From positions 1 to 64,000 of the forward strand of contig NZ_BATQ01000075.1 of the NCBI RefSeq assembly GCF_000739635.1: a DNA stretch of 64,000 nt. Reading direction: 5' to 3'. Positions 1-64,000 of the stretch are shown piece by piece. A program made the position numbers and the translations under genes. The stretch is from Verrucomicrobium sp. BvORR034. Lineage in GTDB: Bacteria > Verrucomicrobiota > Verrucomicrobiia > Verrucomicrobiales > Verrucomicrobiaceae. The notes below the pieces were generated by a model. The model was not told the origin of the DNA, made no database searches, and saw nothing but the letters and a program-made list of their open reading frames with translations. The stretch's first letter is position 1. The number at the start of each line of letters is the position of its first letter.

Positions 1-2
1 GT

Positions 3-266
3 GGCATTGTGCGGAAGCGGGCAGAGGGCTTTGATTACAACGAGGCCCCCTCCGCTGCATCACCCGACATGGATCGCCGCAGCGACGGTGGTGGCCAGCG
101 TGGCCGCGGTGGCGAGGGTCGTGGCCCCCGTCAAGGTGGCGGTGGCCAGAGACGCGGCAGTGGTGGTGGCGGCGCGGGCGGCCAAGGGCGTGGCCGTGGG
201 CAGGGGCAGGGGCAGGGCGAAGGTCAGGGGCAGCGCGATGGCCAGTCGCGACGTGGTGCGCGGTAG
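3..266 (+). CDS. C-terminal tail of a probable DEAD-box RNA helicase (5' end outside window)
   Basis: The reading frame is already open at the window edge and stops at a TAG at 264-266, so only about 87 C-terminal residues are visible. The first residues read GIVRKRAEGFDYNEAP. This resembles the end of the helicase core of RhlE-type DEAD-box RNA helicases, where a GFDY-like segment precedes a disordered tail. The rest is a low-complexity Gly/Arg/Gln tail with many RG and GQG repeats, typical of RNA-binding tails on such helicases and on some RNA-binding proteins. No helicase motif is inside the window, so the assignment rests on the junction sequence and the RGG tail only. Confidence 0.5.
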   Translation, partial: GIVRKRAEGFDYNEAPSAASPDMDRRSDGGGQRGRGGEGRGPRQGGGGQRRGSGGGGAGGQGRGRGQGQGQGEGQGQRDGQSRRGAR

Positions 267-297
267 GGGGTGAGGTGGGAATCCACCGATGGATCAA

Positions 298-328
298 CAT
301 GATGGCGTGTCGATAGTGCGCCATCATG
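298..328 (+). terminator. Hairpin downstream of the helicase tail, possible terminator
   Basis: CATGATGGCG (298-307) and CGCCATCATG (319-328) form a perfect 10-bp stem with an 11-base loop, 32 bp after the stop codon of the first gene. No clear T-run follows, so it may be a terminator of reduced strength or an mRNA-stabilising hairpin. Confidence 0.4.
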
Positions 329-360
329 ATTGTGTGAGGTCAGATAAATGGGGGCGCTGA

Positions 361-493
361 GCCGACAGTCGCGGCCCGAAGGGCCTGTAGAGCCCAGCCC
401 AGGTACGGAGGCCGCGAAGCGGTCGCAGGGCCTGGGTATAGGGGTAGTTGGGAAGTTGCGCCCTGAAAGTGGCGCGAGATTCTTTCTGTCGGC
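361..493. repeat. Intergenic multi-hairpin repeat bounded by GCCGACAG/CTGTCGGC
   Basis: The segment is bounded by an 8-bp perfect inverted repeat, GCCGACAG at 361-368 and CTGTCGGC at 486-493. Inside lie several short hairpins with GAA-type loops: GGCCC-gaa-GGGCC (373-385), CCCAGG/CCTGGG (398-403 with 431-436) enclosing CCGC-gaa-GCGG (412-422), and GCGCC/GGCGC (458-462 with 471-475). No convincing coding frame crosses it. This architecture matches REP/RAYT-like dispersed palindromic repeats common in Planctomycetes and Verrucomicrobia; that family link is from memory. It lies in the 386-bp gap between the helicase tail and the LysR gene. The rest of the gap holds only the hairpin at 298-328. 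Confidence 0.55.
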
Positions 494-652
494 CCCAGGG
501 TTGAGCTTCAGAGGCTTCATCTGAATTTCCGATGCCCGCCATCTGAAAATGCGATTGGAGCATTTCATGAAAAAACGGCACTATGCGTTGTGTGACAACT
601 GCCTCAGTTGATCGCTCTTCAGTGAAGTTCCCCAACACCACCCTTCCTCGCC

Positions 653-1654
653 ATGGAATTCTACCACCTCCGCACCTTTCTCACCGTTGCCGAAGAAGGT
701 CATCTCACCCGGGCGGCGGAAAAGCTCATGACCAGCCAGCCGGCGTTGAGCGCTCAACTTCGAGCGTTGGAGGACGAGGTGGGGATGAAGCTTTTCGATC
801 GTACGTCAAAGGGGATGGTCCTAACTTCGGCGGGAAAGGCTTTGCAGGATCAGGCTCGTCGGGTGGTGGATGCCGCCCGGGATTTCAGGGCTCAGGCCGA
901 TTCGCTCAGGGACACCATCTCTGGCGAAATGGTGCTGGGGTTGAACAACCGACCGGAGATCCTGCGCCTCATGGAGATTCTGCACGAGCTTACCTCGAAT
1001 CACCCGGAGTTGCGCTATGAAATGCTCTGCGGCAGCAGCGGTGTCATTCTTCAGGGGCTGGATGAGGGCAGCATTTCCATCGGCTTCTTTGAAGGGGAGT
1101 GCAACAATCCCAAGCTCACCTGGCATCAGGTTGATACTGTCGAGCTCTGCCTCGCTGCCCCCGTTGCGTGGGCGGAAGAGCTTTCCAAGCCGGACTGGAA
1201 AAAGCTGGAGGCCAAGCCGTGGATTTTTGTCTCCCGCATGTGTTCTTACTTCCTCGCCATCCAGAGCATCTGCAATGAACAGGGCCTGAACATTAGCCCA
1301 CGTTTTCGTGTGAACGAATGTCTCACGGTTCTGAATTTGGTGGCCGACGGATTGGGCGTTACGCTTACCTCACGCAACCAGATCGATTCACCTGATTTCA
1401 AAGGCCGCATCGTCGCCCTTCCTCATTTTCGAGCTTCCGTGCCACTTTGCATCGGTTACCAGACCGCCCGGGCCAATGACCCTGCTGTTGCCGTGGTGCG
1501 AGATACTGTCCTGCGTGTTTGGAGCACTGCGCGAAAGGTGCCCATTCCAGAACTGGAGATCATCCATGAGCCTGCGTCCGACGGACCTCCGCCCACGCCA
1601 CGCCGAGTGACCACCCGCCCTCGCACGCTCAATTCCAACCGCAGACGATCATGA
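653..1654 (+). CDS. LysR-family transcriptional regulator
   Basis: A 333-residue protein with the LysR layout. The N-terminal winged helix-turn-helix (about residues 1-60) contains the typical string LTRAAEKLMTSQPALSAQLR and the following FDRTSKGMVLTSAG. A linker helix follows, then a substrate-binding domain (about 90-300) that would sense a small co-inducer. The last 30 residues are Pro/Arg-rich and probably disordered. It acts in the cytoplasm as a DNA-binding activator or repressor. Its stop codon overlaps the start of the next gene in ATGA, so the two are translationally coupled. The target and ligand are unknown. The start ATG at 653 gives the standard LysR N-terminus (MEFYHLRTFLTVAE); no clear Shine-Dalgarno site precedes it. 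Confidence 0.93.
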   Translation: MEFYHLRTFLTVAEEGHLTRAAEKLMTSQPALSAQLRALEDEVGMKLFDRTSKGMVLTSAGKALQDQARRVVDAARDFRAQADSLRDTISGEMVLGLNNRPEILRLMEILHELTSNHPELRYEMLCGSSGVILQGLDEGSISIGFFEGECNNPKLTWHQVDTVELCLAAPVAWAEELSKPDWKKLEAKPWIFVSRMCSYFLAIQSICNEQGLNISPRFRVNECLTVLNLVADGLGVTLTSRNQIDSPDFKGRIVALPHFRASVPLCIGYQTARANDPAVAVVRDTVLRVWSTARKVPIPELEIIHEPASDGPPPTPRRVTTRPRTLNSNRRRS

Positions 1655-1941
1655 TTACCGCCGCGCCCATGCCTTTCGACACCACTTCGAAAGATTTGCT
1701 TCAGCGGGGCTCAACTCCGGGGAATCTCCCCAGTGCCAAACGCATCCGTTCCTGGATGCTGGACTCCGCTCAAGGCATCCTTCTCAAGGGCTGGCGGGGG
1801 CATGCGTGGGTCACCATGGAAGGCGATCCATGTGATCACTTGCTTGGTCCCGGTATGGAGATCCAGTTCTTTGGGCCAGGATTGCTGGTGGCGGAGGCGC
1901 TGGAAGTGACGACCCTGTTTGACTGGACGCTGGAGAGTTGA
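1651..1941 (+). CDS. DUF2917-family small protein
   Basis: A 96-residue protein whose central part (GHAWVTMEGDPCDHLLGPG, about residues 50-68) matches the DUF2917 pattern: a tryptophan-containing strand with WVT, a GD..D segment and an L.PG turn, as in small cupin-like beta proteins. Function is unknown. It begins in the ATGA overlap with the LysR gene, so the pair is co-translated. DUF2917 genes are often found beside regulators in other bacteria (recalled, not checked). There is no signal peptide or membrane segment, so it is probably cytoplasmic. The start at 1651 is supported by the overlap; an internal ATG at 1669 is possible. Confidence 0.75.
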   Translation: MITAAPMPFDTTSKDLLQRGSTPGNLPSAKRIRSWMLDSAQGILLKGWRGHAWVTMEGDPCDHLLGPGMEIQFFGPGLLVAEALEVTTLFDWTLES

Positions 1942-2040
1942 TCGCTTCGGGGCAGTGGCTTCCGGTTTGATGTGGGAGGAATTGTGAAATTGCTTCCTCG
2001 AACCCATGGGGATGTGGAAACAACCACGCCCGCGCCCCGC

Positions 2041-2901
2041 TCACGGCTGCTTCACCACCCGGCCCGCTACCACCTCCCGCTTTCCGCGATCGATCGCGAA
2101 GAGGAGCCCCTGACCGGGATGCTGCCAGGCAAAGGCCTGACCGGGGAAGGTGGTGGCAAGGGTTCCTGTCCAGATGAGTTCCGATCCCGCCTCGGGAAAG
2201 GCGATCTGGTACAACTCCCTGGCGTCGTGCCCGGTGATGAAGAGCTGTCCCTCGGGGCCAAAACCGCCGCCGGAGCTGCTGTTTCCGCCGAATTTGGCCA
2301 CTAGAGCGGCCGGGAACACCCAGCCTTCCAGTCGCCTCCACTGGTCGTCAAACTTGATCACCTCGGTGAAGGACGGGTCCTTGCCGGGCTCGGCCCCGGT
2401 CTTGGCGTACTGGGCAAAGCAGGCATACCAGAAGCCGTCCTTGAAATCCACCCAAGTCAGCGAGCCGACAAAGTGGCCAAAGCTGTGGCTGCCCACATGC
2501 TTGAGGGTGGCGGTGTCCCATATCTCCACGGAGCTGACGGTGGGCACAGAGGGGAAGTTCGAATGCGCGCAATAGAGTTTTCCATCCCGCACGATGCCAG
2601 CATTCAAATGCGTGAGGGGGCCGCCTTTCGGACCCTCCCAGCGGGCGACGCGCTCGCCATTGTCCAGACGGTATTTTCCGATCGTCCGGTTGTCGATGAC
2701 GTAGAAATGGGACTCGTCCACCGCCACCCCCTGCTTGGCCTCGGCAGCGGGGACACGGCGTATTTCCTCAAACTTCCAGGGTGTGGCAGGGGGTTCCTGT
2801 ATCTGTCCCTGACCCTCTGCCACTGCCTGGCCGCACCATGCTGCCACACCAACCATCAGGAGGTGGAAAGACCATCGGGTGAGTGCTGTTGATCGGAGCA
2901 T
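2041..2901 (-). CDS. Exported protein, probably beta-propeller fold, unknown function
   Basis: I chose ATG 2901 because it gives a clean signal peptide (MLRSTALTRW, then a hydrophobic stretch ending near AVA) and a 286-residue product. An in-frame upstream start would run into the preceding gene. The mature part holds repeated strand motifs such as HFYVIDNRTIGKYRLDNGE, DGKLYCAHSNFP and EGQLFITGHDARELY, spaced like blades of a small WD/YVTN-type propeller. No catalytic motif was recognised. It lies 38 bp downstream of the DUF6807 gene on the same strand and both are exported, so they are probably one transcription unit. Similar proteins in related phyla are left as hypothetical. Confidence 0.75.
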   Translation of the reverse strand: MLRSTALTRWSFHLLMVGVAAWCGQAVAEGQGQIQEPPATPWKFEEIRRVPAAEAKQGVAVDESHFYVIDNRTIGKYRLDNGERVARWEGPKGGPLTHLNAGIVRDGKLYCAHSNFPSVPTVSSVEIWDTATLKHVGSHSFGHFVGSLTWVDFKDGFWYACFAQYAKTGAEPGKDPSFTEVIKFDDQWRRLEGWVFPAALVAKFGGNSSSGGGFGPEGQLFITGHDARELYQIAFPEAGSELIWTGTLATTFPGQAFAWQHPGQGLLFAIDRGKREVVAGRVVKQP

Positions 2902-2939
2902 GGTGCAGCGGGTCTGAGAGGCCAGAGAGTGACCTTGGA

Positions 2940-3986
2940 TTACTTGCGATCCTCTTTGGAGTAGGCCTCCCATGCGGACTCAATACCGGCGGATTTGGCG
3001 TCGCCTTTGTGGAAGATCAGGCGGTGACGGAGCTTGAGATGCTCGTCCTTCTTCAGCTCCACCGTGCCGTCTGGCTGGGTCTTGTCGAGGCTCTGGGTGC
3101 CAAATGGGTTCGCGGTAAAGAGACCGTAGTCACGCACGTGCCAGGGGGTGGGGTAGCGGAAGCTGGAAGGGTGGTTGAGCATGGCCACGCCAAGAGTTTC
3201 CCCTTCGACAGGTCCGGAGTAGTCGCACCATTTCGCACGCTTGGCCCATGCGTCGGTGTCCTTGATGCCCTCGCTGTTGATGATGGTGCCGCCCGGGGTG
3301 CCCTGGCCGTTCTTCACCGCCATGCTGGTGGGAACGCGGATGCTGAAGCCGGAGTCTTTCTTGTCACCCAGTTTCACCGGTCCCTCGGAGGCGATGAAAT
3401 CAATGTCAAAGTCAATCACCCGGGTATCGGAAGTGACGCTGAAGGTGATGGTGTGTTGCTCTTCCATGAGCTTCTTGCCATTCACATCCAGGATGTCACT
3501 CACCGCGGTCACCACGGCGGATTTGTCACCACCTTTGATTTCCTTGTACTCGCGGTGTTTGATCGCGCCCAGTGCCGCCAGGCGGGCTTTCGCCTTGTCT
3601 GCCTGCTTGGGGTTCTTGAGCTGTTCTTCAAAGGTGGCTTTCTCTGCCCAGGTGTCGAATCCTGCGGTGTCCTCCAGACCGAAGCAGATGCCGCGATGGT
3701 GAGGGTGGTCATGCTGCTCCCCGTCCACTGTTTTCATCGGATAGGAACGGGTCATCTGCTTTCCCGTGGGGCCGAACACCGGGGCCAGGTAGGGTTTGTT
3801 TCCCTGATCCACCACGTACTCGGCAAAAGGCTTGCCCTCGTGCTGGATGACCAGGCCGCCGGACCCAGTCTTCTGGATGGTGAACGAGGTATCGGCCGCA
3901 GAGAGTCCACCGGCCAGCGACAGCGCGATGGCGAGTGAAAGCGAGAGGGCAGGGGATGAAGGGAGAAACCTGGGACGCATGCTCAC
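2940..3986 (-). CDS. Exported PmoA-like protein (DUF6807)
   Basis: A 348-residue protein with an N-terminal signal peptide (hydrophobic LSLSLAIALSLAGGLSA, cleavage near SAADT). The body matches the DUF6807/PmoA family of Planctomycetes and Verrucomicrobia. Key segments are KPYLAPVFGPTGKQMTRSYP, the histidine cluster HDHPHHRGICFG (about residues 92-103), and GVAMLNHPSSFRYPTPWHVRDYGL near the C-terminus. The HPHHRG cluster is the family hallmark and may bind metal or substrate. The name PmoA comes from old annotation and does not imply methane oxygenase activity. Members often lie in sugar or oxidoreductase loci, so an extracellular or periplasmic carbohydrate role is likely but unproven. It is first in a two-gene unit with the exported protein downstream. 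Confidence 0.85.
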   Translation of the reverse strand: MSMRPRFLPSSPALSLSLAIALSLAGGLSAADTSFTIQKTGSGGLVIQHEGKPFAEYVVDQGNKPYLAPVFGPTGKQMTRSYPMKTVDGEQHDHPHHRGICFGLEDTAGFDTWAEKATFEEQLKNPKQADKAKARLAALGAIKHREYKEIKGGDKSAVVTAVSDILDVNGKKLMEEQHTITFSVTSDTRVIDFDIDFIASEGPVKLGDKKDSGFSIRVPTSMAVKNGQGTPGGTIINSEGIKDTDAWAKRAKWCDYSGPVEGETLGVAMLNHPSSFRYPTPWHVRDYGLFTANPFGTQSLDKTQPDGTVELKKDEHLKLRHRLIFHKGDAKSAGIESAWEAYSKEDRK

Positions 3987-4076
3987 TCTACGTGGAAAAT
4001 GCTCTGAGTTTGCAGCCGGATGGAAGATGCCGCACCGAACTCCATGAGAGAAGATTCACAAAGGTCAGAAGCGATC

Positions 4077-4114
4077 ACAAAACGACCACGACTGCGCGAG
4101 GCGGCCGTGGTCGT
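4077..4114 (-). terminator. Rho-independent terminator of the FHA coiled-coil gene
   Basis: On the minus strand ACGACCACG (4114-4106) pairs perfectly with CGTGGTCGT (4090-4082), followed by a short T-run (4082-4079). It begins about 25 bp after the stop codon of the gene ending at 4139. Confidence 0.75.
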
Positions 4115-4138
4115 CGAAGGGTGACAGTTCTGTGCGGC

Positions 4139-7100
4139 CTATTCCGCGCGGCCCCCGCGGGGCACCACCACGCTGCGGGTCTGGGGGCGGGCCATGATGC
4201 CACCTTTGGAGGGCATCTTGGAGGCGATCTCCTCCTTGGCGCGCTGGATGTCCTTCCAGAGCTCGCGGGCTTCGGGGGAGTTCTCCGGCAGAGCCGCGAG
4301 GCGGGCATACCGGTGGTCCAGATCTTCCTTGTAGCTGTGCAGGGTGGAGAGCCGGTTTTCGAGGTCGGCAATCTCCTGGCGCATCTCGTCCTGGACGTTC
4401 TCGAGCTGGGCGCGGTGCTGGGCGGCATGGCGCTCGGCGTCCTGGTTGATGACGCGCATCTCCTCGAACCGCTGGCGTTCCGCCTGTTGCGCAGATTGGA
4501 GGTCTTGCAGCGCCTGTTTGAGCGGACCCTCCTGCTTGCGCAGGGTGTCGAGCCGCTCCTGGGAAGTCTGCTCGATGGCCTGGGTTTGTTTCAGGCGGGC
4601 CTGGGCATCCACCGTTTCCTGCTCAAATTTGCGCAGGCGGGCCACCAACTCATTGGACTGCTGTTCAGACTGCTTGATGCGGGCGAGCATCTCGGCGTGC
4701 TTCACCTCCGCCCCTTCGAGCCGGCGGTTGTGCTGAACAAACTCCTCATGTTTGGCCGTGATTTCGTGGAGCTGCTTGTTGGCAGAAGCGAGGGCGTCGC
4801 GGGAGGCTTGCAGCTGCTTGTCCAGTGCCAGTCCTTCAGCACGCTGGCGCTGTTTGGCGGCCTCAGACTGCTGCATGAGCGTCTGGAGCGCCTTCTGCTG
4901 GGCGGTGAGGGCGGCGTCAGTGCCTTTCTCATCCTGGCGCAACATGTCCAGCCGCTTCTCCAGCGTGTTGTACTCAGCCTTGCGTTCGTCGAACTTGCAG
5001 TTCAGCGTCTGCAGGGCGGCGTGGGCCTCCTCGGCCTGCTTGAGCTGCTGGCGGGCAAGGGAGAGTTTTTCCTCGGTCCCGGAGAGGGTCACGATGCGCT
5101 GCTCCAGATCCTTGCGGCGGAGTTCGGCATTCGTGTACTTCGTCTCTGAAGTCTTGATCTGGTCCTCGCGGGCCTGTACCAGCACCTGCAGCTCTGCGGC
5201 ACGGGCCTTGGCCGTGGCGGCCTCGTGCGTGAGGCTCTGCACCTGGGCGTCCAGCTGCTGGCGCTGCACATTGAGCGATTCGATCTCGCTGATCCGGGAG
5301 TCGCGGGTGGCATTGAGCCGCTGCACTTCCACCTGGGCATCCGTCTGCTGGGCGGCCAGTGCCTGCAGAGCCAGCTTGAGGTTCTGCTGGAGGGATTCGG
5401 ACTGCTCCAGGGACTTGCTCACCATGGCGAGGTTGTTCTCGCGCTGGCGCACCATGTTCACGCTCTCCTGGTGCCGCTTGTCCAGATCGGCCAGGCTGGC
5501 CTGACGTGCCTTGACCTCAGCATCGAGATTGCCATTGTTTTGCTCGAGAGTCTTGCCTTCCAGGCGAAGTTTCTCGTTGTGCGTCCGGGTTTCGTTAAGA
5601 GACTGGATCGCGGTGGCCACTTCCTGCTCGCGCAGGGTGATGCTGGTCTGGAGCTCACGTTGTTGTTTCTCCAATCCCACGATGGTGTTCTCCATCCCCT
5701 GACGCTTCGTTTCCAGGGACCCTATTTGAGAATCCAGGTCTGCGAGGTGGCTCTGGGCGTTGGTGAGGGAGTCGGAGGTGCCGGCCAGTGCCGCTTCCTG
5801 CTCACGCAGATGCTGCACGGTGGCTTCAGCTTCTTTGACTTTGGCTTCGACGAGTTTGTGAGCCGAGGTGGAGCGGTGCAGTGCCTCTTCCTGCTCCTGA
5901 AGCACGGCCTCAATTTCCACGCGCTGGCGGTCCAAATTTGCAATCGTCTGATCCAGACGTTGTTGCTCCACCTTGTGGTTGGTGATGGTGGCGGCAAGTT
6001 CCTGCGCCTCGCTGGTCAGGTCTGCCACCCGTGTCTCCATCGCACTGTGGTCCTCCCGCCGGGCCGCCAGGGAATTGATCGCCAGGTCGTGCTCAGAGCG
6101 GAGGTTGACCAGCGCCTGCTGGAGGCGGGTCTCCTCATCCCGGTTGCGGGTCACGCCGTTCTCCGCATCCAGCTTCAGGGACTCTGTCTGGTGAAGCTCT
6201 TCACTGGCCCGGGTGACATCAGCCTGCAGACGGGTGATCTGCAGTTCCGTCTCGACCCGGCTGTTCTCCAGTTCTTCCATCTCCTGCTGGAGAAGGTCGC
6301 GCCGCGTTTGCAGCTTGGCCACGTCACCCCGCAACTCTTCGCGAATCGAATCCGCTTCCTTGTTCTCGGCAAGGACTCGGGCCAGTTGTTGTTTCTGCTC
6401 CATCAGCCGTTCCAGCTCGGCCCTCGCCTGCTGTACTTCCGTCTGGGCCGTGTGGTTCTGCTGTTCAAAGCCCACCAGCGTCTGCTGCAGGGACTGGCGC
6501 TGGGTCTCGAATGACGTGATGGCCATCGTCAGCGTGGAGAGCTGATCCTGCGCGTGAGCGATGGAGTCGTTCGTGGTAAGCAGCAGATGCTGCCGCTCAT
6601 CGAATTCTGCTACGGCAGTCTGCAATTCCGCAAGTTGCTCCTCCGCCGCGACAATGGCGGCTTGGGTCTCGGACAACTGCTGGTCGTTCCGCGAAATCTG
6701 GGCCTGGGTGGCAGTCTGTTTCTGCTCCAGCTCCTGAATGGTGGTCTGCAGCGCAGCGCGTTGATTCTCCCAGCCGGAGAGGTCCTTGCGGACAGCTTCG
6801 AGGCGCCCCTGGCTTTCCATGAGGCTTTGGTTGGTCTGGGCGAGGAGCCGTTGTTTCTCCTCCAGGTCGGCCACATCTGCCGCGAGTTGTATTTTGCGGG
6901 CCTCGCTGTCTTGGAAGAAGGAGTGCAGACCGGTGATCTGCATCTCGCGCTCCTTCACACTCGTCAGAAGTTCTGTGTGTTTGAGCTCGAACCCTCCTAC
7001 GGCCTGCTCCAGGGTCGTCAGCTTGGTCTGCCAGCCGGTCACTTCGCCGTGGGCAGTTTCCAGATCATTCTGGGCTTTTTTAAGAGCAACGGTCACTTCT

Positions 7101-8689
7101 TGCAGCTTTTGTTGCTGGGATTCAAGCGACTGGCTTGTACTCTGTAATTCCTGCAACCGGAGTTCCGCGTTCTGCAATTCGGCCTGCGTGCGGGTCAGGC
7201 GCTCCTCGTTCTCTTGAATGTCCTGCACGAGGGTGGCATGACGCCCCTCTGCACCGCTGATGGTCTCATGCAGGGTCTGACGTAGAGATTCACGCTCCGC
7301 CGTCTCGTTGCGGACGATGTCGAGGTCACTTTGGGCGGATTGAAGCGCCTGGGTGATCTCGATCAGCTTCTGCTGCTGGGCTTCCACTCCAAGGGTCGTG
7401 CTTTGCAGCTCCTGAAGGCGCTGCTCCACGGTTTCAAGATCCGCTTGAGCGCGGCTGAAGGCGCTTTCCTTCTCACCGATCTGCTGTTGCAGCGTCTGGT
7501 GGTGGCTTTCCACCTTGGTCACGCTCTCTTGCAGTGCCTGGCGCTGTGTCTCCCAGCCGGCAAGTTCAGCCCGCACGATCTCCAGCTCAGCTTGGGCTTC
7601 GGTCAGATCTTCACGGGATTTTTTGAGGGCACTTTCCTGCTCCGCTTGTGTGCTGAGGGCGAGGGTCAGCTCCGCAAGGCGAGCTTGCGCCTGCTGGATC
7701 TCGCTCTGCGTGCTGGTCAGGCTCTCTGACGCCTGGCGCGCCTTTTGTTCAAGATCGGCGACCGTGGCCTGGCGGGCATCCAGTTCCGCGAGTGTTTGTT
7801 GGACCTCGCTCTTGCGCCCTTCGGCCGTGGTGATCTCTGCCAGCAGTCCTTCAAGCCGGGACTGACCTTCGCGAATGGCAATCTGGGTGTCAGACAGCGC
7901 TTGCTGTTGTTGTTCCTGGGACTGGACGGCGTCCTTCAGTTCCTGAAGACGCTTTTCCGCGTCGGCGATGCCAGCACCTTTGGCCTCGCGCTGTTGCTCC
8001 AGACCATTGATCTCCAGTTGCAGCCGTTGCTGCTGGGCTCGTTGCTCACTGAGGGAGGCCTCCAGCTTTTGTGCCGTGGCGGCATGACTTTCCTGTAGCT
8101 CCCGGGCAGAGTGGTCCTGCAGTTCACGCATCTGCACCTGTAGCGCATTGAGTCTGGCGGCCGCTTCTGCCCCCTGGCGTTGCAGTTGCTCCAGTTGCCC
8201 AATCTTCTGCTGCTCCTGTGCTTCCAGGGACTTCAGCCGCTGGATCACGTGTTCCTGTTTGGAGTGGATCTCCAAATGGAAGGGCTCTTGGGGTGCGACC
8301 TTTTGAGCAGGCTTGAGCGTGGTGCCAAGAGGGATGACGGGAGCCGTCTCCTTAACTGGGGGAGGGGGGGTGTTGGACCGCTGCGTGGGAGGGTTCGCAC
8401 TCTGCGGCATGAAGAACCGGCCGCGCAGGAGACCAAAGGCGAGGTCATCGCCATGATGGAGCATCTGAGACTGAATCCGTTGCCCGTTCACATAGGTGCC
8501 AGCTTCGGACCGCAGGTCACGGAGCACGTAGCTGCCCTGGTGCGATGGCTCCAGCACCGCGTGCTTTGAGGAAATGGTGGCGTCGTCTACAACGACATCG
8601 TTGTCCTCCGAGCTACCCAAAGTGATGAGGCCCTCCAAGGGCACGTTGATTTCACGTTCATCTTCAAGGACAAATACGAGGGTGGCCAT
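4139..8689 (-). CDS. Giant FHA-domain coiled-coil protein with 87-residue repeats
   Basis: The protein has 1516 residues from ATG 8689; a TTG 36 bp upstream is possible but unlikely, since MATLVFVLEDE begins the FHA fold directly. Residues about 1-95 form a forkhead-associated domain with the phosphothreonine-binding signature: GSSEDNDVVVDD, SSKHAVLE and GTYVNGQRI. A Pro-rich linker follows. About residues 135-1500 are almost uninterrupted Gln/Glu/Ala/Leu-rich coiled coil with no membrane segment. From residue 368, four gapless 87-residue repeats can be aligned, with units starting at bases 7588, 7327, 7066 and 6805 and a fading fifth at 6544. Each begins like DLEIVRxELxGWE. The last residues are basic. 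It is probably a cytoskeletal or scaffold filament that docks a Ser/Thr-phosphorylated partner. It is monocistronic, with a terminator behind it. No kinase gene is in the window. Confidence 0.85.
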   Translation of the reverse strand: MATLVFVLEDEREINVPLEGLITLGSSEDNDVVVDDATISSKHAVLEPSHQGSYVLRDLRSEAGTYVNGQRIQSQMLHHGDDLAFGLLRGRFFMPQSANPPTQRSNTPPPPVKETAPVIPLGTTLKPAQKVAPQEPFHLEIHSKQEHVIQRLKSLEAQEQQKIGQLEQLQRQGAEAAARLNALQVQMRELQDHSARELQESHAATAQKLEASLSEQRAQQQRLQLEINGLEQQREAKGAGIADAEKRLQELKDAVQSQEQQQQALSDTQIAIREGQSRLEGLLAEITTAEGRKSEVQQTLAELDARQATVADLEQKARQASESLTSTQSEIQQAQARLAELTLALSTQAEQESALKKSREDLTEAQAELEIVRAELAGWETQRQALQESVTKVESHHQTLQQQIGEKESAFSRAQADLETVEQRLQELQSTTLGVEAQQQKLIEITQALQSAQSDLDIVRNETAERESLRQTLHETISGAEGRHATLVQDIQENEERLTRTQAELQNAELRLQELQSTSQSLESQQQKLQEVTVALKKAQNDLETAHGEVTGWQTKLTTLEQAVGGFELKHTELLTSVKEREMQITGLHSFFQDSEARKIQLAADVADLEEKQRLLAQTNQSLMESQGRLEAVRKDLSGWENQRAALQTTIQELEQKQTATQAQISRNDQQLSETQAAIVAAEEQLAELQTAVAEFDERQHLLLTTNDSIAHAQDQLSTLTMAITSFETQRQSLQQTLVGFEQQNHTAQTEVQQARAELERLMEQKQQLARVLAENKEADSIREELRGDVAKLQTRRDLLQQEMEELENSRVETELQITRLQADVTRASEELHQTESLKLDAENGVTRNRDEETRLQQALVNLRSEHDLAINSLAARREDHSAMETRVADLTSEAQELAATITNHKVEQQRLDQTIANLDRQRVEIEAVLQEQEEALHRSTSAHKLVEAKVKEAEATVQHLREQEAALAGTSDSLTNAQSHLADLDSQIGSLETKRQGMENTIVGLEKQQRELQTSITLREQEVATAIQSLNETRTHNEKLRLEGKTLEQNNGNLDAEVKARQASLADLDKRHQESVNMVRQRENNLAMVSKSLEQSESLQQNLKLALQALAAQQTDAQVEVQRLNATRDSRISEIESLNVQRQQLDAQVQSLTHEAATAKARAAELQVLVQAREDQIKTSETKYTNAELRRKDLEQRIVTLSGTEEKLSLARQQLKQAEEAHAALQTLNCKFDERKAEYNTLEKRLDMLRQDEKGTDAALTAQQKALQTLMQQSEAAKQRQRAEGLALDKQLQASRDALASANKQLHEITAKHEEFVQHNRRLEGAEVKHAEMLARIKQSEQQSNELVARLRKFEQETVDAQARLKQTQAIEQTSQERLDTLRKQEGPLKQALQDLQSAQQAERQRFEEMRVINQDAERHAAQHRAQLENVQDEMRQEIADLENRLSTLHSYKEDLDHRYARLAALPENSPEARELWKDIQRAKEEIASKMPSKGGIMARPQTRSVVVPRGGRAE

Positions 8690-9030
8690 GGCGGAATCGG
8701 TGGAGCTGCGGCAGACGTGACTCAATCCGGTGAATTGTACTAGTTTTGCAAATTATCTCACGGGAGAGAGGGAAATGTGAATGGAAGGGGCACGGAGAAC
8801 TTGCGAATCAGCCGTGGGGGCGCAGCTGTGTCTTAGAGGTGCTTTCGGGACCACCGATCATGGCGGGAAGATCGCCAAAAGTCCAGCACTAGGAAGCGAC
8901 ATGTTGGGTTTATTGAGACGACAGATCCACCTTAGAGCTTATAGCCACGGCAGATCGTCACCTCTCCCCGACGGAGTGTATCGAAAATTGGATTCTGTAG
9001 AGAAACTTTCGCGAACTCGAATGCCAGATT
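8690..9030. other. Intergenic region between glpX and the FHA gene
   Basis: This 341-bp gap lies downstream of glpX and upstream of the FHA coiled-coil gene, both on the minus strand. It is AT-richer next to the FHA start; on the minus strand a TACAAT hexamer just upstream of 8725 could be a -10 element, without a convincing -35. No terminator-like hairpin or credible small gene was found. Confidence 0.4.
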
Positions 9031-10101
9031 TTAGGCATGTTTCATAAATGATTCTCGCAACGGCACGACCTTTTTGTCCAGCTGGTGGGTCGCATGGATG
9101 TGGCGCACTGTGCCACTGCGGGCCCGCATGAGAATGGAGTGCGTCTCGGCACGGTGTCCGATGAGCTTCACACCCGGCAGGAGGGAGCTGTCGCTGATGC
9201 CTGTGGCGCAGAAGAGGGCGCTTTCGCCCATGACGAGGTCCTCCACAAAGAAGACCTTTGTCAGCTCCTCGCGAGTCACGAGCTCGGCCACCTCGGCATG
9301 GTGCTCCTGGTTGTGAAACCACATGCGCAGCTGCATGTCGCCTCCCAGGCACTTCAGGGCTGCGGCGGCGAGCACACCTTCCGGCGAGCCACCCATGCCG
9401 ATATAGAGATCCACTCCCGAGTCGGGGAGGGAAGGGGCGACCGCCGCTGTGATGTCGCCATCCGAGATCATGCGCATGGCGGCACCTGCCTCGCGGATCT
9501 CGCGGAAGATCTCGCCGTGCCGGGGCCGGTCCATGGTCACGACGACCAGATCGCTGACGCGCTTCCCCAGCACCTCAGCCACAAAGCTGAGCACCTCTTT
9601 AAGAGGCATGTCCAGGAAACTGCGGGTGCCTTGTTCTGCCAGGGCCTTCTTCACGGCAGGACCGTAGGCGATCTTGTGGCAGTAGAAGCTTGGGAGGCTC
9701 TTCATCACGTTGGGCGCTCCATCCGGCACCTGGGCGGCGGCCATGACCGAGATGCTGTTGGGCAGGCCCTTGGCGATGTTGGTCGTGCCATCGATCGGGT
9801 CCAGGGCAATGTTGAAACGCGGGCTGCCATTGCGCCAGGTGCCGAGCTGCTCCCCGACGAAAATCCCGGGCGCATTGTCCTTGATGCCCTCGCCAATCAC
9901 GACCTCTCCCCGGATGTCCAGGAGATCGAAAACACCTGCGATGGCGGCGCAGGCCGCGGCATCGGCCTTCTCCTTCTCCCCACGCCCCAGCCAGTGGATG
10001 GCCTGGAGGGCCGCGTTCTCCGTGGCACGCACGAATTCGAACTCCAAAATCCGTTCCAGGTCGAGAGAACTACGGAGAGGCGGAAGGTCGGTGGGCTGCA
10101 T
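9031..10101 (-). CDS. glpX: Class II fructose-1,6-bisphosphatase
   Basis: A 356-residue GlpX enzyme that hydrolyses fructose 1,6-bisphosphate to fructose 6-phosphate, the committed step of gluconeogenesis, in the cytoplasm. Visible signatures are ILEFEFVRATENAAL at the N-terminus, VVIGEGIKDNAP (metal-binding glutamates), the Li+-sensitive phosphatase motif ALDPIDGTTN, and YIGMGGSPEGVLAAAALKCLGG. I chose ATG 10101 because the upstream 26 residues of the open frame do not belong to the family. No Shine-Dalgarno sequence is visible. Together with pgi 5 kb away it suggests an active gluconeogenic route. No class I enzyme gene is seen here. Confidence 0.95.
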   Translation of the reverse strand: MQPTDLPPLRSSLDLERILEFEFVRATENAALQAIHWLGRGEKEKADAAACAAIAGVFDLLDIRGEVVIGEGIKDNAPGIFVGEQLGTWRNGSPRFNIALDPIDGTTNIAKGLPNSISVMAAAQVPDGAPNVMKSLPSFYCHKIAYGPAVKKALAEQGTRSFLDMPLKEVLSFVAEVLGKRVSDLVVVTMDRPRHGEIFREIREAGAAMRMISDGDITAAVAPSLPDSGVDLYIGMGGSPEGVLAAAALKCLGGDMQLRMWFHNQEHHAEVAELVTREELTKVFFVEDLVMGESALFCATGISDSSLLPGVKLIGHRAETHSILMRARSGTVRHIHATHQLDKKVVPLRESFMKHA

Positions 10102-10351
10102 GGGGCGGAAGGAAAGCTGCGGCTGACTAAAGCACAGATGTGCACCGACGCAGATGCCCAATCTCAGCTTTCTTGTCACGCAGAAGCGGGATACCTGATG
10201 CGGGCCTCAGAACCTGTGTGGATCAAAATCTCCTGGGGCGGCAGGTGATGTCAGGCAGACTGAGTGAGATGCGGCTTGGCAGGACGATAGCCTGCTACGG
10301 TCCTCCCGGCGGTGTGGGGTTGGCTCTGAGTCCTTGGGCGTTCAGCGAAAG

Positions 10352-10531
10352 CTATTGAACAGCGGGAATGGATATTTGGAATTTCGATTCATCGACCACA
10401 TCGGGATTCAGTGCCCCATTTGTAACAATATCCAAATTCTCCCACGCCAGTTCTTCCACTGCATTTTCATTGCTCAAGATCTGCGCTCTCGTAACAGGAC
10501 GCTTCGGCGCGCGACTGGGCGTTCCATTCAT
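10352..10531 (-). CDS. 59-residue acidic small protein overlapping the upstream gene by ATGA
   Basis: Its ATG (10531-10529) overlaps the TGA of the preceding gene (10530-10528), and the frame runs to a TAG at 10354-10352. The product starts with a basic segment (MNGTPSRAPKRPVTRAQ) and continues with an acidic, evenly mixed composition (SNENAVEELAWENLDIV, DVVDESKFQISIPAVQ) that looks like real protein rather than a frame shadow. There is no signal peptide or membrane helix. The 4-base overlap implies translational coupling with the exported protein encoded upstream. No family is recognised. It fills most of what would otherwise be an empty 426-bp gap. Confidence 0.5.
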   Translation of the reverse strand: MNGTPSRAPKRPVTRAQILSNENAVEELAWENLDIVTNGALNPDVVDESKFQISIPAVQ

Positions 10532-10983
10532 TTCCCCTTCGGATACAGGTAGCCAAAACCAGTGATGGAATCAATCATGTTCTCTTTGATGACGATGTCG
10601 GGGGCATAGAAACCGATTCGTCCGACTTCCTTGCCATCCTGCAGGTCCTTGGCCGTCTTCAATGATCTCTGCCACACGTTTTCCAACGGCCCGCCCGGTT
10701 CGGCTTCCTCACCCCGCTTGATCGTGAATGTGGCGTTGTTTGAGATGACTTGAACTCTCGTAACCGGCATTCCGTGCCAGTTGTCCCCGGAGTATTTGGG
10801 ATCGTAAGCTTCCCGGACCAGCGTGATGCGAGTCTTCGCCTCGGTGACGACGATCGTGATCACGCTTTCTTCAATGACGACCTTTTTGACCTTCAAGAGG
10901 GTGACATCTGCATCCGAAGCGGCACGAGCCGATGCTGTCAGAAAGACAAGGGCTGCAAGAACGGAGGCTGGCAACAGTTTCAT
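10528..10983 (-). CDS. Small exported protein, unknown function
   Basis: 151 residues from ATG 10983, which begins a typical signal peptide (MKLLPASVLAALVFLTASARA). An in-frame start 30 bp upstream would add a non-hydrophobic extension. The mature protein has alternating strands (VTLLKVKKVVIEESVITIVVTEAKTR) and ends GFGYLYPKGK. It contains no cysteines, so disulfides are excluded. No family is recognised. It precedes the coupled 59-residue gene; another small exported protein lies 147 bp upstream on the same strand, and the two may be co-transcribed. Confidence 0.65.
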   Translation of the reverse strand: MKLLPASVLAALVFLTASARAASDADVTLLKVKKVVIEESVITIVVTEAKTRITLVREAYDPKYSGDNWHGMPVTRVQVISNNATFTIKRGEEAEPGGPLENVWQRSLKTAKDLQDGKEVGRIGFYAPDIVIKENMIDSITGFGYLYPKGK

Positions 10984-11130
10984 GGGGAAAGGTTGCTCAA
11001 CGATGCTCTGCAATTTGTCAGGTGATTGTAAAAATTGTCTGTTCGTCCGGGCGCGTCGAGAAAGGAACGCAGGGATTGCAGCCGCGACGCTCTCACTGGA
11101 GTAGCTTTAACGCGGGGCTACGCGGATTGG

Positions 11131-11550
11131 CTATTTGATCGACCAAGCCTGGTGAAGGTAGATCGTGTAGGCACCAAAACCTTCGTCAACGACAATGCCT
11201 TCGATGCGGAGTCGATTGCCTTTCTTCAGCGACGATGCTGTGGTGGTGGCGCTGATAAGGTGGGCGTGGGCGTGGATGGGATTGGCGGGGTGCGCCGAAT
11301 CACCTGCTTCCTTTGGGGACACGATCTCCACAAGCGGAACCTCCCGCTCGATGGTGACGACAACATCGAGCAGTACGAATTGTCCGATGATCTTGTCTAT
11401 CGCGTCTGGAGACCCCTCCATTTGAAGTAGCTGTGATGCCGTCAAATGGACCTTCGTGGGAAACTGAAGATCAACCTTATCGGATGCGGGTTCTCCCAAA
11501 GCAACGACGTGGGGCACCATCAGAAGGATAAGGACCAGGAGCGGCTTCAT
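11131..11550 (-). CDS. Small exported protein, unknown function (possibly OB-like)
   Basis: 139 residues with a signal peptide (MKPLLVLILLMVPHVVALG). The rest is strand-rich: VHLTASQLLQ, GQFVLLDVVVTIEREVPLVEI and NRLRIEGIVVDEGFGAYTIYL. This pattern, including a G.V..E.FG..Y turn, is reminiscent of small OB-fold proteins, but no family is recognised. It lies 42 bp downstream of the exported beta-helix protein on the same strand, so it may be in the same unit. The start at 11550 is the only reasonable one, since it begins the signal peptide. Confidence 0.6.
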   Translation of the reverse strand: MKPLLVLILLMVPHVVALGEPASDKVDLQFPTKVHLTASQLLQMEGSPDAIDKIIGQFVLLDVVVTIEREVPLVEIVSPKEAGDSAHPANPIHAHAHLISATTTASSLKKGNRLRIEGIVVDEGFGAYTIYLHQAWSIK

Positions 11551-11591
11551 AGTGCTTGCCGCGGATGAGTTTGACCACGGATATGAACAAT

Positions 11592-13043
11592 TTACTCATT
11601 GTCTTTTACCACGCCAACTCCTTCGTCGACTTTGAGACCGTTGGCCACGATGTTGTCGCGGACCCGGTTGTCGCGGCCGCCTTCAAGCCGGAGGGAGAGG
11701 GTGCCTTTTTTGGCTTCTCCCTCACGATCATCACGAATGACACAACCCGAGACCAGTGTGCGGGTGCAATCCTTCAACCAGAGCCCGATATTATCGCAGT
11801 CGAAGATGCTACAGTCCGTGACGGTAAAGCGGTCGCACTTCTCCAGCAGGACGGCGGCTGGCTTTTGCCAGACTCCCTTCACCAGAAGTCCGTTCAGCTT
11901 GCAGTCGGCTGAGTTGCGGAAGGTCAGGCCATTCAGATCCTTGGACCAGTTCCCATTCACCACGTAGCGGGGATTTCGGTCGAAGTCGTTGGGCCCCACC
12001 ACCACGCACTGGCTGTTTTCCACCAGGAGGTCGTGTTCAAAGCCTTCCCAAAAGGTGTTGCCCGTGATGTTCACTCCGCGGGCATTGTCCAGATGGATGT
12101 TCACCATCACATCACTGAAGACATTGCCCGTGATGGTGATGTGTCCTTCCTGGGTGGGGGTGTTGTTTTTGAGGCTGGTGACGCCCTTGCCCAGTACCCG
12201 GATGTTGGCGCTGCCGGGTGACTTGCTGTTGTGCTGGATGGTGCAGCCGGTGATGGCCACCTCGTCCGTGCTGCCTTCGGAGGAGTCGATCAAGATGTTG
12301 GCCGTGGGCGCGGTGTCCGCGGTCATGTTGCTCTCGATGTCGCAGGTGCCGATATGGACATTGCGCACCTCGCCGCCTTTGAAGACGATGCCGCCCTGGG
12401 CGTTGTAGCTGATGTGGCTGCCCACGATGTTGGACTGGTGCAGATTCACATGATCGTAGAAGATCCCGCAGCCGGTGTTGTGATAGATGTGGCAGTTGGC
12501 AATCAGGACATTGCGGTTGCGCGTCGTGAGCCGGATGCCATGGCGCACGCGATGGATGTTGGTCTCGCTCACGGTGAGTTGCATGACTCCCGTGGCCTGA
12601 ATGCCATGGGCCTCGGCATGGGTGCCCGTGAAGCCGACCCCCCGCACGATGGGCATGCGTTGGTTTTGCCAGACATTTTCCTGGAAGCTTTTGGGATCTG
12701 CGGAGCCCGTCAGGTGAGTGCCGACAAAGTGAAGTGCTGGCCCGCCCGCCGTCATGACCAGACTGCCCGTGCCATCGCTGACGAGCGAGGTGAATCCGGT
12801 CTTATCCAGATCCACCGTGATGGTTTTGGTCAGACGGTAGTTGCCCTTGGGCAGCACGATCGAGCCCAGCCCGCTGTCCACCGCCTTCTGAATGGCAGCA
12901 GTGTCGTCGGCCTTGCCATCACCCACCGCTCCGAAATCACGCACCGTCTTGCCACCCTCCGCCTGGAGGAAGGGAGCGACCGCCAGCAGGATCAGACTGG
13001 TGATCAAGAGACGAAAAGAGGGGACAGTGTGCGGCAGCTTCAT
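11592..13043 (-). CDS. Exported right-handed beta-helix protein (pectate-lyase superfamily)
   Basis: A 483-residue protein with a signal peptide (FRLLITSLILLAVAPFLQA). The start of the mature protein, VRDFGAVGDGKADDTAAIQKAVD (residues about 33-55), is the hallmark of the Pectate_lyase_3 domain found in phage tailspikes, pectinases and epimerases. The rest consists of short repeated coils rich in G, N and V (NVLIANCHIYHNTGCGIFYDH, HITITGNVFSDVMVNIHLDNA, CVVVGPNDF), as expected of a parallel beta-helix with about 15 turns. It probably binds or cleaves an acidic polysaccharide outside the cytoplasm; the catalytic residues cannot be named. It is divergent from the M14 peptidase gene, with a 142-bp shared promoter region. 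Confidence 0.85.
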   Translation of the reverse strand: MKLPHTVPSFRLLITSLILLAVAPFLQAEGGKTVRDFGAVGDGKADDTAAIQKAVDSGLGSIVLPKGNYRLTKTITVDLDKTGFTSLVSDGTGSLVMTAGGPALHFVGTHLTGSADPKSFQENVWQNQRMPIVRGVGFTGTHAEAHGIQATGVMQLTVSETNIHRVRHGIRLTTRNRNVLIANCHIYHNTGCGIFYDHVNLHQSNIVGSHISYNAQGGIVFKGGEVRNVHIGTCDIESNMTADTAPTANILIDSSEGSTDEVAITGCTIQHNSKSPGSANIRVLGKGVTSLKNNTPTQEGHITITGNVFSDVMVNIHLDNARGVNITGNTFWEGFEHDLLVENSQCVVVGPNDFDRNPRYVVNGNWSKDLNGLTFRNSADCKLNGLLVKGVWQKPAAVLLEKCDRFTVTDCSIFDCDNIGLWLKDCTRTLVSGCVIRDDREGEAKKGTLSLRLEGGRDNRVRDNIVANGLKVDEGVGVVKDNE

Positions 13044-13185
13044 GGGGCGGGTGATGGAGAGCCTGTACCTACGGAGAATGCAGGGGAGTGTTGCATGCGA
13101 TAGGGGACGGTACTGGTATTTTTGTCATCACTGGAAGAGTCGCCATCTCAAGTTCCGGTCTTGTCATGCGGTGGAGGAACAGCTT

Positions 13186-14466
13186 ATGCTCGCGAGCATG
13201 AAGACGCTTTCGGCAGGTGGTGTATTGGCAGCAGTGCTCTCATGCATGGGCATGGTTCCGATCCATGCATTGGAGGTTGAGACGGACTTTGACGGAGCGT
13301 CGGTGAGAGTGCTGGGCCTGGATGCCGCCACTCAGGAAGTCAGGTTTATGCCGGGTGGACAGGCGGAACGTGGCTGGCCCTGCTGGTGGTACTTCCGGGT
13401 TGCCGGTGTGAAACAGGACCAGCCGCTGACGTTGAAGTTGTCGGGAAGTGATGCAGTGGTGGCCAAAGGGGCTGGCGGACCTTTGACGAAGCCCCTTTCC
13501 TCATCGTGGGCCATGCCTGTGCGTGCGGCATGGTCGATCGATGGCAAGACCTGGCTGCAAACGGAGCCAGGCAAGAAGGGGGCCGACGGCCAGATGGAGT
13601 ATCAGATTCCGGTGGCCACGGCTTCAGCCAATGGGCGAGTTCTGGTCGCGTGGGGACCTCCGTATTCTCCGGCCAAGGCAGAGGAGTGGGTGCGGCAGAC
13701 CGGCTCAGAGCATCGGGTGGCAGAGGAGATGGAGCTCTGCCGTTCCCGTGAGGGACGTCGCGTGCCCATGCTGAGGATCAGTGAGGGGGACCGGGTGCCG
13801 GAGCGGCGCTTCGGCGTGTGGGTGCACGCCCGCCAGCATGCCTGGGAGTCCGGATCCAGCTGGGTTTGCCAGGGGTTCGTGGAGTGGGTCATGAGTGCCG
13901 ACGTTGGCGCCGCCTGGCTGAGGCAGAATGCCGAGATTTACGTGGTACCCGTGATGGATGTGGACAACGCCGCCACTGGGAACGGGGGCAAGGATGCGCT
14001 GCCGCAGGATCACAACCGCGACTGGAGCGAGAAACCCAACTGGAATGAGGTGGCCGCCGCCCAAAAGATCCTCAAGGGACTGGCTGCAGAGGGAAGACTG
14101 GATGTGTTCCTGGATCTGCACAACCCGGCTCCCGGAGATTTGAAGGCCTTCTTCTACGCTCCTGCCTTGGAGTTGCTCAAACCGGAAGCGAAGGCTTTCC
14201 AGGCGGATTTCCTGAAACTCGCCAGAAAGGAGATCGAACCCGTGATGCCCATGCTGGCAGAGCCCAAGATCACGGCTTCATCATACCACCCCCTGTGGCG
14301 GCAGATCAGCGGCAACTGGGTGCAGGCCAACGGCAATGCGAAGACTGTGGCACTGTGTCTGGAGACCCCCTGGAATACGGCGGCCAGCACCACGGAGGGG
14401 TATCGAAACGTAGGGGCGGCTCTTGCAAAGGCGCTCCGGGCCCATCTCCAGGAGCGTGGTCAGTAG
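13186..14466 (+). CDS. Exported M14-family zinc carboxypeptidase
   Basis: I chose ATG 13186, preceded by GTGGAGG at a suitable distance, giving 426 residues; ATG 13198 is an alternative. A signal peptide (LSAGGVLAAVLSCMGMVPIHA) is followed by an all-beta domain like the N-terminal domain of cytosolic carboxypeptidases (about residues 30-150), then the M14 catalytic domain. Visible zinc ligands are the H..E pair in HARQHAWESG and the later histidine in VFLDLHNP. DHNRDW supplies the substrate-binding Asn-Arg pair, and the general-base glutamate lies in LCLETPWN. It should cleave C-terminal residues from peptides or peptidoglycan stems outside the cytoplasm. Its stop lies 13 bp from the convergent membrane-protein gene. 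Confidence 0.88.
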   Translation: MLASMKTLSAGGVLAAVLSCMGMVPIHALEVETDFDGASVRVLGLDAATQEVRFMPGGQAERGWPCWWYFRVAGVKQDQPLTLKLSGSDAVVAKGAGGPLTKPLSSSWAMPVRAAWSIDGKTWLQTEPGKKGADGQMEYQIPVATASANGRVLVAWGPPYSPAKAEEWVRQTGSEHRVAEEMELCRSREGRRVPMLRISEGDRVPERRFGVWVHARQHAWESGSSWVCQGFVEWVMSADVGAAWLRQNAEIYVVPVMDVDNAATGNGGKDALPQDHNRDWSEKPNWNEVAAAQKILKGLAAEGRLDVFLDLHNPAPGDLKAFFYAPALELLKPEAKAFQADFLKLARKEIEPVMPMLAEPKITASSYHPLWRQISGNWVQANGNAKTVALCLETPWNTAASTTEGYRNVGAALAKALRAHLQERGQ

Positions 14467-14479
14467 TGGCTACCTCAGC

Positions 14480-14848
14480 TCAGTACTTGTCCAGCTCCTG
14501 GGCGCGGAACAGCTCCTCTTTGGTCATCTCGTGCGGAGTATGGCGGTGCTGGTAGGTGATGCCCACAACGAAGACGACCACATCCGCCACGAGAAAGAAC
14601 ATGGCGATGATCAAGGCATTGCGCTTGATGACCTCATCCAGCCGCTTGTTGCGATTCACGGAAATTTCCTCCGCCCGGCTGAATCGCGACTGATAGAGGC
14701 GGCGCCAGCCCCTGGGATCGCGGGCGATGCTGAAGGTCCAAAGGAACAGCCCCGTGAAAACAATGCACGCAAGCTGATAGGCGAGGGGGAAATTCTCCAC
14801 CTCGCCACCCGGGACTACTGCCAGCACCGCCTCATTCAACATTTTCAA
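14480..14848 (-). CDS. Small membrane protein with two transmembrane helices
   Basis: A 122-residue protein with one helix at about residues 22-42 (AYQLACIVFTGLFLWTFSIA) and one at about 76-98 (NALIIAMFFLVADVVVFVVGI). A basic cytoplasmic-looking loop (RDPRGWRRLYQSRF) lies between them. No family is recognised. It lies 42 bp downstream of pgi on the same strand and could be co-transcribed with it. ATG 14848 or the ATG two codons later could be the start. Confidence 0.6.
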   Translation of the reverse strand: MKMLNEAVLAVVPGGEVENFPLAYQLACIVFTGLFLWTFSIARDPRGWRRLYQSRFSRAEEISVNRNKRLDEVIKRNALIIAMFFLVADVVVFVVGITYQHRHTPHEMTKEELFRAQELDKY

Positions 14849-14890
14849 TTTTCAATCGAGCAGAAAGAAAGTTCCAGCATGAACTTTCTA

Positions 14891-16474
14891 TCAACGAGAT
14901 GAAAATTGGTCCTCATCCGGGCTGCCACCCAGAGTCACGGACACCTGGGCGTCATTGGCGGCCAGGTGAGTGAGGCAGTGATAGACGTCCTCCACATCGG
15001 CCTGTAGCGGGGCGGCAATGGCGGTGGCGGTGCCGCTGCCTGCCTTGGTAAGCTGTTCACGCACCTGGGAGAGTAGGGTGAGGAACACCCCAGCGGCCTT
15101 TTTGCCCGCCTCGACGCCCGGCTGATGGTAGGCATTGATGTTTACCAGGCTGGCATAGAAGGAGACCGCGCGGTCATAGAGGGCGATGATGGCTCCCACG
15201 GTGAAGGGGGTCACCTCAGGAATGCTGATGGTCACGGACTCACGCCCGTTCTCAAACAAGGCCTTCCGCGTGCCACGCAGGAAGCCCTGCAGGAAGTCAC
15301 TGCAACGGGTGCCTGGTTCCACTTCGACCTGAGCTGCGTCTGAGCCCTTGCGCACTTCGATGAAGGTGGCGAAGAAGTTGTTCACCCCATCGCGAAGCTG
15401 CTGCACATACGCGTGCTGGTCGGTGGAGCCCTTGTTGCCGTACACCGCAATGCCCTGATTGACCTTGTTGCCATCCAGATCCAGTTCCTTGCCCAGCGAC
15501 TCCATGACGAGCTGCTGGAGGTACTTGCTCAGCAGGACCAGACGGTCCTTGTAGGGAAGGATGACCATGTCCTTGGCGCCCTTGCCGCCGCCGGCGTGGT
15601 GCCACATCAGAGCCAGCAGCATGGAGACGTTCTGCGCCACCGGGAGGGAGCGGGTCTTCTCATCCATGGCAGCAGCGCCAGCCAGGAGGGAGTCGATGTC
15701 CACGCCCTGCAGGGCCATGGGCACGAGGCCCACGGTGTGCATCACGGAGGTGCGACCGCCCACCCAGTCGGTCATCGGGAAGATCTTCAGCCAGTTGTTC
15801 TGCGTGGCGTAGGCTTCCAGCTTGCTGCTGATGTTGTTGGCGGCGGTGCCGGTGACAGCGACCGCGTGCTTGGAAAAATTCAACCCAGCTCGCTCATAGG
15901 CGGCCCGCGCTTCAAGCATGCCATTGCGGGTTTCTGGCGTGCCACCGGACTTGGAGATCACCACGGTGAGCGTCTCGGCAAGACCTTCTCCGATCTCGCT
16001 GAACACGCGCTGGATGCCTTCCGGGTCGGTGTTGTCAAAGAACCAGGTCTGCAGCGGGGCGGTCCAGGAGTCCACCAGGGCGTCACGCATGAACTGCGGA
16101 CCCAGGGCGGAGCCGCCGATGCCGATCACGAGCAGCTTTGTGAACTTTCCGCCTTTTTCTGTGGTGATCTCGCCAGCGTGGATCTTGGCGGCGAAGGCTT
16201 TGCTCTCGGCGATGTCGTCTTCGATGCCTTTTTGCAACTCCGGGGTGGGGGCGAGTTTGGCATTGCGGAGCCAGTAGTGCCCCACCATGCGACCTTCGTC
16301 GGGATTGACGATTTCACCCGCCTCCAGCTTCTTCATGTCGGCCACCGCCCGATCTGTCAGGGGAGCCATTTTGGTGAAGAAGTCATCGCCGAAGTTCATT
16401 CGGCTGATGTCGAGCGTGATGCCCAGGTCAGAATAGCGGACGAAGTTGGATTGAAAACGCTGCCAGAGACTCAT
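14891..16474 (-). CDS. pgi: Glucose-6-phosphate isomerase
   Basis: 527 residues from ATG 16474 ([16 protein letters not shown]). The open frame extends further upstream, but that part overlaps the divergent gene and is not family-like. The enzyme interconverts glucose 6-phosphate and fructose 6-phosphate in the cytoplasm. Signatures are [30 protein letters not shown] (phosphate-binding SIS fold), [17 protein letters not shown] and [18 protein letters not shown], the last holding the catalytic Gln/His region. It starts 89 bp from the divergently transcribed Dabb gene. With glpX nearby it covers two adjacent steps of gluconeogenesis, though the genes are not in one operon. Confidence 0.96.
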
Positions 16475-16563
16475 TGGGGCCGATGTAAGCAGGATTGCAA
16501 CCGGGTGCAAGGGCGAATGGAAGCACTGCTTGACCCCGGAAGGCATCTGGTGAGAATTGGAGC

Positions 16564-16932
16564 ATGAAAGCACTCTTCTTTGCGCTTCTGCTCACCACCC
16601 TCACCGCCATGTCTGCCTTTGCTGATGCCCCCTACCGCCATGTTGTCTTGTTCAAGTTCAAAGACACTGCTTCCAAAGAGCAAATCAAGGCAGTGGAAGA
16701 AGCATTCCGCGAGCTGCCGAAGCAGGTGAACACCATCACCGACTTTGAATGGGGCACCAACGTGAGCCCGGAAGGCAAGGACGAAGGCTTTACCCATTGT
16801 TTCTTCGTGACTTTCAAGGACAAAGCGGGCCTGGAGGTGTACCTGCCCCACCCGGCGCACAAGGAGTTTGGCAGCAAACTCAAGGGCCTCATCGACAAGG
16901 TGTTGGTGGTGGATTTTGTCGCGCAGAAGTAA
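16564..16932 (+). CDS. Exported Dabb (stress-responsive A/B barrel) domain protein
   Basis: A 122-residue protein with a signal peptide ([20 protein letters not shown]) followed by one Dabb ferredoxin-like domain. The domain begins [25 protein letters not shown] and ends with [23 protein letters not shown]. This matches the family pattern of an N-terminal H..L.K strand and an HP.H..F segment. Dabb proteins dimerise into a barrel and bind small hydrophobic ligands, but the substrate is unknown. A rho-independent terminator follows 46 bp downstream, so the gene is probably monocistronic. Confidence 0.88.
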
Positions 16933-16978
16933 CCTGAATCTCCGGCGGTATCGACGCCGTCAGGTTTGAGCATTTGGA

Positions 16979-17006
16979 GGCGGGTCCGAAAGGCCCGCCT
17001 TCTTTG
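16979..17006 (+). terminator. Rho-independent terminator of the Dabb gene
   Basis: GGCGGGTCC and GGCCCGCC form a near-perfect GC stem (one bulged T) around a GAAA loop at 16979-16999. A T-rich stretch (TTCTTT) follows. Confidence 0.75.
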
Positions 17007-17127
17007 TGACTTTGTGTGCGAATGGAGGAACTGGAGCAGGCGGGAGCGAGTCAAGAAAGACTCCTTCATTGCCCGGATGAAATGATTTCATGCGGGAGGG
17101 GAAGGCGGCTCGGCAGTTTGAGAAGAA

Positions 17128-17904
17128 TCAGCCGCGAAGTTGCCTCATGGTTACTACGTCGGGGCCTGAATGCTGAGAAGTCGGATTGGCCGACAGTTCA
17201 GGATTGATGTCCTGACGAAGAATCTGGACCAGACGGATGAGATCCTCCTCGGTGATGTCCACAAAGGAGTCGAGTGTCCGGAGGGCCTGCACGATCTGTT
17301 CGTGAGTGGGGGCTGGTGTCGCGACGATGGTATCGTCCCTTAGAAGGGTCGTGGGGGACGGCACGGTCACGGCGGGACGGTTGAACAGCGCGGGGTAGCG
17401 CCGCCAGGCGAACAGCGCGTTGAACAGAATGGCAATGGTGACCATGGTCACGGCATTCGCCAGGACGGGAAAGAAAACAAACTTGTATCCGAGTGCTTGA
17501 ACGGCCGGACCGCCCAGCACCGCCGTCAGAGCGGTGGCACCGCCTGGTGGATGGATGCACTTGAAGACATGCATCGCCAGAATGGCCAATGCCACAGCCG
17601 CGGCTGCGGCCGCATAGTGATTGGGGATCGACCGGGCGCACAGCACGCCGAAGAAGGCGGAGAATCCGTGTCCGGCAATCACAGGCCACGGCTGGGAGAG
17701 GGATCCATGCGGCACGGCAAAGAGGAGCACTGCGCTCGCCCCCATGGAGGCAATGACCGCCGCTGCACCGGAGAGATGGAGCGTTGATTCCGTGATGATG
17801 AGCAGGAGGATAATGGAAATAAATCCGCCCGCGGCGGAGACGGCTTTCTCCCGTGGGCTGACTGGGTTGAGCTCGACACCAAGGAATGCTTTGAAGAATG
17901 ACAT
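17128..17904 (-). CDS. HPP-family integral membrane protein
   Basis: 258 residues from ATG 17904 (MSFFKAFLGVELNPVSPREK); a longer frame upstream overlaps the preceding gene and is not family-like. It has four to five hydrophobic helices (residues about 25-160) with the HPP signature CIHPPGGATALTAVLGG. HPP proteins have been linked to nitrite transport in chloroplasts and cyanobacteria; that role is not established here. The soluble C-terminal third (DDTIVATPAPTHEQIVQALRTLDSF) is an extension without a recognised domain. It is 77 bp downstream of the methyltransferase gene on the same strand, and probably the last gene of the run that starts with the ClC gene. Confidence 0.85.
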   Translation of the reverse strand: MSFFKAFLGVELNPVSPREKAVSAAGGFISIILLLIITESTLHLSGAAAVIASMGASAVLLFAVPHGSLSQPWPVIAGHGFSAFFGVLCARSIPNHYAAAAAAVALAILAMHVFKCIHPPGGATALTAVLGGPAVQALGYKFVFFPVLANAVTMVTIAILFNALFAWRRYPALFNRPAVTVPSPTTLLRDDTIVATPAPTHEQIVQALRTLDSFVDITEEDLIRLVQILRQDINPELSANPTSQHSGPDVVTMRQLRG

Positions 17905-17981
17905 GGGGAGTTGAGGAAAAGAAAGAGAGTCGGGTGAAGGGTCCTCGTGAACCCTGATTTGCCGGTAGCCGTATGTGCGGC

Positions 17982-18650
17982 TCAGGCGGCGGGTGAGTTT
18001 GTCCCGGGAGGTGATCCTTGCTTCCAGCAGGCACTGCGGAGAAGTCCCCACTCAAACACCCGCTCACCCTGAAGGTGAAAGCCCGTCTGGCGAATCAGCG
18101 GATCGGGACAAGTCAGGCTGCGGGCCGGAAGCCTTGTGACCGTACGGAAGAACCAGTACATCAATCCCAGAATAAGACGGCTCCGGAACCGCCGCCAGCC
18201 GGCGGGGGCCTCCTGAAAGTCGGCCACCAGCCATAGTCCAGCCGGGGTGGCAGAGGAGGCGATGGATGGCACAAGTTGCTGGAGTTGCTCTGGACGAAAA
18301 CAGTCCAGGAAGAAGTGGGTGACGATCAAGTCGTACGTCTTGCGGGGCGGTTGCCACGCCAGGGCATCGGTGTGAATGAAGGTGACCCGGTCCGGTGTCA
18401 ACTTATGGCGTTGCAGCGCCTTCCGGGCCTGCTCAATCATCCCGGCACTGGCATCAAGGTAGGTGACATGAGTTTTAGGAAACTTCTTCAAGCACTCCAC
18501 CAGGAACCGGCCATGACCTTCGCCCAGCATGAGGACATGCTGGGGTGTGGGCACCTTCTCCAGGAAGGCGCAGCGGCAGCGGTGGAGTTTGCGGCCTGCG
18601 AGGAGGTTTTCCATCCATCGGTAGGCCGGGGCCAGGGTGTCAAAACTCAT
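17982..18650 (-). CDS. Class I SAM-dependent methyltransferase
   Basis: 222 residues from ATG 18650 (MSFDTLAPAYRWMENLLAG), which overlaps the end of the upstream gene by 11 bp and suggests coupled translation. It shows the Rossmann methyltransferase order: motif I VLMLGEGHGRFL, the acidic end of strand 2 in VTYLDASAGMIEQAR, IHTDALAW, and motif IV YDLIVTHFFLDCF. The N-terminus APAYRWMENLLAG resembles UbiE-like enzymes, but the acceptor cannot be told. A basic stretch near the C-terminus (RFRSRLILGLMYWFFRTVTRLP) could lie on the membrane. It is cytoplasmic or membrane-associated. Confidence 0.85.
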   Translation of the reverse strand: MSFDTLAPAYRWMENLLAGRKLHRCRCAFLEKVPTPQHVLMLGEGHGRFLVECLKKFPKTHVTYLDASAGMIEQARKALQRHKLTPDRVTFIHTDALAWQPPRKTYDLIVTHFFLDCFRPEQLQQLVPSIASSATPAGLWLVADFQEAPAGWRRFRSRLILGLMYWFFRTVTRLPARSLTCPDPLIRQTGFHLQGERVFEWGLLRSACWKQGSPPGTNSPAA

Positions 18651-19041
18651 GGTCAGGGAGTGGGCGGGCCCGGGGCAGCCACCGCGAGCGGTGCCACCAG
18701 AGGCCGGCCAGGAGGGCGCCTGCGGAGTAGGCAATGACATCTCGGTAGTCGCTGCCCGAGTGGGGCATGAACCGGGGGCCGATGAACTCGCAGAAGATCG
18801 ACCAGAGCACGAGGTGAAAGACAATCTCCCCTCCCGTGGGCAGGGCATGAGCCTCCCGCAGCCCGAGCCGCTGGTGCAGCCAGAGAACGGGAGGGAGGGC
18901 GCAAGGGATCACCCAGAGATCATTGAAGTGATACTGGATGAACTCAACGCTGACGTTGGGTTTGATGAGCCAACGGTTGACCGCATAGGCGGTGCACCCG
19001 GCCAGGAAGAGGGGATCGAGGAGGTAGCGGAAGCGGGGCAT
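18640..19041 (-). CDS. Small multi-pass membrane protein
   Basis: 133 residues from ATG 19041 (MPRFRYLLDPLFLAG), preceded by GGAG at 5 bp on the minus strand; the upstream continuation of the frame is Pro/His-rich and not credible. There are three to four hydrophobic segments, around residues 8-22, 37-53, 69-86 and 95-115. The segment FNDLWVIPCALPPVLWLHQRLGLR resembles a widespread but uncharacterised small membrane family in which FNDL.C.P is conserved. Function is unknown. It overlaps the methyltransferase start and follows the 25-residue peptide gene by 11 bp, so it sits in a tight operon. Confidence 0.7.
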   Translation of the reverse strand: MPRFRYLLDPLFLAGCTAYAVNRWLIKPNVSVEFIQYHFNDLWVIPCALPPVLWLHQRLGLREAHALPTGGEIVFHLVLWSIFCEFIGPRFMPHSGSDYRDVIAYSAGALLAGLWWHRSRWLPRARPLPDHEF

Positions 19042-19052
19042 TGCTCCAGTCT

Positions 19053-19130
19053 TTACAGGAGCGCGAGCATGGTCCAGCCAGTGACAGCGGCGATGATCAG
19101 TTTGATGAGGAGGGCTTTGATGAGAAGCAT
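19053..19130 (-). CDS. 25-residue hydrophobic membrane microprotein
   Basis: ATG at 19130-19128, TAA at 19055-19053. The peptide begins MLLIKALLIKLIIAAVTGW and is almost wholly hydrophobic with two lysines near the start, as expected for a single transmembrane helix with the N-terminus inside. It ends 11 bp before the start of the next membrane-protein gene and starts 62 bp after the ClC gene stop, so it is embedded in the operon. It has no Shine-Dalgarno site. It may be a small accessory subunit (KdpF-like in size) or a translated leader. No homologue can be named. Confidence 0.45.
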   Translation of the reverse strand: MLLIKALLIKLIIAAVTGWTMLALL

Positions 19131-19192
19131 GGTATCTGTGGGTGGGGGGTGGAGCGTGGTTTGACTGAAAAAGGGGAAAGGGTTGGAGGCTG

Positions 19193-21019
19193 TCAGTTGG
19201 CGGACTGGCGGCTGGAGAGGTGATGCTCTTCCTCATGCAGCCGCTGGCGGGCGGAAAGGATGGCGGACCGGCCCAGGTAGCCAATGGCGTGATCCGGACG
19301 AAGCCGGTCCACCACCGGCATGCGGCCGATGTTGTGGGCCAGCATACGGTTCAGGGCATCGTAGAGCGGCTCGTCAGGATAGGTGACGGTGAGCGGGCGG
19401 GAACCGGCCTCGCCCGCAGTAAGGCCGGGATTCTCCGTTGCATCCGGGAGGGCACGGAGAAGATCCCCGCGGGTGACGATGCCAGAGAGCCGGCGCTCCT
19501 GGTCGAAGACGAAGGTGGCCTGATGTCCGGCCAGCACGGGGTCTCCGCTGGCGATGCGTTCAGCGAGGTCTGTGAGCTTCATATGGGCTGGCACAGAAGG
19601 CACCTGCGGATCCATAACATCCTTTACGCGGGCCAGCTCAAAGGGGTCGATGCTGTACTCACAGGTGATGTGCTGGCCGCGGCGGGCCAGCTTCTCTGTG
19701 AGAATGGAGCGGCGCAGCCAGAGGACCGTCACGGCAAAGGCCGCGATGCTGCCAGCCAGGAGGGCGGGCAGGACATTGTAGTCATGAGTGAGCTCCACGG
19801 CGAACACCATGGCCGTGAGGGGCGCCCGCATGGTGCCACCCATCATGGCGGTAAGGCCGACCAGCGCCCACAAGGACAGGTCACCGCCCGGAATCCACTG
19901 GCCGAGGAAGGCTCCGAGAGCGCTCCCCAGAATGAGGAGCGGGGCGAGCACACCGCCAGAGGTGCCGGAGCCCAGGGCAACGGCCCAGACGAGGGCCTTG
20001 ATGATGGCCAGGGTGATGAGGACCTGACCCACAAGTTCTCCCCGAAGCATCTGGTGAATGACGCCATAACCCACCCCGAGGACGCGGGGTTCGATGAGCC
20101 CACCGATGCCGACAAAAACGGCGCCGATGGCGGGCCACCACATCCAGTGGACCGGCACCTTCTTGAAGGCATCTTCCGCCGCATAGACCATGCTCGTGAC
20201 CACACCGGAACCGAGGCCGACGAGCAGCCCCAGGAGGCTGGCGTAGCCGATCTCTGCGCCACTGACGCTGGCATGGGCCGCGACGGGGAACACAGGCCCG
20301 GCACCAAGCAGGAGAGGACGGAGGGCGGTGGCCGCGACAGCAGCGATGGCCACGGGGATGAGGCTGCGGGGCCGCCATTCAAAGAGCAGCAACTCGACTG
20401 CGAGCAGTACGGCGGCCACCGGAGTGCCGAAGATGGCGGTCATGCCTGCGGCAGATCCGGCCACGAGGAGGGTTTTGCGCTCTGCGGCGCTGAGGTGGAA
20501 CTGTTGGGCCAGGATGGAGCCCAAGGCGCCGCCGGTCATGATGATGGGGCCTTCAGCTCCGAAGGGGCCGCCTGTGCCGATGGAGATGGCTGCTGAAATA
20601 GGTTTGAGCAACGCGACCTTCGGCTGAATGCGGCTGCGACCGAGCAAGATGGCCTCCAAAGCCTCAGGGATGCCGTGGCCACGGATTTTCTCTGAGCCGT
20701 ACCGGGCCATGAGACCGATGATGAGCGCCCCCACGACAGGCACCACGATGACAAATGCCCCCCAATGGTGGCCCTCGGGTGTGGCATCTGCGGACGACCA
20801 GGTGAGATGGAAGCTCAGATTGGTGACGGTGCTAATGAGCCAGACCAGAATCTTGGCAACCACGGTGCTGACAGCCGCTGCCACCACGGCCAGACCGGAG
20901 AGGATCAATACCCGGCGGGAGATGCGATAGTCCGCGAGGGGGGCGCCTGGGGCAGGCAGTCCCTTGCCCAGGGCAGAGGCGGAGGAGGGGCTGGGCAACT
21001 GGGTTGCAGAATGGGGCAT
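19193..21019 (-). CDS. ClC-family chloride channel/antiporter with C-terminal CBS pair
   Basis: A 608-residue membrane protein. About residues 35-450 are the ClC core, with GHGIPEALEAILLG (GSGIP-type selectivity motif), the gating glutamate in GPFGAEGPIIMTGG, and GSGTSGGVLAPLLILGSALG (GxFxP region). About residues 470-600 contain two CBS domains (VKDVMDPQVPSVPAHMKLTDLAERI and LTVTYPDEPLYDALNRMLAHNIGRMPVVD) that may bind adenine nucleotides. It moves chloride or a similar anion across the inner membrane; channel or H+ exchange mode cannot be told. It is divergent from a MarR gene, with a palindrome 15 bp from its start codon, so MarR control is likely. It heads the minus-strand run toward the HPP gene. 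Confidence 0.93.
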   Translation of the reverse strand: MPHSATQLPSPSSASALGKGLPAPGAPLADYRISRRVLILSGLAVVAAAVSTVVAKILVWLISTVTNLSFHLTWSSADATPEGHHWGAFVIVVPVVGALIIGLMARYGSEKIRGHGIPEALEAILLGRSRIQPKVALLKPISAAISIGTGGPFGAEGPIIMTGGALGSILAQQFHLSAAERKTLLVAGSAAGMTAIFGTPVAAVLLAVELLLFEWRPRSLIPVAIAAVAATALRPLLLGAGPVFPVAAHASVSGAEIGYASLLGLLVGLGSGVVTSMVYAAEDAFKKVPVHWMWWPAIGAVFVGIGGLIEPRVLGVGYGVIHQMLRGELVGQVLITLAIIKALVWAVALGSGTSGGVLAPLLILGSALGAFLGQWIPGGDLSLWALVGLTAMMGGTMRAPLTAMVFAVELTHDYNVLPALLAGSIAAFAVTVLWLRRSILTEKLARRGQHITCEYSIDPFELARVKDVMDPQVPSVPAHMKLTDLAERIASGDPVLAGHQATFVFDQERRLSGIVTRGDLLRALPDATENPGLTAGEAGSRPLTVTYPDEPLYDALNRMLAHNIGRMPVVDRLRPDHAIGYLGRSAILSARQRLHEEEHHLSSRQSAN

Positions 21020-21033
21020 GCGCAGAATATATG

Positions 21034-21048
21034 TATCGCAGTACGATA
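21034..21048. promoter_or_regulatory. Probable MarR operator in the ClC/marR divergent promoter
   Basis: TATCGCAGTACGATA is a near-perfect 15-bp dyad (TATCG/CGATA arms, one mismatched inner pair). It lies 15 bp upstream of the ClC start and 54 bp upstream of the MarR start. It is set in a short AT-rich patch (ATATATG on the left, TATATG on the right) that could supply -10 elements for both directions. Size and symmetry fit MarR-type operators. Confidence 0.65.
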
Positions 21049-21101
21049 TATGTCAACAAGCGCTGGAATTGTTCCAGCCTGCGGTGCATCGTGGGGCCCC
21101 C

Positions 21102-21542
21102 ATGGCAGCGTCAAAACTCACCAAACGCGAATATGAAACGCTGGCGGCTTTTCGGTTCTCGCTGAGGCAGTTCCTGCGTTTCAGCGAAGAGGCGGCCAAG
21201 TCAGAGGGGATAACCCCCCAGCAGCATCAGGCCCTGCTGGCGCTCAAAGGATTCCCGGGGCGGGAGTGTGCCAAGATCGGTGAACTGGCGGAGCGTCTGC
21301 AGGTGCAGCACCACAGTGCGGTGGGGCTGGTGGACCGCCTTGAGGCGGATGGGATGGTGACGCGCGAACCCTCGGCGGAAGACCGGCGCCAGGTCTTCAT
21401 TCATCTCACCCCGCGCGGGGAGGAGTTGCTGGAGAAGCTGGCCTCGGTGCACCGTGAGCAACTCAGGCGCATTGGGCCTGAGTTGCGCCAGATCCTTGGC
21501 TACTTGAGCGACCATAAAGAACCGCCGCTCAAGCTGCCGTAG
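21102..21542 (+). CDS. MarR-family transcriptional regulator
   Basis: 146 residues from ATG 21102 (MAASKLTKREYETLAAFRF); the frame is open further upstream, but that part runs across the putative operator and the ClC start. The winged helix at about residues 55-110 contains KIGELAERLQVQHHSAVGLVDRLEADGMVTREPSAEDRRQVFIHLTPRGEELL, with the D.R.V.L.LT.G wing typical of MarR. It forms dimers through its terminal helices and usually represses its own and the divergent gene; here that would be the ClC transporter. The inducing ligand is unknown. Its stop lies 3 bp from the end of the convergent oxidoreductase gene. Confidence 0.92.
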   Translation: MAASKLTKREYETLAAFRFSLRQFLRFSEEAAKSEGITPQQHQALLALKGFPGRECAKIGELAERLQVQHHSAVGLVDRLEADGMVTREPSAEDRRQVFIHLTPRGEELLEKLASVHREQLRRIGPELRQILGYLSDHKEPPLKLP

Positions 21543-21545
21543 TGA

Positions 21546-23630
21546 TTATTTCCTGGATGCTTCGACCAGCTGAATTGCATCGAGGATCACAAATCCCTCT
21601 GTCTGCGCATTGGAGATCGTGATGGTGGTTTCCTGGGTACCGTCACCTGTCAGATCCACCTGACCAACGCTGCGAAAGGCACCGCCCTGATCGAGAGGTT
21701 GCGTTTCATCCACGGTCAGCCGGGTTTCTGCGCCTCCGGACTTGATGATCACCGGCACCTTGGTGGCTCGAGTGGCATGCGGGGAGTAGGCCATGCGCAG
21801 ATCGTAGCGACCGGACTTGGGCAGTTTCACCCGGAAGATCGCCGTGGATTGACCGTCGCCGCGGCGGTTGTCATGCAGATACCCGCGCCCGACATGGGGC
21901 TTGAAGCTGCTGGACCGGTCCCAGTTGCCGGTCAACTCCGCCTGGGAGTCATCCAGCACCACACCTGGCAACGTGGCCGGGTCGATGCTCACGGGATTCA
22001 CGGGTGCTGGCGGGAGGGGAGGCAGGACCGGCAGTTCCAGCACCTGGCCCTGGGCCAGCAAGCGCTCGCGCAACTGGGCATACGGCAGATCTTGGGCCGG
22101 GGCCTTGCTCCGGGAGACCAGGGCGGCGGCCACCCCGGCGCTGTGACCGATCGTCATCCAGGTCGGTTCTACACGGATCGAGGAAATTGCGACGTGGGTG
22201 CAGGACAGTGCCACGGGCACAAGAAGATTCGTGCATTCTACCTTCTGGGGGAGGATGCTGCGGTAGGGGATGTGGAAGGCGGGGCCATGACGCCGGCCTT
22301 CCAGGCGCACCGGGAAGATGGTGCCCTCATTGATGACACCTCCATCCGGCAGGGCGACGCGCTGGCAGTCGTGGGAGTCGATCGGGAACGAGGAGACGGC
22401 GATGGCGTCGTCCTTGGCTGGCTTCTCCTGAATGTCGGCCTGCGTGAGGAAATAGATCCCCTTCATGCGGCGACCTTCCCGAACATAGAGCTGGGGCGAC
22501 CAGTGGCCATAGTCGGCGAACTCGTCTTTGCAAAGACCCAGCTCTGCCAGCTGGCGGCGCTGCGCCTCCGGTACCGAGGGATCGGTGGTGAGGAACTTGT
22601 ACAGCTCCAGGGTGTATTGTTTGTGAGCCTCCCAGATCTTCTCGCGCTCTCCGGGGCCGGCTTCACTCCAGCCATTGCAGGCTCCGACGAGGCCCATGGA
22701 GAACTGTTTGCCAATGCCGTTGTTGGCATCAAACTTTTCACCGGGCAGGGGATAGAGGTCCCAGAGGATGGGGGGATTCTTTACGTTCTGGAAATAGCGG
22801 CGTACGACCTCGAACCGCGCCGGATCGTAGTTGGCCGGTTCAGGAAATGGCACGCGGTTGGCGGGGTTGCCGGTGAGGCAGAGGCGGAAGCTGTACACCA
22901 TCACGTTCCCGTCCCCTTCCTCTTCAGGTCCGGCATCGGTGGTGGTGATGAGGGGCAGGGCCTTGCCCTGGTCATTGAGACCGGAGATGGGCATTTTGGC
23001 CTTCGGGTACTGCTTGCCAGCCAGGCTTTCCCCGTAGGCCTTGCGGCCCTCACGACCGATGGTCCAGGCCACGCCAGCGGCTGCCATGAGGTCGCCTTCA
23101 TAGGTGGCATCGATGTAGGTCTTGCCCTTGAAGGTGCCATCGGAGGTGGTGATTTCGCGGATGGTGGCTCCGTCCTTGTTCACCTTGGCAAGCTGCCTCC
23201 TCGTCAGCACCTGCACGCCGGCTTCTTTCAGCATTTGATGGGTCACGCGTGCGGCGACGCTGGGTTCATAGGTCCATACGGACTGGTCCTTCACCATCAC
23301 ATCGTACATGAGAGCGATGCCGCGGTCCTTGTAGTCCTTCTCCACCCGGAGGTGCCATTCTTCAAACAGACCCTTCAGCGTGCTGCGCACCGTCTGGTTG
23401 GAGTCGCTGAAGCTGAGCCCTCCGGTGTTCACTCCGCCGACGTGGGCGGTGGGTTCGAGGAGGATCACTTTTGCGCCCTCGCGGGCGGCTCCGATGGCGG
23501 CGCAGAATCCGCCGGGCGTGGCCCCGTACACGATGACATCCGCCTCGGTGGTGGAGTCGGCAGCGTGAAGGGAGGGGAATACCGCCCCGGGGACGGTCAA
23601 TGCGAGTAAAAGAAGCGGCAGGAGTTTCAT
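21546..23630 (-). CDS. Exported FAD-dependent oxidoreductase with C-terminal golvesin-like domain
   Basis: 694 residues from ATG 23630, which begins a signal peptide (MKLLPLLLLALTVPGAVFPSLHA). An FAD_oxidored domain follows: ADVIVYGATPGGFCAAIGAAREGAKVILLEP is the dinucleotide-binding fold (here GATPGGFCA instead of the usual GxGxxG), then HVGGVNTGGLS and KGKTYIDATYEGDLMAAAGV. About residues 555-690 (ELTGNWDRSSSFKPHVGRGYLHDNR, LPKSGRYDLRMAYSPHATRATKVPV) match the xanthan-lyase/golvesin C-terminal beta domain, a probable carbohydrate-binding module. This two-part layout is common in Planctomycetes and Verrucomicrobia and is often misnamed xanthan lyase. It probably oxidises a sugar-derived substrate; specificity is unknown. 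Confidence 0.88.
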   Translation of the reverse strand: MKLLPLLLLALTVPGAVFPSLHAADSTTEADVIVYGATPGGFCAAIGAAREGAKVILLEPTAHVGGVNTGGLSFSDSNQTVRSTLKGLFEEWHLRVEKDYKDRGIALMYDVMVKDQSVWTYEPSVAARVTHQMLKEAGVQVLTRRQLAKVNKDGATIREITTSDGTFKGKTYIDATYEGDLMAAAGVAWTIGREGRKAYGESLAGKQYPKAKMPISGLNDQGKALPLITTTDAGPEEEGDGNVMVYSFRLCLTGNPANRVPFPEPANYDPARFEVVRRYFQNVKNPPILWDLYPLPGEKFDANNGIGKQFSMGLVGACNGWSEAGPGEREKIWEAHKQYTLELYKFLTTDPSVPEAQRRQLAELGLCKDEFADYGHWSPQLYVREGRRMKGIYFLTQADIQEKPAKDDAIAVSSFPIDSHDCQRVALPDGGVINEGTIFPVRLEGRRHGPAFHIPYRSILPQKVECTNLLVPVALSCTHVAISSIRVEPTWMTIGHSAGVAAALVSRSKAPAQDLPYAQLRERLLAQGQVLELPVLPPLPPAPVNPVSIDPATLPGVVLDDSQAELTGNWDRSSSFKPHVGRGYLHDNRRGDGQSTAIFRVKLPKSGRYDLRMAYSPHATRATKVPVIIKSGGAETRLTVDETQPLDQGGAFRSVGQVDLTGDGTQETTITISNAQTEGFVILDAIQLVEASRK

Positions 23631-23695
23631 GATGCGGCGTGAATGCAGGAATAAAGGCAATCCGCACCGCTTTTGGACATCCGGCGCCGGAAGAA

Positions 23696-24142
23696 TTATC
23701 CGCCTGTGCGCAATGCGGCGAAGGGATCCTCCACTTTGCGGGGCAGCAGTTCGTTCACCCGCTCGCGATCTACGGGGGTGAGCTTTTTGACCGTGGTGCC
23801 GTACACAGAAAGCAGGACATACTCGCCGGTGCGGTCGGAATAGAGCCAGCGATCACACTCCGGGCTGGTGCCGACGATGTCCACCTTGTGAGTCCAGGGG
23901 CGGCTCAGGCCGTTGGGATCCAGAGAAGGAGTGGCACGGGAGAAGCAGTCCAGAAGCTCGCGTACCGCTGCGGGATCACTGACGGTGCCGCACTTCTCGG
24001 AATTGGTGTTGAGCACCCGGAATTCTACGACGCCTTCCGCCTGCCAGGCCTTCTTTGAGGCGCAGCCGGCCAGTAAGACCAGACTGGCAAAGACTGGAAA
24101 GAGACGAGCGAGCGTGGGGCTCAGAACAAGACGGGAACGCAT
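23696..24142 (-). CDS. Lipoprotein of unknown function
   Basis: 148 residues with a lipoprotein signal: basic start (MRSRLVLSPTLARLF), hydrophobic stretch and lipobox LLAGC (cysteine near residue 27) followed by ASKK. The mature part has a possible disulfide pair (EKCGTVSDPAAVRELLDCF) and strands such as WLYSDRTGEYVLLSVYGTTVKKLTPVD. No family is recognised. It lies 65 bp upstream of the oxidoreductase gene on the same strand and may be co-transcribed with it; the J/Sel1 gene further downstream in coordinates is also on this strand. Confidence 0.7.
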   Translation of the reverse strand: MRSRLVLSPTLARLFPVFASLVLLAGCASKKAWQAEGVVEFRVLNTNSEKCGTVSDPAAVRELLDCFSRATPSLDPNGLSRPWTHKVDIVGTSPECDRWLYSDRTGEYVLLSVYGTTVKKLTPVDRERVNELLPRKVEDPFAALRTGG

Positions 24143-24183
24143 CAGGCCACGCTAACACTCCCGTCAAGGTAAACCGTATGGTC

Positions 24184-25161
24184 CTACGGGCTGAGTTTTT
24201 TCAGCGCCTCCCGCGCCTTGGAGTCTCCATTTGATGCGGCTTTCTGATACCAGGCGATGGCTTGGCTCATGTCAGGCACCACGCCCAGCCCGAATCGGTA
24301 CGCATCGCCCAGTTGCCGTTGGGCCTCGGTGTCACCCTGGCTGGCTGCCAGACGGTACCAGGCTGTGGACTGGGAGCGGTCAGATTCCTCATAAGCAGCG
24401 CTGTATCGGAGGTTGTCGCCGAGCTTGCGCTGCGCCACGGGATCATTGTCCGCCGTGGCCTGCTGGTAGAGACCTTCAAACTGCGCGGGCAGACGTGCGG
24501 GACGCGGGGGGAGCGATGATGAAAATGAGCGACTATCACCTGACGAGGAGGTGCCTGATCCAAAAAAGGGGCGTTGCAGCCGGCTCTTGAGGCCCGCCTG
24601 GGTGAAGCTCCAGAAGATCATCAACGCCATCACGCCGCCAATGCCTACCACCCAGGGAACGGTCAGGCGGAAGGGTTTGTTCTGCTCTGGTGCGGCCCGG
24701 GCGGTTGTCGTGGGAGGTGAGGGGACGAAGCCAGAGGGGGCGCCGCCCGAAGGGCGGGGGAACGAAACTCCTGACGAGGAAGAGCCCGCGCGTTCTTGGC
24801 CGACAGGGGAAAAAGTAGGACTGGCCGCGACCAATGGGGCGCGAGGCAACCGGAGGCGGGGCCCCAGGATACGTGGCGGGACTTGCTCCACCTTGGGCTC
24901 TGCCAGCACAGGCGCAGCGGGGAGCGTCAGCCTGGGGGCAGTTATCGAGGGCGACTTTTCCTCTCCCGGCGGGCGGAGCAGAAACTGATAGGCCTCATTG
25001 ATGCGAATCGTCTGGTCCATGGCCTCTGCCAGCGCCGCCTCGTCATCGGCGAAATGACTGGGGTGCCAGAAAGTCAGGGCGGTGTGATAGGCCGTCTCCA
25101 ATTGCTCCCGTGTGAACGGGGGAGCGAGGTCAAGTGCTGCGTGGGCCTCACCCGGCGACAT
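24184..25161 (-). CDS. J-domain-like membrane protein with Sel1 repeats
   Basis: 325 residues from ATG 25161 (MSPGEAHAALDLAPPFTREQ). Residues about 1-65 look like a J domain (AYHTALTFWHPSHFADDEAALAEAMDQTIRINEAYQFLL), but the invariant HPD tripeptide that activates DnaK reads HPS. A Pro/Ser-rich region and one transmembrane helix (VPWVVGIGGVMALMIFW, about residue 170) follow. The C-terminus has at least two Sel1-like TPR repeats (DRSQSTAWYRLAASQGDTEAQRQLGDAYRFG and DMSQAIAWYQKAASNGD). It is probably an inner-membrane protein-interaction factor. Without the Asp a normal DnaK cochaperone role is doubtful. It is divergent from the autotransporter-like gene. Confidence 0.75.
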   Translation of the reverse strand: MSPGEAHAALDLAPPFTREQLETAYHTALTFWHPSHFADDEAALAEAMDQTIRINEAYQFLLRPPGEEKSPSITAPRLTLPAAPVLAEPKVEQVPPRILGPRLRLPRAPLVAASPTFSPVGQERAGSSSSGVSFPRPSGGAPSGFVPSPPTTTARAAPEQNKPFRLTVPWVVGIGGVMALMIFWSFTQAGLKSRLQRPFFGSGTSSSGDSRSFSSSLPPRPARLPAQFEGLYQQATADNDPVAQRKLGDNLRYSAAYEESDRSQSTAWYRLAASQGDTEAQRQLGDAYRFGLGVVPDMSQAIAWYQKAASNGDSKAREALKKLSP

Positions 25162-25236
25162 CCTGGGACTATGACTGAGGATGGGCAAAAAAACAATGGG
25201 GAGTGTGTGAAGCGGACGCGGATCGATGGGGTTTTG

Positions 25237-25249
25237 GGTAAAATTTACC
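25237..25249. promoter_or_regulatory. 13-bp perfect palindrome overlapping the first island box
   Basis: GGTAAAATTTACC is symmetric around the central A (25243). It lies in the 197-bp divergent region between the J/Sel1 gene and the autotransporter-like gene and overlaps the first copy of the 15-bp box by ten bases. It may be the dyad core of a regulator site for this promoter. Confidence 0.45.
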
Positions 25250-25254
25250 AATGG
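25240..25254 (+). promoter_or_regulatory. Copy 1 of the AAWATTTNCCAATGG box
   Basis: AAAATTTACCAATGG ends 104 bp upstream of the start of the PEP-CTERM autotransporter-like gene. The same 15-bp string, differing only at the W and N positions, recurs at 28751-28765 and 35160-35174, each time about 100 bp ahead of a gene start in this island. It is probably a transcription-factor binding site. Confidence 0.6.
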
Positions 25255-25358
25255 AAGTAAATGCGCGCAGCCGCCGGTGGTGACTGGCTATGCTGGCTGA
25301 CTTCACGGCATGAGGGCGCAGGCCCTGCCAGCTTGCGCGTTGCTTTCCTGTCTCTTCC

Positions 25359-27431
25359 ATGATCCTTCCTCGTCTCCTCTTTGCATTGGCTGCCATGATG
25401 GTGCTTTCCTCCAAGGTGGCTGCCGATGTGACGCTGGCCGGAACGGCATGGTACAACGGAAGCACCACCGCGATTTCCCCCAACCCGGGGACGGTCGGCC
25501 ATTGGGTTCCAACGAACCAGGGCAACATCACGGGCCTGACTTTCACCCCAGGGGTGCGCAATCAGTTTGGGAGCAATTCCGGTATGGTGTACCTGCAGAA
25601 TCTCATTTTGCCAAACTCGCCGGCTACCGGGGGTAGTGCCACCTATGTCACAGTCATTGATCTGGCGACTCATTTGGTGGTGGGGTCGTCATTGAATCAG
25701 GTCGGTGCGGGGCAGGACACGTCCCTGACCACCGCGACACCGTACCGGTTTGACAGTCTGGCGTTGGACAGCAGTGGCAGCTATGCCCTGGTGTTCACCT
25801 CCACTCCGGGCACCGCAGGGCTGTTGGTCAGCGGAGTTCCGGGCTCGACGGGATTGCAGCTTGCCACGGGTACGGATCTGGATCCGAGTGCCGGCGGAAC
25901 GCTGAATGTGGCAACCGCCCGATGGGGTGGGGTGGTTAATACTGGGGTGAGCGGGACAGACCTGATGCCCGGCACCGGAGTCTATACTCCAGGGGTACCG
26001 ACACCCGGTCAGTACGTGAACTATGAGCAGTGGTATACCGCCACCTTCACCTCGACCGAACAACATCTCACCACTCTGGACGCCCCCACCGGGCAGACTA
26101 TCACGCAGGCGAGTGCTTTTGGTGCTGCCGGCGGATTCCGGAAGACCGGGGGCGGCACTTATGTGCTGAACCAGGCCAACACCAGTTCCGGTGATGTGAT
26201 CGTGGAGCAGGGGACGCTGCGGCTGGTTCTGGCTGCAAACGGCACCACCTCCTCCCGGGTGGGTGGCACTGGCGCAACCATCATGCTCAACAACTACGGA
26301 GCACAGTTGCAGAGTTCAAATGAGTTCTCAGGCGCCACTCTGCAACTGGAGTTTGGTGGAGGAGGGAGTGCGCTTGCCATCGCGGACAATAACATCGAAG
26401 GCGTAGGGACCATTCGCAAGACCGGAACAGGGCAGGTGTCGATGACGGGCACGAACGGGTTTCGAGGAAATCTTGTGATTGAAAGCGGCACCGTGGCCTT
26501 CAACAGTGCCGGGGCGGCGGCGGGTGAGTTTCACGTGCAGATCACGGATGCGGCAGCGAGCCTTGCGCTCGGAGAGTATTTTGTGGACAAGGTGGCGGTG
26601 ATTGCCTCCCTGTCTGGCACCGGGGCGGTACGTGCGAATTTTGGCAATACCGGGGCGGTCAATCAGCTCAAGACCCTGGAAGTGCGGCAGGACATTGACA
26701 CCGAGTTTTCCGGCGTATTTCAGAACAACGGTGGGCGGAATCTGGCGGTGATCAAGTCCGGCGCCGGGATCCTCAAGTTCAGCGGGGCCAATGTCTATCA
26801 GGGGACGACCAAGGTGAATGGAGGCTGGTTGGTGATCAATGGGGACCAGAGTGGCGCGACGGGGGCTGTGACGGTGAACGCAGGCGGGAGCCTTGGGGGA
26901 GTTGGCCAGGTAGGCGGGCTCACCACCGTAGCCAGCGGAGGCAGGCTGGCGGCGGGTGACTATGGGGCGGCCAATACCATTGGTACCCTCTCGCTGAAGG
27001 CGGGACTTGTTCTGCAAACGGGTTCAGAGGTGGTCTTCGAGCTGTCGGGCGCAACCGGGACCACGGCAGACCTGCTGACGATTGCACCCGGGGTGCTCAA
27101 TGGCACTCCCGGCAACCATGACCATCTGGAAATCACGGGAAGCCTTGCCCTCGGTGACGGAGCCGTGGTCAAGGTGGTGCTGAAGGACTACACCGCAAGC
27201 TGGGGTGATGTGTTCAATCTGGCAGACTGGTCGGCTGCAGGTGGCGCGATCAACCAGGGCTTTGACCCGCTGGTGGACATGGACTTCACCGGTGCCCAGC
27301 TTGCAAGCGGCTGGTACTGGGCGACGGACAGGTTTCTCTCCGATGGGGTCATCTATGTTGCCCCCGAGCCTTCGCGATGGTTGTTGTTGATGATGGCGGT
27401 GCTGGCTTGTGCCTGCATCCGACGTCGTTGA
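25359..27431 (+). CDS. PEP-CTERM surface protein with autotransporter-associated beta repeats
   Basis: A 690-residue exported protein. Signal peptide MILPRLLFALAAMMVLSSKVAA. The middle (about residues 245-560) carries glycine/asparagine-rich beta repeats of the autotransporter-associated type, for example FRKTGGGTYVLNQANTSSGDVIVEQGTLRLV and IKSGAGILKFSGANVYQGTTKVNGGWLVI. The C-terminus, APEPSRWLLLMMAVLACACIRRR, is a complete PEP-CTERM sorting signal: PEP motif, hydrophobic helix, arginine cluster. This signal is recognised by an exosortase, which is not in the window. No autotransporter barrel is present, so it is probably an anchored or released surface/matrix protein. It opens the island, ahead of a sialidase gene 60 bp downstream. 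Confidence 0.88.
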   Translation: MILPRLLFALAAMMVLSSKVAADVTLAGTAWYNGSTTAISPNPGTVGHWVPTNQGNITGLTFTPGVRNQFGSNSGMVYLQNLILPNSPATGGSATYVTVIDLATHLVVGSSLNQVGAGQDTSLTTATPYRFDSLALDSSGSYALVFTSTPGTAGLLVSGVPGSTGLQLATGTDLDPSAGGTLNVATARWGGVVNTGVSGTDLMPGTGVYTPGVPTPGQYVNYEQWYTATFTSTEQHLTTLDAPTGQTITQASAFGAAGGFRKTGGGTYVLNQANTSSGDVIVEQGTLRLVLAANGTTSSRVGGTGATIMLNNYGAQLQSSNEFSGATLQLEFGGGGSALAIADNNIEGVGTIRKTGTGQVSMTGTNGFRGNLVIESGTVAFNSAGAAAGEFHVQITDAAASLALGEYFVDKVAVIASLSGTGAVRANFGNTGAVNQLKTLEVRQDIDTEFSGVFQNNGGRNLAVIKSGAGILKFSGANVYQGTTKVNGGWLVINGDQSGATGAVTVNAGGSLGGVGQVGGLTTVASGGRLAAGDYGAANTIGTLSLKAGLVLQTGSEVVFELSGATGTTADLLTIAPGVLNGTPGNHDHLEITGSLALGDGAVVKVVLKDYTASWGDVFNLADWSAAGGAINQGFDPLVDMDFTGAQLASGWYWATDRFLSDGVIYVAPEPSRWLLLMMAVLACACIRRR

Positions 27432-27491
27432 TGGCATGGAAGAATTGGCCCCGGCCATCGGTACCCCCTCTCATCCTGACCAACGGGACAC

Positions 27492-28721
27492 ATGACGATC
27501 ATGAAACACTGCCACTCACCCTTCAGCCTGATCGCTTTTGCCGCTGGCTGGCTCTGTGCATCCTCAGCGGGGAAAGGGGCGGAGGCACCATTCCGTGTGG
27601 AAAGGAAGGTGGTGCTCACCAGCCAGCCCGGAAGTTATTTCACCCAATCCCGGGCGGCGTTGATTCCAGGCACACCGCCGAGGATGCTGATCACCACCCA
27701 GGAGACGGAGCCAGAGGGAGCTCATGGTTACCGTGACGTCTATCAAGTGGAGTCCCCGGACGGGGGGCTCACGTGGGGGGCCGTGAAGACCGTGGATAGC
27801 TTGCGCCGGACCGCTCAGGCAGACGGGTATGAAGTGGTCATGGGCGACGCCTGGCCACAGTGGCATGCGCAGTCCCGCAAACTACTGGTCACGGGAAAGA
27901 CCTTCAACTTTCGCGGAGGACTGACAGAAGACCGGAACCGGGAGCGGGTTTCGTATGCGGTCTATGATCCGGCGGGCGGTGGATGGTCGGGTCTGAAGCT
28001 GATGGAAATGCCGACGACCGACCATGCGGGCAAGCCTATCCTGCAGCCCAATGCGGGCTGCAACCAGCCCGTCTATCTCCCAGATGGAGATGTCCTGCTT
28101 CCCGTGCGCTATGGGCGGAAGGCGGGTAGTCAAAACTATACGACCATCGTGACGAGGTGTTCGTTTGACGGCACCAACCTTGTCTACAAGTCGCACGGCT
28201 CAGAATTGGGCCTGCCGGATGGAAGGGGCCTGTATGAGCCCTCGCTGGCCTTCTACAAAGGATGGTACTATCTCACCATGAGAGCTGACCGGTCTGCCTA
28301 TGTCTCCCGAAGCAAGGACGGGCTTGTCTTTGAGGAGCCGGTGAGGGAGTGGACATTTGACGATGGCAAGGTGCTGGGCAGCTACAGCACCCAGCAGCAC
28401 TGGGTGACGCACGCCGACGGGTTGTACCTGGTCTACACAAGGAAAGGCGCTGACAATGATCACATCTTCCGCCATCGGGCACCGCTATTCATTGCCAAGG
28501 TGGATGGGGGAAATCTCCGCGTGCTGCGAGATACGGAGCAGGTGCTTTTTCCAGCAGAAGGGGCGGATCTGGGAAACTTTGGCGTGGTGGAGGTGAGCCC
28601 GGAGGAAACATGGGTGATCACGTCTGAATCTCCTGGCAAAAAGCAGGCGCAAAATCGGGTTTTGGTGGCCCGTCTCCTTTGGAGGAGCGCCAATTCTGGG
28701 GCCGGGCAGCAGGGGCGTTGA
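27492..28721 (+). CDS. Exported BNR/sialidase-fold glycosidase
   Basis: 409 residues with a signal peptide (FSLIAFAAGWLCASSAGKGAEA); ATG 27501 is an equally good start. It has a six-bladed sialidase-type propeller with a clear Asp-box-like turn SPDGGLTWG near residue 90 and a degenerate one (SRSKDGLVFEEP). Conserved-looking segments are QPNAGCNQPVYLPDGDVLLPVRYG and EPSLAFYKGWYYLTMRADRSAYVS; the RADRS region may include an active-site arginine. Substrate is unknown; in this phylum such proteins are often exo-alpha-sialidase-like hydrolases acting on host or algal glycans. It follows the PEP-CTERM gene by 60 bp and is probably co-transcribed. It is not closely related to the second sialidase at 35.3 kb. 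Confidence 0.8.
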   Translation: MTIMKHCHSPFSLIAFAAGWLCASSAGKGAEAPFRVERKVVLTSQPGSYFTQSRAALIPGTPPRMLITTQETEPEGAHGYRDVYQVESPDGGLTWGAVKTVDSLRRTAQADGYEVVMGDAWPQWHAQSRKLLVTGKTFNFRGGLTEDRNRERVSYAVYDPAGGGWSGLKLMEMPTTDHAGKPILQPNAGCNQPVYLPDGDVLLPVRYGRKAGSQNYTTIVTRCSFDGTNLVYKSHGSELGLPDGRGLYEPSLAFYKGWYYLTMRADRSAYVSRSKDGLVFEEPVREWTFDDGKVLGSYSTQQHWVTHADGLYLVYTRKGADNDHIFRHRAPLFIAKVDGGNLRVLRDTEQVLFPAEGADLGNFGVVEVSPEETWVITSESPGKKQAQNRVLVARLLWRSANSGAGQQGR

Positions 28722-28750
28722 GTGTGCCGGAAGGGTAGTTTCCTTTGTGC

Positions 28751-28765
28751 AATATTTTCCAATGG
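28751..28765 (+). promoter_or_regulatory. Copy 2 of the AAWATTTNCCAATGG box
   Basis: AATATTTTCCAATGG ends 114 bp upstream of the first gene of the Verru_Chthon cassette. A possible promoter follows: TTGGAG at 28781-28786, 18-bp spacer, TATAAT at 28805-28810. The box would then sit about 16 bp upstream of the -35 element, a normal place for an activator. Confidence 0.62.
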
Positions 28766-28780
28766 TGGAAGATGGACGCA

Positions 28781-28810
28781 TTGGAGACGGGTTTTCAGTA
28801 TTTATATAAT
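28781..28810 (+). promoter_or_regulatory. Candidate sigma-70 promoter of the Verru_Chthon cassette
   Basis: TTGGAG (28781-28786) and a perfect TATAAT (28805-28810) are separated by 18 bp, 70 bp ahead of the cassette's first start codon. The -35 element is weak, which fits dependence on an activator bound at the box just upstream. Confidence 0.5.
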
Positions 28811-28879
28811 GCATACAGACCTGATTGTGGCGAGCCCGACGAGGGCAGCCGGGCGGGTCCCAGTGGTACCAAAACTGTC

Positions 28880-29410
28880 ATGCACTTGTCATTTCCCAAA
28901 TCCTCCGGTCGAGTGGCTCAGCAAGGCAGGCGCGAGTCCAGGGGGTTCACTCTTGTCGAGGTGAGTCTGGCCATGGGGGTGGTCTCTTTTGGACTGCTGA
29001 GTTTGATTTCCCTGCTCACTCTTGCCATGGATGGAGTGCGGGGGGCCAGCTCTGACCTGGTGGGAAGCCAGATTGCCAGCCGGATCATTGGGGAAATGCA
29101 GCAATGTCCCTGGGATCAAGTGGCGGCGAGAAACGGGCAGGTCAGCCACTACGATGCGCAGGGAAAGCGGGTGGATGCTGCCGCAGCTTCCGGTGACCTT
29201 ACTGGTGCGGCACCAAGCACGGGATTTAGCACCTACACGGCACGTCTGGTGGTGGGAGAGGTGCGAAGCTACGGATGCGACATCAGTGTCCTGGTAGTGG
29301 CGGCTGCTGACGACCGGGGGACGAAGATGATTCAGGACTACCTCGACGGCAAAAGCCGGGGCGGTCTGGTGACGGTGTACCCTTCGCAACTGGCGAGGCT
29401 GGAGAAGTAA
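28880..29410 (+). CDS. Verru_Chthon cassette protein B, GspI-like pseudopilin
   Basis: 176 residues from ATG 28880. An upstream in-frame start at 28745 would place the promoter inside the gene. The N-terminus has a type III (prepilin) signal: a basic leader ending RRESRG, then FTLVEVSLAMGVVSFGLLSLISLLTLAM, with the conserved glutamate at +5 of the mature protein. Cleavage by a prepilin peptidase after Gly22 is expected. The hydrophobic start resembles the minor pseudopilin GspI of type II secretion. The globular part includes two cysteines (QQCPW, YGCDI). It is the first of four genes (B-C-D-A); the cassette family is known from Verrucomicrobium spinosum and Chthoniobacter, function unknown. 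Gap to the next gene: 31 bp. Confidence 0.85.
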   Translation: MHLSFPKSSGRVAQQGRRESRGFTLVEVSLAMGVVSFGLLSLISLLTLAMDGVRGASSDLVGSQIASRIIGEMQQCPWDQVAARNGQVSHYDAQGKRVDAAAASGDLTGAAPSTGFSTYTARLVVGEVRSYGCDISVLVVAAADDRGTKMIQDYLDGKSRGGLVTVYPSQLARLEK

Positions 29411-29441
29411 GCAACAACGACGGCAACGCACCCCCAGTCTC

Positions 29442-30515
29442 ATGAGTTCTAGGAAAGTATCTGCAGTGCGCCGTTTCAGCAAGGGCTTCACCCTGATTGA
29501 GCTGCTGCTGGCCATGACCGTGCTGGCGGTCATCCTGATGACTCTGGCCATGATGATGAACCAGACCACCGGCGCCTGGAGGCAGGCCAGGTCCCAGTTG
29601 GAGCAGTTCAGGGAGGCGGAGGCGGCATTTGGCAGCATGGGCCGCCGGATTACCGATGCGGTGCTGAACACTTATACGGACTATGAGTTCCCGGGAGGGG
29701 ACCGGCGAAAAACGCCCACACGCTATGTGCGTCAGTCTGAGCTGCACTTTGTCTGCGGGCCGGGTGGTCAGGTGGAAGGGGGGCTTGCTCCGTCCTTGCT
29801 GGGGGCTCAGGCTGCGCCCGGGCAGGCAGTATTTTTTCAGGGTCCCTTTGGCAGTCATGCGGACGGGGATCTGACCGGGCTCAACACGCTGCTCAATGCC
29901 TGGGGTTACTTCGTGGAGTTTGGTGACGACAGGGAGGCGCGGCCTGGCTATCTGGAGGAGGCTGTGGGAGCCCAGCCGCGCCACCGGTTTCGGCTGAAGG
30001 AGTTTCAACAAAAAACGGAGGAGTTGAGGGTTTATGCCTCGAACCTGACGGCGGCCAGCCAGGATGTCCTTTTTGACTGGTTTCGTAAACCTGTTTCCTC
30101 AGGAAGGGGGGTGCATACCCTGGCTGAAAACGTGATCGCACTGGTGATCCGTCCCATGTCGTCTGACAAGACGCTGGCCGCACCGACCCAGATGGCATCC
30201 CACTACTACTACGACACCCGGGCCTATCAGCAGAATGTGGGCACGGCTTTTGAGCAGGCACGTTCCCGGCATCAGTTGCCGCCTCTGCTGGAGATCACCC
30301 TGGTGGTGCTGGATGAGAACTCGGCCGCAAGGCTGGAGCAGGAGAACGGCAGCACCATGCCTGACCTGGGCCTGTCACAGTTGTTTCATGACGCGGCCTC
30401 GTATGAAAAAGATCTGGACGAACTCGAAGCCACCCTGGTGGCCCGCAAGCTGGGCTACAGGGCTCTCAAAAAGACGATCCGCCTGCGAAATTCGCGCTGG
30501 AGTGCGGTGGATTGA
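29442..30515 (+). CDS. Verru_Chthon cassette protein C, GspJ-like pseudopilin
   Basis: 357 residues. The prepilin leader MSSRKVSAVRRFSKG is followed by FTLIELLLAMTVLAVILMTLAMMM, with Glu at +5 and cleavage expected after Gly15. The following NQTTGAWRQARSQLEQFREAEAAFGSMGRRITDAVLNTY resembles GspJ, in which an amphipathic helix and an R.I..A segment follow the transmembrane part. The large C-terminal domain (residues about 60-357) is about twice the size of GspJ and contains ALVIRPM and LLEITLVVLDENSAARLEQE. It should be an inner-membrane pseudopilin that can enter a pilus-like tip complex. Second gene of the cassette; 25 bp to the next. Confidence 0.85.
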   Translation: MSSRKVSAVRRFSKGFTLIELLLAMTVLAVILMTLAMMMNQTTGAWRQARSQLEQFREAEAAFGSMGRRITDAVLNTYTDYEFPGGDRRKTPTRYVRQSELHFVCGPGGQVEGGLAPSLLGAQAAPGQAVFFQGPFGSHADGDLTGLNTLLNAWGYFVEFGDDREARPGYLEEAVGAQPRHRFRLKEFQQKTEELRVYASNLTAASQDVLFDWFRKPVSSGRGVHTLAENVIALVIRPMSSDKTLAAPTQMASHYYYDTRAYQQNVGTAFEQARSRHQLPPLLEITLVVLDENSAARLEQENGSTMPDLGLSQLFHDAASYEKDLDELEATLVARKLGYRALKKTIRLRNSRWSAVD

Positions 30516-30540
30516 CGGCTCTGAAGCGAAACCCTCTCCC

Positions 30541-31206
30541 ATGAGATCATCTCCATCCCTTTCGACCTTGACGCTGCGGGGTTTCACCCTGGTGGAGCTG
30601 CTGACGGTGATCTGCCTCGTGTTTATGCTGCTGACGCTGGTGAGCGTGGGCACCAGCCATCTCGTGCAGGCGGCAAAGCTCTCCGAGGCGGTGGCTCAGG
30701 TGGAGAGCATGTTGAGGCTCGCAGCGCAGCGGGCGGGGATTGAGAACTGTGAGGTGGAGGTGAGGTTTTATGAAATAGATACTGGCGCTGGCGAAGGGAT
30801 GCGGTTCGCCGCCATGCAGACGATGTGCTATCGCATCGAGACCGACCCCGCCGCAGCAGCGTACATCAGCCCGGGCTCTCCGGGCTTCTCTCCCCAGCCG
30901 GTGGCAGTTTCTGAACTGCAGCGGCTGCCCTCTGGTGTCGTTGTTCATGAAGGCCTCTTCAGCACGCTGTTGACTGATCCCTCCAGAGTGCCTGATCCTG
31001 CGACAGCAGAGGTGGATGGGCTGCCCAGCCGTGTCCGGCGGGTGAGATTTCTTCCCGGCGGTGGCACAGACCTGGGAGCCGGGAAAAAATGGTGCGTGCT
31101 CCTGTGCCGGTCCCAGGATGCAGCTGTGACCTCCCTGCCAGCCAACTACGCCGTGCTCGTGATCGATCCTGAAACCGCGAGATGCAGCCTGTTTCGTCCG
31201 CAGTAG
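30541..31206 (+). CDS. Verru_Chthon cassette protein D, GspH-like pseudopilin
   Basis: 221 residues from ATG 30541, chosen because it gives a short prepilin leader (MRSSPSLSTLTLRG) in front of FTLVELLTVICLVFMLLTLVSVG. Glu is at +5; cleavage is expected after Gly14. The order of a short leader, the helix and then LSEAVAQVESMLRLAAQRAGIENCEVEVRF is like GspH/FimT pseudopilins, where the helix is followed by beta strands that sample each residue of a new fold. The C-terminal part repeats WCVLLCRSQD and YAVLVIDPETARCSLF, giving four cysteines that may form disulfides. It is 18 bp ahead of the giant cassette protein A. Confidence 0.85.
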   Translation: MRSSPSLSTLTLRGFTLVELLTVICLVFMLLTLVSVGTSHLVQAAKLSEAVAQVESMLRLAAQRAGIENCEVEVRFYEIDTGAGEGMRFAAMQTMCYRIETDPAAAAYISPGSPGFSPQPVAVSELQRLPSGVVVHEGLFSTLLTDPSRVPDPATAEVDGLPSRVRRVRFLPGGGTDLGAGKKWCVLLCRSQDAAVTSLPANYAVLVIDPETARCSLFRPQ

Positions 31207-31224
31207 CCCCCTCTTTCCTTCACC

Positions 31225-34200
31225 ATGCGCTGTCAAGCCTCCCGCCCTTTTCTATCCAAGCGTCTGCCCCGTGGCGTGGCATTGCTCTCCACCCTGATCG
31301 TGCTGGCACTGGTAACAGTGCTGGTGGTGAGCTTCTTTATTGCCTCGCGGTCCATGCGGGAACAGGCCACCTATTCGCTGAGCGATTTCAGGCTGGGCAC
31401 CTTGCGTGATGTGGCGATCAACGCCTCGATTGAGCAGCTGCGGGAGGCGACCACGCAGGCCGGGGAGATGTGGGCTTCCCAACCGGGGGCCATCCGTACC
31501 TACAGCCGCACGACCGGGCAGCCCAGCCAGATTTTCAAGCTCTACAGTCATGAGGTGTCGAGATTGCAAGGTCTGGCCACCATAGTGGATGCCGCGACAC
31601 TGAATCTGGAGAGCGATGTGCCAGCCAACTGGAAAGCACAAACCTCGGCCTATGTGGACCTCAATGAGCCGGAGGTGTTCTCGGTGGATGGGCAAATGCA
31701 TTTTCCCATTGTCGATCCGAGGCTTGATGATGGCGGCACCCACGTCCCAGAGGGGTTTGCCTACACGGACAAGCTGGCCTCCTCTGGAACTTCGGTTGCG
31801 GGGGTGATCCCATCCGCAGGAGGGACCAGCGCCCAGCAACGGTTGCCGATGCCGGTGCGGTGGATTTACCTGCTACGAGACGGCACCAGAGGGTGGATCA
31901 ATGGGGCGGGGAAGTTTCAGCCGCTCTCCGGTACGGATGGTCCGAAGGGGAGCAATCCGATTGTGGGACGCATGGCCTGGTGGGTGGATGATGAGTCCGC
32001 CAAGATCAACATCAATACCGCCTCCGAAGCCATTCCCTGGGACACGCCGCGCGCGGCCACACCGGAGGATGTGGAATATGCCCGGCAGACCCCAGTGAAG
32101 AATGAGGTGCAGCGGTTCAGTGGACATCCTGCGACAACCTGCCTGAGCACGATCTTTTTTCCCAACGAACTTCTGGATCCAGCCACGGCTGAGGGGAGGG
32201 GGAAACTGATGCAAATCTACGATCTGGCTCCGCGCATAGGTGGGAGAGAGACAGGGTATCTGGCGGTCGGGACGGCGCGAAGGCAGCCTGTCGCATTTGA
32301 TGACGATCGTCTCTATGCCACGGTGGATGAGATGCTCTATGCACCAGACCGGAGCCGCCAGCCTCTAATGCAGACCCTCGGAGCCGGGCGATTGCGCCAG
32401 CTCAGGTTCCTGCTCACGGCCAACAGCAGCGCTCCCGAGACCACGGCGGCGGGTACGCCCCGCATGAGCCTGTGGCCTGTGTTCCAGAATGATACCGATG
32501 CCAACCGAACCGCATACGACCGGCTGCTCACCCATGCCGCAACCATCGCTGGCCGACCTTACTACTTTCGGCGGAACGATGCGAAGACCAGCACCAATGA
32601 GTTTGCCGGGACCATGGCCAGCAATGCCAATCTCGAAAGGTACCTGCTCAGCCTCGCCGCCCGCAATGACATGGGGTATGCGAAGTCCTTCATCCAGAAA
32701 TATGACGGGGATGTTGATGCGACGGGCCGGGAGGTGGAAAACATGGCCGTGGGGCTGGTTAGTTTCCTGGAAACCATCCGGGATACCAATTTGCATGACA
32801 CCACCATCGCCCCCAGCGGACAGCCGGTGATTCCCTACGGGAATTTTACGGACTTGTTTCGAGGAACCAAGGTGCCGGGTCAGGTTCCCTCCACGAACCC
32901 GTCCAACTTCCCCAACGCCCGCGGGCAGCTCAACGACCATGAACTGCGGCTCGGGCCGGTGGGCAGGGAGTTTACGCTTTCTGAATTTGGGGTCGTTTTC
33001 AGTTATGCCGCGGAACACAAGTCGGGCGGGGTGAAGGTGAATCCCACCCTGGTGGACAAGCTGCAGCTTCCCGTGGGATACAAGGCGATCCAGGGCGCTG
33101 CAATTTTTGAGGGCTTCTGCCCCTCTCAAGGGTACACGATGATCTCGCCTGCAGCAGGCTTGTGTGCGGACTTCACCTTGGTGGGCATCAATGGCAGCCG
33201 TCCCTACAGCAAGGTCACGGGCAGCTCTCCGCTGGCAGGCACTGTGTATGCGGGATGGGGACCGTCCGGAAGCGGGTCTGACACAAGCAACCGACGCTGG
33301 CTGGGGGGCAGGGACCTGGAGGGGAGCAACGCCATGCCCAGCTCTGGTCTTACCATCCCGAATCTCTATGACAAGACTTGGTGGGTGGGGTGGGGCGGCT
33401 CGGGCGGGAGATTCGTGTTTACGGGAAGTGACACGGCAGGGCTGACCAACCCAGGCTCCATCACCAATCTCAAGGACCCCGTGACTGGCCAGGGGGAGAT
33501 TCCAGCCATCTACACCAGGGGCTATTTCATCATTCCCTCCGCAGATGAGACCATGACGCTGGGCATGCTGGCTGAACCGTCGGGAAAGGAGGCCTTTGTG
33601 GAAATAGGCATCTGGGCAAGACGTGATGGCGTGGATCGGACTGACCATTGCAAGTTTGGGAAGTTCCCCCAAGTCGTTCTTCCCGTGCCCCAGCCCCCCT
33701 CCAACCTGCGCAAGGCGGATGGATCTCCCATGACCTGGCGGGAGAGGATGGATCAGACGAGAAACGGCAATTTCACTGATCCCGAAGTGATCGATCCAAG
33801 TGACACCGTGCGGACACTCGTGGTGCGGCACAATGACTACCGTCTGGCGCTCCTGCGCCGCCGGGAACACATCGGACCGTATGAAAACCGGACCTACACC
33901 ACCCACCCGGACTACTTTGACAGCAGCAAGCGCCAGGTGCACAGCTTCACCCGGGCCGGTGGGGTGCCTGAGGCGGGGGCGGTCTTCCGGCGGGGTCTGG
34001 TCAACACCCCGTATGCCACGGACGTTCAGCCGGATTTTCCCGTGGACCCGGCAGACCCGGTGTTCACCAGTCACCTGGGAGGTTCCTATCCCTACCCGAC
34101 GGATCCAGAGGTGACCCGTGATTGGAACAATGGCACCGGCATCGTGCCTGATGGAGCCTATTGGATCAAACCCGATGATTTGGCCCGGACCTTTGACGGT

Positions 34201-35139
34201 GCGGTGCCGCCCTACTTCAATCGCAAGTGGGATGGGGTGAACCTGAGCAATGGTGAAGAGACTATTTCACCGAACCAGCAGATCCCATCTGCAGTGATTT
34301 TCGGCGGCATCCCTTCGGCGGCGGGAGACGGAGTTCCATGGACTACTTACTTGTTTCGTCCTGATCTCAATGGCAACCATCTGGGGGCAGCAGGCCGGGG
34401 TATCTCGGGACCCCTGGAAGGAGCTCCACCGGACCATCGACTGTTGGACTGGTTCTGGATGCCTGTGGTGCAGCCCTATGCCGTGAGCGAGCCTTTTTCC
34501 ACGGCCGGGAAAATCAATCTCAACTACCGCCTGGCGCCCTTCAACTACATCACCAGGGCAACAGGACTGCACGCCATTTTCAAGTCGGAGCGGTTGCTGG
34601 CCATTCCCACGGATGCGGGCATGCGGTACAAAGACTACGCCGCAACAGCCTCCAACACGGGATGGCGCATGAAGATCGATGCGAAGGAGACGCTCAAACA
34701 GTTTGAGAACCGGTTCAACAGCGGCAAGATCTTTCGCTTTGCGAGCGAGATCTGCGAGATGCAACTGGTGCCGGAAGGCCAGACGCTGGGGGGAATGCAG
34801 GCTTTCTGGGCAGCGCACAAGCTCACTGGAGACAACACGCTGGAACGGCCCTATGCCGGCATCTACCCGCGGCTGACCACGCAGTCCAATGTCTTCACCA
34901 TTCATCTGATGGTGCAGACACTCAACAAAGCCCGCTCTACGGCGTTGGATGAATTTGTGGAAGGGCAGGACATGGTGACGGGAACGTATCGGGGCGAGGC
35001 CCTGGTGGAGCGTTACATTGACCCCAATGATCCCGATCTGCCTGACGCGGTGGGGGCGGCGCTCGCGAGCACCCCGGCAGCGGCGATTGACGCGTCCTAT
35101 GCGTGGCGGATCCGGCATGTGAGGCGCTTCGCCCCTTAA
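31225..35139 (+). CDS. Verru_Chthon cassette protein A, giant GspK-like pseudopilin
   Basis: 1304 residues. The N-terminus RLPRGVALLSTLIVLALVTVLVVSFF (Gly17 is the probable cleavage point) lacks the +5 glutamate and has the ALLxxL..LAL pattern of the GspK/PilX minor pseudopilins, which also lack it. At about residues 250-265 the string DDESAKININTASEAIP repeats the GspK-type K.N.NTAS signature, and AGKINLNYRLAPFNY occurs near residue 1095. Between them lies a huge insertion not found in GspK, with long beta-rich stretches and no recognised enzyme motif. By analogy it would cap a pseudopilus tip and contact a substrate. Fourth gene of the cassette; the family is known from Verrucomicrobia but has no assigned function. 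Confidence 0.85.
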   Translation: MRCQASRPFLSKRLPRGVALLSTLIVLALVTVLVVSFFIASRSMREQATYSLSDFRLGTLRDVAINASIEQLREATTQAGEMWASQPGAIRTYSRTTGQPSQIFKLYSHEVSRLQGLATIVDAATLNLESDVPANWKAQTSAYVDLNEPEVFSVDGQMHFPIVDPRLDDGGTHVPEGFAYTDKLASSGTSVAGVIPSAGGTSAQQRLPMPVRWIYLLRDGTRGWINGAGKFQPLSGTDGPKGSNPIVGRMAWWVDDESAKININTASEAIPWDTPRAATPEDVEYARQTPVKNEVQRFSGHPATTCLSTIFFPNELLDPATAEGRGKLMQIYDLAPRIGGRETGYLAVGTARRQPVAFDDDRLYATVDEMLYAPDRSRQPLMQTLGAGRLRQLRFLLTANSSAPETTAAGTPRMSLWPVFQNDTDANRTAYDRLLTHAATIAGRPYYFRRNDAKTSTNEFAGTMASNANLERYLLSLAARNDMGYAKSFIQKYDGDVDATGREVENMAVGLVSFLETIRDTNLHDTTIAPSGQPVIPYGNFTDLFRGTKVPGQVPSTNPSNFPNARGQLNDHELRLGPVGREFTLSEFGVVFSYAAEHKSGGVKVNPTLVDKLQLPVGYKAIQGAAIFEGFCPSQGYTMISPAAGLCADFTLVGINGSRPYSKVTGSSPLAGTVYAGWGPSGSGSDTSNRRWLGGRDLEGSNAMPSSGLTIPNLYDKTWWVGWGGSGGRFVFTGSDTAGLTNPGSITNLKDPVTGQGEIPAIYTRGYFIIPSADETMTLGMLAEPSGKEAFVEIGIWARRDGVDRTDHCKFGKFPQVVLPVPQPPSNLRKADGSPMTWRERMDQTRNGNFTDPEVIDPSDTVRTLVVRHNDYRLALLRRREHIGPYENRTYTTHPDYFDSSKRQVHSFTRAGGVPEAGAVFRRGLVNTPYATDVQPDFPVDPADPVFTSHLGGSYPYPTDPEVTRDWNNGTGIVPDGAYWIKPDDLARTFDGAVPPYFNRKWDGVNLSNGEETISPNQQIPSAVIFGGIPSAAGDGVPWTTYLFRPDLNGNHLGAAGRGISGPLEGAPPDHRLLDWFWMPVVQPYAVSEPFSTAGKINLNYRLAPFNYITRATGLHAIFKSERLLAIPTDAGMRYKDYAATASNTGWRMKIDAKETLKQFENRFNSGKIFRFASEICEMQLVPEGQTLGGMQAFWAAHKLTGDNTLERPYAGIYPRLTTQSNVFTIHLMVQTLNKARSTALDEFVEGQDMVTGTYRGEALVERYIDPNDPDLPDAVGAALASTPAAAIDASYAWRIRHVRRFAP

Positions 35140-35159
35140 AACCCGGCCGCTTTCTGTCG

Positions 35160-35174
35160 AATATTTGCCAATGG
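35160..35174 (+). promoter_or_regulatory. Copy 3 of the AAWATTTNCCAATGG box
   Basis: AATATTTGCCAATGG begins 20 bp after the stop codon of cassette protein A and ends 91 bp upstream of the second sialidase gene. GCCAATGGC within it is a short palindrome. It implies the sialidase has its own promoter in the same regulon as the other two boxes. Confidence 0.6.
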
Positions 35175-35265
35175 CAGCGTGAACACGCCGGTTCGTGCCG
35201 TCATGGTAAGGTGCTTCTCGCTGGTCTGATCTGGCCCATCAAACTGTCTCTGTTTACCGCTTCCC

Positions 35266-36426
35266 ATGTTTAAGAATCTTTATCCTGTCATCCTAGCCGC
35301 AACCTTTGTTGCCACGGGATCCATGCATGCCTCAGAAGCCCTGACGGGTCCGGAGCCCAAGGCGGGAGGGCGGAGGGTGGAGCCAGTACTGCCGGTGGTG
35401 GATCTTTCCGGCGACACTTCCCGTCATGTCATCATCGCAGCCGGAACGGAGGAGACTTACCAGGGGCATCCTACGACGCTGTTGATGCCAGATGGGAAAA
35501 CGATGTTTGCGGTGTGGAGCATCGGGCACGGTGGCAACTCAGGTCCGATGGCAAGAAGCGGCGATGGTGGGCTGACGTGGCAAAGAATAGATGACCAACT
35601 GCCTGAGGGATATAGGAAACACCGGAACTGCCCCAGCCTGTACCGGATGGTGGACCTGGGCGGCAAGGAGCGGCTTTGGGTGTTTTCCGCAAAGCCCAAC
35701 ATGCCACGGATCGTGAGTGAGGATGGCGGCGTGACCTGGAAGGAGGAGGCTCCCCTGGGGTTTCCCTGTGTGATGACCTTCAGCAGCATGGTGGAGCTCA
35801 AGAACGGGCGCTATCTGGGTCTGTATCACAAAGGGCCTGACGGGAAGGACAAGGCTCCTCTGGAGGTGTTGCAAACCGAGAGCAGTGATGGTGGGGGGAC
35901 ATGGTCCAAGCCCAAGGTGGTGGCCAGTGTGGAGGGGAAGAACCCTTGTGAGCCTTTTGTTTTCCGCTCTCCAGATGGGGCAGAACTGTGCTGCCTGATG
36001 CGGGAGAACACCCACAAGGGGAGGAGCCTCGTGATGTACAGCAAAGACGAGGGGGCCACCTGGAGCGCCCCGGTGGACACCCCCTGGGGGCTGACAGGCG
36101 ATCGTCACATGGGCACCTATGCCAAAGACGGGCGGCTGGTGGTCGCCTTCCGTGATGTGGCCCTGCAGAGTCCCACACTGGGTCATTTTGTCGCCTGGGT
36201 GGGGCGATATGACGACCTGCGCAACAACAAGGAAGGCAGCGGCTACCGCATCAAGCTCTTGCACAGCCACGCGGGGCGTGACTGTGGGTATCCGGGGCTG
36301 GAATGCCTGACTGACGGGACGCTGGTGGCCACCACCTATGTCAAGTATGCGGAGGGTGCCAGGAAACACTCCGTGGTAAGCACGCGGTTCAAGCTTGAGG
36401 AAACTGACAAGCTGTTGACGCCTTGA
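35266..36426 (+). CDS. Exported exo-alpha-sialidase-like protein (BNR repeats)
   Basis: 386 residues with a signal peptide ([22 protein letters not shown]). Four Asp-box turns are visible, [29 protein letters not shown] and SKDEGATWS, spaced as in six-bladed sialidase propellers. The segments [23 protein letters not shown] and [20 protein letters not shown] hold the likely active-site strands. It is predicted to cleave terminal sialic acid-like or related sugars from glycans outside the cell; specificity is unproven. A copy of the island box lies upstream, so it is a separate transcription unit of the same regulon. It precedes the AraC-lectin regulator by about 100 bp on the same strand. Confidence 0.85.
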
Positions 36427-36523
36427 TTCCTGGACGAAACGAGACAGCGTGAACCGGTCTGTGATGTCTGGTTCGTGAGTCTGCCTGAGTTGGCGCAAGC
36501 ATCTCTCCCACCTGTTCCCGACT

Positions 36524-37825
36524 GTGTCTTTCCCCATCCATTGTGAGTTGGTGGCGACGCGCCGCAGTGGCCGGGCTCCTACCCGTGTGGAGGGCCTGGA
36601 AATCGTCCGAATGGCGAGAGGTCATGCTGTGTGGGCAGTGGACGGAGAACCCGTCGAGGTGAAGGAGCACGACGTCATTTTCGTATTGCCGGGCCAGGTC
36701 TTCGGCGGGATTGAATCCTCGGAGTCGGTGCCGGTCCGTGCGGAACGCATCCTTGTAAAGCTGGCTGCGAAGCGGGGCAAAGGGTACGGAGCTGCTCTGG
36801 GGGAAGCGCTGGGCATGACGGAGACGCACGCGACCCGCATCTGGAGGACGCTGGAGTCTGCGAAGACTCAGAAGGTAAATCTGGGGCTGGACGGATTGCG
36901 ATTGTGTGGAGAAGTGGTGCGGCAGGCCTCGCAAAAGGGGTGGCTGGCTCAGACCTACATCTCTGCCTGCGTCTTCAAGCTGCTATGCCATCTCTGCCTG
37001 GGCTTGGAGGGCAAGGTGACCCGGGAATCCTCGCCCGCAGATTCTGAGCAGCGCGTGGCTGCCTTTTTGCAGGAGTTGGAGGCCCGGAGTGCGGAGCCTT
37101 GGACGCTGGAAACCATGGCCCAGGAGTCAGGGCTCAAACGCTCACGCTTTGGCACCATCTGCCGGCAATTGACGGGAGAGAACCCCATTACCTTCTTGAG
37201 CAGACTCCGGGTGCGTGCCAGCCGCCGGTTGCTGAGGGAAACCACCTTAAGTGTCACGGATATCGCCATGGAATGTGGATTCAGTTCCAGCCAATACTTC
37301 TCCAAAATCTTCCGACGTTATCAAGGCCATGAGCCGACCCACTTCCGCCATCTGGTGGAAGAAGTGCGCAAGGGCAGGGGGATCCATTATCTCAAGAGCG
37401 ACACCGCACGGACGGCAGCCTACGCTGAAGAGGAAGTGGGGATAGGGGATTTTTTGGTGCAGTGCCGCATTACCCTTGATCAGTTGGGGGGGACGGCTGC
37501 TTCTCTGGAACTCGGGGTAGACCGGTTTGGCTTTGACGGGCGGCAGGGGTATTTGTTCTGTGAGGGGGACACGTTTGGTCCGGCCCAGTTCTTCGCACCG
37601 ACTCACAAGTTCATCCGGGAAGGGGAGTCCTTCTTCTGCACTGTGGAACGCAAGGGCAGCCAGATCACTTTTTCGATCAACGGCCACCTTGTGGCCACCA
37701 TTGCGGACGATCCCTCCCGCAAGGTGGGGCTGGTAGGGCTTCGGCCGCTGCGCAATGGCATCTCCATCCACTCCTTTCAAGTGGCGGGACGTGAAGTGGC
37801 GCTGAAGAGTGTGGATCTGGCGTGA
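36524..37825 (+). CDS. AraC-family regulator with a lectin-like C-terminal domain
   Basis: 433 residues from a GTG at 36524; no earlier ATG exists and the first internal ATG (36611) would cut into the N-terminal domain. About residues 10-80 form a cupin-like sensory domain (GHAVWAVDGEPVEVKEHDVIFVLPGQVFGG). About 185-285 are two AraC helix-turn-helix motifs (LETMAQESGLKRSRFGTICRQLTG and LSVTDIAMECGFSSSQYFSKIFRRYQGHEPTHFR). Unusually, about 150 residues follow (FLVQCRITLDQLGGTAASLELG, VERKGSQITFSINGHLVATIADD, VGLVGLRPLRNGISIHSFQVAG) and look like a concanavalin/DUF1080-type jelly roll that could bind a glycan. This fused order, HTH in the middle and lectin-like domain last, is rare. It is the natural candidate regulator of the island. 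Confidence 0.85.
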   Translation: MSFPIHCELVATRRSGRAPTRVEGLEIVRMARGHAVWAVDGEPVEVKEHDVIFVLPGQVFGGIESSESVPVRAERILVKLAAKRGKGYGAALGEALGMTETHATRIWRTLESAKTQKVNLGLDGLRLCGEVVRQASQKGWLAQTYISACVFKLLCHLCLGLEGKVTRESSPADSEQRVAAFLQELEARSAEPWTLETMAQESGLKRSRFGTICRQLTGENPITFLSRLRVRASRRLLRETTLSVTDIAMECGFSSSQYFSKIFRRYQGHEPTHFRHLVEEVRKGRGIHYLKSDTARTAAYAEEEVGIGDFLVQCRITLDQLGGTAASLELGVDRFGFDGRQGYLFCEGDTFGPAQFFAPTHKFIREGESFFCTVERKGSQITFSINGHLVATIADDPSRKVGLVGLRPLRNGISIHSFQVAGREVALKSVDLA

Positions 37826-37834
37826 CGGAAAGGA

Positions 37835-38773
37835 TCAAGATGCGAGTCTAACCTGCGGCTCGTCGTCATTCACGCGGGGCACCACTACCACGGGACAAGA
37901 GGCATGTTTCAGGATGCCGGCGGTGACGCTGCCCACGAAAAGGTTGTAGAGCGCGCCGTGTCCATGAGAGCCCATGATGATCAGGTCGGGGGCCAGTTCG
38001 TCCACCTTGTGCCGTACGACATCCAGCACCGGGCCGGTGTCCTCCCGGGTGACGGCATCGAGGCCCGCGCCTTCCAGTTGTTTCCTCAGTCTGTCCAGAT
38101 CCGCCTGACAGGCTTCCGCTTCCGATTCGGTTCCAGGAGGTGGGGCGAAGTCGACCACCAACGGATCGGGTGGGATGACATGCAGGATGGTGACCCGGCT
38201 GTCGAAGGCCCGGGCCAGGAGTTCAGTCTGCTTCATGACGGATTCCGTCAGATCAGAGAAATCCACGAGAACGAGGATGGAATGAATCTGCGTCGTACCC
38301 GGGATGAGCCGGTCATCGATGGCAGGGTTCAGGTGGGTGCGTGCTGCAGGCACCACCGTGACGGGGCAGCGCGCATGGTGAAGCACCCCATGAGTGACGT
38401 TTCCCAGCAGCACGTCATGAATCGCGGTGTGACGGTGGGTGCCCATGACAATCATCCGGGCGTGTCGTTCCTCCGCGGCGGCCAGAATCTGCTCCGTGGG
38501 AGGGCCCTGCATCTGAAGCGTGCTCACATTGCTGTTGAGCCCGGTGATGCGCTCCCGCCATAGTTCCAGCTGTCGTCGGTCCGCCTCTGGATCCACTTCG
38601 GCGGCAAATGGGGTGGAGGCCGGGACGGGTTCGTACCCGATATAGGGCGGCTCTGGTGGGATGACGTGGAGCAGCAAGGGGCTCTCACTGGTTGCTTTGG
38701 CCATCTGGGTGGCCACTCCGATCACACGAGAGGTGACATCAGAAAAGTCCAACGGTACAAGCATGACACTCAT
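37835..38773 (-). CDS. Tandem universal stress protein
   Basis: 312 residues from ATG 38773, which is preceded by a strong Shine-Dalgarno AAAGGAGG; the longer upstream frame is rejected. It has two Usp domains in a row. The first (MSVMLVPLDFSDVTSRVIG ... MIVMGTHRHTAIHDVLLGNVTHGVLHHARCPVTVVP) and the second (HSILVLVDFSDLTESVMKQ ... LIIMGSHGHGALYNLFVGSVTAGILKHASCPVVVVP) both have the ATP-binding G..H/GH..9-G..S/T-type loop, so both probably bind ATP. Cytoplasmic, general stress or energy-status role. It ends 9 bp from the convergent AraC-type gene. The good ribosome site is unusual for this genome segment. Confidence 0.93.
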   Translation of the reverse strand: MSVMLVPLDFSDVTSRVIGVATQMAKATSESPLLLHVIPPEPPYIGYEPVPASTPFAAEVDPEADRRQLELWRERITGLNSNVSTLQMQGPPTEQILAAAEERHARMIVMGTHRHTAIHDVLLGNVTHGVLHHARCPVTVVPAARTHLNPAIDDRLIPGTTQIHSILVLVDFSDLTESVMKQTELLARAFDSRVTILHVIPPDPLVVDFAPPPGTESEAEACQADLDRLRKQLEGAGLDAVTREDTGPVLDVVRHKVDELAPDLIIMGSHGHGALYNLFVGSVTAGILKHASCPVVVVPRVNDDEPQVRLAS

Positions 38774-38890
38774 GGCGGCCTCCTTTGGCAGGTTGGTTTC
38801 CCATACTACCAAATCGGCCGCCGGAGGTCCATCACGCTTCGCGGGTCACCCGCTCTCTCGTTTTGACGTTCCCGACAAGAATTGCACCCC

Positions 38891-39223
38891 TCAGCCTCCC
38901 GTCAGGTCGTTGACCGTGGTGGAGGAGCTGTTGCTCTTGACCGAGGCCACGCCGTTGTCGCGGGCTCCGGTCGAACTGTACATCTCGCTCTTGCCGATGA
39001 TCTGGCCATTCTTGGCCTTCAGGACAAAGAACGGTTCCCCGGCAACTGACGTCTTGAGTTCAAAGTTGGCGTCGTCAGCTCCGTGAGCGCGGACGGAGGC
39101 AATGCCATCCTGGGCACCCTGTTTGCTGGCGTAGCTCTGGCCGGTGAGGATCACCTGACCGTTGCCAGCCTTGAGATTGAAGGTGAACTGGCCGGACTTG
39201 TCCTTTTTCAGGTCGTAGCTCAT
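38891..39223 (-). CDS. YegP/DUF1508-family protein
   Basis: 110 residues from ATG 39223 (MSYDLKKDKSGQ). Two DUF1508 repeats: FTFNLKAGNGQVILTGQSYASKQGAQDGIASVRAHG (about residues 8-43) and PFFVLKAKNGQIIGKSEMYSSTGARDNGVASVKSN (about 58-93). The paired F.L.A.NGQ.I..S..Y.S...A..GI.SV pattern is the family signature; E. coli YegP is the best-known member, of unknown function. It is a small beta-sandwich, cytoplasmic. The preceding 259 bp to the DUF1549/1553 gene contain nothing recognisable. Confidence 0.93.
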   Translation of the reverse strand: MSYDLKKDKSGQFTFNLKAGNGQVILTGQSYASKQGAQDGIASVRAHGADDANFELKTSVAGEPFFVLKAKNGQIIGKSEMYSSTGARDNGVASVKSNSSSTTVNDLTGG

Positions 39224-39482
39224 AGGAGTGAGGAGGGTGAAGCTCAATGCCGAGTCAATGCGGCGAGCATCTCAAAAACGGTTGCCTGGAGCAATGGAAA
39301 AATGCAGAGGTTGGTCCAGTCGTCCTGATCGGTTCAGGCAATGGAGGGGAGGCGGATGAAATGCGGTGGGCGCGGCGGAGAGTCGCGGGGAATTTGGACG
39401 AACGTTCCCGTGGCGATCTGAGCCGATGGAGACAATCGGACTATGTCGGGTGCGATCCCCGAGAGTAGTCCGGTCGTCCCAA

Positions 39483-41666
39483 CTACTGCACAAAGCTGAA
39501 CTCGCGGCCGTTGATGAGCGACCAGATGATGTTCCCGTAGGCGCCTTCGCCTTCAGCCGCGAACGCTTTGCGGGCGATGTCCTTTTCCCTGAAGTTGGGA
39601 TGCCGGTTCAGAATGCTGAGGAAGACGACTTCCACCTTGTCAGGCGGGTTTTTCACCTTCTCCATGTTGCGGGCAATCAGGGAGTCCTTGCTGGTCAGCA
39701 TTTTCTGGGCGGCTCCGTTCATCATCATGAGCACCTGCGGGGAGCTGCCATCCTTGGACCCGCCGTCGATGGTGAAGCGCTCGGACTGCCCGAATTCACG
39801 CAGGAAGTGCCCGGGAGGGGCGGGCTGTTCCAGCTCAGAGGCTCGCATGAGCTTCATGTTGCCGAACACGATGACCTTGGTGGGATCCATGTTCTTGCTG
39901 CCGGCATCGGTGAGGGTGGCTCCCATGCGAGCTTCGTTGCGGGCTCCGAGGGAGTTCATCACGCTCACCTTTTGCAGCAGGGTCTGGGCATTCACCGTCG
40001 CCAGATTCACATCCATGGAGCGGCCGTACAGGTCTGCATCGGGGTTCTTGACGCTGTCTGGATTGCCCAGAAGCAGCGTCATGTAGGAGTCCCACGCCTG
40101 TTCCGCCGTCATGCGGCGCAGTACGGGGCCTTGAAAGAAGTATGGCGCCCCCATCGGCAGTTCAGCCGTCGTGGCCTCGCGCTGATAAGTGCGGGTGTTG
40201 AAAACGATGCGCTGGAACTCTTTGAGGTTGAACTTCAGCCGGACCATCTCGGCGGCCAGGTGCTTGATCAGCTCTGGATTGTAGGCTTCATCGGGATTGT
40301 CCACATTGAGCACTGAGGGCGTCAGCGCTTTGCCGAAGGCCCGGCCCCAGAGGCGGTTGGCCATGGTCATGGCAAAGCGGGGATTGGAGGGGTGAGTGGC
40401 CCAGCGGGCAAAGACTTCACGCGATTTGGCACCCTTGTTGGCGGAGATGGTTGAGGCCAGCAGATAGGCAGGATTTTTGGCGTCTTCCGCGCTCCACATG
40501 ATGAGCTTGGGGGAGACTTTTTCCCCGGGGCTGCCGTCTTTGTACTTGTAGTCTCCTGGCAGGGTCAGGCGGTTTTCCGTCCGATCCACGACGGCGAATT
40601 TGTTGGCATTGATCACATCTCCCAGGAGCCCGCGGTATTGCTCGCCATCCACCCCCTTGCTTTTCATGAGGGCCATGGCCTCCTTGAGGAGGCGTTCGCC
40701 GGGATCGCCACCGGGGAAGTCACCAGCACCCATTTCGGTGGCCGTGTTGCCGAAGAAGGCGGCCATTTCGTAGAACTGGCGTTGGGTCCAGTCGGCGAAC
40801 GGGTGGTCGTGGCACTGGGCGCACGCCACATCGGTGCCGAGAAACAACTGCAGGGTGTAGGAGAGATTGTCCAGCGGCATGCCGGCATCGCGCAGCATGT
40901 ACCCCGCTGCTCCGTTGCTCCACATCTTGCCGGTGGCGGTGAGCATTTGGTAGGCCATCTGGTCCCAGGCGGCGTTTTCCCGCAGGTTCTGCTTCACCCA
41001 CTGGCTGTAGGCCGTACCGCGCACGAGGTTGCGTTCAAAGTCGTCTTTGATCCGCAGCATCTCGGCGAAGTAGTTGTACATGTGGCTGACATAGCCCTCG
41101 GAATCGAGGAGCTTGTTGATCAGCTTGGCGCGTTTGTCAGCGTCACCGCTCCGGGTGAAGTTGACGGTCTCATCGTAGCTCGGAACGCGACCCACGATGT
41201 CTAGAAAAACACGACGGACAAACTGCTCGTCTGAGGCCGCCGGATTGCCCGTGATGGGGGGCTGCACAGTCTTGGGCTCGCCATCTGCGGATTTCCCGGA
41301 GACCGGCTGGCTGCGTTTGAGGTTCTCTCTCTGCCAGCCCATCTCCACGAGCTGGTCGATGCGCGCGGAAGCCTGGGCCACCGTGGCGGAGTCGGCCAGG
41401 GCAGGGAGTTGACCCATCAAGTTCGCCGCAGGTTTCAGCGTTTTTGCCAGTTGCTGATCTTCCAGAGAGAGCCGGTCCAGTGGGAGGTTGAAGATCGCGC
41501 CTGCCGCCGTCTGGATGTACACCGCGCCGTTTTCCAGCTTGATGAAGGTGGCTTCTACTTTTCGGCCTTGATTGTCCGTCCAGACCCGCGGCGCGTTGTC
41601 CGCTGCGAAGAGGGTGGCCGACGTCAGAACACAACACGCGAGAGAAACGAGGCGGAACGTCTTCAT
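39483..41666 (-). CDS. Exported DUF1549/DUF1553 protein with N-terminal SHD1-like domain
   Basis: 727 residues from ATG 41666, the start of a signal peptide (MKTFRLVSLACCVLTSATLFA). Residues about 25-75 (RVWTDNQGRKVEATFIKLENGAVYIQTAAGAIFNLPLDRLSLEDQ) match the SLA1-homology-1-like domain. DUF1549 follows with DEQFVRRVFLDIVGRVPSYDE and the haem-like pair CAQCHDHPFADWTQ, where CxxCH could bind haem c or metal. DUF1553 is at the C-terminus (ATHPSNPRFAMTMANRLWGRAFGKAL; FNTRTYQREATT). These proteins are abundant in Planctomycetes and Verrucomicrobia, often paired with DUF1501 proteins and thought to act in polysaccharide handling. No DUF1501 partner is adjacent here. Probably periplasmic. Confidence 0.88.
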   Translation of the reverse strand: MKTFRLVSLACCVLTSATLFAADNAPRVWTDNQGRKVEATFIKLENGAVYIQTAAGAIFNLPLDRLSLEDQQLAKTLKPAANLMGQLPALADSATVAQASARIDQLVEMGWQRENLKRSQPVSGKSADGEPKTVQPPITGNPAASDEQFVRRVFLDIVGRVPSYDETVNFTRSGDADKRAKLINKLLDSEGYVSHMYNYFAEMLRIKDDFERNLVRGTAYSQWVKQNLRENAAWDQMAYQMLTATGKMWSNGAAGYMLRDAGMPLDNLSYTLQLFLGTDVACAQCHDHPFADWTQRQFYEMAAFFGNTATEMGAGDFPGGDPGERLLKEAMALMKSKGVDGEQYRGLLGDVINANKFAVVDRTENRLTLPGDYKYKDGSPGEKVSPKLIMWSAEDAKNPAYLLASTISANKGAKSREVFARWATHPSNPRFAMTMANRLWGRAFGKALTPSVLNVDNPDEAYNPELIKHLAAEMVRLKFNLKEFQRIVFNTRTYQREATTAELPMGAPYFFQGPVLRRMTAEQAWDSYMTLLLGNPDSVKNPDADLYGRSMDVNLATVNAQTLLQKVSVMNSLGARNEARMGATLTDAGSKNMDPTKVIVFGNMKLMRASELEQPAPPGHFLREFGQSERFTIDGGSKDGSSPQVLMMMNGAAQKMLTSKDSLIARNMEKVKNPPDKVEVVFLSILNRHPNFREKDIARKAFAAEGEGAYGNIIWSLINGREFSFVQ

Positions 41667-42167
41667 GACGGTAATAAATCGAAAACGGTGGGGGGCCGGA
41701 CTTGCGGATGGCATGGAGCCAGTTCTAAAACTCCCTGGCTCCTGTGGAATTAGAGGGAATATCTGGGATGACGGCAAGGCGGAAGTCCATCAGGAGGCAA
41801 ATGGGATCCGGTGAGCACCCCTGAACTCACTGCCATTTTGGTTCATTTAATTACCCGTAGGCGCCTGGTTGTTTTGGCGAAGGATATGGTGAGCGGGGTG
41901 ACGTTTTCCAGGGGCTACATTTAGTGTTGTCTGACTATAAGTTTTTCCCAGTGCAGGCTCTGTCTGTAAAATGTTGGCATTCAGGGGTTTGTTGTGGAAG
42001 GGCCGCTTTGACAAATGGGCGGATGTTTTGTTCAAAGTATGAGCAAATTTTTATCATCTGGCATCAGTAAACACCCTGACTGTTCTTAGGATTGTCCAGG
42101 CCCTCCAGGTGGGGGACAATGAGGTGGCCTAACCACACGGTGGCCCTTGTAGCCAGTACTCACGCCT
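41667..42167. other. 501-bp divergent intergenic region with two inverted repeats
   Basis: This region lies between the DUF1549/1553 gene (minus) and the 3D-domain gene (plus) and is AT-richer than its surroundings. Two inverted repeats are visible: GGAGCCAG/CTGGCTCC at 41715-41742, 48 bp upstream of the minus-strand gene, and ATTGTCC/GGACAAT at 42091-42120, 47 bp upstream of the plus-strand gene. Each could be an operator or a 5' leader hairpin. No credible gene was found in between. Confidence 0.5.
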
Positions 42168-42674
42168 ATGATGAAATCCAGCCTCCTCACTTTGGCCGCG
42201 CTTTGCGCGGGTTCCGCCGCCTGCATTGGCACGACAAACACGACAGCCTCGCCGACACAGCGGGTTCAGCGCATCCACAATGTGAGAACCACCGCTTACA
42301 CACACACCGAGAGCGACCACATCGTGCACGGCACCAAAACTGCCGCGGGCGGAAACCTGAAATACGGGAGTGTTCGCAGCGCTGCTGCGGACTGGTCAGT
42401 GTATCCCGTGGGCACAAAGTTCCAAATTGAGGGCGACCCTTGCGTCTATGAGGTGGATGATTACGGCTCCGCGCTTGTGGGCACGGGGACGATCGACATC
42501 TACAAGCCTTCCAAGGCTGCCATGGATCAGTGGGGGGTGCGTAATGTAAACATCAAAGTGATTGAGTGGGGCTCTTTCCTGAAGAGCCTCGCTATCATGA
42601 AGCCACGCGCTACGAAGGCGTCCCACATCCGGAAAATGATCCAGAAGATCGAGGGCGGACCGCCCAACGTCTGA
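42168..42674 (+). CDS. Exported 3D-domain (double-psi barrel) protein
   Basis: 168 residues with a signal sequence (MMKSSLLTLAALCAGSAACIG); the cysteine might be a weak lipobox. The mature part resembles 3D-domain proteins (MltA/YabE-like double-psi beta barrels): TTAYTHTESDH, TAAGGNLKYGSVRSAAADWSVYPVGTKFQIEGDPCVYEVDDYGSALVGTGTIDIYKPS. The Asp in VDDYG and TIDIY plus an earlier Asp would form the three-aspartate set of lytic transglycosylase-like sites. Usual partners of this domain (MltA core or peptidoglycan-binding repeats) are absent, so it is a stand-alone domain. It probably acts on peptidoglycan. A 7-bp inverted repeat lies just upstream. Confidence 0.75.
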   Translation: MMKSSLLTLAALCAGSAACIGTTNTTASPTQRVQRIHNVRTTAYTHTESDHIVHGTKTAAGGNLKYGSVRSAAADWSVYPVGTKFQIEGDPCVYEVDDYGSALVGTGTIDIYKPSKAAMDQWGVRNVNIKVIEWGSFLKSLAIMKPRATKASHIRKMIQKIEGGPPNV

Positions 42675-42791
42675 GGACCATGGCCCCGGTAATGTGAATG
42701 ACTCTCCGGGGCGTGACTGGGCGGGGCGGCCATCTGGTCGTCCCGCCACGTTTCCATGTCCGGCGCGGAGCTTGTGCCTGGAGAGCTGTTC

Positions 42792-44624
42792 CTACTGTTC
42801 GCCGTCCACCTTCAGCATGGGGGCGGTCAAGGCCTCATAGGTGGCGCGGTCCACAATGAAGGTGTCCGGTTCGTCGTTCATGCGGCCGTGATAGAGCGTG
42901 GGCTTTTGGCCGGGAACTGAGGCGGCCGGGGCAAAGGAGAGCATGACCGGGCGCGGCTCGCCACCCGGCTTGTCCATATCTGTTAGCAGAAGCTGGACGG
43001 TCAGCGTGGGGTTCTTCAAGGCCTCGATGGCGGCGGTACGGTTGGTGCTCCACTCCACGGCGTCAAAGTTGACGAGCCGGTTCAGCAGCTGATTGGCGGC
43101 AGCGGAGTTGATTCTGTCGGTGATGTCCTGTCCCGCCAGGGTGCCGCTCCAGCTGGCATTGATCGATGCGTAGTTGAGCGTGAGAGCGGGGGAAGTGCCC
43201 TCCGCCACCACCACCCGTTGCACGGCAAACATGTTGGCACTGAGCACCCGGCCGCTGCGCCATTTCAGCGTTTCAGGCGGGGAGATGCTCAGCATGAATG
43301 GGCTCACCTGGACGATGGTGGGCTCACCTCGAAACTTGGCGCTGATCACCCCTTGTTCGCCCTTCCCGAACTGAAGCACGCGGGAGGTCTCCTTGGTGAT
43401 CCATTCGATTTCCAGGAAAGGCTGATCGAGGCCGTAGGGCTCCAGATTGGCGGTGGCGTTGTCCGTCACAAAAGCGCGCACCTGGGTGCCGTTCAGACCG
43501 TCCAGCAAGGCCTGGATGCGCTCCTGATTTCCGGGTTCCAGTTTGCCAAAGCGCTTGAGAGTCCAGCCCCCTGACTCACGATTTAGCACCACCTCCGGTT
43601 GTGACTGGCTGCGCAGGCGTACGCCGATGACATTTTCCACGGGAATCCGAGCCAGCTGCTGATCCCGCAGATGATTGGGCTGGAGTCGCCAGAAATCGGC
43701 CAGTTTACGCGGAGCAAGGAAGCGACCGGGGCGGTTGGTGACCTCGGCGGGAACTTCTTGGCCCGCCTCCACGGGATGAAGGGTGATCACCACGGGAGCG
43801 GGCTGGCCCTCTGCTTCCAGGGTGACCGTCATCAGGGGCAGGGCGGGATTGGCCGTCTTCGCATCGGAGTCGGGCGCAGCATTCAGGCGGACATCCATAT
43901 TGAGGACCGCCGCCAATATGGCATTCACCCGCTCATCGCTGGCGGCTGTCTGTATCGGCTTGATCAGCTGCCAGGGTTTGCCTTTCTCACGGGTGAACTC
44001 AATGGCACCCGTGCCAGCGGTCAGTACAAACCGGTGGATGGTGTCGGGCTGCAACCGGACGAGTTTGATGTCGCGCCAGTCCTCTGCGTTTTTAGAGAGC
44101 AGGGCAGGGAGGGTGGACTTGGTGACGTGGAGCAGTTCGTTGCCCTTTTTGTCCGGCTTCTCGCCTGGCTGGGCGGCATAGAAAGACTCCTCAAAGGGTG
44201 CCTTGCCGCCAAACCGGCAGCGGGCGAGGTCCTTGCCACCTTCTCCAAGCACGGCCACTTCCAGCGCGGTGGGATTGCCGAGCCCGGTACGCTTGTAGTC
44301 TTCCTTGCTCATGTCCTTGCGGGCGACGGTCTCCCGCCATTCGAGGCCGTTGAGCGATTTCAGAAGTTGGGCCACCCATTCTGGATTGGCGCGATCCTGA
44401 TAAGGGGCGCGCGCCTGCCAGGCGTCGTCCTTGCGTTGCAGCTTCAGCGTTCCATCCTTGGTGGTGATGGAGATGTCCGCCGCCTCTGCCGGAGCGAAGG
44501 CAAAAGGGCGGTTCACGCGGGCCAGCCGTTCCGTGGTGGACGGGAGATGGCGCTCGTAGCCGGCGATGTAGGCGATCAGTCCGCCCACAAGGAGGAGAAG
44601 GACGAGGGTGGTGGAAAGCTTCAT
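42792..44624 (-). CDS. DUF4340 membrane-anchored protein of a Gld-type ABC operon
   Basis: 610 residues. One N-terminal transmembrane helix (LSTTLVLLLLVGGLIAYIAGY) anchors a large periplasmic, beta-rich part with DUF4340 features: VNRPFAFAPAEAADISITTKDGTLKLQRKDDAWQ, RANPEWVAQLLKSLNGLEW and VTLEAEGQPAPVVITLHP. Several similar units along the protein suggest repeated DUF4340 domains. It lies 15 bp after the GldG-like gene and is the last gene of the operon (ATPase, permease, GldG-like, DUF4340). In other phyla this gene set is annotated as gliding-type ABC system, but it also occurs in non-gliding bacteria; its substrate is unknown. Confidence 0.88.
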   Translation of the reverse strand: MKLSTTLVLLLLVGGLIAYIAGYERHLPSTTERLARVNRPFAFAPAEAADISITTKDGTLKLQRKDDAWQARAPYQDRANPEWVAQLLKSLNGLEWRETVARKDMSKEDYKRTGLGNPTALEVAVLGEGGKDLARCRFGGKAPFEESFYAAQPGEKPDKKGNELLHVTKSTLPALLSKNAEDWRDIKLVRLQPDTIHRFVLTAGTGAIEFTREKGKPWQLIKPIQTAASDERVNAILAAVLNMDVRLNAAPDSDAKTANPALPLMTVTLEAEGQPAPVVITLHPVEAGQEVPAEVTNRPGRFLAPRKLADFWRLQPNHLRDQQLARIPVENVIGVRLRSQSQPEVVLNRESGGWTLKRFGKLEPGNQERIQALLDGLNGTQVRAFVTDNATANLEPYGLDQPFLEIEWITKETSRVLQFGKGEQGVISAKFRGEPTIVQVSPFMLSISPPETLKWRSGRVLSANMFAVQRVVVAEGTSPALTLNYASINASWSGTLAGQDITDRINSAAANQLLNRLVNFDAVEWSTNRTAAIEALKNPTLTVQLLLTDMDKPGGEPRPVMLSFAPAASVPGQKPTLYHGRMNDEPDTFIVDRATYEALTAPMLKVDGEQ

Positions 44625-44639
44625 ATCAGGCAGGTCAGG

Positions 44640-46145
44640 TCACGCCCGGCGGAATGTCCAGACGAGGAAGCCCATTCCCAGCACCGCACCGGGCATGAGG
44701 ATGGCCGTCACCCAGAAGATCTGCTGACGCTGGTCCTGCTTGAGTTCGAGCCGGAACATCTGCTTCCGTTTCGGGGTAATGCCCATGAACCGCTCGCGGT
44801 TCAGCATCCAGTTGAGGCTGGAGGAAATAAAGTCCTGATGGGAGGCGAGGCGCGTGGCGGGATCAAGGAGAAGGGCGTTGCCGATCACGACCATGCGGGC
44901 GCTGTCCACACGCAGGCGTTCATCGCCCACGGCCCCGCGCTCCACACTGGCGGCCACGTGTACTGGCGGCCGGGTGTCCTCGCGATCCACCATGGGGAGC
45001 TGCTGGGTGTATTCGGTCTCGCCCCAGAAACGCTCGGCTGCATCAATCAAGGGCTGCACCTGGATCTGACGGCTGGTCAGCTCCGCGGATTCCGTCTTCA
45101 AATCCAGCGACTGCGTCTGTCCGCTGAAGCTGGCGGAGACCTCGGTGAAGGGCTTGCTGATTGGGGAGTCTTGCAGGAAGACCGTTTGCACAGAGAACTG
45201 CACCTTCGGGCCGGTGCTGGTGCTTTCCGCGTAGAGCACGCGGTCCTGTCGTGGCGTCACACCCTGTTTGGTCAGGAAGCTCCGGAGGCGGGGAGCCTCG
45301 CCATTGGGGTCCAGCAGGACCAGCAGGGCGGCCCGTTTGGTCTGCCAGTAGGCGTCCAGCACCTGCATTTCACGCTCACTCAGATCATAGCGCGCACCCA
45401 CCAGGATCACCCCGCTGGCATCCTCGGGTATCGACTCCACGTCGGTGAGGTTCAAGGGCATGACTTCAAAGTTCTGCTGCTTCCCGAGGTCGGCCAAGGC
45501 GATGTAGGCGAGCTCTGTGCCGCCAGGGCTGACAGCTCCTTTGCCCGCGATGAAGTAGAAACGCCGGACCCGGCCCTCAATGAGTCCCATGATGGCGGAG
45601 GTGATGGCGTCCTCCCCCCGGAGATCCACGCTTGGGTTGTCGCGGTCTCCGTTCAGACCGCGGATGATGATTTCATTCTCCGTGATGAAACGGTTGCGGT
45701 CGTTGGCTCGAACCAGGATGCCGTTTCCCGTGAGGGCAATGCCATAGGACAACTTCAGCTTTTCCGCATCCTCCAGGTCGCGGGCGGGGTCGATCTCATC
45801 CACGCGTACCCGGGACTTTTTGACCTGCCGGTACTCCTCCGCCAGCGCCCGCATGTCCTGCATGATCACGGAGTCGCGATTGAAGATCAGCGTGATCTCC
45901 ACATCTTTGGAGAGCTTCTTGATATAACCGATGGTGGTGTCGCTCAGCGTGTAGTCTTTGCTGGGGCTCAGGTCCTTTCGGACGTAGTGACGGTAGCTCA
46001 GGTAGTTTGCAGCGCCAAACAGCGCGATCACCAGCAGAGTCTGGAAAGCCACATTGATGCCGATGCCCAACCGATGGAGGGGCCGGGCTGCGGGTGGCTG
46101 GGGCGGGGTGGTGCCAGGGGGATTGGCGGGCGGGGTGTCCGACAT
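44640..46145 (-). CDS. GldG-family ABC transporter component
   Basis: 501 residues from ATG 46145 (MSDTPPANPPGTTPP); a longer frame upstream is less likely. An N-terminal helix (INVAFQTLLVIALFGAANYLSY) is followed by DLSPSKDYTLSDTTIGYIKKLSKDVEITLIFNRDS, the family's D.T....LS..T...L..L...V pattern. Then come a GldG/IFT-like fold (VVIGNALLLDPATRLASHQDFISSSLNWML) and a C-terminal helix (FWVTAILMPGAVLGMGFLVWTF). A Pro-rich cytoplasmic head precedes the first helix. It works with the ATPase and permease upstream; such modules are thought to export or extract a membrane or cell-envelope component. Gap to the permease gene: 69 bp. Confidence 0.88.
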   Translation of the reverse strand: MSDTPPANPPGTTPPQPPAARPLHRLGIGINVAFQTLLVIALFGAANYLSYRHYVRKDLSPSKDYTLSDTTIGYIKKLSKDVEITLIFNRDSVIMQDMRALAEEYRQVKKSRVRVDEIDPARDLEDAEKLKLSYGIALTGNGILVRANDRNRFITENEIIIRGLNGDRDNPSVDLRGEDAITSAIMGLIEGRVRRFYFIAGKGAVSPGGTELAYIALADLGKQQNFEVMPLNLTDVESIPEDASGVILVGARYDLSEREMQVLDAYWQTKRAALLVLLDPNGEAPRLRSFLTKQGVTPRQDRVLYAESTSTGPKVQFSVQTVFLQDSPISKPFTEVSASFSGQTQSLDLKTESAELTSRQIQVQPLIDAAERFWGETEYTQQLPMVDREDTRPPVHVAASVERGAVGDERLRVDSARMVVIGNALLLDPATRLASHQDFISSSLNWMLNRERFMGITPKRKQMFRLELKQDQRQQIFWVTAILMPGAVLGMGFLVWTFRRA

Positions 46146-46214
46146 GAAACGTGAGGAAAAGCTGGAGGAGAAAACGCGACCGGTCACAGAGGGCCGGGAG
46201 AGGGGGCGGGTGGA

Positions 46215-46973
46215 TCACACCCGCCAGCGGCGGAATTCCAGCACCTGGTGGGTGCCGACAATAAAGAAAAACGCCAGGCTGACGTAGTAGGCGATGGGCC
46301 GGGAATCGAGCAGGCCGTAGGTGAAGACGCGGATGTGCTCGACGGTGGCGATGTAGTGGACCAGTTCCACAAACTTCTCTGGAATCCGATTGCCCAAATA
46401 GAGGACGAAGACGCCGAGCAGATAATGCATGAGGCTGATGGTGAAGGAGAGCACCGCCGCGACGATCTGGTTCGAGGTAAGGGCGGAGGCAAAACACCCG
46501 GCCGCCAGGTTGAAGAGCCCCATCACGAAGATGAGCAGGTAGATGCCATAGAGGCTGCCGTGCGGGATCTCCGTGGCCCCGGCGGTCATGCTTTCGAAGA
46601 TGAAGAAGTTGGCCAGACTGGGAATCCAGATCAGGCAGTAGAGGACAACAGAGGCGAGGTACTTGGACCACACGACCTGCCACGTTCGCACCGGGGCAGT
46701 GAACAGCGTTTCAAAGGTCCCCAGCTTCCGCTCCTCCGCAAAAAGGCGCATGGTCAGCAGGGGGAAGATGAAGAAGTAGGAGAGCCAGAACCACTGGGAG
46801 TGGAACGTCCAGCTCACCAGGCTGCCCTGCTGAGGACCGCGTTCGAGGATGGCCACGGCGGCGCGAAAGGAGAAGCCGTTGATAATCATCACCAGGGCGA
46901 TGACGACATAGGCGACAGGAGAGTAGAAAAAGCTGCGGAGTTCCCGGGTCAGCAGGATGAAGAAGGTGCGCAT
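46215..46973 (-). CDS. ABC-2 type permease (GldF-like)
   Basis: 252 residues with six hydrophobic segments, for example SPVAYVVIALVMIINGFSF, LSYFFIFPLLTMRLFA, YLASVVLYCLIWIPSLANFFIF, GSLYGIYLLIFVMGLFNLAAGC and IVAAVLSFTISLMHYLLGVFVLYLG. The N-terminal FFILLTRELRSFFYSPVAYV and EERKLGTFETLFTAPVRTWQVVWSKYLAS match ABC-2 permeases of the GldF type. It forms the channel of the ABC system encoded by the neighbouring genes, 45 bp from the ATPase gene. Confidence 0.92.
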   Translation of the reverse strand: MRTFFILLTRELRSFFYSPVAYVVIALVMIINGFSFRAAVAILERGPQQGSLVSWTFHSQWFWLSYFFIFPLLTMRLFAEERKLGTFETLFTAPVRTWQVVWSKYLASVVLYCLIWIPSLANFFIFESMTAGATEIPHGSLYGIYLLIFVMGLFNLAAGCFASALTSNQIVAAVLSFTISLMHYLLGVFVLYLGNRIPEKFVELVHYIATVEHIRVFTYGLLDSRPIAYYVSLAFFFIVGTHQVLEFRRWRV

Positions 46974-47018
46974 CGGAAAAGGCGGAGAAAGGGGCGAGAA
47001 GGCGGAAGGGAGCTCTGA

Positions 47019-47945
47019 TTAGACGTGCGTCAGCTCGACGAAGACATCTTCCAGGCTGGGCAGTTCACGCCGGAGTTCCCGGATCTGCCACCGGTTCTTG
47101 AGCGCGAGATCGAAGATCGCCTCCCGGATGTCGGTGCGGGCTTCGATGCGGAGCGTGAAGTGGCTCCAGTTGCCCTCCTGCCTCTCCGCTGTGATCTTGC
47201 GCACGCCAGTTACCTTGGCGAGATGCTCCTCGTACCCGGTGCCGCCGGAGACTTCCAGGTGAAGGTCGCTGGCTGCGCGCAGTTTGCGCACCAGGTTCTG
47301 AGGGGTGTCATCGGCGCGCAGTTTGCCCTGGTGAAGGAGCAGGACCCGGTCGCAGGTTTGTTCCACCTGGCTCAGGATGTGGGTGGAAAGGAGAATGGTC
47401 TGGCGGCCTTTGAAGGCGAGCAGCAACTCGCGGACATGGCGGATCTGGTTGGGATCGAGGCCGTTGGTAGGCTCGTCCAGGATGAGGAGGGGGGGCTTGC
47501 CGACCAGGGCATCAGCGAGCGCCACCCGCTGGCGGAAGCCCTTGGAAAGGTTGGCGATGATCTTGCGGCGGACCTCGGTCAGAGCGCAGGCGTCCATCAC
47601 CTCGCCCACTCGTTTGCGCAGGAGACTGCCTCCCAGGCCCTTGAGCGCTCCGCGGAACTGCAGGTACTCTTTGACCCGCATGTCCATGTAGAGGGGGGCA
47701 TTCTCCGGCATGTAGCCCAGGCTGCGCCGGGCATCGATCGACTGGTGGAACACATCAAAACCGTTGACTCTCGCCGTCCCGGAGGTGGGGGAGAGGAACC
47801 CGGTCAAGATACGCATGGTGGTGCTTTTGCCTGCCCCGTTGGGGCCGAGAAAGCCGACCACCTCGCCGGGTTCCACCTTGAAGGAGAGACCATCCACGGC
47901 GGTCTTGCCTACATAGGACTTGGTGAGGTTTTGGACATCAATCAT
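47019..47945 (-). CDS. ABC transporter ATP-binding protein (GldA-like)
   Basis: 308 residues from ATG 47945 (MIDVQNLTKSYVGKTAVDGL). Complete nucleotide-binding domain: Walker A GPNGAGKST, signature LSKGFRQR, Walker B LLILDEPTNGLD and switch histidine TILLSTHI. A C-terminal extension follows the core, common in ABC-2 exporters. It powers the permease encoded downstream. First gene of the four-gene operon, divergent from 2-oxoglutarate dehydrogenase with a 297-bp shared region that holds no other gene. Confidence 0.94.
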   Translation of the reverse strand: MIDVQNLTKSYVGKTAVDGLSFKVEPGEVVGFLGPNGAGKSTTMRILTGFLSPTSGTARVNGFDVFHQSIDARRSLGYMPENAPLYMDMRVKEYLQFRGALKGLGGSLLRKRVGEVMDACALTEVRRKIIANLSKGFRQRVALADALVGKPPLLILDEPTNGLDPNQIRHVRELLLAFKGRQTILLSTHILSQVEQTCDRVLLLHQGKLRADDTPQNLVRKLRAASDLHLEVSGGTGYEEHLAKVTGVRKITAERQEGNWSHFTLRIEARTDIREAIFDLALKNRWQIRELRRELPSLEDVFVELTHV

Positions 47946-48242
47946 CAGGAACGTCAACGAAAGCGCAGGTTGGCAGGAGTGACAAGCTTTTGCCGTCAAG
48001 GAAGGTTCACCCTCGGGTAGATGGGGGGAAATGGAGGGCAGAGCGGGGCATTTCCGGTCCCACTCTCAAGAATGCGGGCACTTAATTGCGGATTTTTGAA
48101 GTTTCCCTCCTTGGCAGCGTACGCGTATCTCCTTCAACAGGGCTGCCAGTTCGCAACCCCGCGAAACAATTGCAATTCAAGTCATATTTCTGCTTTCCCG
48201 CAGAGGCTCCCGATACATAGTGTCAGCCCCTGCATTCTTGCC

Positions 48243-51008
48243 ATGAACGCCACTCTCCCCTACCGGGCAAACGTTGACCTGCTCGAAGAGAAATACCTCG
48301 CCTGGAAAAACAACAGTCACGATGTCGAGCCCGCCTGGGCCTCCTTCTTTGAAGGGTTCGAACTGGGCATGGCACAAAAAGTGGGAGCAGGGGGGGATGC
48401 TGCAAAAGATGCCACAGGCCAGCAGCTTTCTGAAAAAGCGCTGGCTTTCCGCACCAAGGTGACCAATGCCATCCTCGACTTCCGTCGCGTGGGGCACACT
48501 GCCGCCTGGGTCAACCCGCTGAGCAAGACCGCCCCGGACCAGCCGCTGCTGAGCCTGACGAGCCTTGGGTTCACGGAAGATGAGCTCGACGAAGAGATCA
48601 GCACCCAGTTCTTTGCCAACGGCCGTCGCGTGAAACTGCGCGAGATGCTGGAGACTCTCCGCCGGATCTATTGCGACCGGATCGGATTCGAGTTCATGCA
48701 CATTCACAACCGCGAGGTGCGTGCGTGGCTGCGGGATCGGATTGAGCGTCGTGTGGAGCAACCGGCTCCGACGGCGGCAGACCAGGAGGAGCTGCTTCGC
48801 TGGTTGCTGCAGCCAGAGACCTTTGAGCGCTTCCTGCACAAGCGCTATGTCGGCCAGAAGCGCTTTTCAATCGAAGGTGGCGAAGGCCTGATGGTGGCGC
48901 TTGAATCCATTTTTGAAGATCTGCCAAGCTATGGTGGCGAGGAAATCGTCATGGGCATGGCCCACCGTGGCCGTCTGAGCGTGCTGGCGAACTACCTCAA
49001 GAAGCCCCTCAAGACCCTCTTCTATGAGTTCTCCGAAAACTACGTGCCCAACATGGTGGCAGGTGACGGGGACGTGAAGTACCACCTTGGCTTCCAGACG
49101 AAGCGCCGTACGAAGTCTGGCAACGAGGTCATGATCGATCTGGCGGCGAATCCGAGCCACCTCGAGGCGGTGGATCCCGTCGTGGAAGGCAAGGCCCGCG
49201 CCCGTCAGCGCCACCTGGAAGACACGGTGAATCGCAAAAAGGTGCTCCCGGTTCTCATTCACGGGGACGCTGCCTTCGCAGGGCAGGGGATGGTGGCGGA
49301 GGTGCTCAACCTCTCCCAGCTTCCCGGCTACCGCACGGGGGGGACCATCCACCTTGTCACGAACAACCAGATTGGCTTCACCACGCTGCCGGCGGATGCC
49401 CGCTCGTCTGATTATTGTACGGATATCGCGAAGGTGATCGAAGCCCCGGTGATCCATGTGAACGGTGACTCGCCTGTGGACGTGGCTTTTGCCGCCCGTC
49501 TGGCCCTTGAGTTCCGTCAGACTTTCTCCCGCGATGTGGTGCTGGATATTGTGTGCTACCGCCGTCACGGTCACAACGAGACCGACGAGCCGAGCTTCAC
49601 CACCCCGCATCTGGCCCGGTCGATTGCCGAACATCCCACTCCCGCCACCCTCTACGGGCAGCGTCTTGCCGAGGAAGGTGTGCTCAAAGCAGAGCGCGTG
49701 GACGAGCTTCGCAAAGAGCTGGAAGCAGCTCTGGAAGCCGGATTCTCCGAACTGGCGGATGACGAGAAGAAGAAGGGGCACAACCCCTTTGAAGGAAGCA
49801 CAGCCCAGCCGCAGCCACGTTATACTCATGATGCGGTGGTGACCGGGCTTCCTGCTGAAGGCCTGCGTACCCTGGGCCTCAAGCTGGTGGAGCCCCCGCC
49901 AGACTTCCGTCTGCACCCCACCATTGAGAAGCGCTTCCTGGCGGCTCGCAAAAAGGCGCTGGAATCAGGCGCTGGATTTGACTGGGCCCATGCCGAAGCG
50001 CTGGCCTTTGGAACCCTGCTGGCGGATGGCACGGGGGTGCGTCTCAGCGGGCAGGACTGCCGCCGTGGCACCTTCAGCCAGCGCCACTGCGTGCTGTATG
50101 ACAACTCCACCCGCGAGCGCTACATCCCGCTGCAAAATATCCAGCCGGAGCAGGGGCGCTTCTGCGTTTACAACTCCCTCCTTTCCGAGGCGGCGGTGCT
50201 TGGCTTCGACTACGGTTACTCTCTGCTGGCTCCCAACGTTCTCATCTGCTGGGAAGCCCAGTTCGGTGACTTCGTGAACGGTGCCCAGGTCATCATCGAC
50301 CAGTTTATCGCCAGTGCAGAAAGCAAGTGGGGCCAGCCCAGCAGCATCGTCATGCTGCTTCCGCACGGCTTCGAAGGTCAGGGTCCAGAGCACAGCAGCG
50401 GCCGCCTGGAGCGTTTCCTGCAACTCTGTGCCGGCTGCAACATGCAGGTGGCCAACCTCACGACCCCTGCCCAGTACTTCCACATCCTTCGTCGTCAGAT
50501 GAAGCGGCCTTTCCGCAAGCCGCTGGTGCTGATGACCCCCAAGAGCCTTCTGCGCCATCCGCAGGCGGTCTCCAAGCTGGAGGACTTCGGCGACGGCACG
50601 CACTTCCATGATGTGCTGGATGATGACACGCTGACGACGGACCCGAACCGCATTACCCGCCTCATCTTCTGCTCAGGCAAGGTGTACTACGATCTGCTGG
50701 AGTTCCGGAAGGAGAACGAGATCAAGAACGCTGCGATCATCCGCGTCGAGCAGCTCTACCCGCTGAATGTGGGATTGATCGAGAAGATCGCCGCCCGCTA
50801 CCCCCGTGCTCAGAAGAAATGGATCTGGTGCCAGGAGGAGCCCGAGAACATGGGTGCCTGGACTTTCATCCGCCATCGTCTGGAAGAAATGACCAATCAC
50901 GTGCTCCGCTATGCCGGCCGTGAACGTGCCTCCAGCCCTGCCGCTGGCTCCAAGGCGATCCACACCCACGAACAGGAGCGCCTGGTGGAAGATGCGTTCA
51001 GCGTCTAG
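48243..51008 (+). CDS. sucA: 2-oxoglutarate dehydrogenase E1 component
   Basis: 921 residues from ATG 48243 (MNATLPYRANVDLLEEKYLAWKN); the frame is open for 74 more codons upstream but they are not protein-like. It is the thiamine-diphosphate-dependent decarboxylase of the TCA-cycle 2-oxoglutarate complex. Signatures are the N-terminal docking segment LAWKNNSHDVEPAWASFFEGF, VMGMAHRGRLSVLANYLKKP, the ThDP/Mg region IHGDAAFAGQGMVAEVLNL with NQIGFTTLPADARSS, HNETDEPSFTTP, and the transketolase-like C-terminal half (FCVYNSLLSEAAVLGFDYGYSL). It is full length. It is followed by its E2 partner 51 bp downstream. Confidence 0.96.
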   Translation: MNATLPYRANVDLLEEKYLAWKNNSHDVEPAWASFFEGFELGMAQKVGAGGDAAKDATGQQLSEKALAFRTKVTNAILDFRRVGHTAAWVNPLSKTAPDQPLLSLTSLGFTEDELDEEISTQFFANGRRVKLREMLETLRRIYCDRIGFEFMHIHNREVRAWLRDRIERRVEQPAPTAADQEELLRWLLQPETFERFLHKRYVGQKRFSIEGGEGLMVALESIFEDLPSYGGEEIVMGMAHRGRLSVLANYLKKPLKTLFYEFSENYVPNMVAGDGDVKYHLGFQTKRRTKSGNEVMIDLAANPSHLEAVDPVVEGKARARQRHLEDTVNRKKVLPVLIHGDAAFAGQGMVAEVLNLSQLPGYRTGGTIHLVTNNQIGFTTLPADARSSDYCTDIAKVIEAPVIHVNGDSPVDVAFAARLALEFRQTFSRDVVLDIVCYRRHGHNETDEPSFTTPHLARSIAEHPTPATLYGQRLAEEGVLKAERVDELRKELEAALEAGFSELADDEKKKGHNPFEGSTAQPQPRYTHDAVVTGLPAEGLRTLGLKLVEPPPDFRLHPTIEKRFLAARKKALESGAGFDWAHAEALAFGTLLADGTGVRLSGQDCRRGTFSQRHCVLYDNSTRERYIPLQNIQPEQGRFCVYNSLLSEAAVLGFDYGYSLLAPNVLICWEAQFGDFVNGAQVIIDQFIASAESKWGQPSSIVMLLPHGFEGQGPEHSSGRLERFLQLCAGCNMQVANLTTPAQYFHILRRQMKRPFRKPLVLMTPKSLLRHPQAVSKLEDFGDGTHFHDVLDDDTLTTDPNRITRLIFCSGKVYYDLLEFRKENEIKNAAIIRVEQLYPLNVGLIEKIAARYPRAQKKWIWCQEEPENMGAWTFIRHRLEEMTNHVLRYAGRERASSPAAGSKAIHTHEQERLVEDAFSV

Positions 51009-51059
51009 TTTCAACCTCTCGTTAATCTCTCCCAGCAACCAGTCAGTCAGCCCAGCACC

Positions 51060-52199
<1,140 letters not shown>

Positions 52200-52224
52200 G
52201 GGAAGATTCTGCGACCATTTACGA

Positions 52225-52257
52225 AACGGGCAGCTCCGAATGGGGCTGCCCGTTTTT
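52225..52257 (+). terminator. Rho-independent terminator of the sucAB operon
   Basis: AACGGGCAGC (52225-52234) and GCTGCCCGTT (52245-52254) form a perfect 10-bp stem, extended by TCC/GGG, with TTTTT at the 3' side. It lies 25 bp after the sucB stop codon. Confidence 0.92.
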
Positions 52258-52512
52258 CGTTGATGCCGTCAGGGAAATGGGAATGCGGGGGATCGGGTCC
52301 CGCAGTATGGAGAATGCCCGTGTTGGAAATTCGGATCAAGGGACGATTGGGGCGTGAGCGGGGCTGGGAACCCCCGCCTCCTTTATGCACGAACAAACTG
52401 CGAGGGACTTGGCCAGGGAGTAAAGGAGGTGGGGATTCACTTCCAAGCAGTTAAAGTTGCATGCGCCGCCATTTGCTCTTGAGTGCTCTGGAACTGCAGA
52501 GCCCGATTGACG

Positions 52513-54132
52513 ATGACGAAAAACTTCGCCCACCCCCTCTCGACCTCGCTTCTCCTTCTGACCGCGTGTTCCGCCTCGCTGCTGGGCCAGGTGACCAGTC
52601 CGCCAGGAATGGTGGTTCCGCCGCCGTCAAAACTGATTGAGCCAGGATTGGAAAATGCGGTCAAGTGGACGTGGCGGGTGGTGCCTCCTGCAGATGATCG
52701 CTGGGGCCGTCTCATGGCAGAGATCCGGGCAGCTTCTGCCCCCGCCGTCAGTCCAAATGGCTCGGGCACCCCTGGTGTTCCCGGAGCGCCGGGCGAGGCT
52801 GCGCCCGCCATGTCTCCACCCCGTCCGCAGGAGTACACGGTGGAGAAAGGGGATGCGATTGCGAAAATCGCCCGAAAGTTCAGCATGTCTTCTGATCAAT
52901 TGAAGACGGCCAATGGCCTGACATCGGACGTGATCCGGATTGGCCAGACTCTGAAGATTCCCACGCTGGAGGAGTTGAAGGCCATGGTGCCGCCCCCGCC
53001 TCCCAAGCCGGCGGAAGGCACAGCTGAGGCAAAGAAAGGTGGCAAACCTGCCGCTCCCAAGCCGATGCCGGTGTATGGGCTGCAGGCCCAGCAGGAGTAT
53101 GTGAACGTCCTGCTCCAGGTTTACATGGACCGGGAGGGCTTCTCCTGTGGATACATTGACGGCAAGTCCGGCCCGGTCTTCCAGAAGCTGGTGGAGCTCT
53201 TTTTGACATCTCACGATGGACTGACGGACCAGACATCGCTCGTGGAGCGAGCCCGCTCGGTGTTGGGAGACCCCTTTACCACGTATCAACTGCGGCCAGA
53301 TGATCTCCGTTTCATCATGGCGGGCCCCACGGGCGTAGGAACAACGGCCGCAGCTCCCAAACGACCCGCTGCTTCTGGCAAATCAGGGGCAAAGGGACCG
53401 GTGGAACCTGATCTCACCTATCGGGACCTTGTTGGACCTCCTTTGTTGCTGTACCGGAGTGCGTGGGAACTGGTGGCGGAGCGCTTCCACTGCGATGAGG
53501 GCTTCCTTCGGCGGATGAACTCCAAGATCAAAAGCACGCCGGTGGTGGGGACCACTTTCAGGGTGCCGAACGTCTTTCCGTTTGAGATCGAGCACGCCAT
53601 GGAGGGCAGCTTGCAGCCGATTGCAGACACGTCGGAGCCAGTGACGGCCTCGATCATCGCGCTTACCCGCTTGCAGATTTACAAAGGAGGCCGGCTTGTG
53701 TCGGTGATGCCGGTGGCATCCGCGCGTCCCGGTCTCCGCGGTCGCAACTTCTGGACGGTGCTGGATGCCATCCCGGCGCCCCGCCTAGCCACTCTACAGG
53801 AAGATCGGGACCCACCTAAAGCGCCGGCCTCGCCTGTGATTTCGATTGGGGCAGCCTCCATCCCCACGCCGGAAGCCGCACCGCCGAAGGCCAAGCTGGA
53901 GGAAGAGCAGTTTCTGGGTTCCGGCCCCAACAATCCAGTAGGGGTGGTGTGGATCAATCTGGCCCGCGGCAAAGGCGCAGAGCCGCTGCCGTTTGGACTG
54001 CATGGCACGAGCATCCCCGCGAAGATGAACTCTCAGGAAGGGTTGGGTGGGTTCCGCCTCACCAACTGGGACATCGTCCGGGCGGTCAAGCTGATGCCGG
54101 CGGGCACCCAGCTTGAGTGGAAGGAGAATTGA
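52513..54132 (+). CDS. LysM protein with degenerate L,D-transpeptidase (YkuD) domain
   Basis: 539 residues from ATG 52513. The signal region (LSTSLLLLTACSASLLGQ) may be a lipoprotein or a plain signal. A LysM domain at about residues 105-152 (EYTVEKGDAIAKIARKFSMSSDQLKTANGLTSDVIRIGQTLKIP) binds peptidoglycan. A Pro/Ala-rich linker and a middle part of unclear fold follow. The last ~150 residues resemble a YkuD L,D-transpeptidase (LTRLQIYKGGRLVSVMPVAS; NPVGVVWINLARG; FGLHGTSIP). Where active enzymes have SHGCIRL, this protein reads GLGGFRL (bases 54040-54057), so Gly replaces the catalytic Cys (residue 513). The His of HGT (about residue 497) is kept. It is probably a non-catalytic wall-binding protein. 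It ends 11 bp from the convergent glycosyltransferase gene. Confidence 0.78.
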   Translation: MTKNFAHPLSTSLLLLTACSASLLGQVTSPPGMVVPPPSKLIEPGLENAVKWTWRVVPPADDRWGRLMAEIRAASAPAVSPNGSGTPGVPGAPGEAAPAMSPPRPQEYTVEKGDAIAKIARKFSMSSDQLKTANGLTSDVIRIGQTLKIPTLEELKAMVPPPPPKPAEGTAEAKKGGKPAAPKPMPVYGLQAQQEYVNVLLQVYMDREGFSCGYIDGKSGPVFQKLVELFLTSHDGLTDQTSLVERARSVLGDPFTTYQLRPDDLRFIMAGPTGVGTTAAAPKRPAASGKSGAKGPVEPDLTYRDLVGPPLLLYRSAWELVAERFHCDEGFLRRMNSKIKSTPVVGTTFRVPNVFPFEIEHAMEGSLQPIADTSEPVTASIIALTRLQIYKGGRLVSVMPVASARPGLRGRNFWTVLDAIPAPRLATLQEDRDPPKAPASPVISIGAASIPTPEAAPPKAKLEEEQFLGSGPNNPVGVVWINLARGKGAEPLPFGLHGTSIPAKMNSQEGLGGFRLTNWDIVRAVKLMPAGTQLEWKEN

Positions 54133-54143
54133 GGTGAGGGGAA

Positions 54144-55382
54144 CTATTTCCCGTTGCTCCGGCGGCACCAACTCAGGGCAAGGCGGCCCAGCCAGTGGCT
54201 GCGCAGTTTTTTCACCAGATTGAGGTCGTCCCCTGAGCGGGCGAGTTTTGCCTCCAACCTTCCAATCTCGGCCGCCAGCTTGTCCTTCTCCTTGCCAAAC
54301 GATTCCACCTGTTTCTGCTGGATGCGGTTGGTGACGTGAAGTGCCTCTACGTCGCGTACGGCCACGGCGAGCTGGCGGAGGTACACCAGCGCCGCCTTTC
54401 GTTCCGCATCTGCCTGCGTCAGAAGATCGTGACCGTGACGGATTGGCAGCTGCTGCCAGGTGTGGACCACCTTCTCGTGAAGGGCTGACAGACGGTCGAT
54501 GGCCTGATTGAGGGGGCATTGCGCGCGAGCTATCTCCGTGGCCGCCTTCGCGGCCTCCGGGTCATAGGCGGCAAGGCAACTCTGCAAGATGGAGGCGTCA
54601 AAGCCCGGATCGGCACGCTTCGGTGAAAAATTCTGACGCTGCAGCTTCTGGAAATTGTCGGCACGGGCCCAGCCGATGCAGCTTTGGTAATTGGCAATAA
54701 CCACGGCACATCCACTGGCCATGGCCTCCAGGGCGGAACGACCTGAGCCCAGCACGATATCGTAGCGTGGGAGTGCCAGCTCCGGCGTACGCCGGTCTGT
54801 CTCTGTCCAGTCGGCCGTGGTTTCCAGCCGGATCTGATGGTGCTCGAAGGCGGGGCGCAGTTTCGCCACCACTCCCGGCTCCCCGAGACCGCCGCCGAAC
54901 ATGAGGGCTCGTTCTGGTTTGGCGGAGGGAGTGCGGGTGCCTTGAAATCGATGGGTATCCACCCAGTTGGGGACGGTGGTGATCTGATCCTCTTCCAACC
55001 CAAGATTGATCCGCGTGCTGTCAGCCAGATCCTGGCACATGGAGATGTAGTGCAGGATGCGAGGGTGGACCGGCGGGCGTTCCACCCACGGCACCCCGCC
55101 GTGGATGTGATAGACTGCAGGAGTCTCCGGAAACGCCAGCAGGGCGGTCATGGCATCCAGGTGGTGCTGGGCGTGGATGAGATCTGGCTTGAAAGGGCAG
55201 GCATCTGGCTGGGTCAGAACAGGGATGCTGGAGGCGCTCAGCAGCTCGGCGACCTCACCCAAGGTGGAGCTGTATGCGGCCACCTCGTGTCCACGAAGTT
55301 GTAGCGCACGAGCTATTTCATAAACCACCAGTTCCGTGCCAGCACGGGCCGAGAGGGAATGGTTGGTGATGAGAATGCGCAT
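54144..55382 (-). CDS. Glycosyltransferase family 4-like protein with C-terminal coiled coil
   Basis: 412 residues. GT-B fold: the N-terminal Rossmann half begins MRILITNHSLSARAGTELVVYEIARALQLRGHEVAAYS (acceptor side). The donor half contains ALMFGGGLGEPGVVAKL and YDIVLGSGRSALEAMASGCAVVIAN, where the E in ALEAMA..C is the usual nucleotide-sugar contact. The last ~100 residues (RKAALVYLRQLAVAVRDVEALHVTNRIQQKQVESFGKEKDKLAAEIGRLEAKL) form a coiled coil and a basic tail, seen in some cell-surface glycan enzymes. The acceptor is unknown. It follows the Mpl gene by 11 bp on the same strand and is likely co-transcribed with it. Confidence 0.8.
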   Translation of the reverse strand: MRILITNHSLSARAGTELVVYEIARALQLRGHEVAAYSSTLGEVAELLSASSIPVLTQPDACPFKPDLIHAQHHLDAMTALLAFPETPAVYHIHGGVPWVERPPVHPRILHYISMCQDLADSTRINLGLEEDQITTVPNWVDTHRFQGTRTPSAKPERALMFGGGLGEPGVVAKLRPAFEHHQIRLETTADWTETDRRTPELALPRYDIVLGSGRSALEAMASGCAVVIANYQSCIGWARADNFQKLQRQNFSPKRADPGFDASILQSCLAAYDPEAAKAATEIARAQCPLNQAIDRLSALHEKVVHTWQQLPIRHGHDLLTQADAERKAALVYLRQLAVAVRDVEALHVTNRIQQKQVESFGKEKDKLAAEIGRLEAKLARSGDDLNLVKKLRSHWLGRLALSWCRRSNGK

Positions 55383-55393
55383 GAGGACTCCGG

Positions 55394-56827
55394 TCAGTGG
55401 GCGAATGCTTCAACAACGTGATCCAGGAGGGGCTGGACCTTTGGGTGGGCGATGGCCAGCACCACATCGCCGGGCACAAGGCGAGGGGGGACTGACTGCG
55501 TCCATGACTCCACGGCGCCGACGCGATGCGTGGGAGTGGCGCGTGCCACAAGCATGCCATGCACTGTATCAGAAAAGCCTGGATTGACCGGGGCACACAG
55601 CACCGGCTTGAAGACATCCGCCAGCAGCACCAGGTCAAACTGGCTCATCGCCACGGAGAGCTCAGAGTCCTTGCCTGGCAGGCCATTCACGATGAAGGGC
55701 TGGTAGAGCAGAACCAGGCGGCGGTCAGGATACCGAAGGCGGAAATTCTCCTGCACCAGCAGGAGGCTTTCCGGAAGATAAGCCAGATCACGGTAGAGAT
55801 CGATGCCGCGGCGCGACCCAACCAGATCCTGGCGCCCCTGCACACCCTGAAAGGTGGAGAGATGGGTGGCGGAGTGCGCCAGGGGCACCCCGTGGTGTTC
55901 GGCTGCAACGGCTGCCATCGCAGCATTCAACGCATTGTGGCGTCCGGTGATGGGTAAGAAAAATTCGGTCCTGTCCAAGGTGAAGTAGATGCCGTTCACC
56001 TCCTGGTTCCAATTCGAGATTCGAATGTCAGCGCTTTCCTCGAATCCCACCCGTTGCCGTTTGCAGGGGGCCATTTCAGCCACCTGTCGGGTCAGGGGGC
56101 CATCGTCACCTGTCAGCAGCAGACCATTGGCTGGCATCTGGCAGATGAGCGTGCGGAAGTGGCCCAAGGATGACTCATCCCCTTGATGGTACTCGGGATG
56201 GTCTGGATACACATTGGTGAGGAGGACGGTGGAGGGTCGGTAGTAGGCGAACTTGGGGCTGTGATCCCAGAAGAGAGTCTCGTAGTCATCCCCTTCGATG
56301 ACATTCAGTCCTTGTCCTGGGAAGCGCCCCGGCGGCATCACGTTCTTGGGCACGCCACCGATGAGATAGCCTGGAGAGAGCCCTTCCTGCTCCAGGATCC
56401 ATGCCAACATGGTGGTTGTGGTAGTTTTGCCCTTGGTCCCGGCCACGACGAGATTTTTCTTCCCGTGAAGGAAGTGTTCCAGGAGGAACTGCGGCAACGA
56501 ATAGTAGGGAATCTGTCCCGCGAGCACCGCCTCCACCTCCAGGTTTCCACGGGAGTACTGCCGACTGATCACCACCTTGGCCGCGCCGATCAAGTGGTCA
56601 GGGTGAAATTCCCGGCGAAAGGATATGCCTTCTGCCTCCAACAGAGCCACAGGTTCGCCATAGGCGGTGGGTTCATCCGAACCGGTGATGGGGATTCCGG
56701 CGCGATGAAGGGCCACGGCGAGACTGGACATGCCTTTGCCGCAGATGCCTATGAAATGAACAGGCCCGGTGATGGCGTGGAACGGGGGAGTTCCCGAATC
56801 GATGGACGAGATCGGGCCGTTGCTCAT
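55394..56827 (-). CDS. mpl: UDP-N-acetylmuramate-tripeptide ligase (Mpl-type)
   Basis: 477 residues of the Mur ligase fold. HFIGICGKGMSSLAVALHRAGIPITGSD is the N-terminal UDP-binding motif; the P-loop reads VVAGTKGKTTTTTMLAWILE, with Lys in place of the usual His (GTHGKT). LNVIEGDDYETLFWDHSPKFAYYRPS is the central-domain signature. Length and the missing MurC-type Ala-binding pattern fit Mpl, which ligates recovered L-Ala-gamma-D-Glu-meso-DAP to UDP-MurNAc in peptidoglycan recycling; MurC is the alternative. The gene is divergent from the class D beta-lactamase across a 606-bp gap and precedes a glycosyltransferase. Cytoplasmic. Confidence 0.85.
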   Translation of the reverse strand: MSNGPISSIDSGTPPFHAITGPVHFIGICGKGMSSLAVALHRAGIPITGSDEPTAYGEPVALLEAEGISFRREFHPDHLIGAAKVVISRQYSRGNLEVEAVLAGQIPYYSLPQFLLEHFLHGKKNLVVAGTKGKTTTTTMLAWILEQEGLSPGYLIGGVPKNVMPPGRFPGQGLNVIEGDDYETLFWDHSPKFAYYRPSTVLLTNVYPDHPEYHQGDESSLGHFRTLICQMPANGLLLTGDDGPLTRQVAEMAPCKRQRVGFEESADIRISNWNQEVNGIYFTLDRTEFFLPITGRHNALNAAMAAVAAEHHGVPLAHSATHLSTFQGVQGRQDLVGSRRGIDLYRDLAYLPESLLLVQENFRLRYPDRRLVLLYQPFIVNGLPGKDSELSVAMSQFDLVLLADVFKPVLCAPVNPGFSDTVHGMLVARATPTHRVGAVESWTQSVPPRLVPGDVVLAIAHPKVQPLLDHVVEAFAH

Positions 56828-57433
56828 GCTTCAGTGTGGCAGGTCGCTGGGGTTTCGACAATAACCATTTTCATCGACAGGTGTGACGAAACGATGAGCG
56901 GGCCGTCATCGGGCCTGCAGGGAGAAATATCGGAGAATGAGTGACGCATGGTTGCTTGTCTGAATCGAATTTTACAGCCGGCGGCACGCGGGACTTTCCA
57001 CCTATGAGATATTGGAGAAAATACAACCACGGACATGTGTCCGCCTTGGTGATGGCAGGCCTGTGCCCACGGCGGGAGCATTCAGGTTGTTTCCCTTATT
57101 TTGGTTGAGAGATGGAGCATGGGTCTTTTGGTCTGTGCTGCTCTAAGGGAATGCGGCTTACACCCTGAACTGACGCCAACTGCCATGCCATCTGATGTCG
57201 GGGCAATCCACCCAAAAGGTGTAACAGAAAAAAACAATTCGCAGGTTTGCGGCTGGGCATACCCCTTTGAGATGACGCAGCTGCGTACAAGGGGCAGCGA
57301 TGGAGGAGTAGTTTCCTTTGCTGCACGTAAGGAAAATGAGTAGAGCTCCGAAGAGCAGGCATAAATAGTGTCCGATGGAAAGCAAATCTCGTAGTGTTTG
57401 CCCTGCGAGTTCGCGGTGGTTTAGTTGCCGACC
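56828..57433. other. 606-bp divergent region between mpl and the class D beta-lactamase
   Basis: The long gap is free of convincing genes: one frame at 57101-57343 (plus) lacks a protein-like composition. The region is AT-richer than its surroundings and contains a CATAAATAG string near 57360 that could be a -10-like element for the beta-lactamase. It could hide promoters, a leader or a degraded gene; none can be assigned. Confidence 0.35.
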
Positions 57434-58306
57434 ATGCAGCACAAGAACATCGATGACATCGCCACAGGGATTTCACGAATCTGGTCCCGGCGAACTGTCG
57501 TGGCCCTTGCTCTGGCTGCATCTGGTTCCCTTGCGCTCCGGGCCGCCAGCGAGAGCGATGTGGAAGTCCGGGCGGATCTAAAGGTCCCGTTTGAGCAACA
57601 GCATGTGAAAGGGGTGATCGTCATCTTTGACCCCGCCACCGGCAAGGTCCTGACCAACGATTCTGAGCGGGCCAGAAAGCAGTACATCCCTGCATCCACC
57701 TTCAAGATTCCCAACTCGTTGATCGGCCTCAATGTGGGGGCGGTGAAGGGGATCGATGAAGTGCTGCCGTATGGCGGAAAGCCTCAGCCTTTCAAAGAGT
57801 GGGAGCAGGATATGAACCTGCGCGAGGCCATCAAGGTCTCCAACGTGGCGGTTTACCAGGAGCTGGCACGGCGCATTGGCCTGGAGCGGATGCAAGGGGC
57901 GCTGCGAGACCTGCGGTATGGCAACATGGAAGCCGGCCCGGTGGTGGATCAGTTCTGGCTGAGCGGTCCATTGAAGATTTCGGCCTTGGAGCAAACCCAG
58001 TTTCTTGCCAGGCTGGCCTCGGGAAGCCTGCCAGTTTCAAAACAGGCGGTGGCAGCCGTGAAGGAAATAACGGTGCTGGAGAAGTCTGCCGCCGCGGCTT
58101 TGCATGCCAAGACCGGATGGTGCATCGCCTACCGGCCCGGTCCCGATCTTGGCTGGTGGGTGGGCTGGGTGGAAGAGGTGACGAGCGGCAAGGTGGTCAC
58201 CTTTGCCCTGAACATCGACATGGCAGGCAAGGCGGATATCGCAAAACGCCTGATCATCGGGAAGGCCTGTCTGAAGCTCGCCGGTGTGGTGCTGCCGGGA
58301 GAATGA
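57434..58306 (+). CDS. Class D (OXA-type) beta-lactamase
   Basis: 290 residues from ATG 57434; a TTG nine bases upstream is rejected. The signal sequence carries a twin-arginine-like pair (RIWSRRTVVALALAASGSLALRA), so export may be by Tat or Sec. Catalytic motifs are complete: active-site Ser88 in PASTFKIPNS (STFK, with the carbamylatable Lys91), SNV in VSNVAVYQELARRIG, YGN in DLRYGNMEAG, and KTGW in HAKTGWCIAYRPG. It hydrolyses beta-lactams in the periplasm. No neighbouring transposase, integron or regulator is present, so it is a resident chromosomal gene. It is divergent from mpl, which may reflect shared cell-wall function. No terminator is seen before the next gene. Confidence 0.93.
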   Translation: MQHKNIDDIATGISRIWSRRTVVALALAASGSLALRAASESDVEVRADLKVPFEQQHVKGVIVIFDPATGKVLTNDSERARKQYIPASTFKIPNSLIGLNVGAVKGIDEVLPYGGKPQPFKEWEQDMNLREAIKVSNVAVYQELARRIGLERMQGALRDLRYGNMEAGPVVDQFWLSGPLKISALEQTQFLARLASGSLPVSKQAVAAVKEITVLEKSAAAALHAKTGWCIAYRPGPDLGWWVGWVEEVTSGKVVTFALNIDMAGKADIAKRLIIGKACLKLAGVVLPGE

Positions 58307-58410
58307 GTCTGGCGGCCGGGGAGGCTTGGAAGGGCGTACTGGTTGCGCCTTCACCTTGAGTATGGATTGAGTCGCGTTAGGATGGCCGCCCCATCCCCTA
58401 AATCACCCTG

Positions 58411-59493
58411 ATGATCCGCAATTTCCTCCTCGACTGGTCCGGCACCCTTGCAGACGATTTGGGAGGAGTACTGACCGCCACCAATGGCATCTTGGGGCAC
58501 TATGGAAAAGCCGCCCTGGATCGCGAGGGTTTCCGGGCGCTTTTCCGCCTTCCCTACACTGAGTTTTATCGTGAAGTGCTTCCGGACGTGGACTTGGAGG
58601 AGGCCAAAGCGCTGTATCTGCGCCATTTCCCAGAAGGCGACGAGGTGGTGCCGCTCCTGCCCCACGCCAGGGCGTTCCTGGAATATGCCGCAGCGACCGG
58701 GCGTCGCATGGTACTGCTGAGCAGTGCTCCCCAGGAACATTTTGAGGCGCAGGCTGGGGCCAACGGGGTGCGGGAGTTCTTCGAGGCCGCGTACTGTGGG
58801 GTGGTGGACAAGCGGGAAGCCATTCACGAGATACTGGAGCGACAGGGGATGCTGCCTGCTGAGACCGCCTTCATTGGGGACATGCGGCATGATGTGGAGG
58901 CGGCGCATGCTGCGGGGGTGCTGTCCATCGCCACGGCAACGGGGTATGAGTCGACGACGGTGCTGATGCAGGCGCATCCGGAAATTCTTGTGCGGGACCT
59001 TTCGCGCCTGCCGCAGCTCCTGGGGGGCTGGCATGTTCAGGCAGCCACTACGGCGGGGCATGGAGCGGTCCATCCCCTGGCCACCGTCGGGGCGTTGATT
59101 CTGGACCAGCAGGGGAGGGTGCTTCTGCTCAAAACCCACAAGTGGAGCCACCGTTGGGGCATCCCGGGTGGCAAGATCAAGCGGGGGGAGACCTGTGAGG
59201 CAGCCTTGCGCCGTGAGATTCTGGAGGAAACCGCGCTGGAGCTGCAACCGGGCATCCGGTTTGTGATGGTGCAGGATTGTGTGGAGCCGCCGGAATTCGA
59301 GCGGAGCGCCCACTTCCTGCTGCTCAACTACCTGGCGGTTTGCTCCTCGACAGAGCCGGAGGTGCATCTGAACGACGAGGCAGAAGCGTTCCAGTGGCTG
59401 CCGTGGGAGGAAGCCATGCAGACAGACCTGAACATTCCCACCCGCATCTTGATGGAAGAGATCCGACGTCGCGATGGCTTCGGACTGGTATAG
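58411..59493 (+). CDS. HAD-phosphatase/Nudix fusion protein
   Basis: 360 residues. About residues 1-205 are a HAD domain with nucleophile Asp in LLDWSGTLADD (motif I; the usual second Asp of DxD is Ser), VLLSSAPQEHF (motif II), Lys in VVDKREAIHEIL (motif III) and FIGDMRHDVEAAHAAG (motif IV). About 215-345 are a Nudix domain: ATVGALILDQQGRVLLLKTHKW and the box GGKIKRGETCEAALRREILEE. The folB gene lies 15 bp downstream on the same strand. A fused Nudix plus phosphatase could convert dihydroneopterin triphosphate to dihydroneopterin, FolB's substrate. This role is inferred from context. General nucleotide clean-up is the alternative. Confidence 0.85.
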   Translation: MIRNFLLDWSGTLADDLGGVLTATNGILGHYGKAALDREGFRALFRLPYTEFYREVLPDVDLEEAKALYLRHFPEGDEVVPLLPHARAFLEYAAATGRRMVLLSSAPQEHFEAQAGANGVREFFEAAYCGVVDKREAIHEILERQGMLPAETAFIGDMRHDVEAAHAAGVLSIATATGYESTTVLMQAHPEILVRDLSRLPQLLGGWHVQAATTAGHGAVHPLATVGALILDQQGRVLLLKTHKWSHRWGIPGGKIKRGETCEAALRREILEETALELQPGIRFVMVQDCVEPPEFERSAHFLLLNYLAVCSSTEPEVHLNDEAEAFQWLPWEEAMQTDLNIPTRILMEEIRRRDGFGLV

Positions 59494-59508
59494 CGTTGAA
59501 GTTCGAAC

Positions 59509-59880
59509 ATGATCATGATTCATCCGGATCAAATTCAAATAGTGGGGCTGGACCTGCCGGTGCGCATCGGCGTGCCGGAGGAGGAGAGGGAGAACTGGCA
59601 GGTGCTTTCTGCCGACATCACCATGGAAATGGCGAGGGGGTTCGACACCATGACAGACGAGCTGTCCTGCACGCTGGACTACTCCGTGGCGGCCAATCAG
59701 GCGCGGGATCTCGCGGCGGGGCGTCCCCGGTTGCTCCTGGAGACGTTGGCGGCGGAACTGGTCGCTTACTTTTTGGAGGACGACCGGGTCGACTGTGTCG
59801 AAGTGACGCTCCGCAAGCGTATCCTTCCTGGAACCAATCATGTCGCGGTGAAAATGCGACGCTCAAAGCGGGTGGCATAG
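59509..59880 (+). CDS. folB: Dihydroneopterin aldolase
   Basis: 123 residues of the FolB tunnelling fold. Signatures are VGLDLPVRIGVPEEERENWQVL, with the catalytic Glu in GVPEEER, TLDYSVAANQ, LLLETLAAELVAYFL, and the C-terminal Lys/Arg-rich strand VEVTLRKRILPGTNHVAVKMRR. It converts 7,8-dihydroneopterin to 6-hydroxymethyl-7,8-dihydropterin and glycolaldehyde in folate synthesis. Start at 59509 (MIMIHP); ATG 59515 is possible. It follows the HAD-Nudix gene by 15 bp, which supports a joint role. The sigma-factor gene follows about 80 bp later. Confidence 0.92.
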   Translation: MIMIHPDQIQIVGLDLPVRIGVPEEERENWQVLSADITMEMARGFDTMTDELSCTLDYSVAANQARDLAAGRPRLLLETLAAELVAYFLEDDRVDCVEVTLRKRILPGTNHVAVKMRRSKRVA

Positions 59881-59961
59881 CCGTTGAACAAGAAAAACTT
59901 GCGCGCAAGCTCGCCCGCATGTTTGTCTAGCCCTACGCCATGCTCCCACATGGTCTGCATC

Positions 59962-60552
59962 ATGTCCGAACGGCCCCTCAACCCCGATCCCGATCAGGAA
60001 CTTGTCGAACGCTCCCAAAACGGGGATACGCGCGCTTTCGATGACCTGGTCAGGAAATACACGCCCAAGCTGTACGGATTGGTTTACAACATGACCTCCA
60101 ACCGGGAGGACACGGCGGACCTCCTACAGGACATCTTTGCCAAGGCCTACCGGTCGCTGAAGCGCTTCCAGGGGAAGAGCACGTTCTACACGTGGATCTA
60201 CTCGATCAGTGTCAATATGACACTCAACTTTCTCAAGAAGCGGGGTCGCTACACCAAGCTGAGCCTGGATGACGTGGACAACGGAATCCAAAATGATCCG
60301 GACTTCATCAAGCTCACTTCAGGGGGAAATCCGCTGAAGGATGTAAACATCCACGAACTTCAAAAACGTTTGAACGAGGCCATGATGAAGCTGTCCGAAG
60401 ACCATCGCACAGTGGTCACGTTATACGACATCCAGGGCTTGCAGCATGCTGACATCAGCAAGATCCTGGGGGTGAGTGAAGGTACCGTGCGTTCCAGACT
60501 ATTTTATGCCCACCGACAGCTTCAGAATTATCTTGAGGAATTCCGCAAGTAA
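59962..60552 (+). CDS. ECF-type RNA polymerase sigma factor
   Basis: 196 residues from ATG 59962 (MSERPLNPDPDQELVERS); earlier in-frame starts give a Ser/Cys-rich stretch that is not part of the family. Region 2 contains RAFDDLVRKYTPKLYGLVYNMTSNREDTADLLQDIFAKAYRSLKRFQG and TFYTWIYSISVNMTLNFLKKR; region 4 contains LSEDHRTVVTLYDIQGLQHADISKILGVSEGTVRSRLFYAHRQL. No regions 1.1, 1.2 or 3 are present. It directs RNA polymerase to stress or envelope-stress promoters. The next gene, 55 bp downstream and with one transmembrane helix, is the likely anti-sigma factor. Confidence 0.95.
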   Translation: MSERPLNPDPDQELVERSQNGDTRAFDDLVRKYTPKLYGLVYNMTSNREDTADLLQDIFAKAYRSLKRFQGKSTFYTWIYSISVNMTLNFLKKRGRYTKLSLDDVDNGIQNDPDFIKLTSGGNPLKDVNIHELQKRLNEAMMKLSEDHRTVVTLYDIQGLQHADISKILGVSEGTVRSRLFYAHRQLQNYLEEFRK

Positions 60553-60607
60553 ACCGATAGCAATCGTGGAGAGCACCACCCCATAAGACGCATCCAAGAG
60601 GAACTCT

Positions 60608-61069
60608 ATGAGCGACTTCGAAGACATCCAAAACCTGATCCGCTTGAAGCGGCACGAGCAACCCTCTCCCGATTTTGTGGACGATTTTGTTCACTCGTTT
60701 CAGCAACGCCAACGTGCGGAACTCCTGAACAACTCGGCGCGGGGTTTGCTTTGGGAGCGTGTGACCACCTACTTTGACGGTCTGTTTGCTCCGAAATGGG
60801 CCATGGCTGGAGCGGCGGCAGTCGCGATGCTGGGAACGGCTATCGTTCTCCGTCCGGCAAGCCAGGGGGGCAGCGCCTTCGCCAACAACGGTGGCACGCA
60901 AGTTCCTGCTGGTACCTACATTGCCCCCATCTCGGATGAGGAAGTGCGTCAATACCTCCTTTCCCGCCACTATCAGGGTGGCTTTGGGGATGAGCGTGAG
61001 CGGCGTCTCGTGGCTCACGATCAGATGGCAGTGAGCCCCGTCGGTTTCAAGCTGGACGTGGAGTACTAG
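60608..61069 (+). CDS. Probable anti-sigma factor with one transmembrane helix
   Basis: 153 residues. A soluble N-terminal part (IQNLIRLKRHEQPSPDFVDDFVHSFQQRQRAELL) is followed by one transmembrane helix (KWAMAGAAAVAMLGTAIVL, about residues 64-82) and a short periplasmic tail (AGTYIAPISDEEVRQYLLSRHYQGG). A helix-plus-TM layout directly behind an ECF sigma gene is typical of anti-sigma factors, but no ZAS zinc motif (HxxxCxxC) is seen. It could also be a small regulator of another kind. A Shine-Dalgarno-like AGAGGA precedes the ATG. A terminator follows 33 bp after the stop. Confidence 0.65.
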   Translation: MSDFEDIQNLIRLKRHEQPSPDFVDDFVHSFQQRQRAELLNNSARGLLWERVTTYFDGLFAPKWAMAGAAAVAMLGTAIVLRPASQGGSAFANNGGTQVPAGTYIAPISDEEVRQYLLSRHYQGGFGDERERRLVAHDQMAVSPVGFKLDVEY

Positions 61070-61102
61070 TCGTCTCTCGCCCCTTTGGAACTTTGTTTCT
61101 TG

Positions 61103-61130
61103 AAACCCGGACTTGAGTCCGGGTTTTCTT
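61103..61130 (+). terminator. Rho-independent terminator of the sigma/anti-sigma operon
   Basis: AAACCCGGACT (61103-61113) and AGTCCGGGTTT (61116-61126) form a perfect 11-bp stem with a TG loop. A T-rich run (TTTTCTTGTTTT) follows. Confidence 0.92.
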
Positions 61131-61230
61131 GTTTTGTGGCGGTGCTGCGGAGGCTGGCAACGATTAACCGCGTTTGTGGAGAAGCGGGTTGGGAGCTGCT
61201 TGTTCCGCATATTGTGAAAGACACCCAAAG

Positions 61231-61725
61231 TCTGGCGACGAAGTCGCTGTGGAGTGCGGCGTGAAGCGCCGCTTTCGCCAGCGGCTGCCGGGTGCAACGA
61301 GCGTGACTGCTGATTAATCGGCTGCATGGAGCAATACGATCGCCTCGCGCCCCTGCTCCCACTTCCCGGTACGAGGAGCTCACAAGCGCCGCCAAAGCGG
61401 CGATTCTCGCCGCAGTCCCAAAGATGCTTCGCATCCAGGAGGAGTGCATCTTGGGTATGGAGGGCCTGCACCCGGCCTCCGATGTCGGAGGCCTGTCGGC
61501 TTTCAGATGTTTCTACGCCAGCAACACCTGGCGGCGTAGCCGCTTTGGGACTGCGGTGAGTATCACCGCTTTTGGGAGTCCTGTGTCGAGCAGGTGGCCG
61601 ATTGAGTGGAGCGGAGGGGCAAGGGCGAAGTTGGCTTCGGTGGATGGTGAAGGGTTCAAGCACCTCACAAGGCGTAGCGAAAGCGGCGGTTCCCGCGCGC
61701 ACTCCACAGCGACTTCGTCGCCAGA
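61231..61725. repeat. 495-bp palindromic MITE-like element with 27-bp perfect terminal inverted repeats
   Basis: Bases 61231-61257 (starting TCTGGCGACGAAGTCGCTG) are the exact reverse complement of 61699-61725. Inside the ends the next ~20 bp still pair at about 18/20. About 61395-61435 and 61525-61575 are inverted copies of each other (CTTTGGGACTGCGG shared). The centre is a hairpin, GGCCTCCGATGTCGGAGGCC, at 61474-61493, and AAGATGC/GCATCTT (61421-61427, 61446-61452) adds another. No long coding frame is protein-like. It lies between convergent operons (anti-sigma ends 61069, mutL ends 61802). The whole element can fold into one large cruciform, like a MITE or a composite REP unit. The flanks 61131-61230 and 61726-61801 hold nothing else. 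Confidence 0.8.
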
Positions 61726-61801
61726 TGTTGTGAGTCCATGGGGGATTCGGTTGAGTTTCCGGCTTCCGATCTCGGCTGTGCTGCAGCCAGAAGCTCATCA
61801 A

Positions 61802-63745
61802 TCACGGAGCCCGCCGCCCAAACTTCCGCTCCAGTTCGGCAAAGGAGATCTGGATCAGCGTGGGGCGTCCGTGGGGGCAGCAATAAGGCATCTCACAGGT
61901 GAACAGGTCCTGGAGGAGCTTTCGCAGTTCGGGTTCGCGTAAATCATCATTGGCTTTTACCGCGTGGCGGCACACGGTGGTGGCGATCATGTCCTCTCCC
62001 AACCGCAGGGAGGAGGTGCGGCTGCTGGCGCTGGCCAGTTCCTCCATGATGTCTCGCAAGAGAGCGAGCGGGTCATCGGTGCGGATGAAGGCGGGCATGG
62101 CATCCACCTTGAAGGCGTTGGCCCCAAAGGGCTCAGCCTCCACCCCCAGCTTTTGCAGCGTGGGCAGGCTGCGGGACATCATGTCAAAATCGCGGGGTGA
62201 CACCTCCAAGGTGAGGGGAAGCAGCAGCCGCTGGCTCGGCACGCCCTGCTGCTCCATGGCGTTGCGCATCTGCTCGAAGAGCACCCGCTCATGAGCGGCA
62301 TGCTGGTCCATGAGCACGAGCCCCTCACTGCTTTCCATGAGCACGTAGAGCTTGTGCAGAACGCCGAGGATGCGGAAGGAGTCGGCGGACACTTCCGACG
62401 GGGCGCCGGGTGGGGGAGGTGCAGGCGAAAGGGCAGGCGTTTGCGAAGGCGATGCCACCGGCAACGGATTCTCTGCGGCCTTAGTCTCGATGGGGTAAGT
62501 GGGAGCGGTGTTTGGCTCCGGATCAGTCGCGGTGGCAGGCTGGGGACGCGGTCCAAAATCATGCGCTCGCGGAGCTGGAGCGGTGCTTTGAGGAGGAGGT
62601 GGCGTCGTCCGGGTGGGGAGTTCTGCCCAGTCGCGACGCAGCGATCTTTGTTCGCTCTCGGGAATCAGCGGGGGCATCTGCTCCAGCACCTGTTGCCGGG
62701 TGGGTTGGGCGGCACGTTGTGCGCTGATGGGCATGTGCCCGGTGGAGATCTCGGATGAGCCAGCAAGGGCCCGGGAAACGGCCTGAACCACCGCCTCGCG
62801 GACGCCGTGACCATCGTGAAAACGAACCTCTTTCTTGGCGGGATGGACGTTGATGTCAAAGGCCTCGGGGGCCATCTTGAGGAACAAGAATGTGATGGGG
62901 TGCTGCCCCTTCATCAGACTGGTGTGATAGCCCTCACGCAGACCAAAGTTGACCGTGGCGCTGTCCACGGGACGCCCGTTCAGGAACGTGAGCTGCATCT
63001 GCCGGTTGGGCCGGCTTACGCCTGGGCCGCTGATGAAGCCACTCACAGTGACACCGTTTAGAGTGAAGGCTTGAACCTCAATGAGCCGGCGGGCAGTTTC
63101 CCGTCCGCTCAGGCCTTCAATGCGATGACGCAGATCTTGAGTGGCGGGCAGGTGGAAGAGGACTTCGCCATCGCGTACCAGCGTGAAGGCGACGTGGGCA
63201 TTGGCGATGGCATGAAGCCGGAACTGCTGCTCCACATGCGAGAACTCGGTCTGCTCAGAGCGCAGAAATTTGCGTCGGGCAGGAATATTGAAGAAGAGGG
63301 AGCGGGCCTCAACCACGGTGCCGGGAGCGCCTCCGTAGTCTTTGACGCTCATCATCTTGCCCCCTTGGATTTCCACCTCAGTCCCTGAGAGGGCTTCCGG
63401 CTGTCGGCTTGCAAGACGGAAGCGCGAGACGCTGGCAATACTGGGCATGGCCTCTCCGCGGAAGCCAAACGTGTAGATGGCGGCGAGATCTTCTTTCGTG
63501 CGGATTTTGCTCGTGGCATGGCGCTCCAGACAGAGCAAAGTATCTTCGCGATCCATGCCGTGTCCGTTGTCCGTCACGCGTATCAATGCTGTGCCACCAC
63601 GCTGCACATGCACCTCTACATGGGAGGCACCGGCATCGAGACTGTTCTCCACCAGTTCACGGACGACAGCGGCAGGCCTCTCTACTACTTCTCCTGCTGC
63701 TACCTGGCTTGCTAGGGCGTCAGAAAGGATGCGAATTTTGCTCAT
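61802..63745 (-). CDS. mutL: DNA mismatch repair protein MutL
   Basis: 647 residues. The N-terminal GHKL ATPase (about 1-330) has IAAGEVVERPAAVVRELVENSLDAGA-type motif I (here VAAGEVVERP), DNGHGMDREDT and TFGFRGEAMPSIASVS. A Pro-rich disordered linker (about 345-445) follows. The C-terminal dimerisation/endonuclease domain keeps DQHAAHERVLFE, the metal-binding endonuclease motif (DQHA(X)2E(X)4E) of organisms without MutH, plus VCRHAVK and the conserved CPHGRP near the end. So it should nick the daughter strand during mismatch repair together with MutS (not in window). The 5' neighbour on the other strand is the IscA/HesB gene. It is convergent with the sigma operon, with the palindromic element between. 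Confidence 0.96.
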   Translation of the reverse strand: MSKIRILSDALASQVAAGEVVERPAAVVRELVENSLDAGASHVEVHVQRGGTALIRVTDNGHGMDREDTLLCLERHATSKIRTKEDLAAIYTFGFRGEAMPSIASVSRFRLASRQPEALSGTEVEIQGGKMMSVKDYGGAPGTVVEARSLFFNIPARRKFLRSEQTEFSHVEQQFRLHAIANAHVAFTLVRDGEVLFHLPATQDLRHRIEGLSGRETARRLIEVQAFTLNGVTVSGFISGPGVSRPNRQMQLTFLNGRPVDSATVNFGLREGYHTSLMKGQHPITFLFLKMAPEAFDINVHPAKKEVRFHDGHGVREAVVQAVSRALAGSSEISTGHMPISAQRAAQPTRQQVLEQMPPLIPESEQRSLRRDWAELPTRTTPPPPQSTAPAPRAHDFGPRPQPATATDPEPNTAPTYPIETKAAENPLPVASPSQTPALSPAPPPPGAPSEVSADSFRILGVLHKLYVLMESSEGLVLMDQHAAHERVLFEQMRNAMEQQGVPSQRLLLPLTLEVSPRDFDMMSRSLPTLQKLGVEAEPFGANAFKVDAMPAFIRTDDPLALLRDIMEELASASSRTSSLRLGEDMIATTVCRHAVKANDDLREPELRKLLQDLFTCEMPYCCPHGRPTLIQISFAELERKFGRRAP

Positions 63746-63880
63746 TGGAATCTTGCCAGATATGAAAAGCCTGCTACGTAACTTTTATCAGCGTCCGCCG
63801 CGCTCATCCATCAGAGTGGCTAAAGCCACCGTTACTCACGATGAGTCTGTTTTATGGCGCGCCGACGCTTGCCCTTGGTC

Positions 63881-64000
63881 ATGATTGCCGTCACTGATAA
63901 CGCCGTCAAACATCTGCGTGAGCTTTTGGAAAGCCAGAATGCTGCTGCGGGGGTGGGCCTCCGTCTGATGGTGAAAAAAGGGGGCTGTGCGGGATGGGAA
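63881..64000 (+). CDS. IscA/HesB-family iron-sulfur protein (3' end outside window)
   Basis: The first 40 residues of a protein that runs off the window. They read MIAVTDNAVKHLRELLES, then GVGLRLMVKKGGCAGWE. This matches the HesB/IscA A-type carrier fold, in which the first conserved cysteine sits in a GGC.G segment after strand LR(L/V).V. It would bind or deliver an iron-sulfur cluster or iron. The two further C-terminal cysteines (CGC) cannot be checked here. It is divergent from mutL across a 135-bp promoter region. Confidence 0.85.
   Translation, partial: MIAVTDNAVKHLRELLESQNAAAGVGLRLMVKKGGCAGWE

Follow-up and report, generated by a model that had tools for sequence, protein, structure and literature searches.

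FHA domains, as set out in excerpts of PMC4037201, carry five conserved residues (Gly, Arg, Ser, His and Asn), with the contacts to the phosphopeptide made by Arg, Ser and Asn. In the FHA domain of Afadin, according to passages of PMC9355967, the positive charge needed for phosphothreonine is missing and the partner is bound without phosphate. Among long coiled-coil proteins, FilP and crescentin carry a rod between a head and a tail (excerpts of PMC3296230 and PMC10873595), and stammer coiled coils contain insertions of three residues (passages of PMC4786415). A gene of Verrucomicrobium sp. BvORR034 encodes a protein that resembles each of these in part. It lies in the window, that is, the whole stretch of 64,000 nucleotides analysed here, taken from a genome assembly of 200 contigs and 8.58 Mb; among open-licence PMC papers we found no description of a family with this architecture in this host.

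The open reading frame as listed covers 4139-8725 on the minus strand (1528 aa, TTG start at 8725). The ATG at 8689 gives 1516 aa and, in the alignment, is the start position shared with the relatives; residue numbers given here are those of the 1528-aa form. The protein has an intermediate-filament-like layout, with an FHA domain (34-98), a short linker, a long coiled-coil rod (about 150-1480) and a basic tail:

4139..8689 (-): gene of the FHA-headed coiled-coil protein, 1516 aa, ATG at 8689 and stop at 4141-4139
8432..8626 (-): FHA domain, residues 34-98, Pfam 69.1 bits, with the conserved Arg replaced by Ser and the conserved Asn by Ala
4286..8278 (-): coiled-coil rod, residues about 150-1480, from the hydrophobic period peak of 3.484 and the proline positions
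4142..4204 (-): basic C-terminal tail with the sequence GGIMARPQTRSVVVPRGGRAE, conserved among head-and-tail relatives
8752..8781 (-): promoter-like site TTCACA-18-GATAAT, called from its consensus match alone (10 of 12 positions), with TG preceding the second hexamer
4082..4114 (-): terminator-like hairpin 3' of the stop codon, a 9-bp stem followed by TTTT, read directly from the sequence

Within the rod, prolines occur at residues 1401 and 1480 only, and the sole Pfam domains of the protein are FHA and a YscD domain that overlaps it. The likeness to SMC, Rad50 and NCBIfam coiled-coil families is generic: SMC_prok_B reaches 111.6 bits against a cut-off of 567, and an SMC/Rad50 ATPase was rejected on this score and on the absence of any ATPase domain by Pfam. 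The gliding protein GltG (NF033760), matched over residues 43-193 at 31.6 versus 650 bits, was also discarded. The gene has glpX upstream and DUF6807 downstream. The promoter-like site and the hairpin, which a terminator scan covered with just one weaker, overlapping site, suggest, as weak evidence, that it stands alone, and speak against either neighbour as an operon partner.

In family and fold the head is an FHA domain, alike to those of GarA/OdhI, Rv1747 and EmbR. Its 69.1 bits compare with a PF00498 cut-off of 20.7, and its model (pLDDT 74.6), made of strands throughout, shows the FHA beta-sandwich, with 125 PDB matches at E <= 0.001; the best Foldseek match is EmbR (2fez, E 1.4e-08), and GarA and OdhI rank just after it. 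It differs from these domains in its residues: set against the GarA, Rv1747 and EmbR alignments, the window head has Ser for the phosphate-contact Arg and Ala for the loop-4 Asn. Across the seven head-and-tail heads, which are linked by kinship (one genus supplies three, a second genus two and a single genome the remaining two), Gly and His are present in all, Ser in five, and Arg and Asn in none, the Arg position being Ser in every case, so that two of the three direct contacts of a canonical phosphothreonine-binding FHA domain are replaced in 7/7. The sequence-only reading had seen here an N-terminal phosphothreonine reader; that claim is unsupported because both Arg and Asn are replaced in all heads, and it was ruled out on these residues. 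The FHA paralogue C160, from the same genome, retains all five conserved residues, and the paralogue C105 is without Asn only.

The head is very conserved in the genus (pN 0.015-0.036), so that a head lacking Arg and Asn is not on that account without function. The Lys before His is retained, so some phosphate binding is possible, and the head could bind phosphate in another way; judged from its residues, it is probably phospho-independent. In missing the positive residue that binds phosphothreonine it is like the FHA domain of Afadin, which differs, in the passages of PMC9355967, in belonging to an animal protein with no giant coiled coil and with a PDZ-domain partner, the window head moreover keeping its Lys. 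A degenerate FHA head under such strong selection would amount to phospho-independent FHA binding in a bacterium.

The central part of the rod is repetitive. Here, within the N-terminal half of the rod, four units of 87 residues tile 7588-6545 on the minus strand without gaps; they start at 7588, 7327, 7066 and 6805, in frame and with a constant spacing of exactly 261 bp, as had been read from the letters alone. Together with more diverged candidates, they are:

7859..8077 (-): diverged partial unit, residues 217-289, unit profile 38.7 bits, diagonals at lags 177 and 438
7589..7858 (-): diverged 90-residue unit, residues 290-379, 30.7 bits, which is background level only, with about 3 extra residues near 323
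7328..7588 (-): 87-residue unit 1, residues 380-466, from self-match diagonals and identities
7067..7327 (-): 87-residue unit 2, residues 467-553, 51% identical to unit 1
6806..7066 (-): 87-residue unit 3, residues 554-640, at 24-25% the most divergent unit
6545..6805 (-): 87-residue unit 4, residues 641-727, from self-match diagonals and identities
6401..6535 (-): partial fifth unit, residues 731-775, 20.3 bits, weak

Over residues 280-830, lag 87 tops all lags from 5 to 299 (z 4.5), followed by 261 and 174, with lag 14 in fourth place; the sequence-only reading had been ready to give up the repeat should lag 87 score no better than others, and the repeat passes. The best ungapped diagonal lies at lag 87 over residues 325-677, with a score of 287.2. 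None of 600 block-shuffled rods, 200 for each block size, reaches this value, the maxima being 53.6, 57.4 and 90.2 for blocks of 7, 14 and 28 residues. A composition artefact, by which any heptad protein would show lag 87, could appeal to the whole rod, where, over lags 5-399, lag 14 ranks first and lag 87 second. It is refuted by the block shuffles, and the multiples 174 and 261 follow lag 87; furthermore, 6 of 22 related proteins, each compared with 60 shuffles, show no repeat above them, so the test can be negative. We regard an artefact as practically untenable.

The four units share 24-51% identity in protein and 41-56% in DNA, in agreement with the earlier view of an old repeat. When they are removed, the best remaining diagonal (53.4, at lag 265) is at shuffle level, and beyond them in the same protein the unit profile scores 7-39 bits, a range that overlaps the 30 bits obtained in the rod of a paralogue that shows no self-match above shuffles. 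A diagonal at lag 90 covers residues 253-322 and that at lag 87 starts at 325, which bears out the 90-residue length previously given to the upstream unit at 7858; lags 90, 177, 264, 265 and 438 suggest, at the level of sequence, diverged units with small indels on both sides. The fifth unit announced at 6544 is recovered in part only (residues 731-775, 20 bits), and the GWE motif described as shared is present in units 1 and 4; unit 3 has GWQ in its place, and unit 2 lacks it. A structure model of residues 280-830, of low confidence (two sequences used, pLDDT 67.6, pTM 0.30), has helices at 2-163, 168-330 and 338-550 of 551, with only two breaks; a folded bundle, or one hairpin per 87-residue unit, is unsupported by these predicted long helices.

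Matches were obtained in 53 of 57 genomes searched, many of them through FHA alone. Among 68 family genomes, a C-terminal profile running through the tail found 8 proteins in 7 genomes, and the C-terminal coil without the tail was matched in another 26. An order-wide search of 386 genomes, a set that includes the family genomes and in which up to 14 candidates per genome were scored, returned no further through-tail proteins, and none of its 33 matching genomes lies outside the family. A contig scan gave six loci, two of them head-and-tail relatives (L050 and L051) and four FHA-only, the latter in Myxococcales, delta- and other proteobacterial drafts. On sequence comparison, then, head-and-tail proteins are placed in three genera, with a wider group of paralogues that have a related C-terminal coil. 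Invariant G, P, R and V-P-R columns of the tail are common to all eight aligned relatives.

The best self-match lag is 87 in the three Verrucomicrobium copies. The other head-and-tail relatives measure 1062 and 1065 aa with a period of 28 (G014 and G004), 1420 aa with 84 (G007a) and 812 aa with 46 (G007b), and the paralogues have repeat lags of 59, 67, 50, 105 and 29, the self-match of the C160 pair being barely above shuffles. The 87-residue profile scores at best 29.7 bits in other head-and-tail relatives versus 30.1 in a paralogue; since it does no better in relatives than in paralogues, there is no sign of the unit beyond the genus. A same-genus draft, G001, has a 390-aa version 155 bases from glpX (L047:6865-8088, minus strand). 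Without head or repeats, this version aligns to residues 1014-1337 (27%) and 1452-1525 (45%), that is, it retains the C-terminal coil and the tail; the genome is 76% complete and the 390-aa copy could be decayed or misassembled.

As 12 heptads plus 3, with a local period below 3.5, the unit is comparable to the stammers described in passages of PMC4786415, from which it differs in that its shift comes back at intervals of about 87 residues and appears spread over some residues. In the repeat zone the hydrophobic period is 3.48, or 87/25, and across the whole rod it is 3.484 in all three Verrucomicrobium copies; in relatives it is 3.500 with the 84-residue repeat and 3.504 with the 28-residue repeats. 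With each unit the phase moves on by about +0.5 residue, chiefly in unit columns 60-95. Drift and period would fit one 3-residue insertion (stammer) per 87-residue unit, and the single phase shift per unit that had been anticipated is approximately what is seen. Post hoc, seven of the nine distinct above-shuffle periods outside C160 (28, 29, 46, 50, 59, 67, 84, 87 and 105) lie within 0.5 of a multiple of 3.5, chance expectation being 3 in 7 integers; that repeat periods keep near such multiples is suggestive only.

All three Verrucomicrobium copies measure 1516 aa and align at 89-92% identity free of indels, and pN/pS is low throughout their length; in the repeat zone, the comparison with G002 (pN 0.063, pS 0.521) indicates purifying selection. 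The dN of the repeat zone (0.065 and 0.078) exceeds that of residues 716-1440 (0.027-0.048), as is expected of a spacer, and that of the N-terminal rod resembles the repeat zone. The constancy of length favours a molecular ruler, proposed by the sequence-only reading, in which a fixed number and length of units would set a cellular distance. Long stretches free of the 87-residue repeat are, however, also gapless within a genus: no indel was found in residues 813-1655 of C105, in 528-1633 of C160, in 142-1062 of the G014/G004 head-and-tail pair or in 413-1191 of their C105-type pair, all stretches chosen as the gaps fell, with coil borders not preset. A constant length within a genus is thus a general trait of these coiled coils, and the idea that selection holds the repeat at its length survives insofar as the three copies have no indel, with the four controls that lack the 87-residue repeat counting against it. 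Moreover, length is conserved in the genus but runs from 812 to 1420 aa in the other genera, where the periods differ as well, and drops to 390 aa in the draft G001. The ruler was ruled out on these rod lengths and periods and on the indel control, and we hold it very improbable; exact coiled-coil periodicity would here reflect the history of the rod and the phase of its stripe, with no ruler required.

We judge it reasonably probable that the protein is a long coiled-coil tether or scaffold between the FHA head and the conserved tail, whose rod has lengthened by tandem duplications specific to each lineage; a tether with a duplicated rod is an ordinary mechanism. Two or more chains would pair in parallel into a rod. 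Coiled-coil helices rise by about 0.148 nm per residue, and the rod, of about 1330 residues, could reach about 200 nm if unbroken. The head would bind a partner independently of phosphothreonine, the C-terminal coil and tail would bind a second partner or self-associate, and the rod would set the reach between the two. The 87-residue units would have arisen by in-frame tandem duplication, early in the genus or before, diverging since then, and they would serve to lengthen the rod; a unit of 87 would work because, with 25 layers of 3.48, it leaves the hydrophobic stripe almost in register. That four diverged units all keep exactly 87 residues could still be important for some function particular to the genus. 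The protein would then be a giant coiled coil keeping its ends, with each lineage remaking the rod from a repeat of its own.

A cytoskeletal filament subunit of the crescentin or FilP kind, in which the 87-residue units would set the axial stagger, would account for the head-rod-tail arrangement, the giant size and the paralogues in the same genome, yet we think it unlikely, if worth weighing. Unlike rods of that kind, the window rod has no rod-wide charge periodicity, its peak being reached by 27 (net), 9 (acid) and 33 (base) of 60 shuffles, and it has no preferred stagger (reached by 34/100 shuffles in parallel and 28/100 in antiparallel); the rod of G003 likewise shows neither. A net-charge peak at 4.59 residues in the repeat zone, reached by 0/60 shuffles, speaks for a filament, but 4.59 is about 87/19 and the peak may be just another expression of the repeat. 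The best antiparallel ionic stagger of G007a, reached by 4/100 shuffles, is borderline support, and the acid peak of G014 at 3.51 (1/60 shuffles) is the heptad. Furthermore, the 87-residue repeat is absent from the relatives in other genera, and we know of no FHA head in FilP or crescentin.

The tail also bears on how the ends might meet. In a phosphothreonine-regulated head-to-tail polymer, the FHA head would read a phosphorylated Thr or Ser in the tail of the next subunit, and a T or S does stand between the basic residues of the tail in 7/8 relatives, G007a having neither in that stretch. For the partner Ser/Thr kinase whose search the sequence-only reading had advised, the genome offers 36 kinase family matches, some of which are pieces of one gene; none was found among the neighbours tested or inside the 64-kb window. 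With Arg turned to Ser and Asn absent in 7/7 heads, such a polymer is scarcely credible. Head and tail may nevertheless bind each other, since the degenerate head and the tail co-occur in every head-bearing relative found. A phospho-independent head-to-tail filament of a few Verrucomicrobiaceae genera, in which each lineage would have duplicated a different unit in tandem, resetting subunit length while end contacts stayed fixed, seems to us distinctly improbable; were it true that the conserved ends bind each other, it would constitute a new bacterial filament family.

Several observations concern the wider group to which this tether or scaffold would belong. In four genomes from two other genera (L036, L037, L038 and L039), FHA coiled-coil genes are arranged as tandem pairs, with sizes of 1420 + 812, 623 + 821, 632 + 799 and 535 + 820 aa. 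Younger internal duplications are found at L038:5028-6926 and L037:5651-7522, both on the minus strand, with units of 50 residues at 75% identity and of 67 residues at 64%; given these, the birth of repeats continues among the FHA coiled-coil relatives. In the genome of the window, C105 encodes a 1891-aa paralogue (L030:4939-10614, plus strand) whose FHA head keeps the Arg, followed by a long Pro-rich stretch and a coiled coil with a 59-residue repeat. The 1633-aa protein of C160 (L031:3266-8167, minus strand) has an N-terminal FHA domain, a Pro-rich middle and a coiled coil, and its C-terminal end is GrpE-like at a sub-threshold 20.8 bits (cut-off 25.8) over positions 15-164 of 165. An Hsp70 gene (331.5 bits) adjoins it at L031:1712-3262 on the same strand, and the protein is possibly a giant nucleotide-exchange factor with its chaperone. 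Elsewhere in the window, 12892-14466 on the plus strand encodes a zinc carboxypeptidase (M14), with a weak, sub-cut-off match to the N-terminal domain of cytosolic carboxypeptidases.
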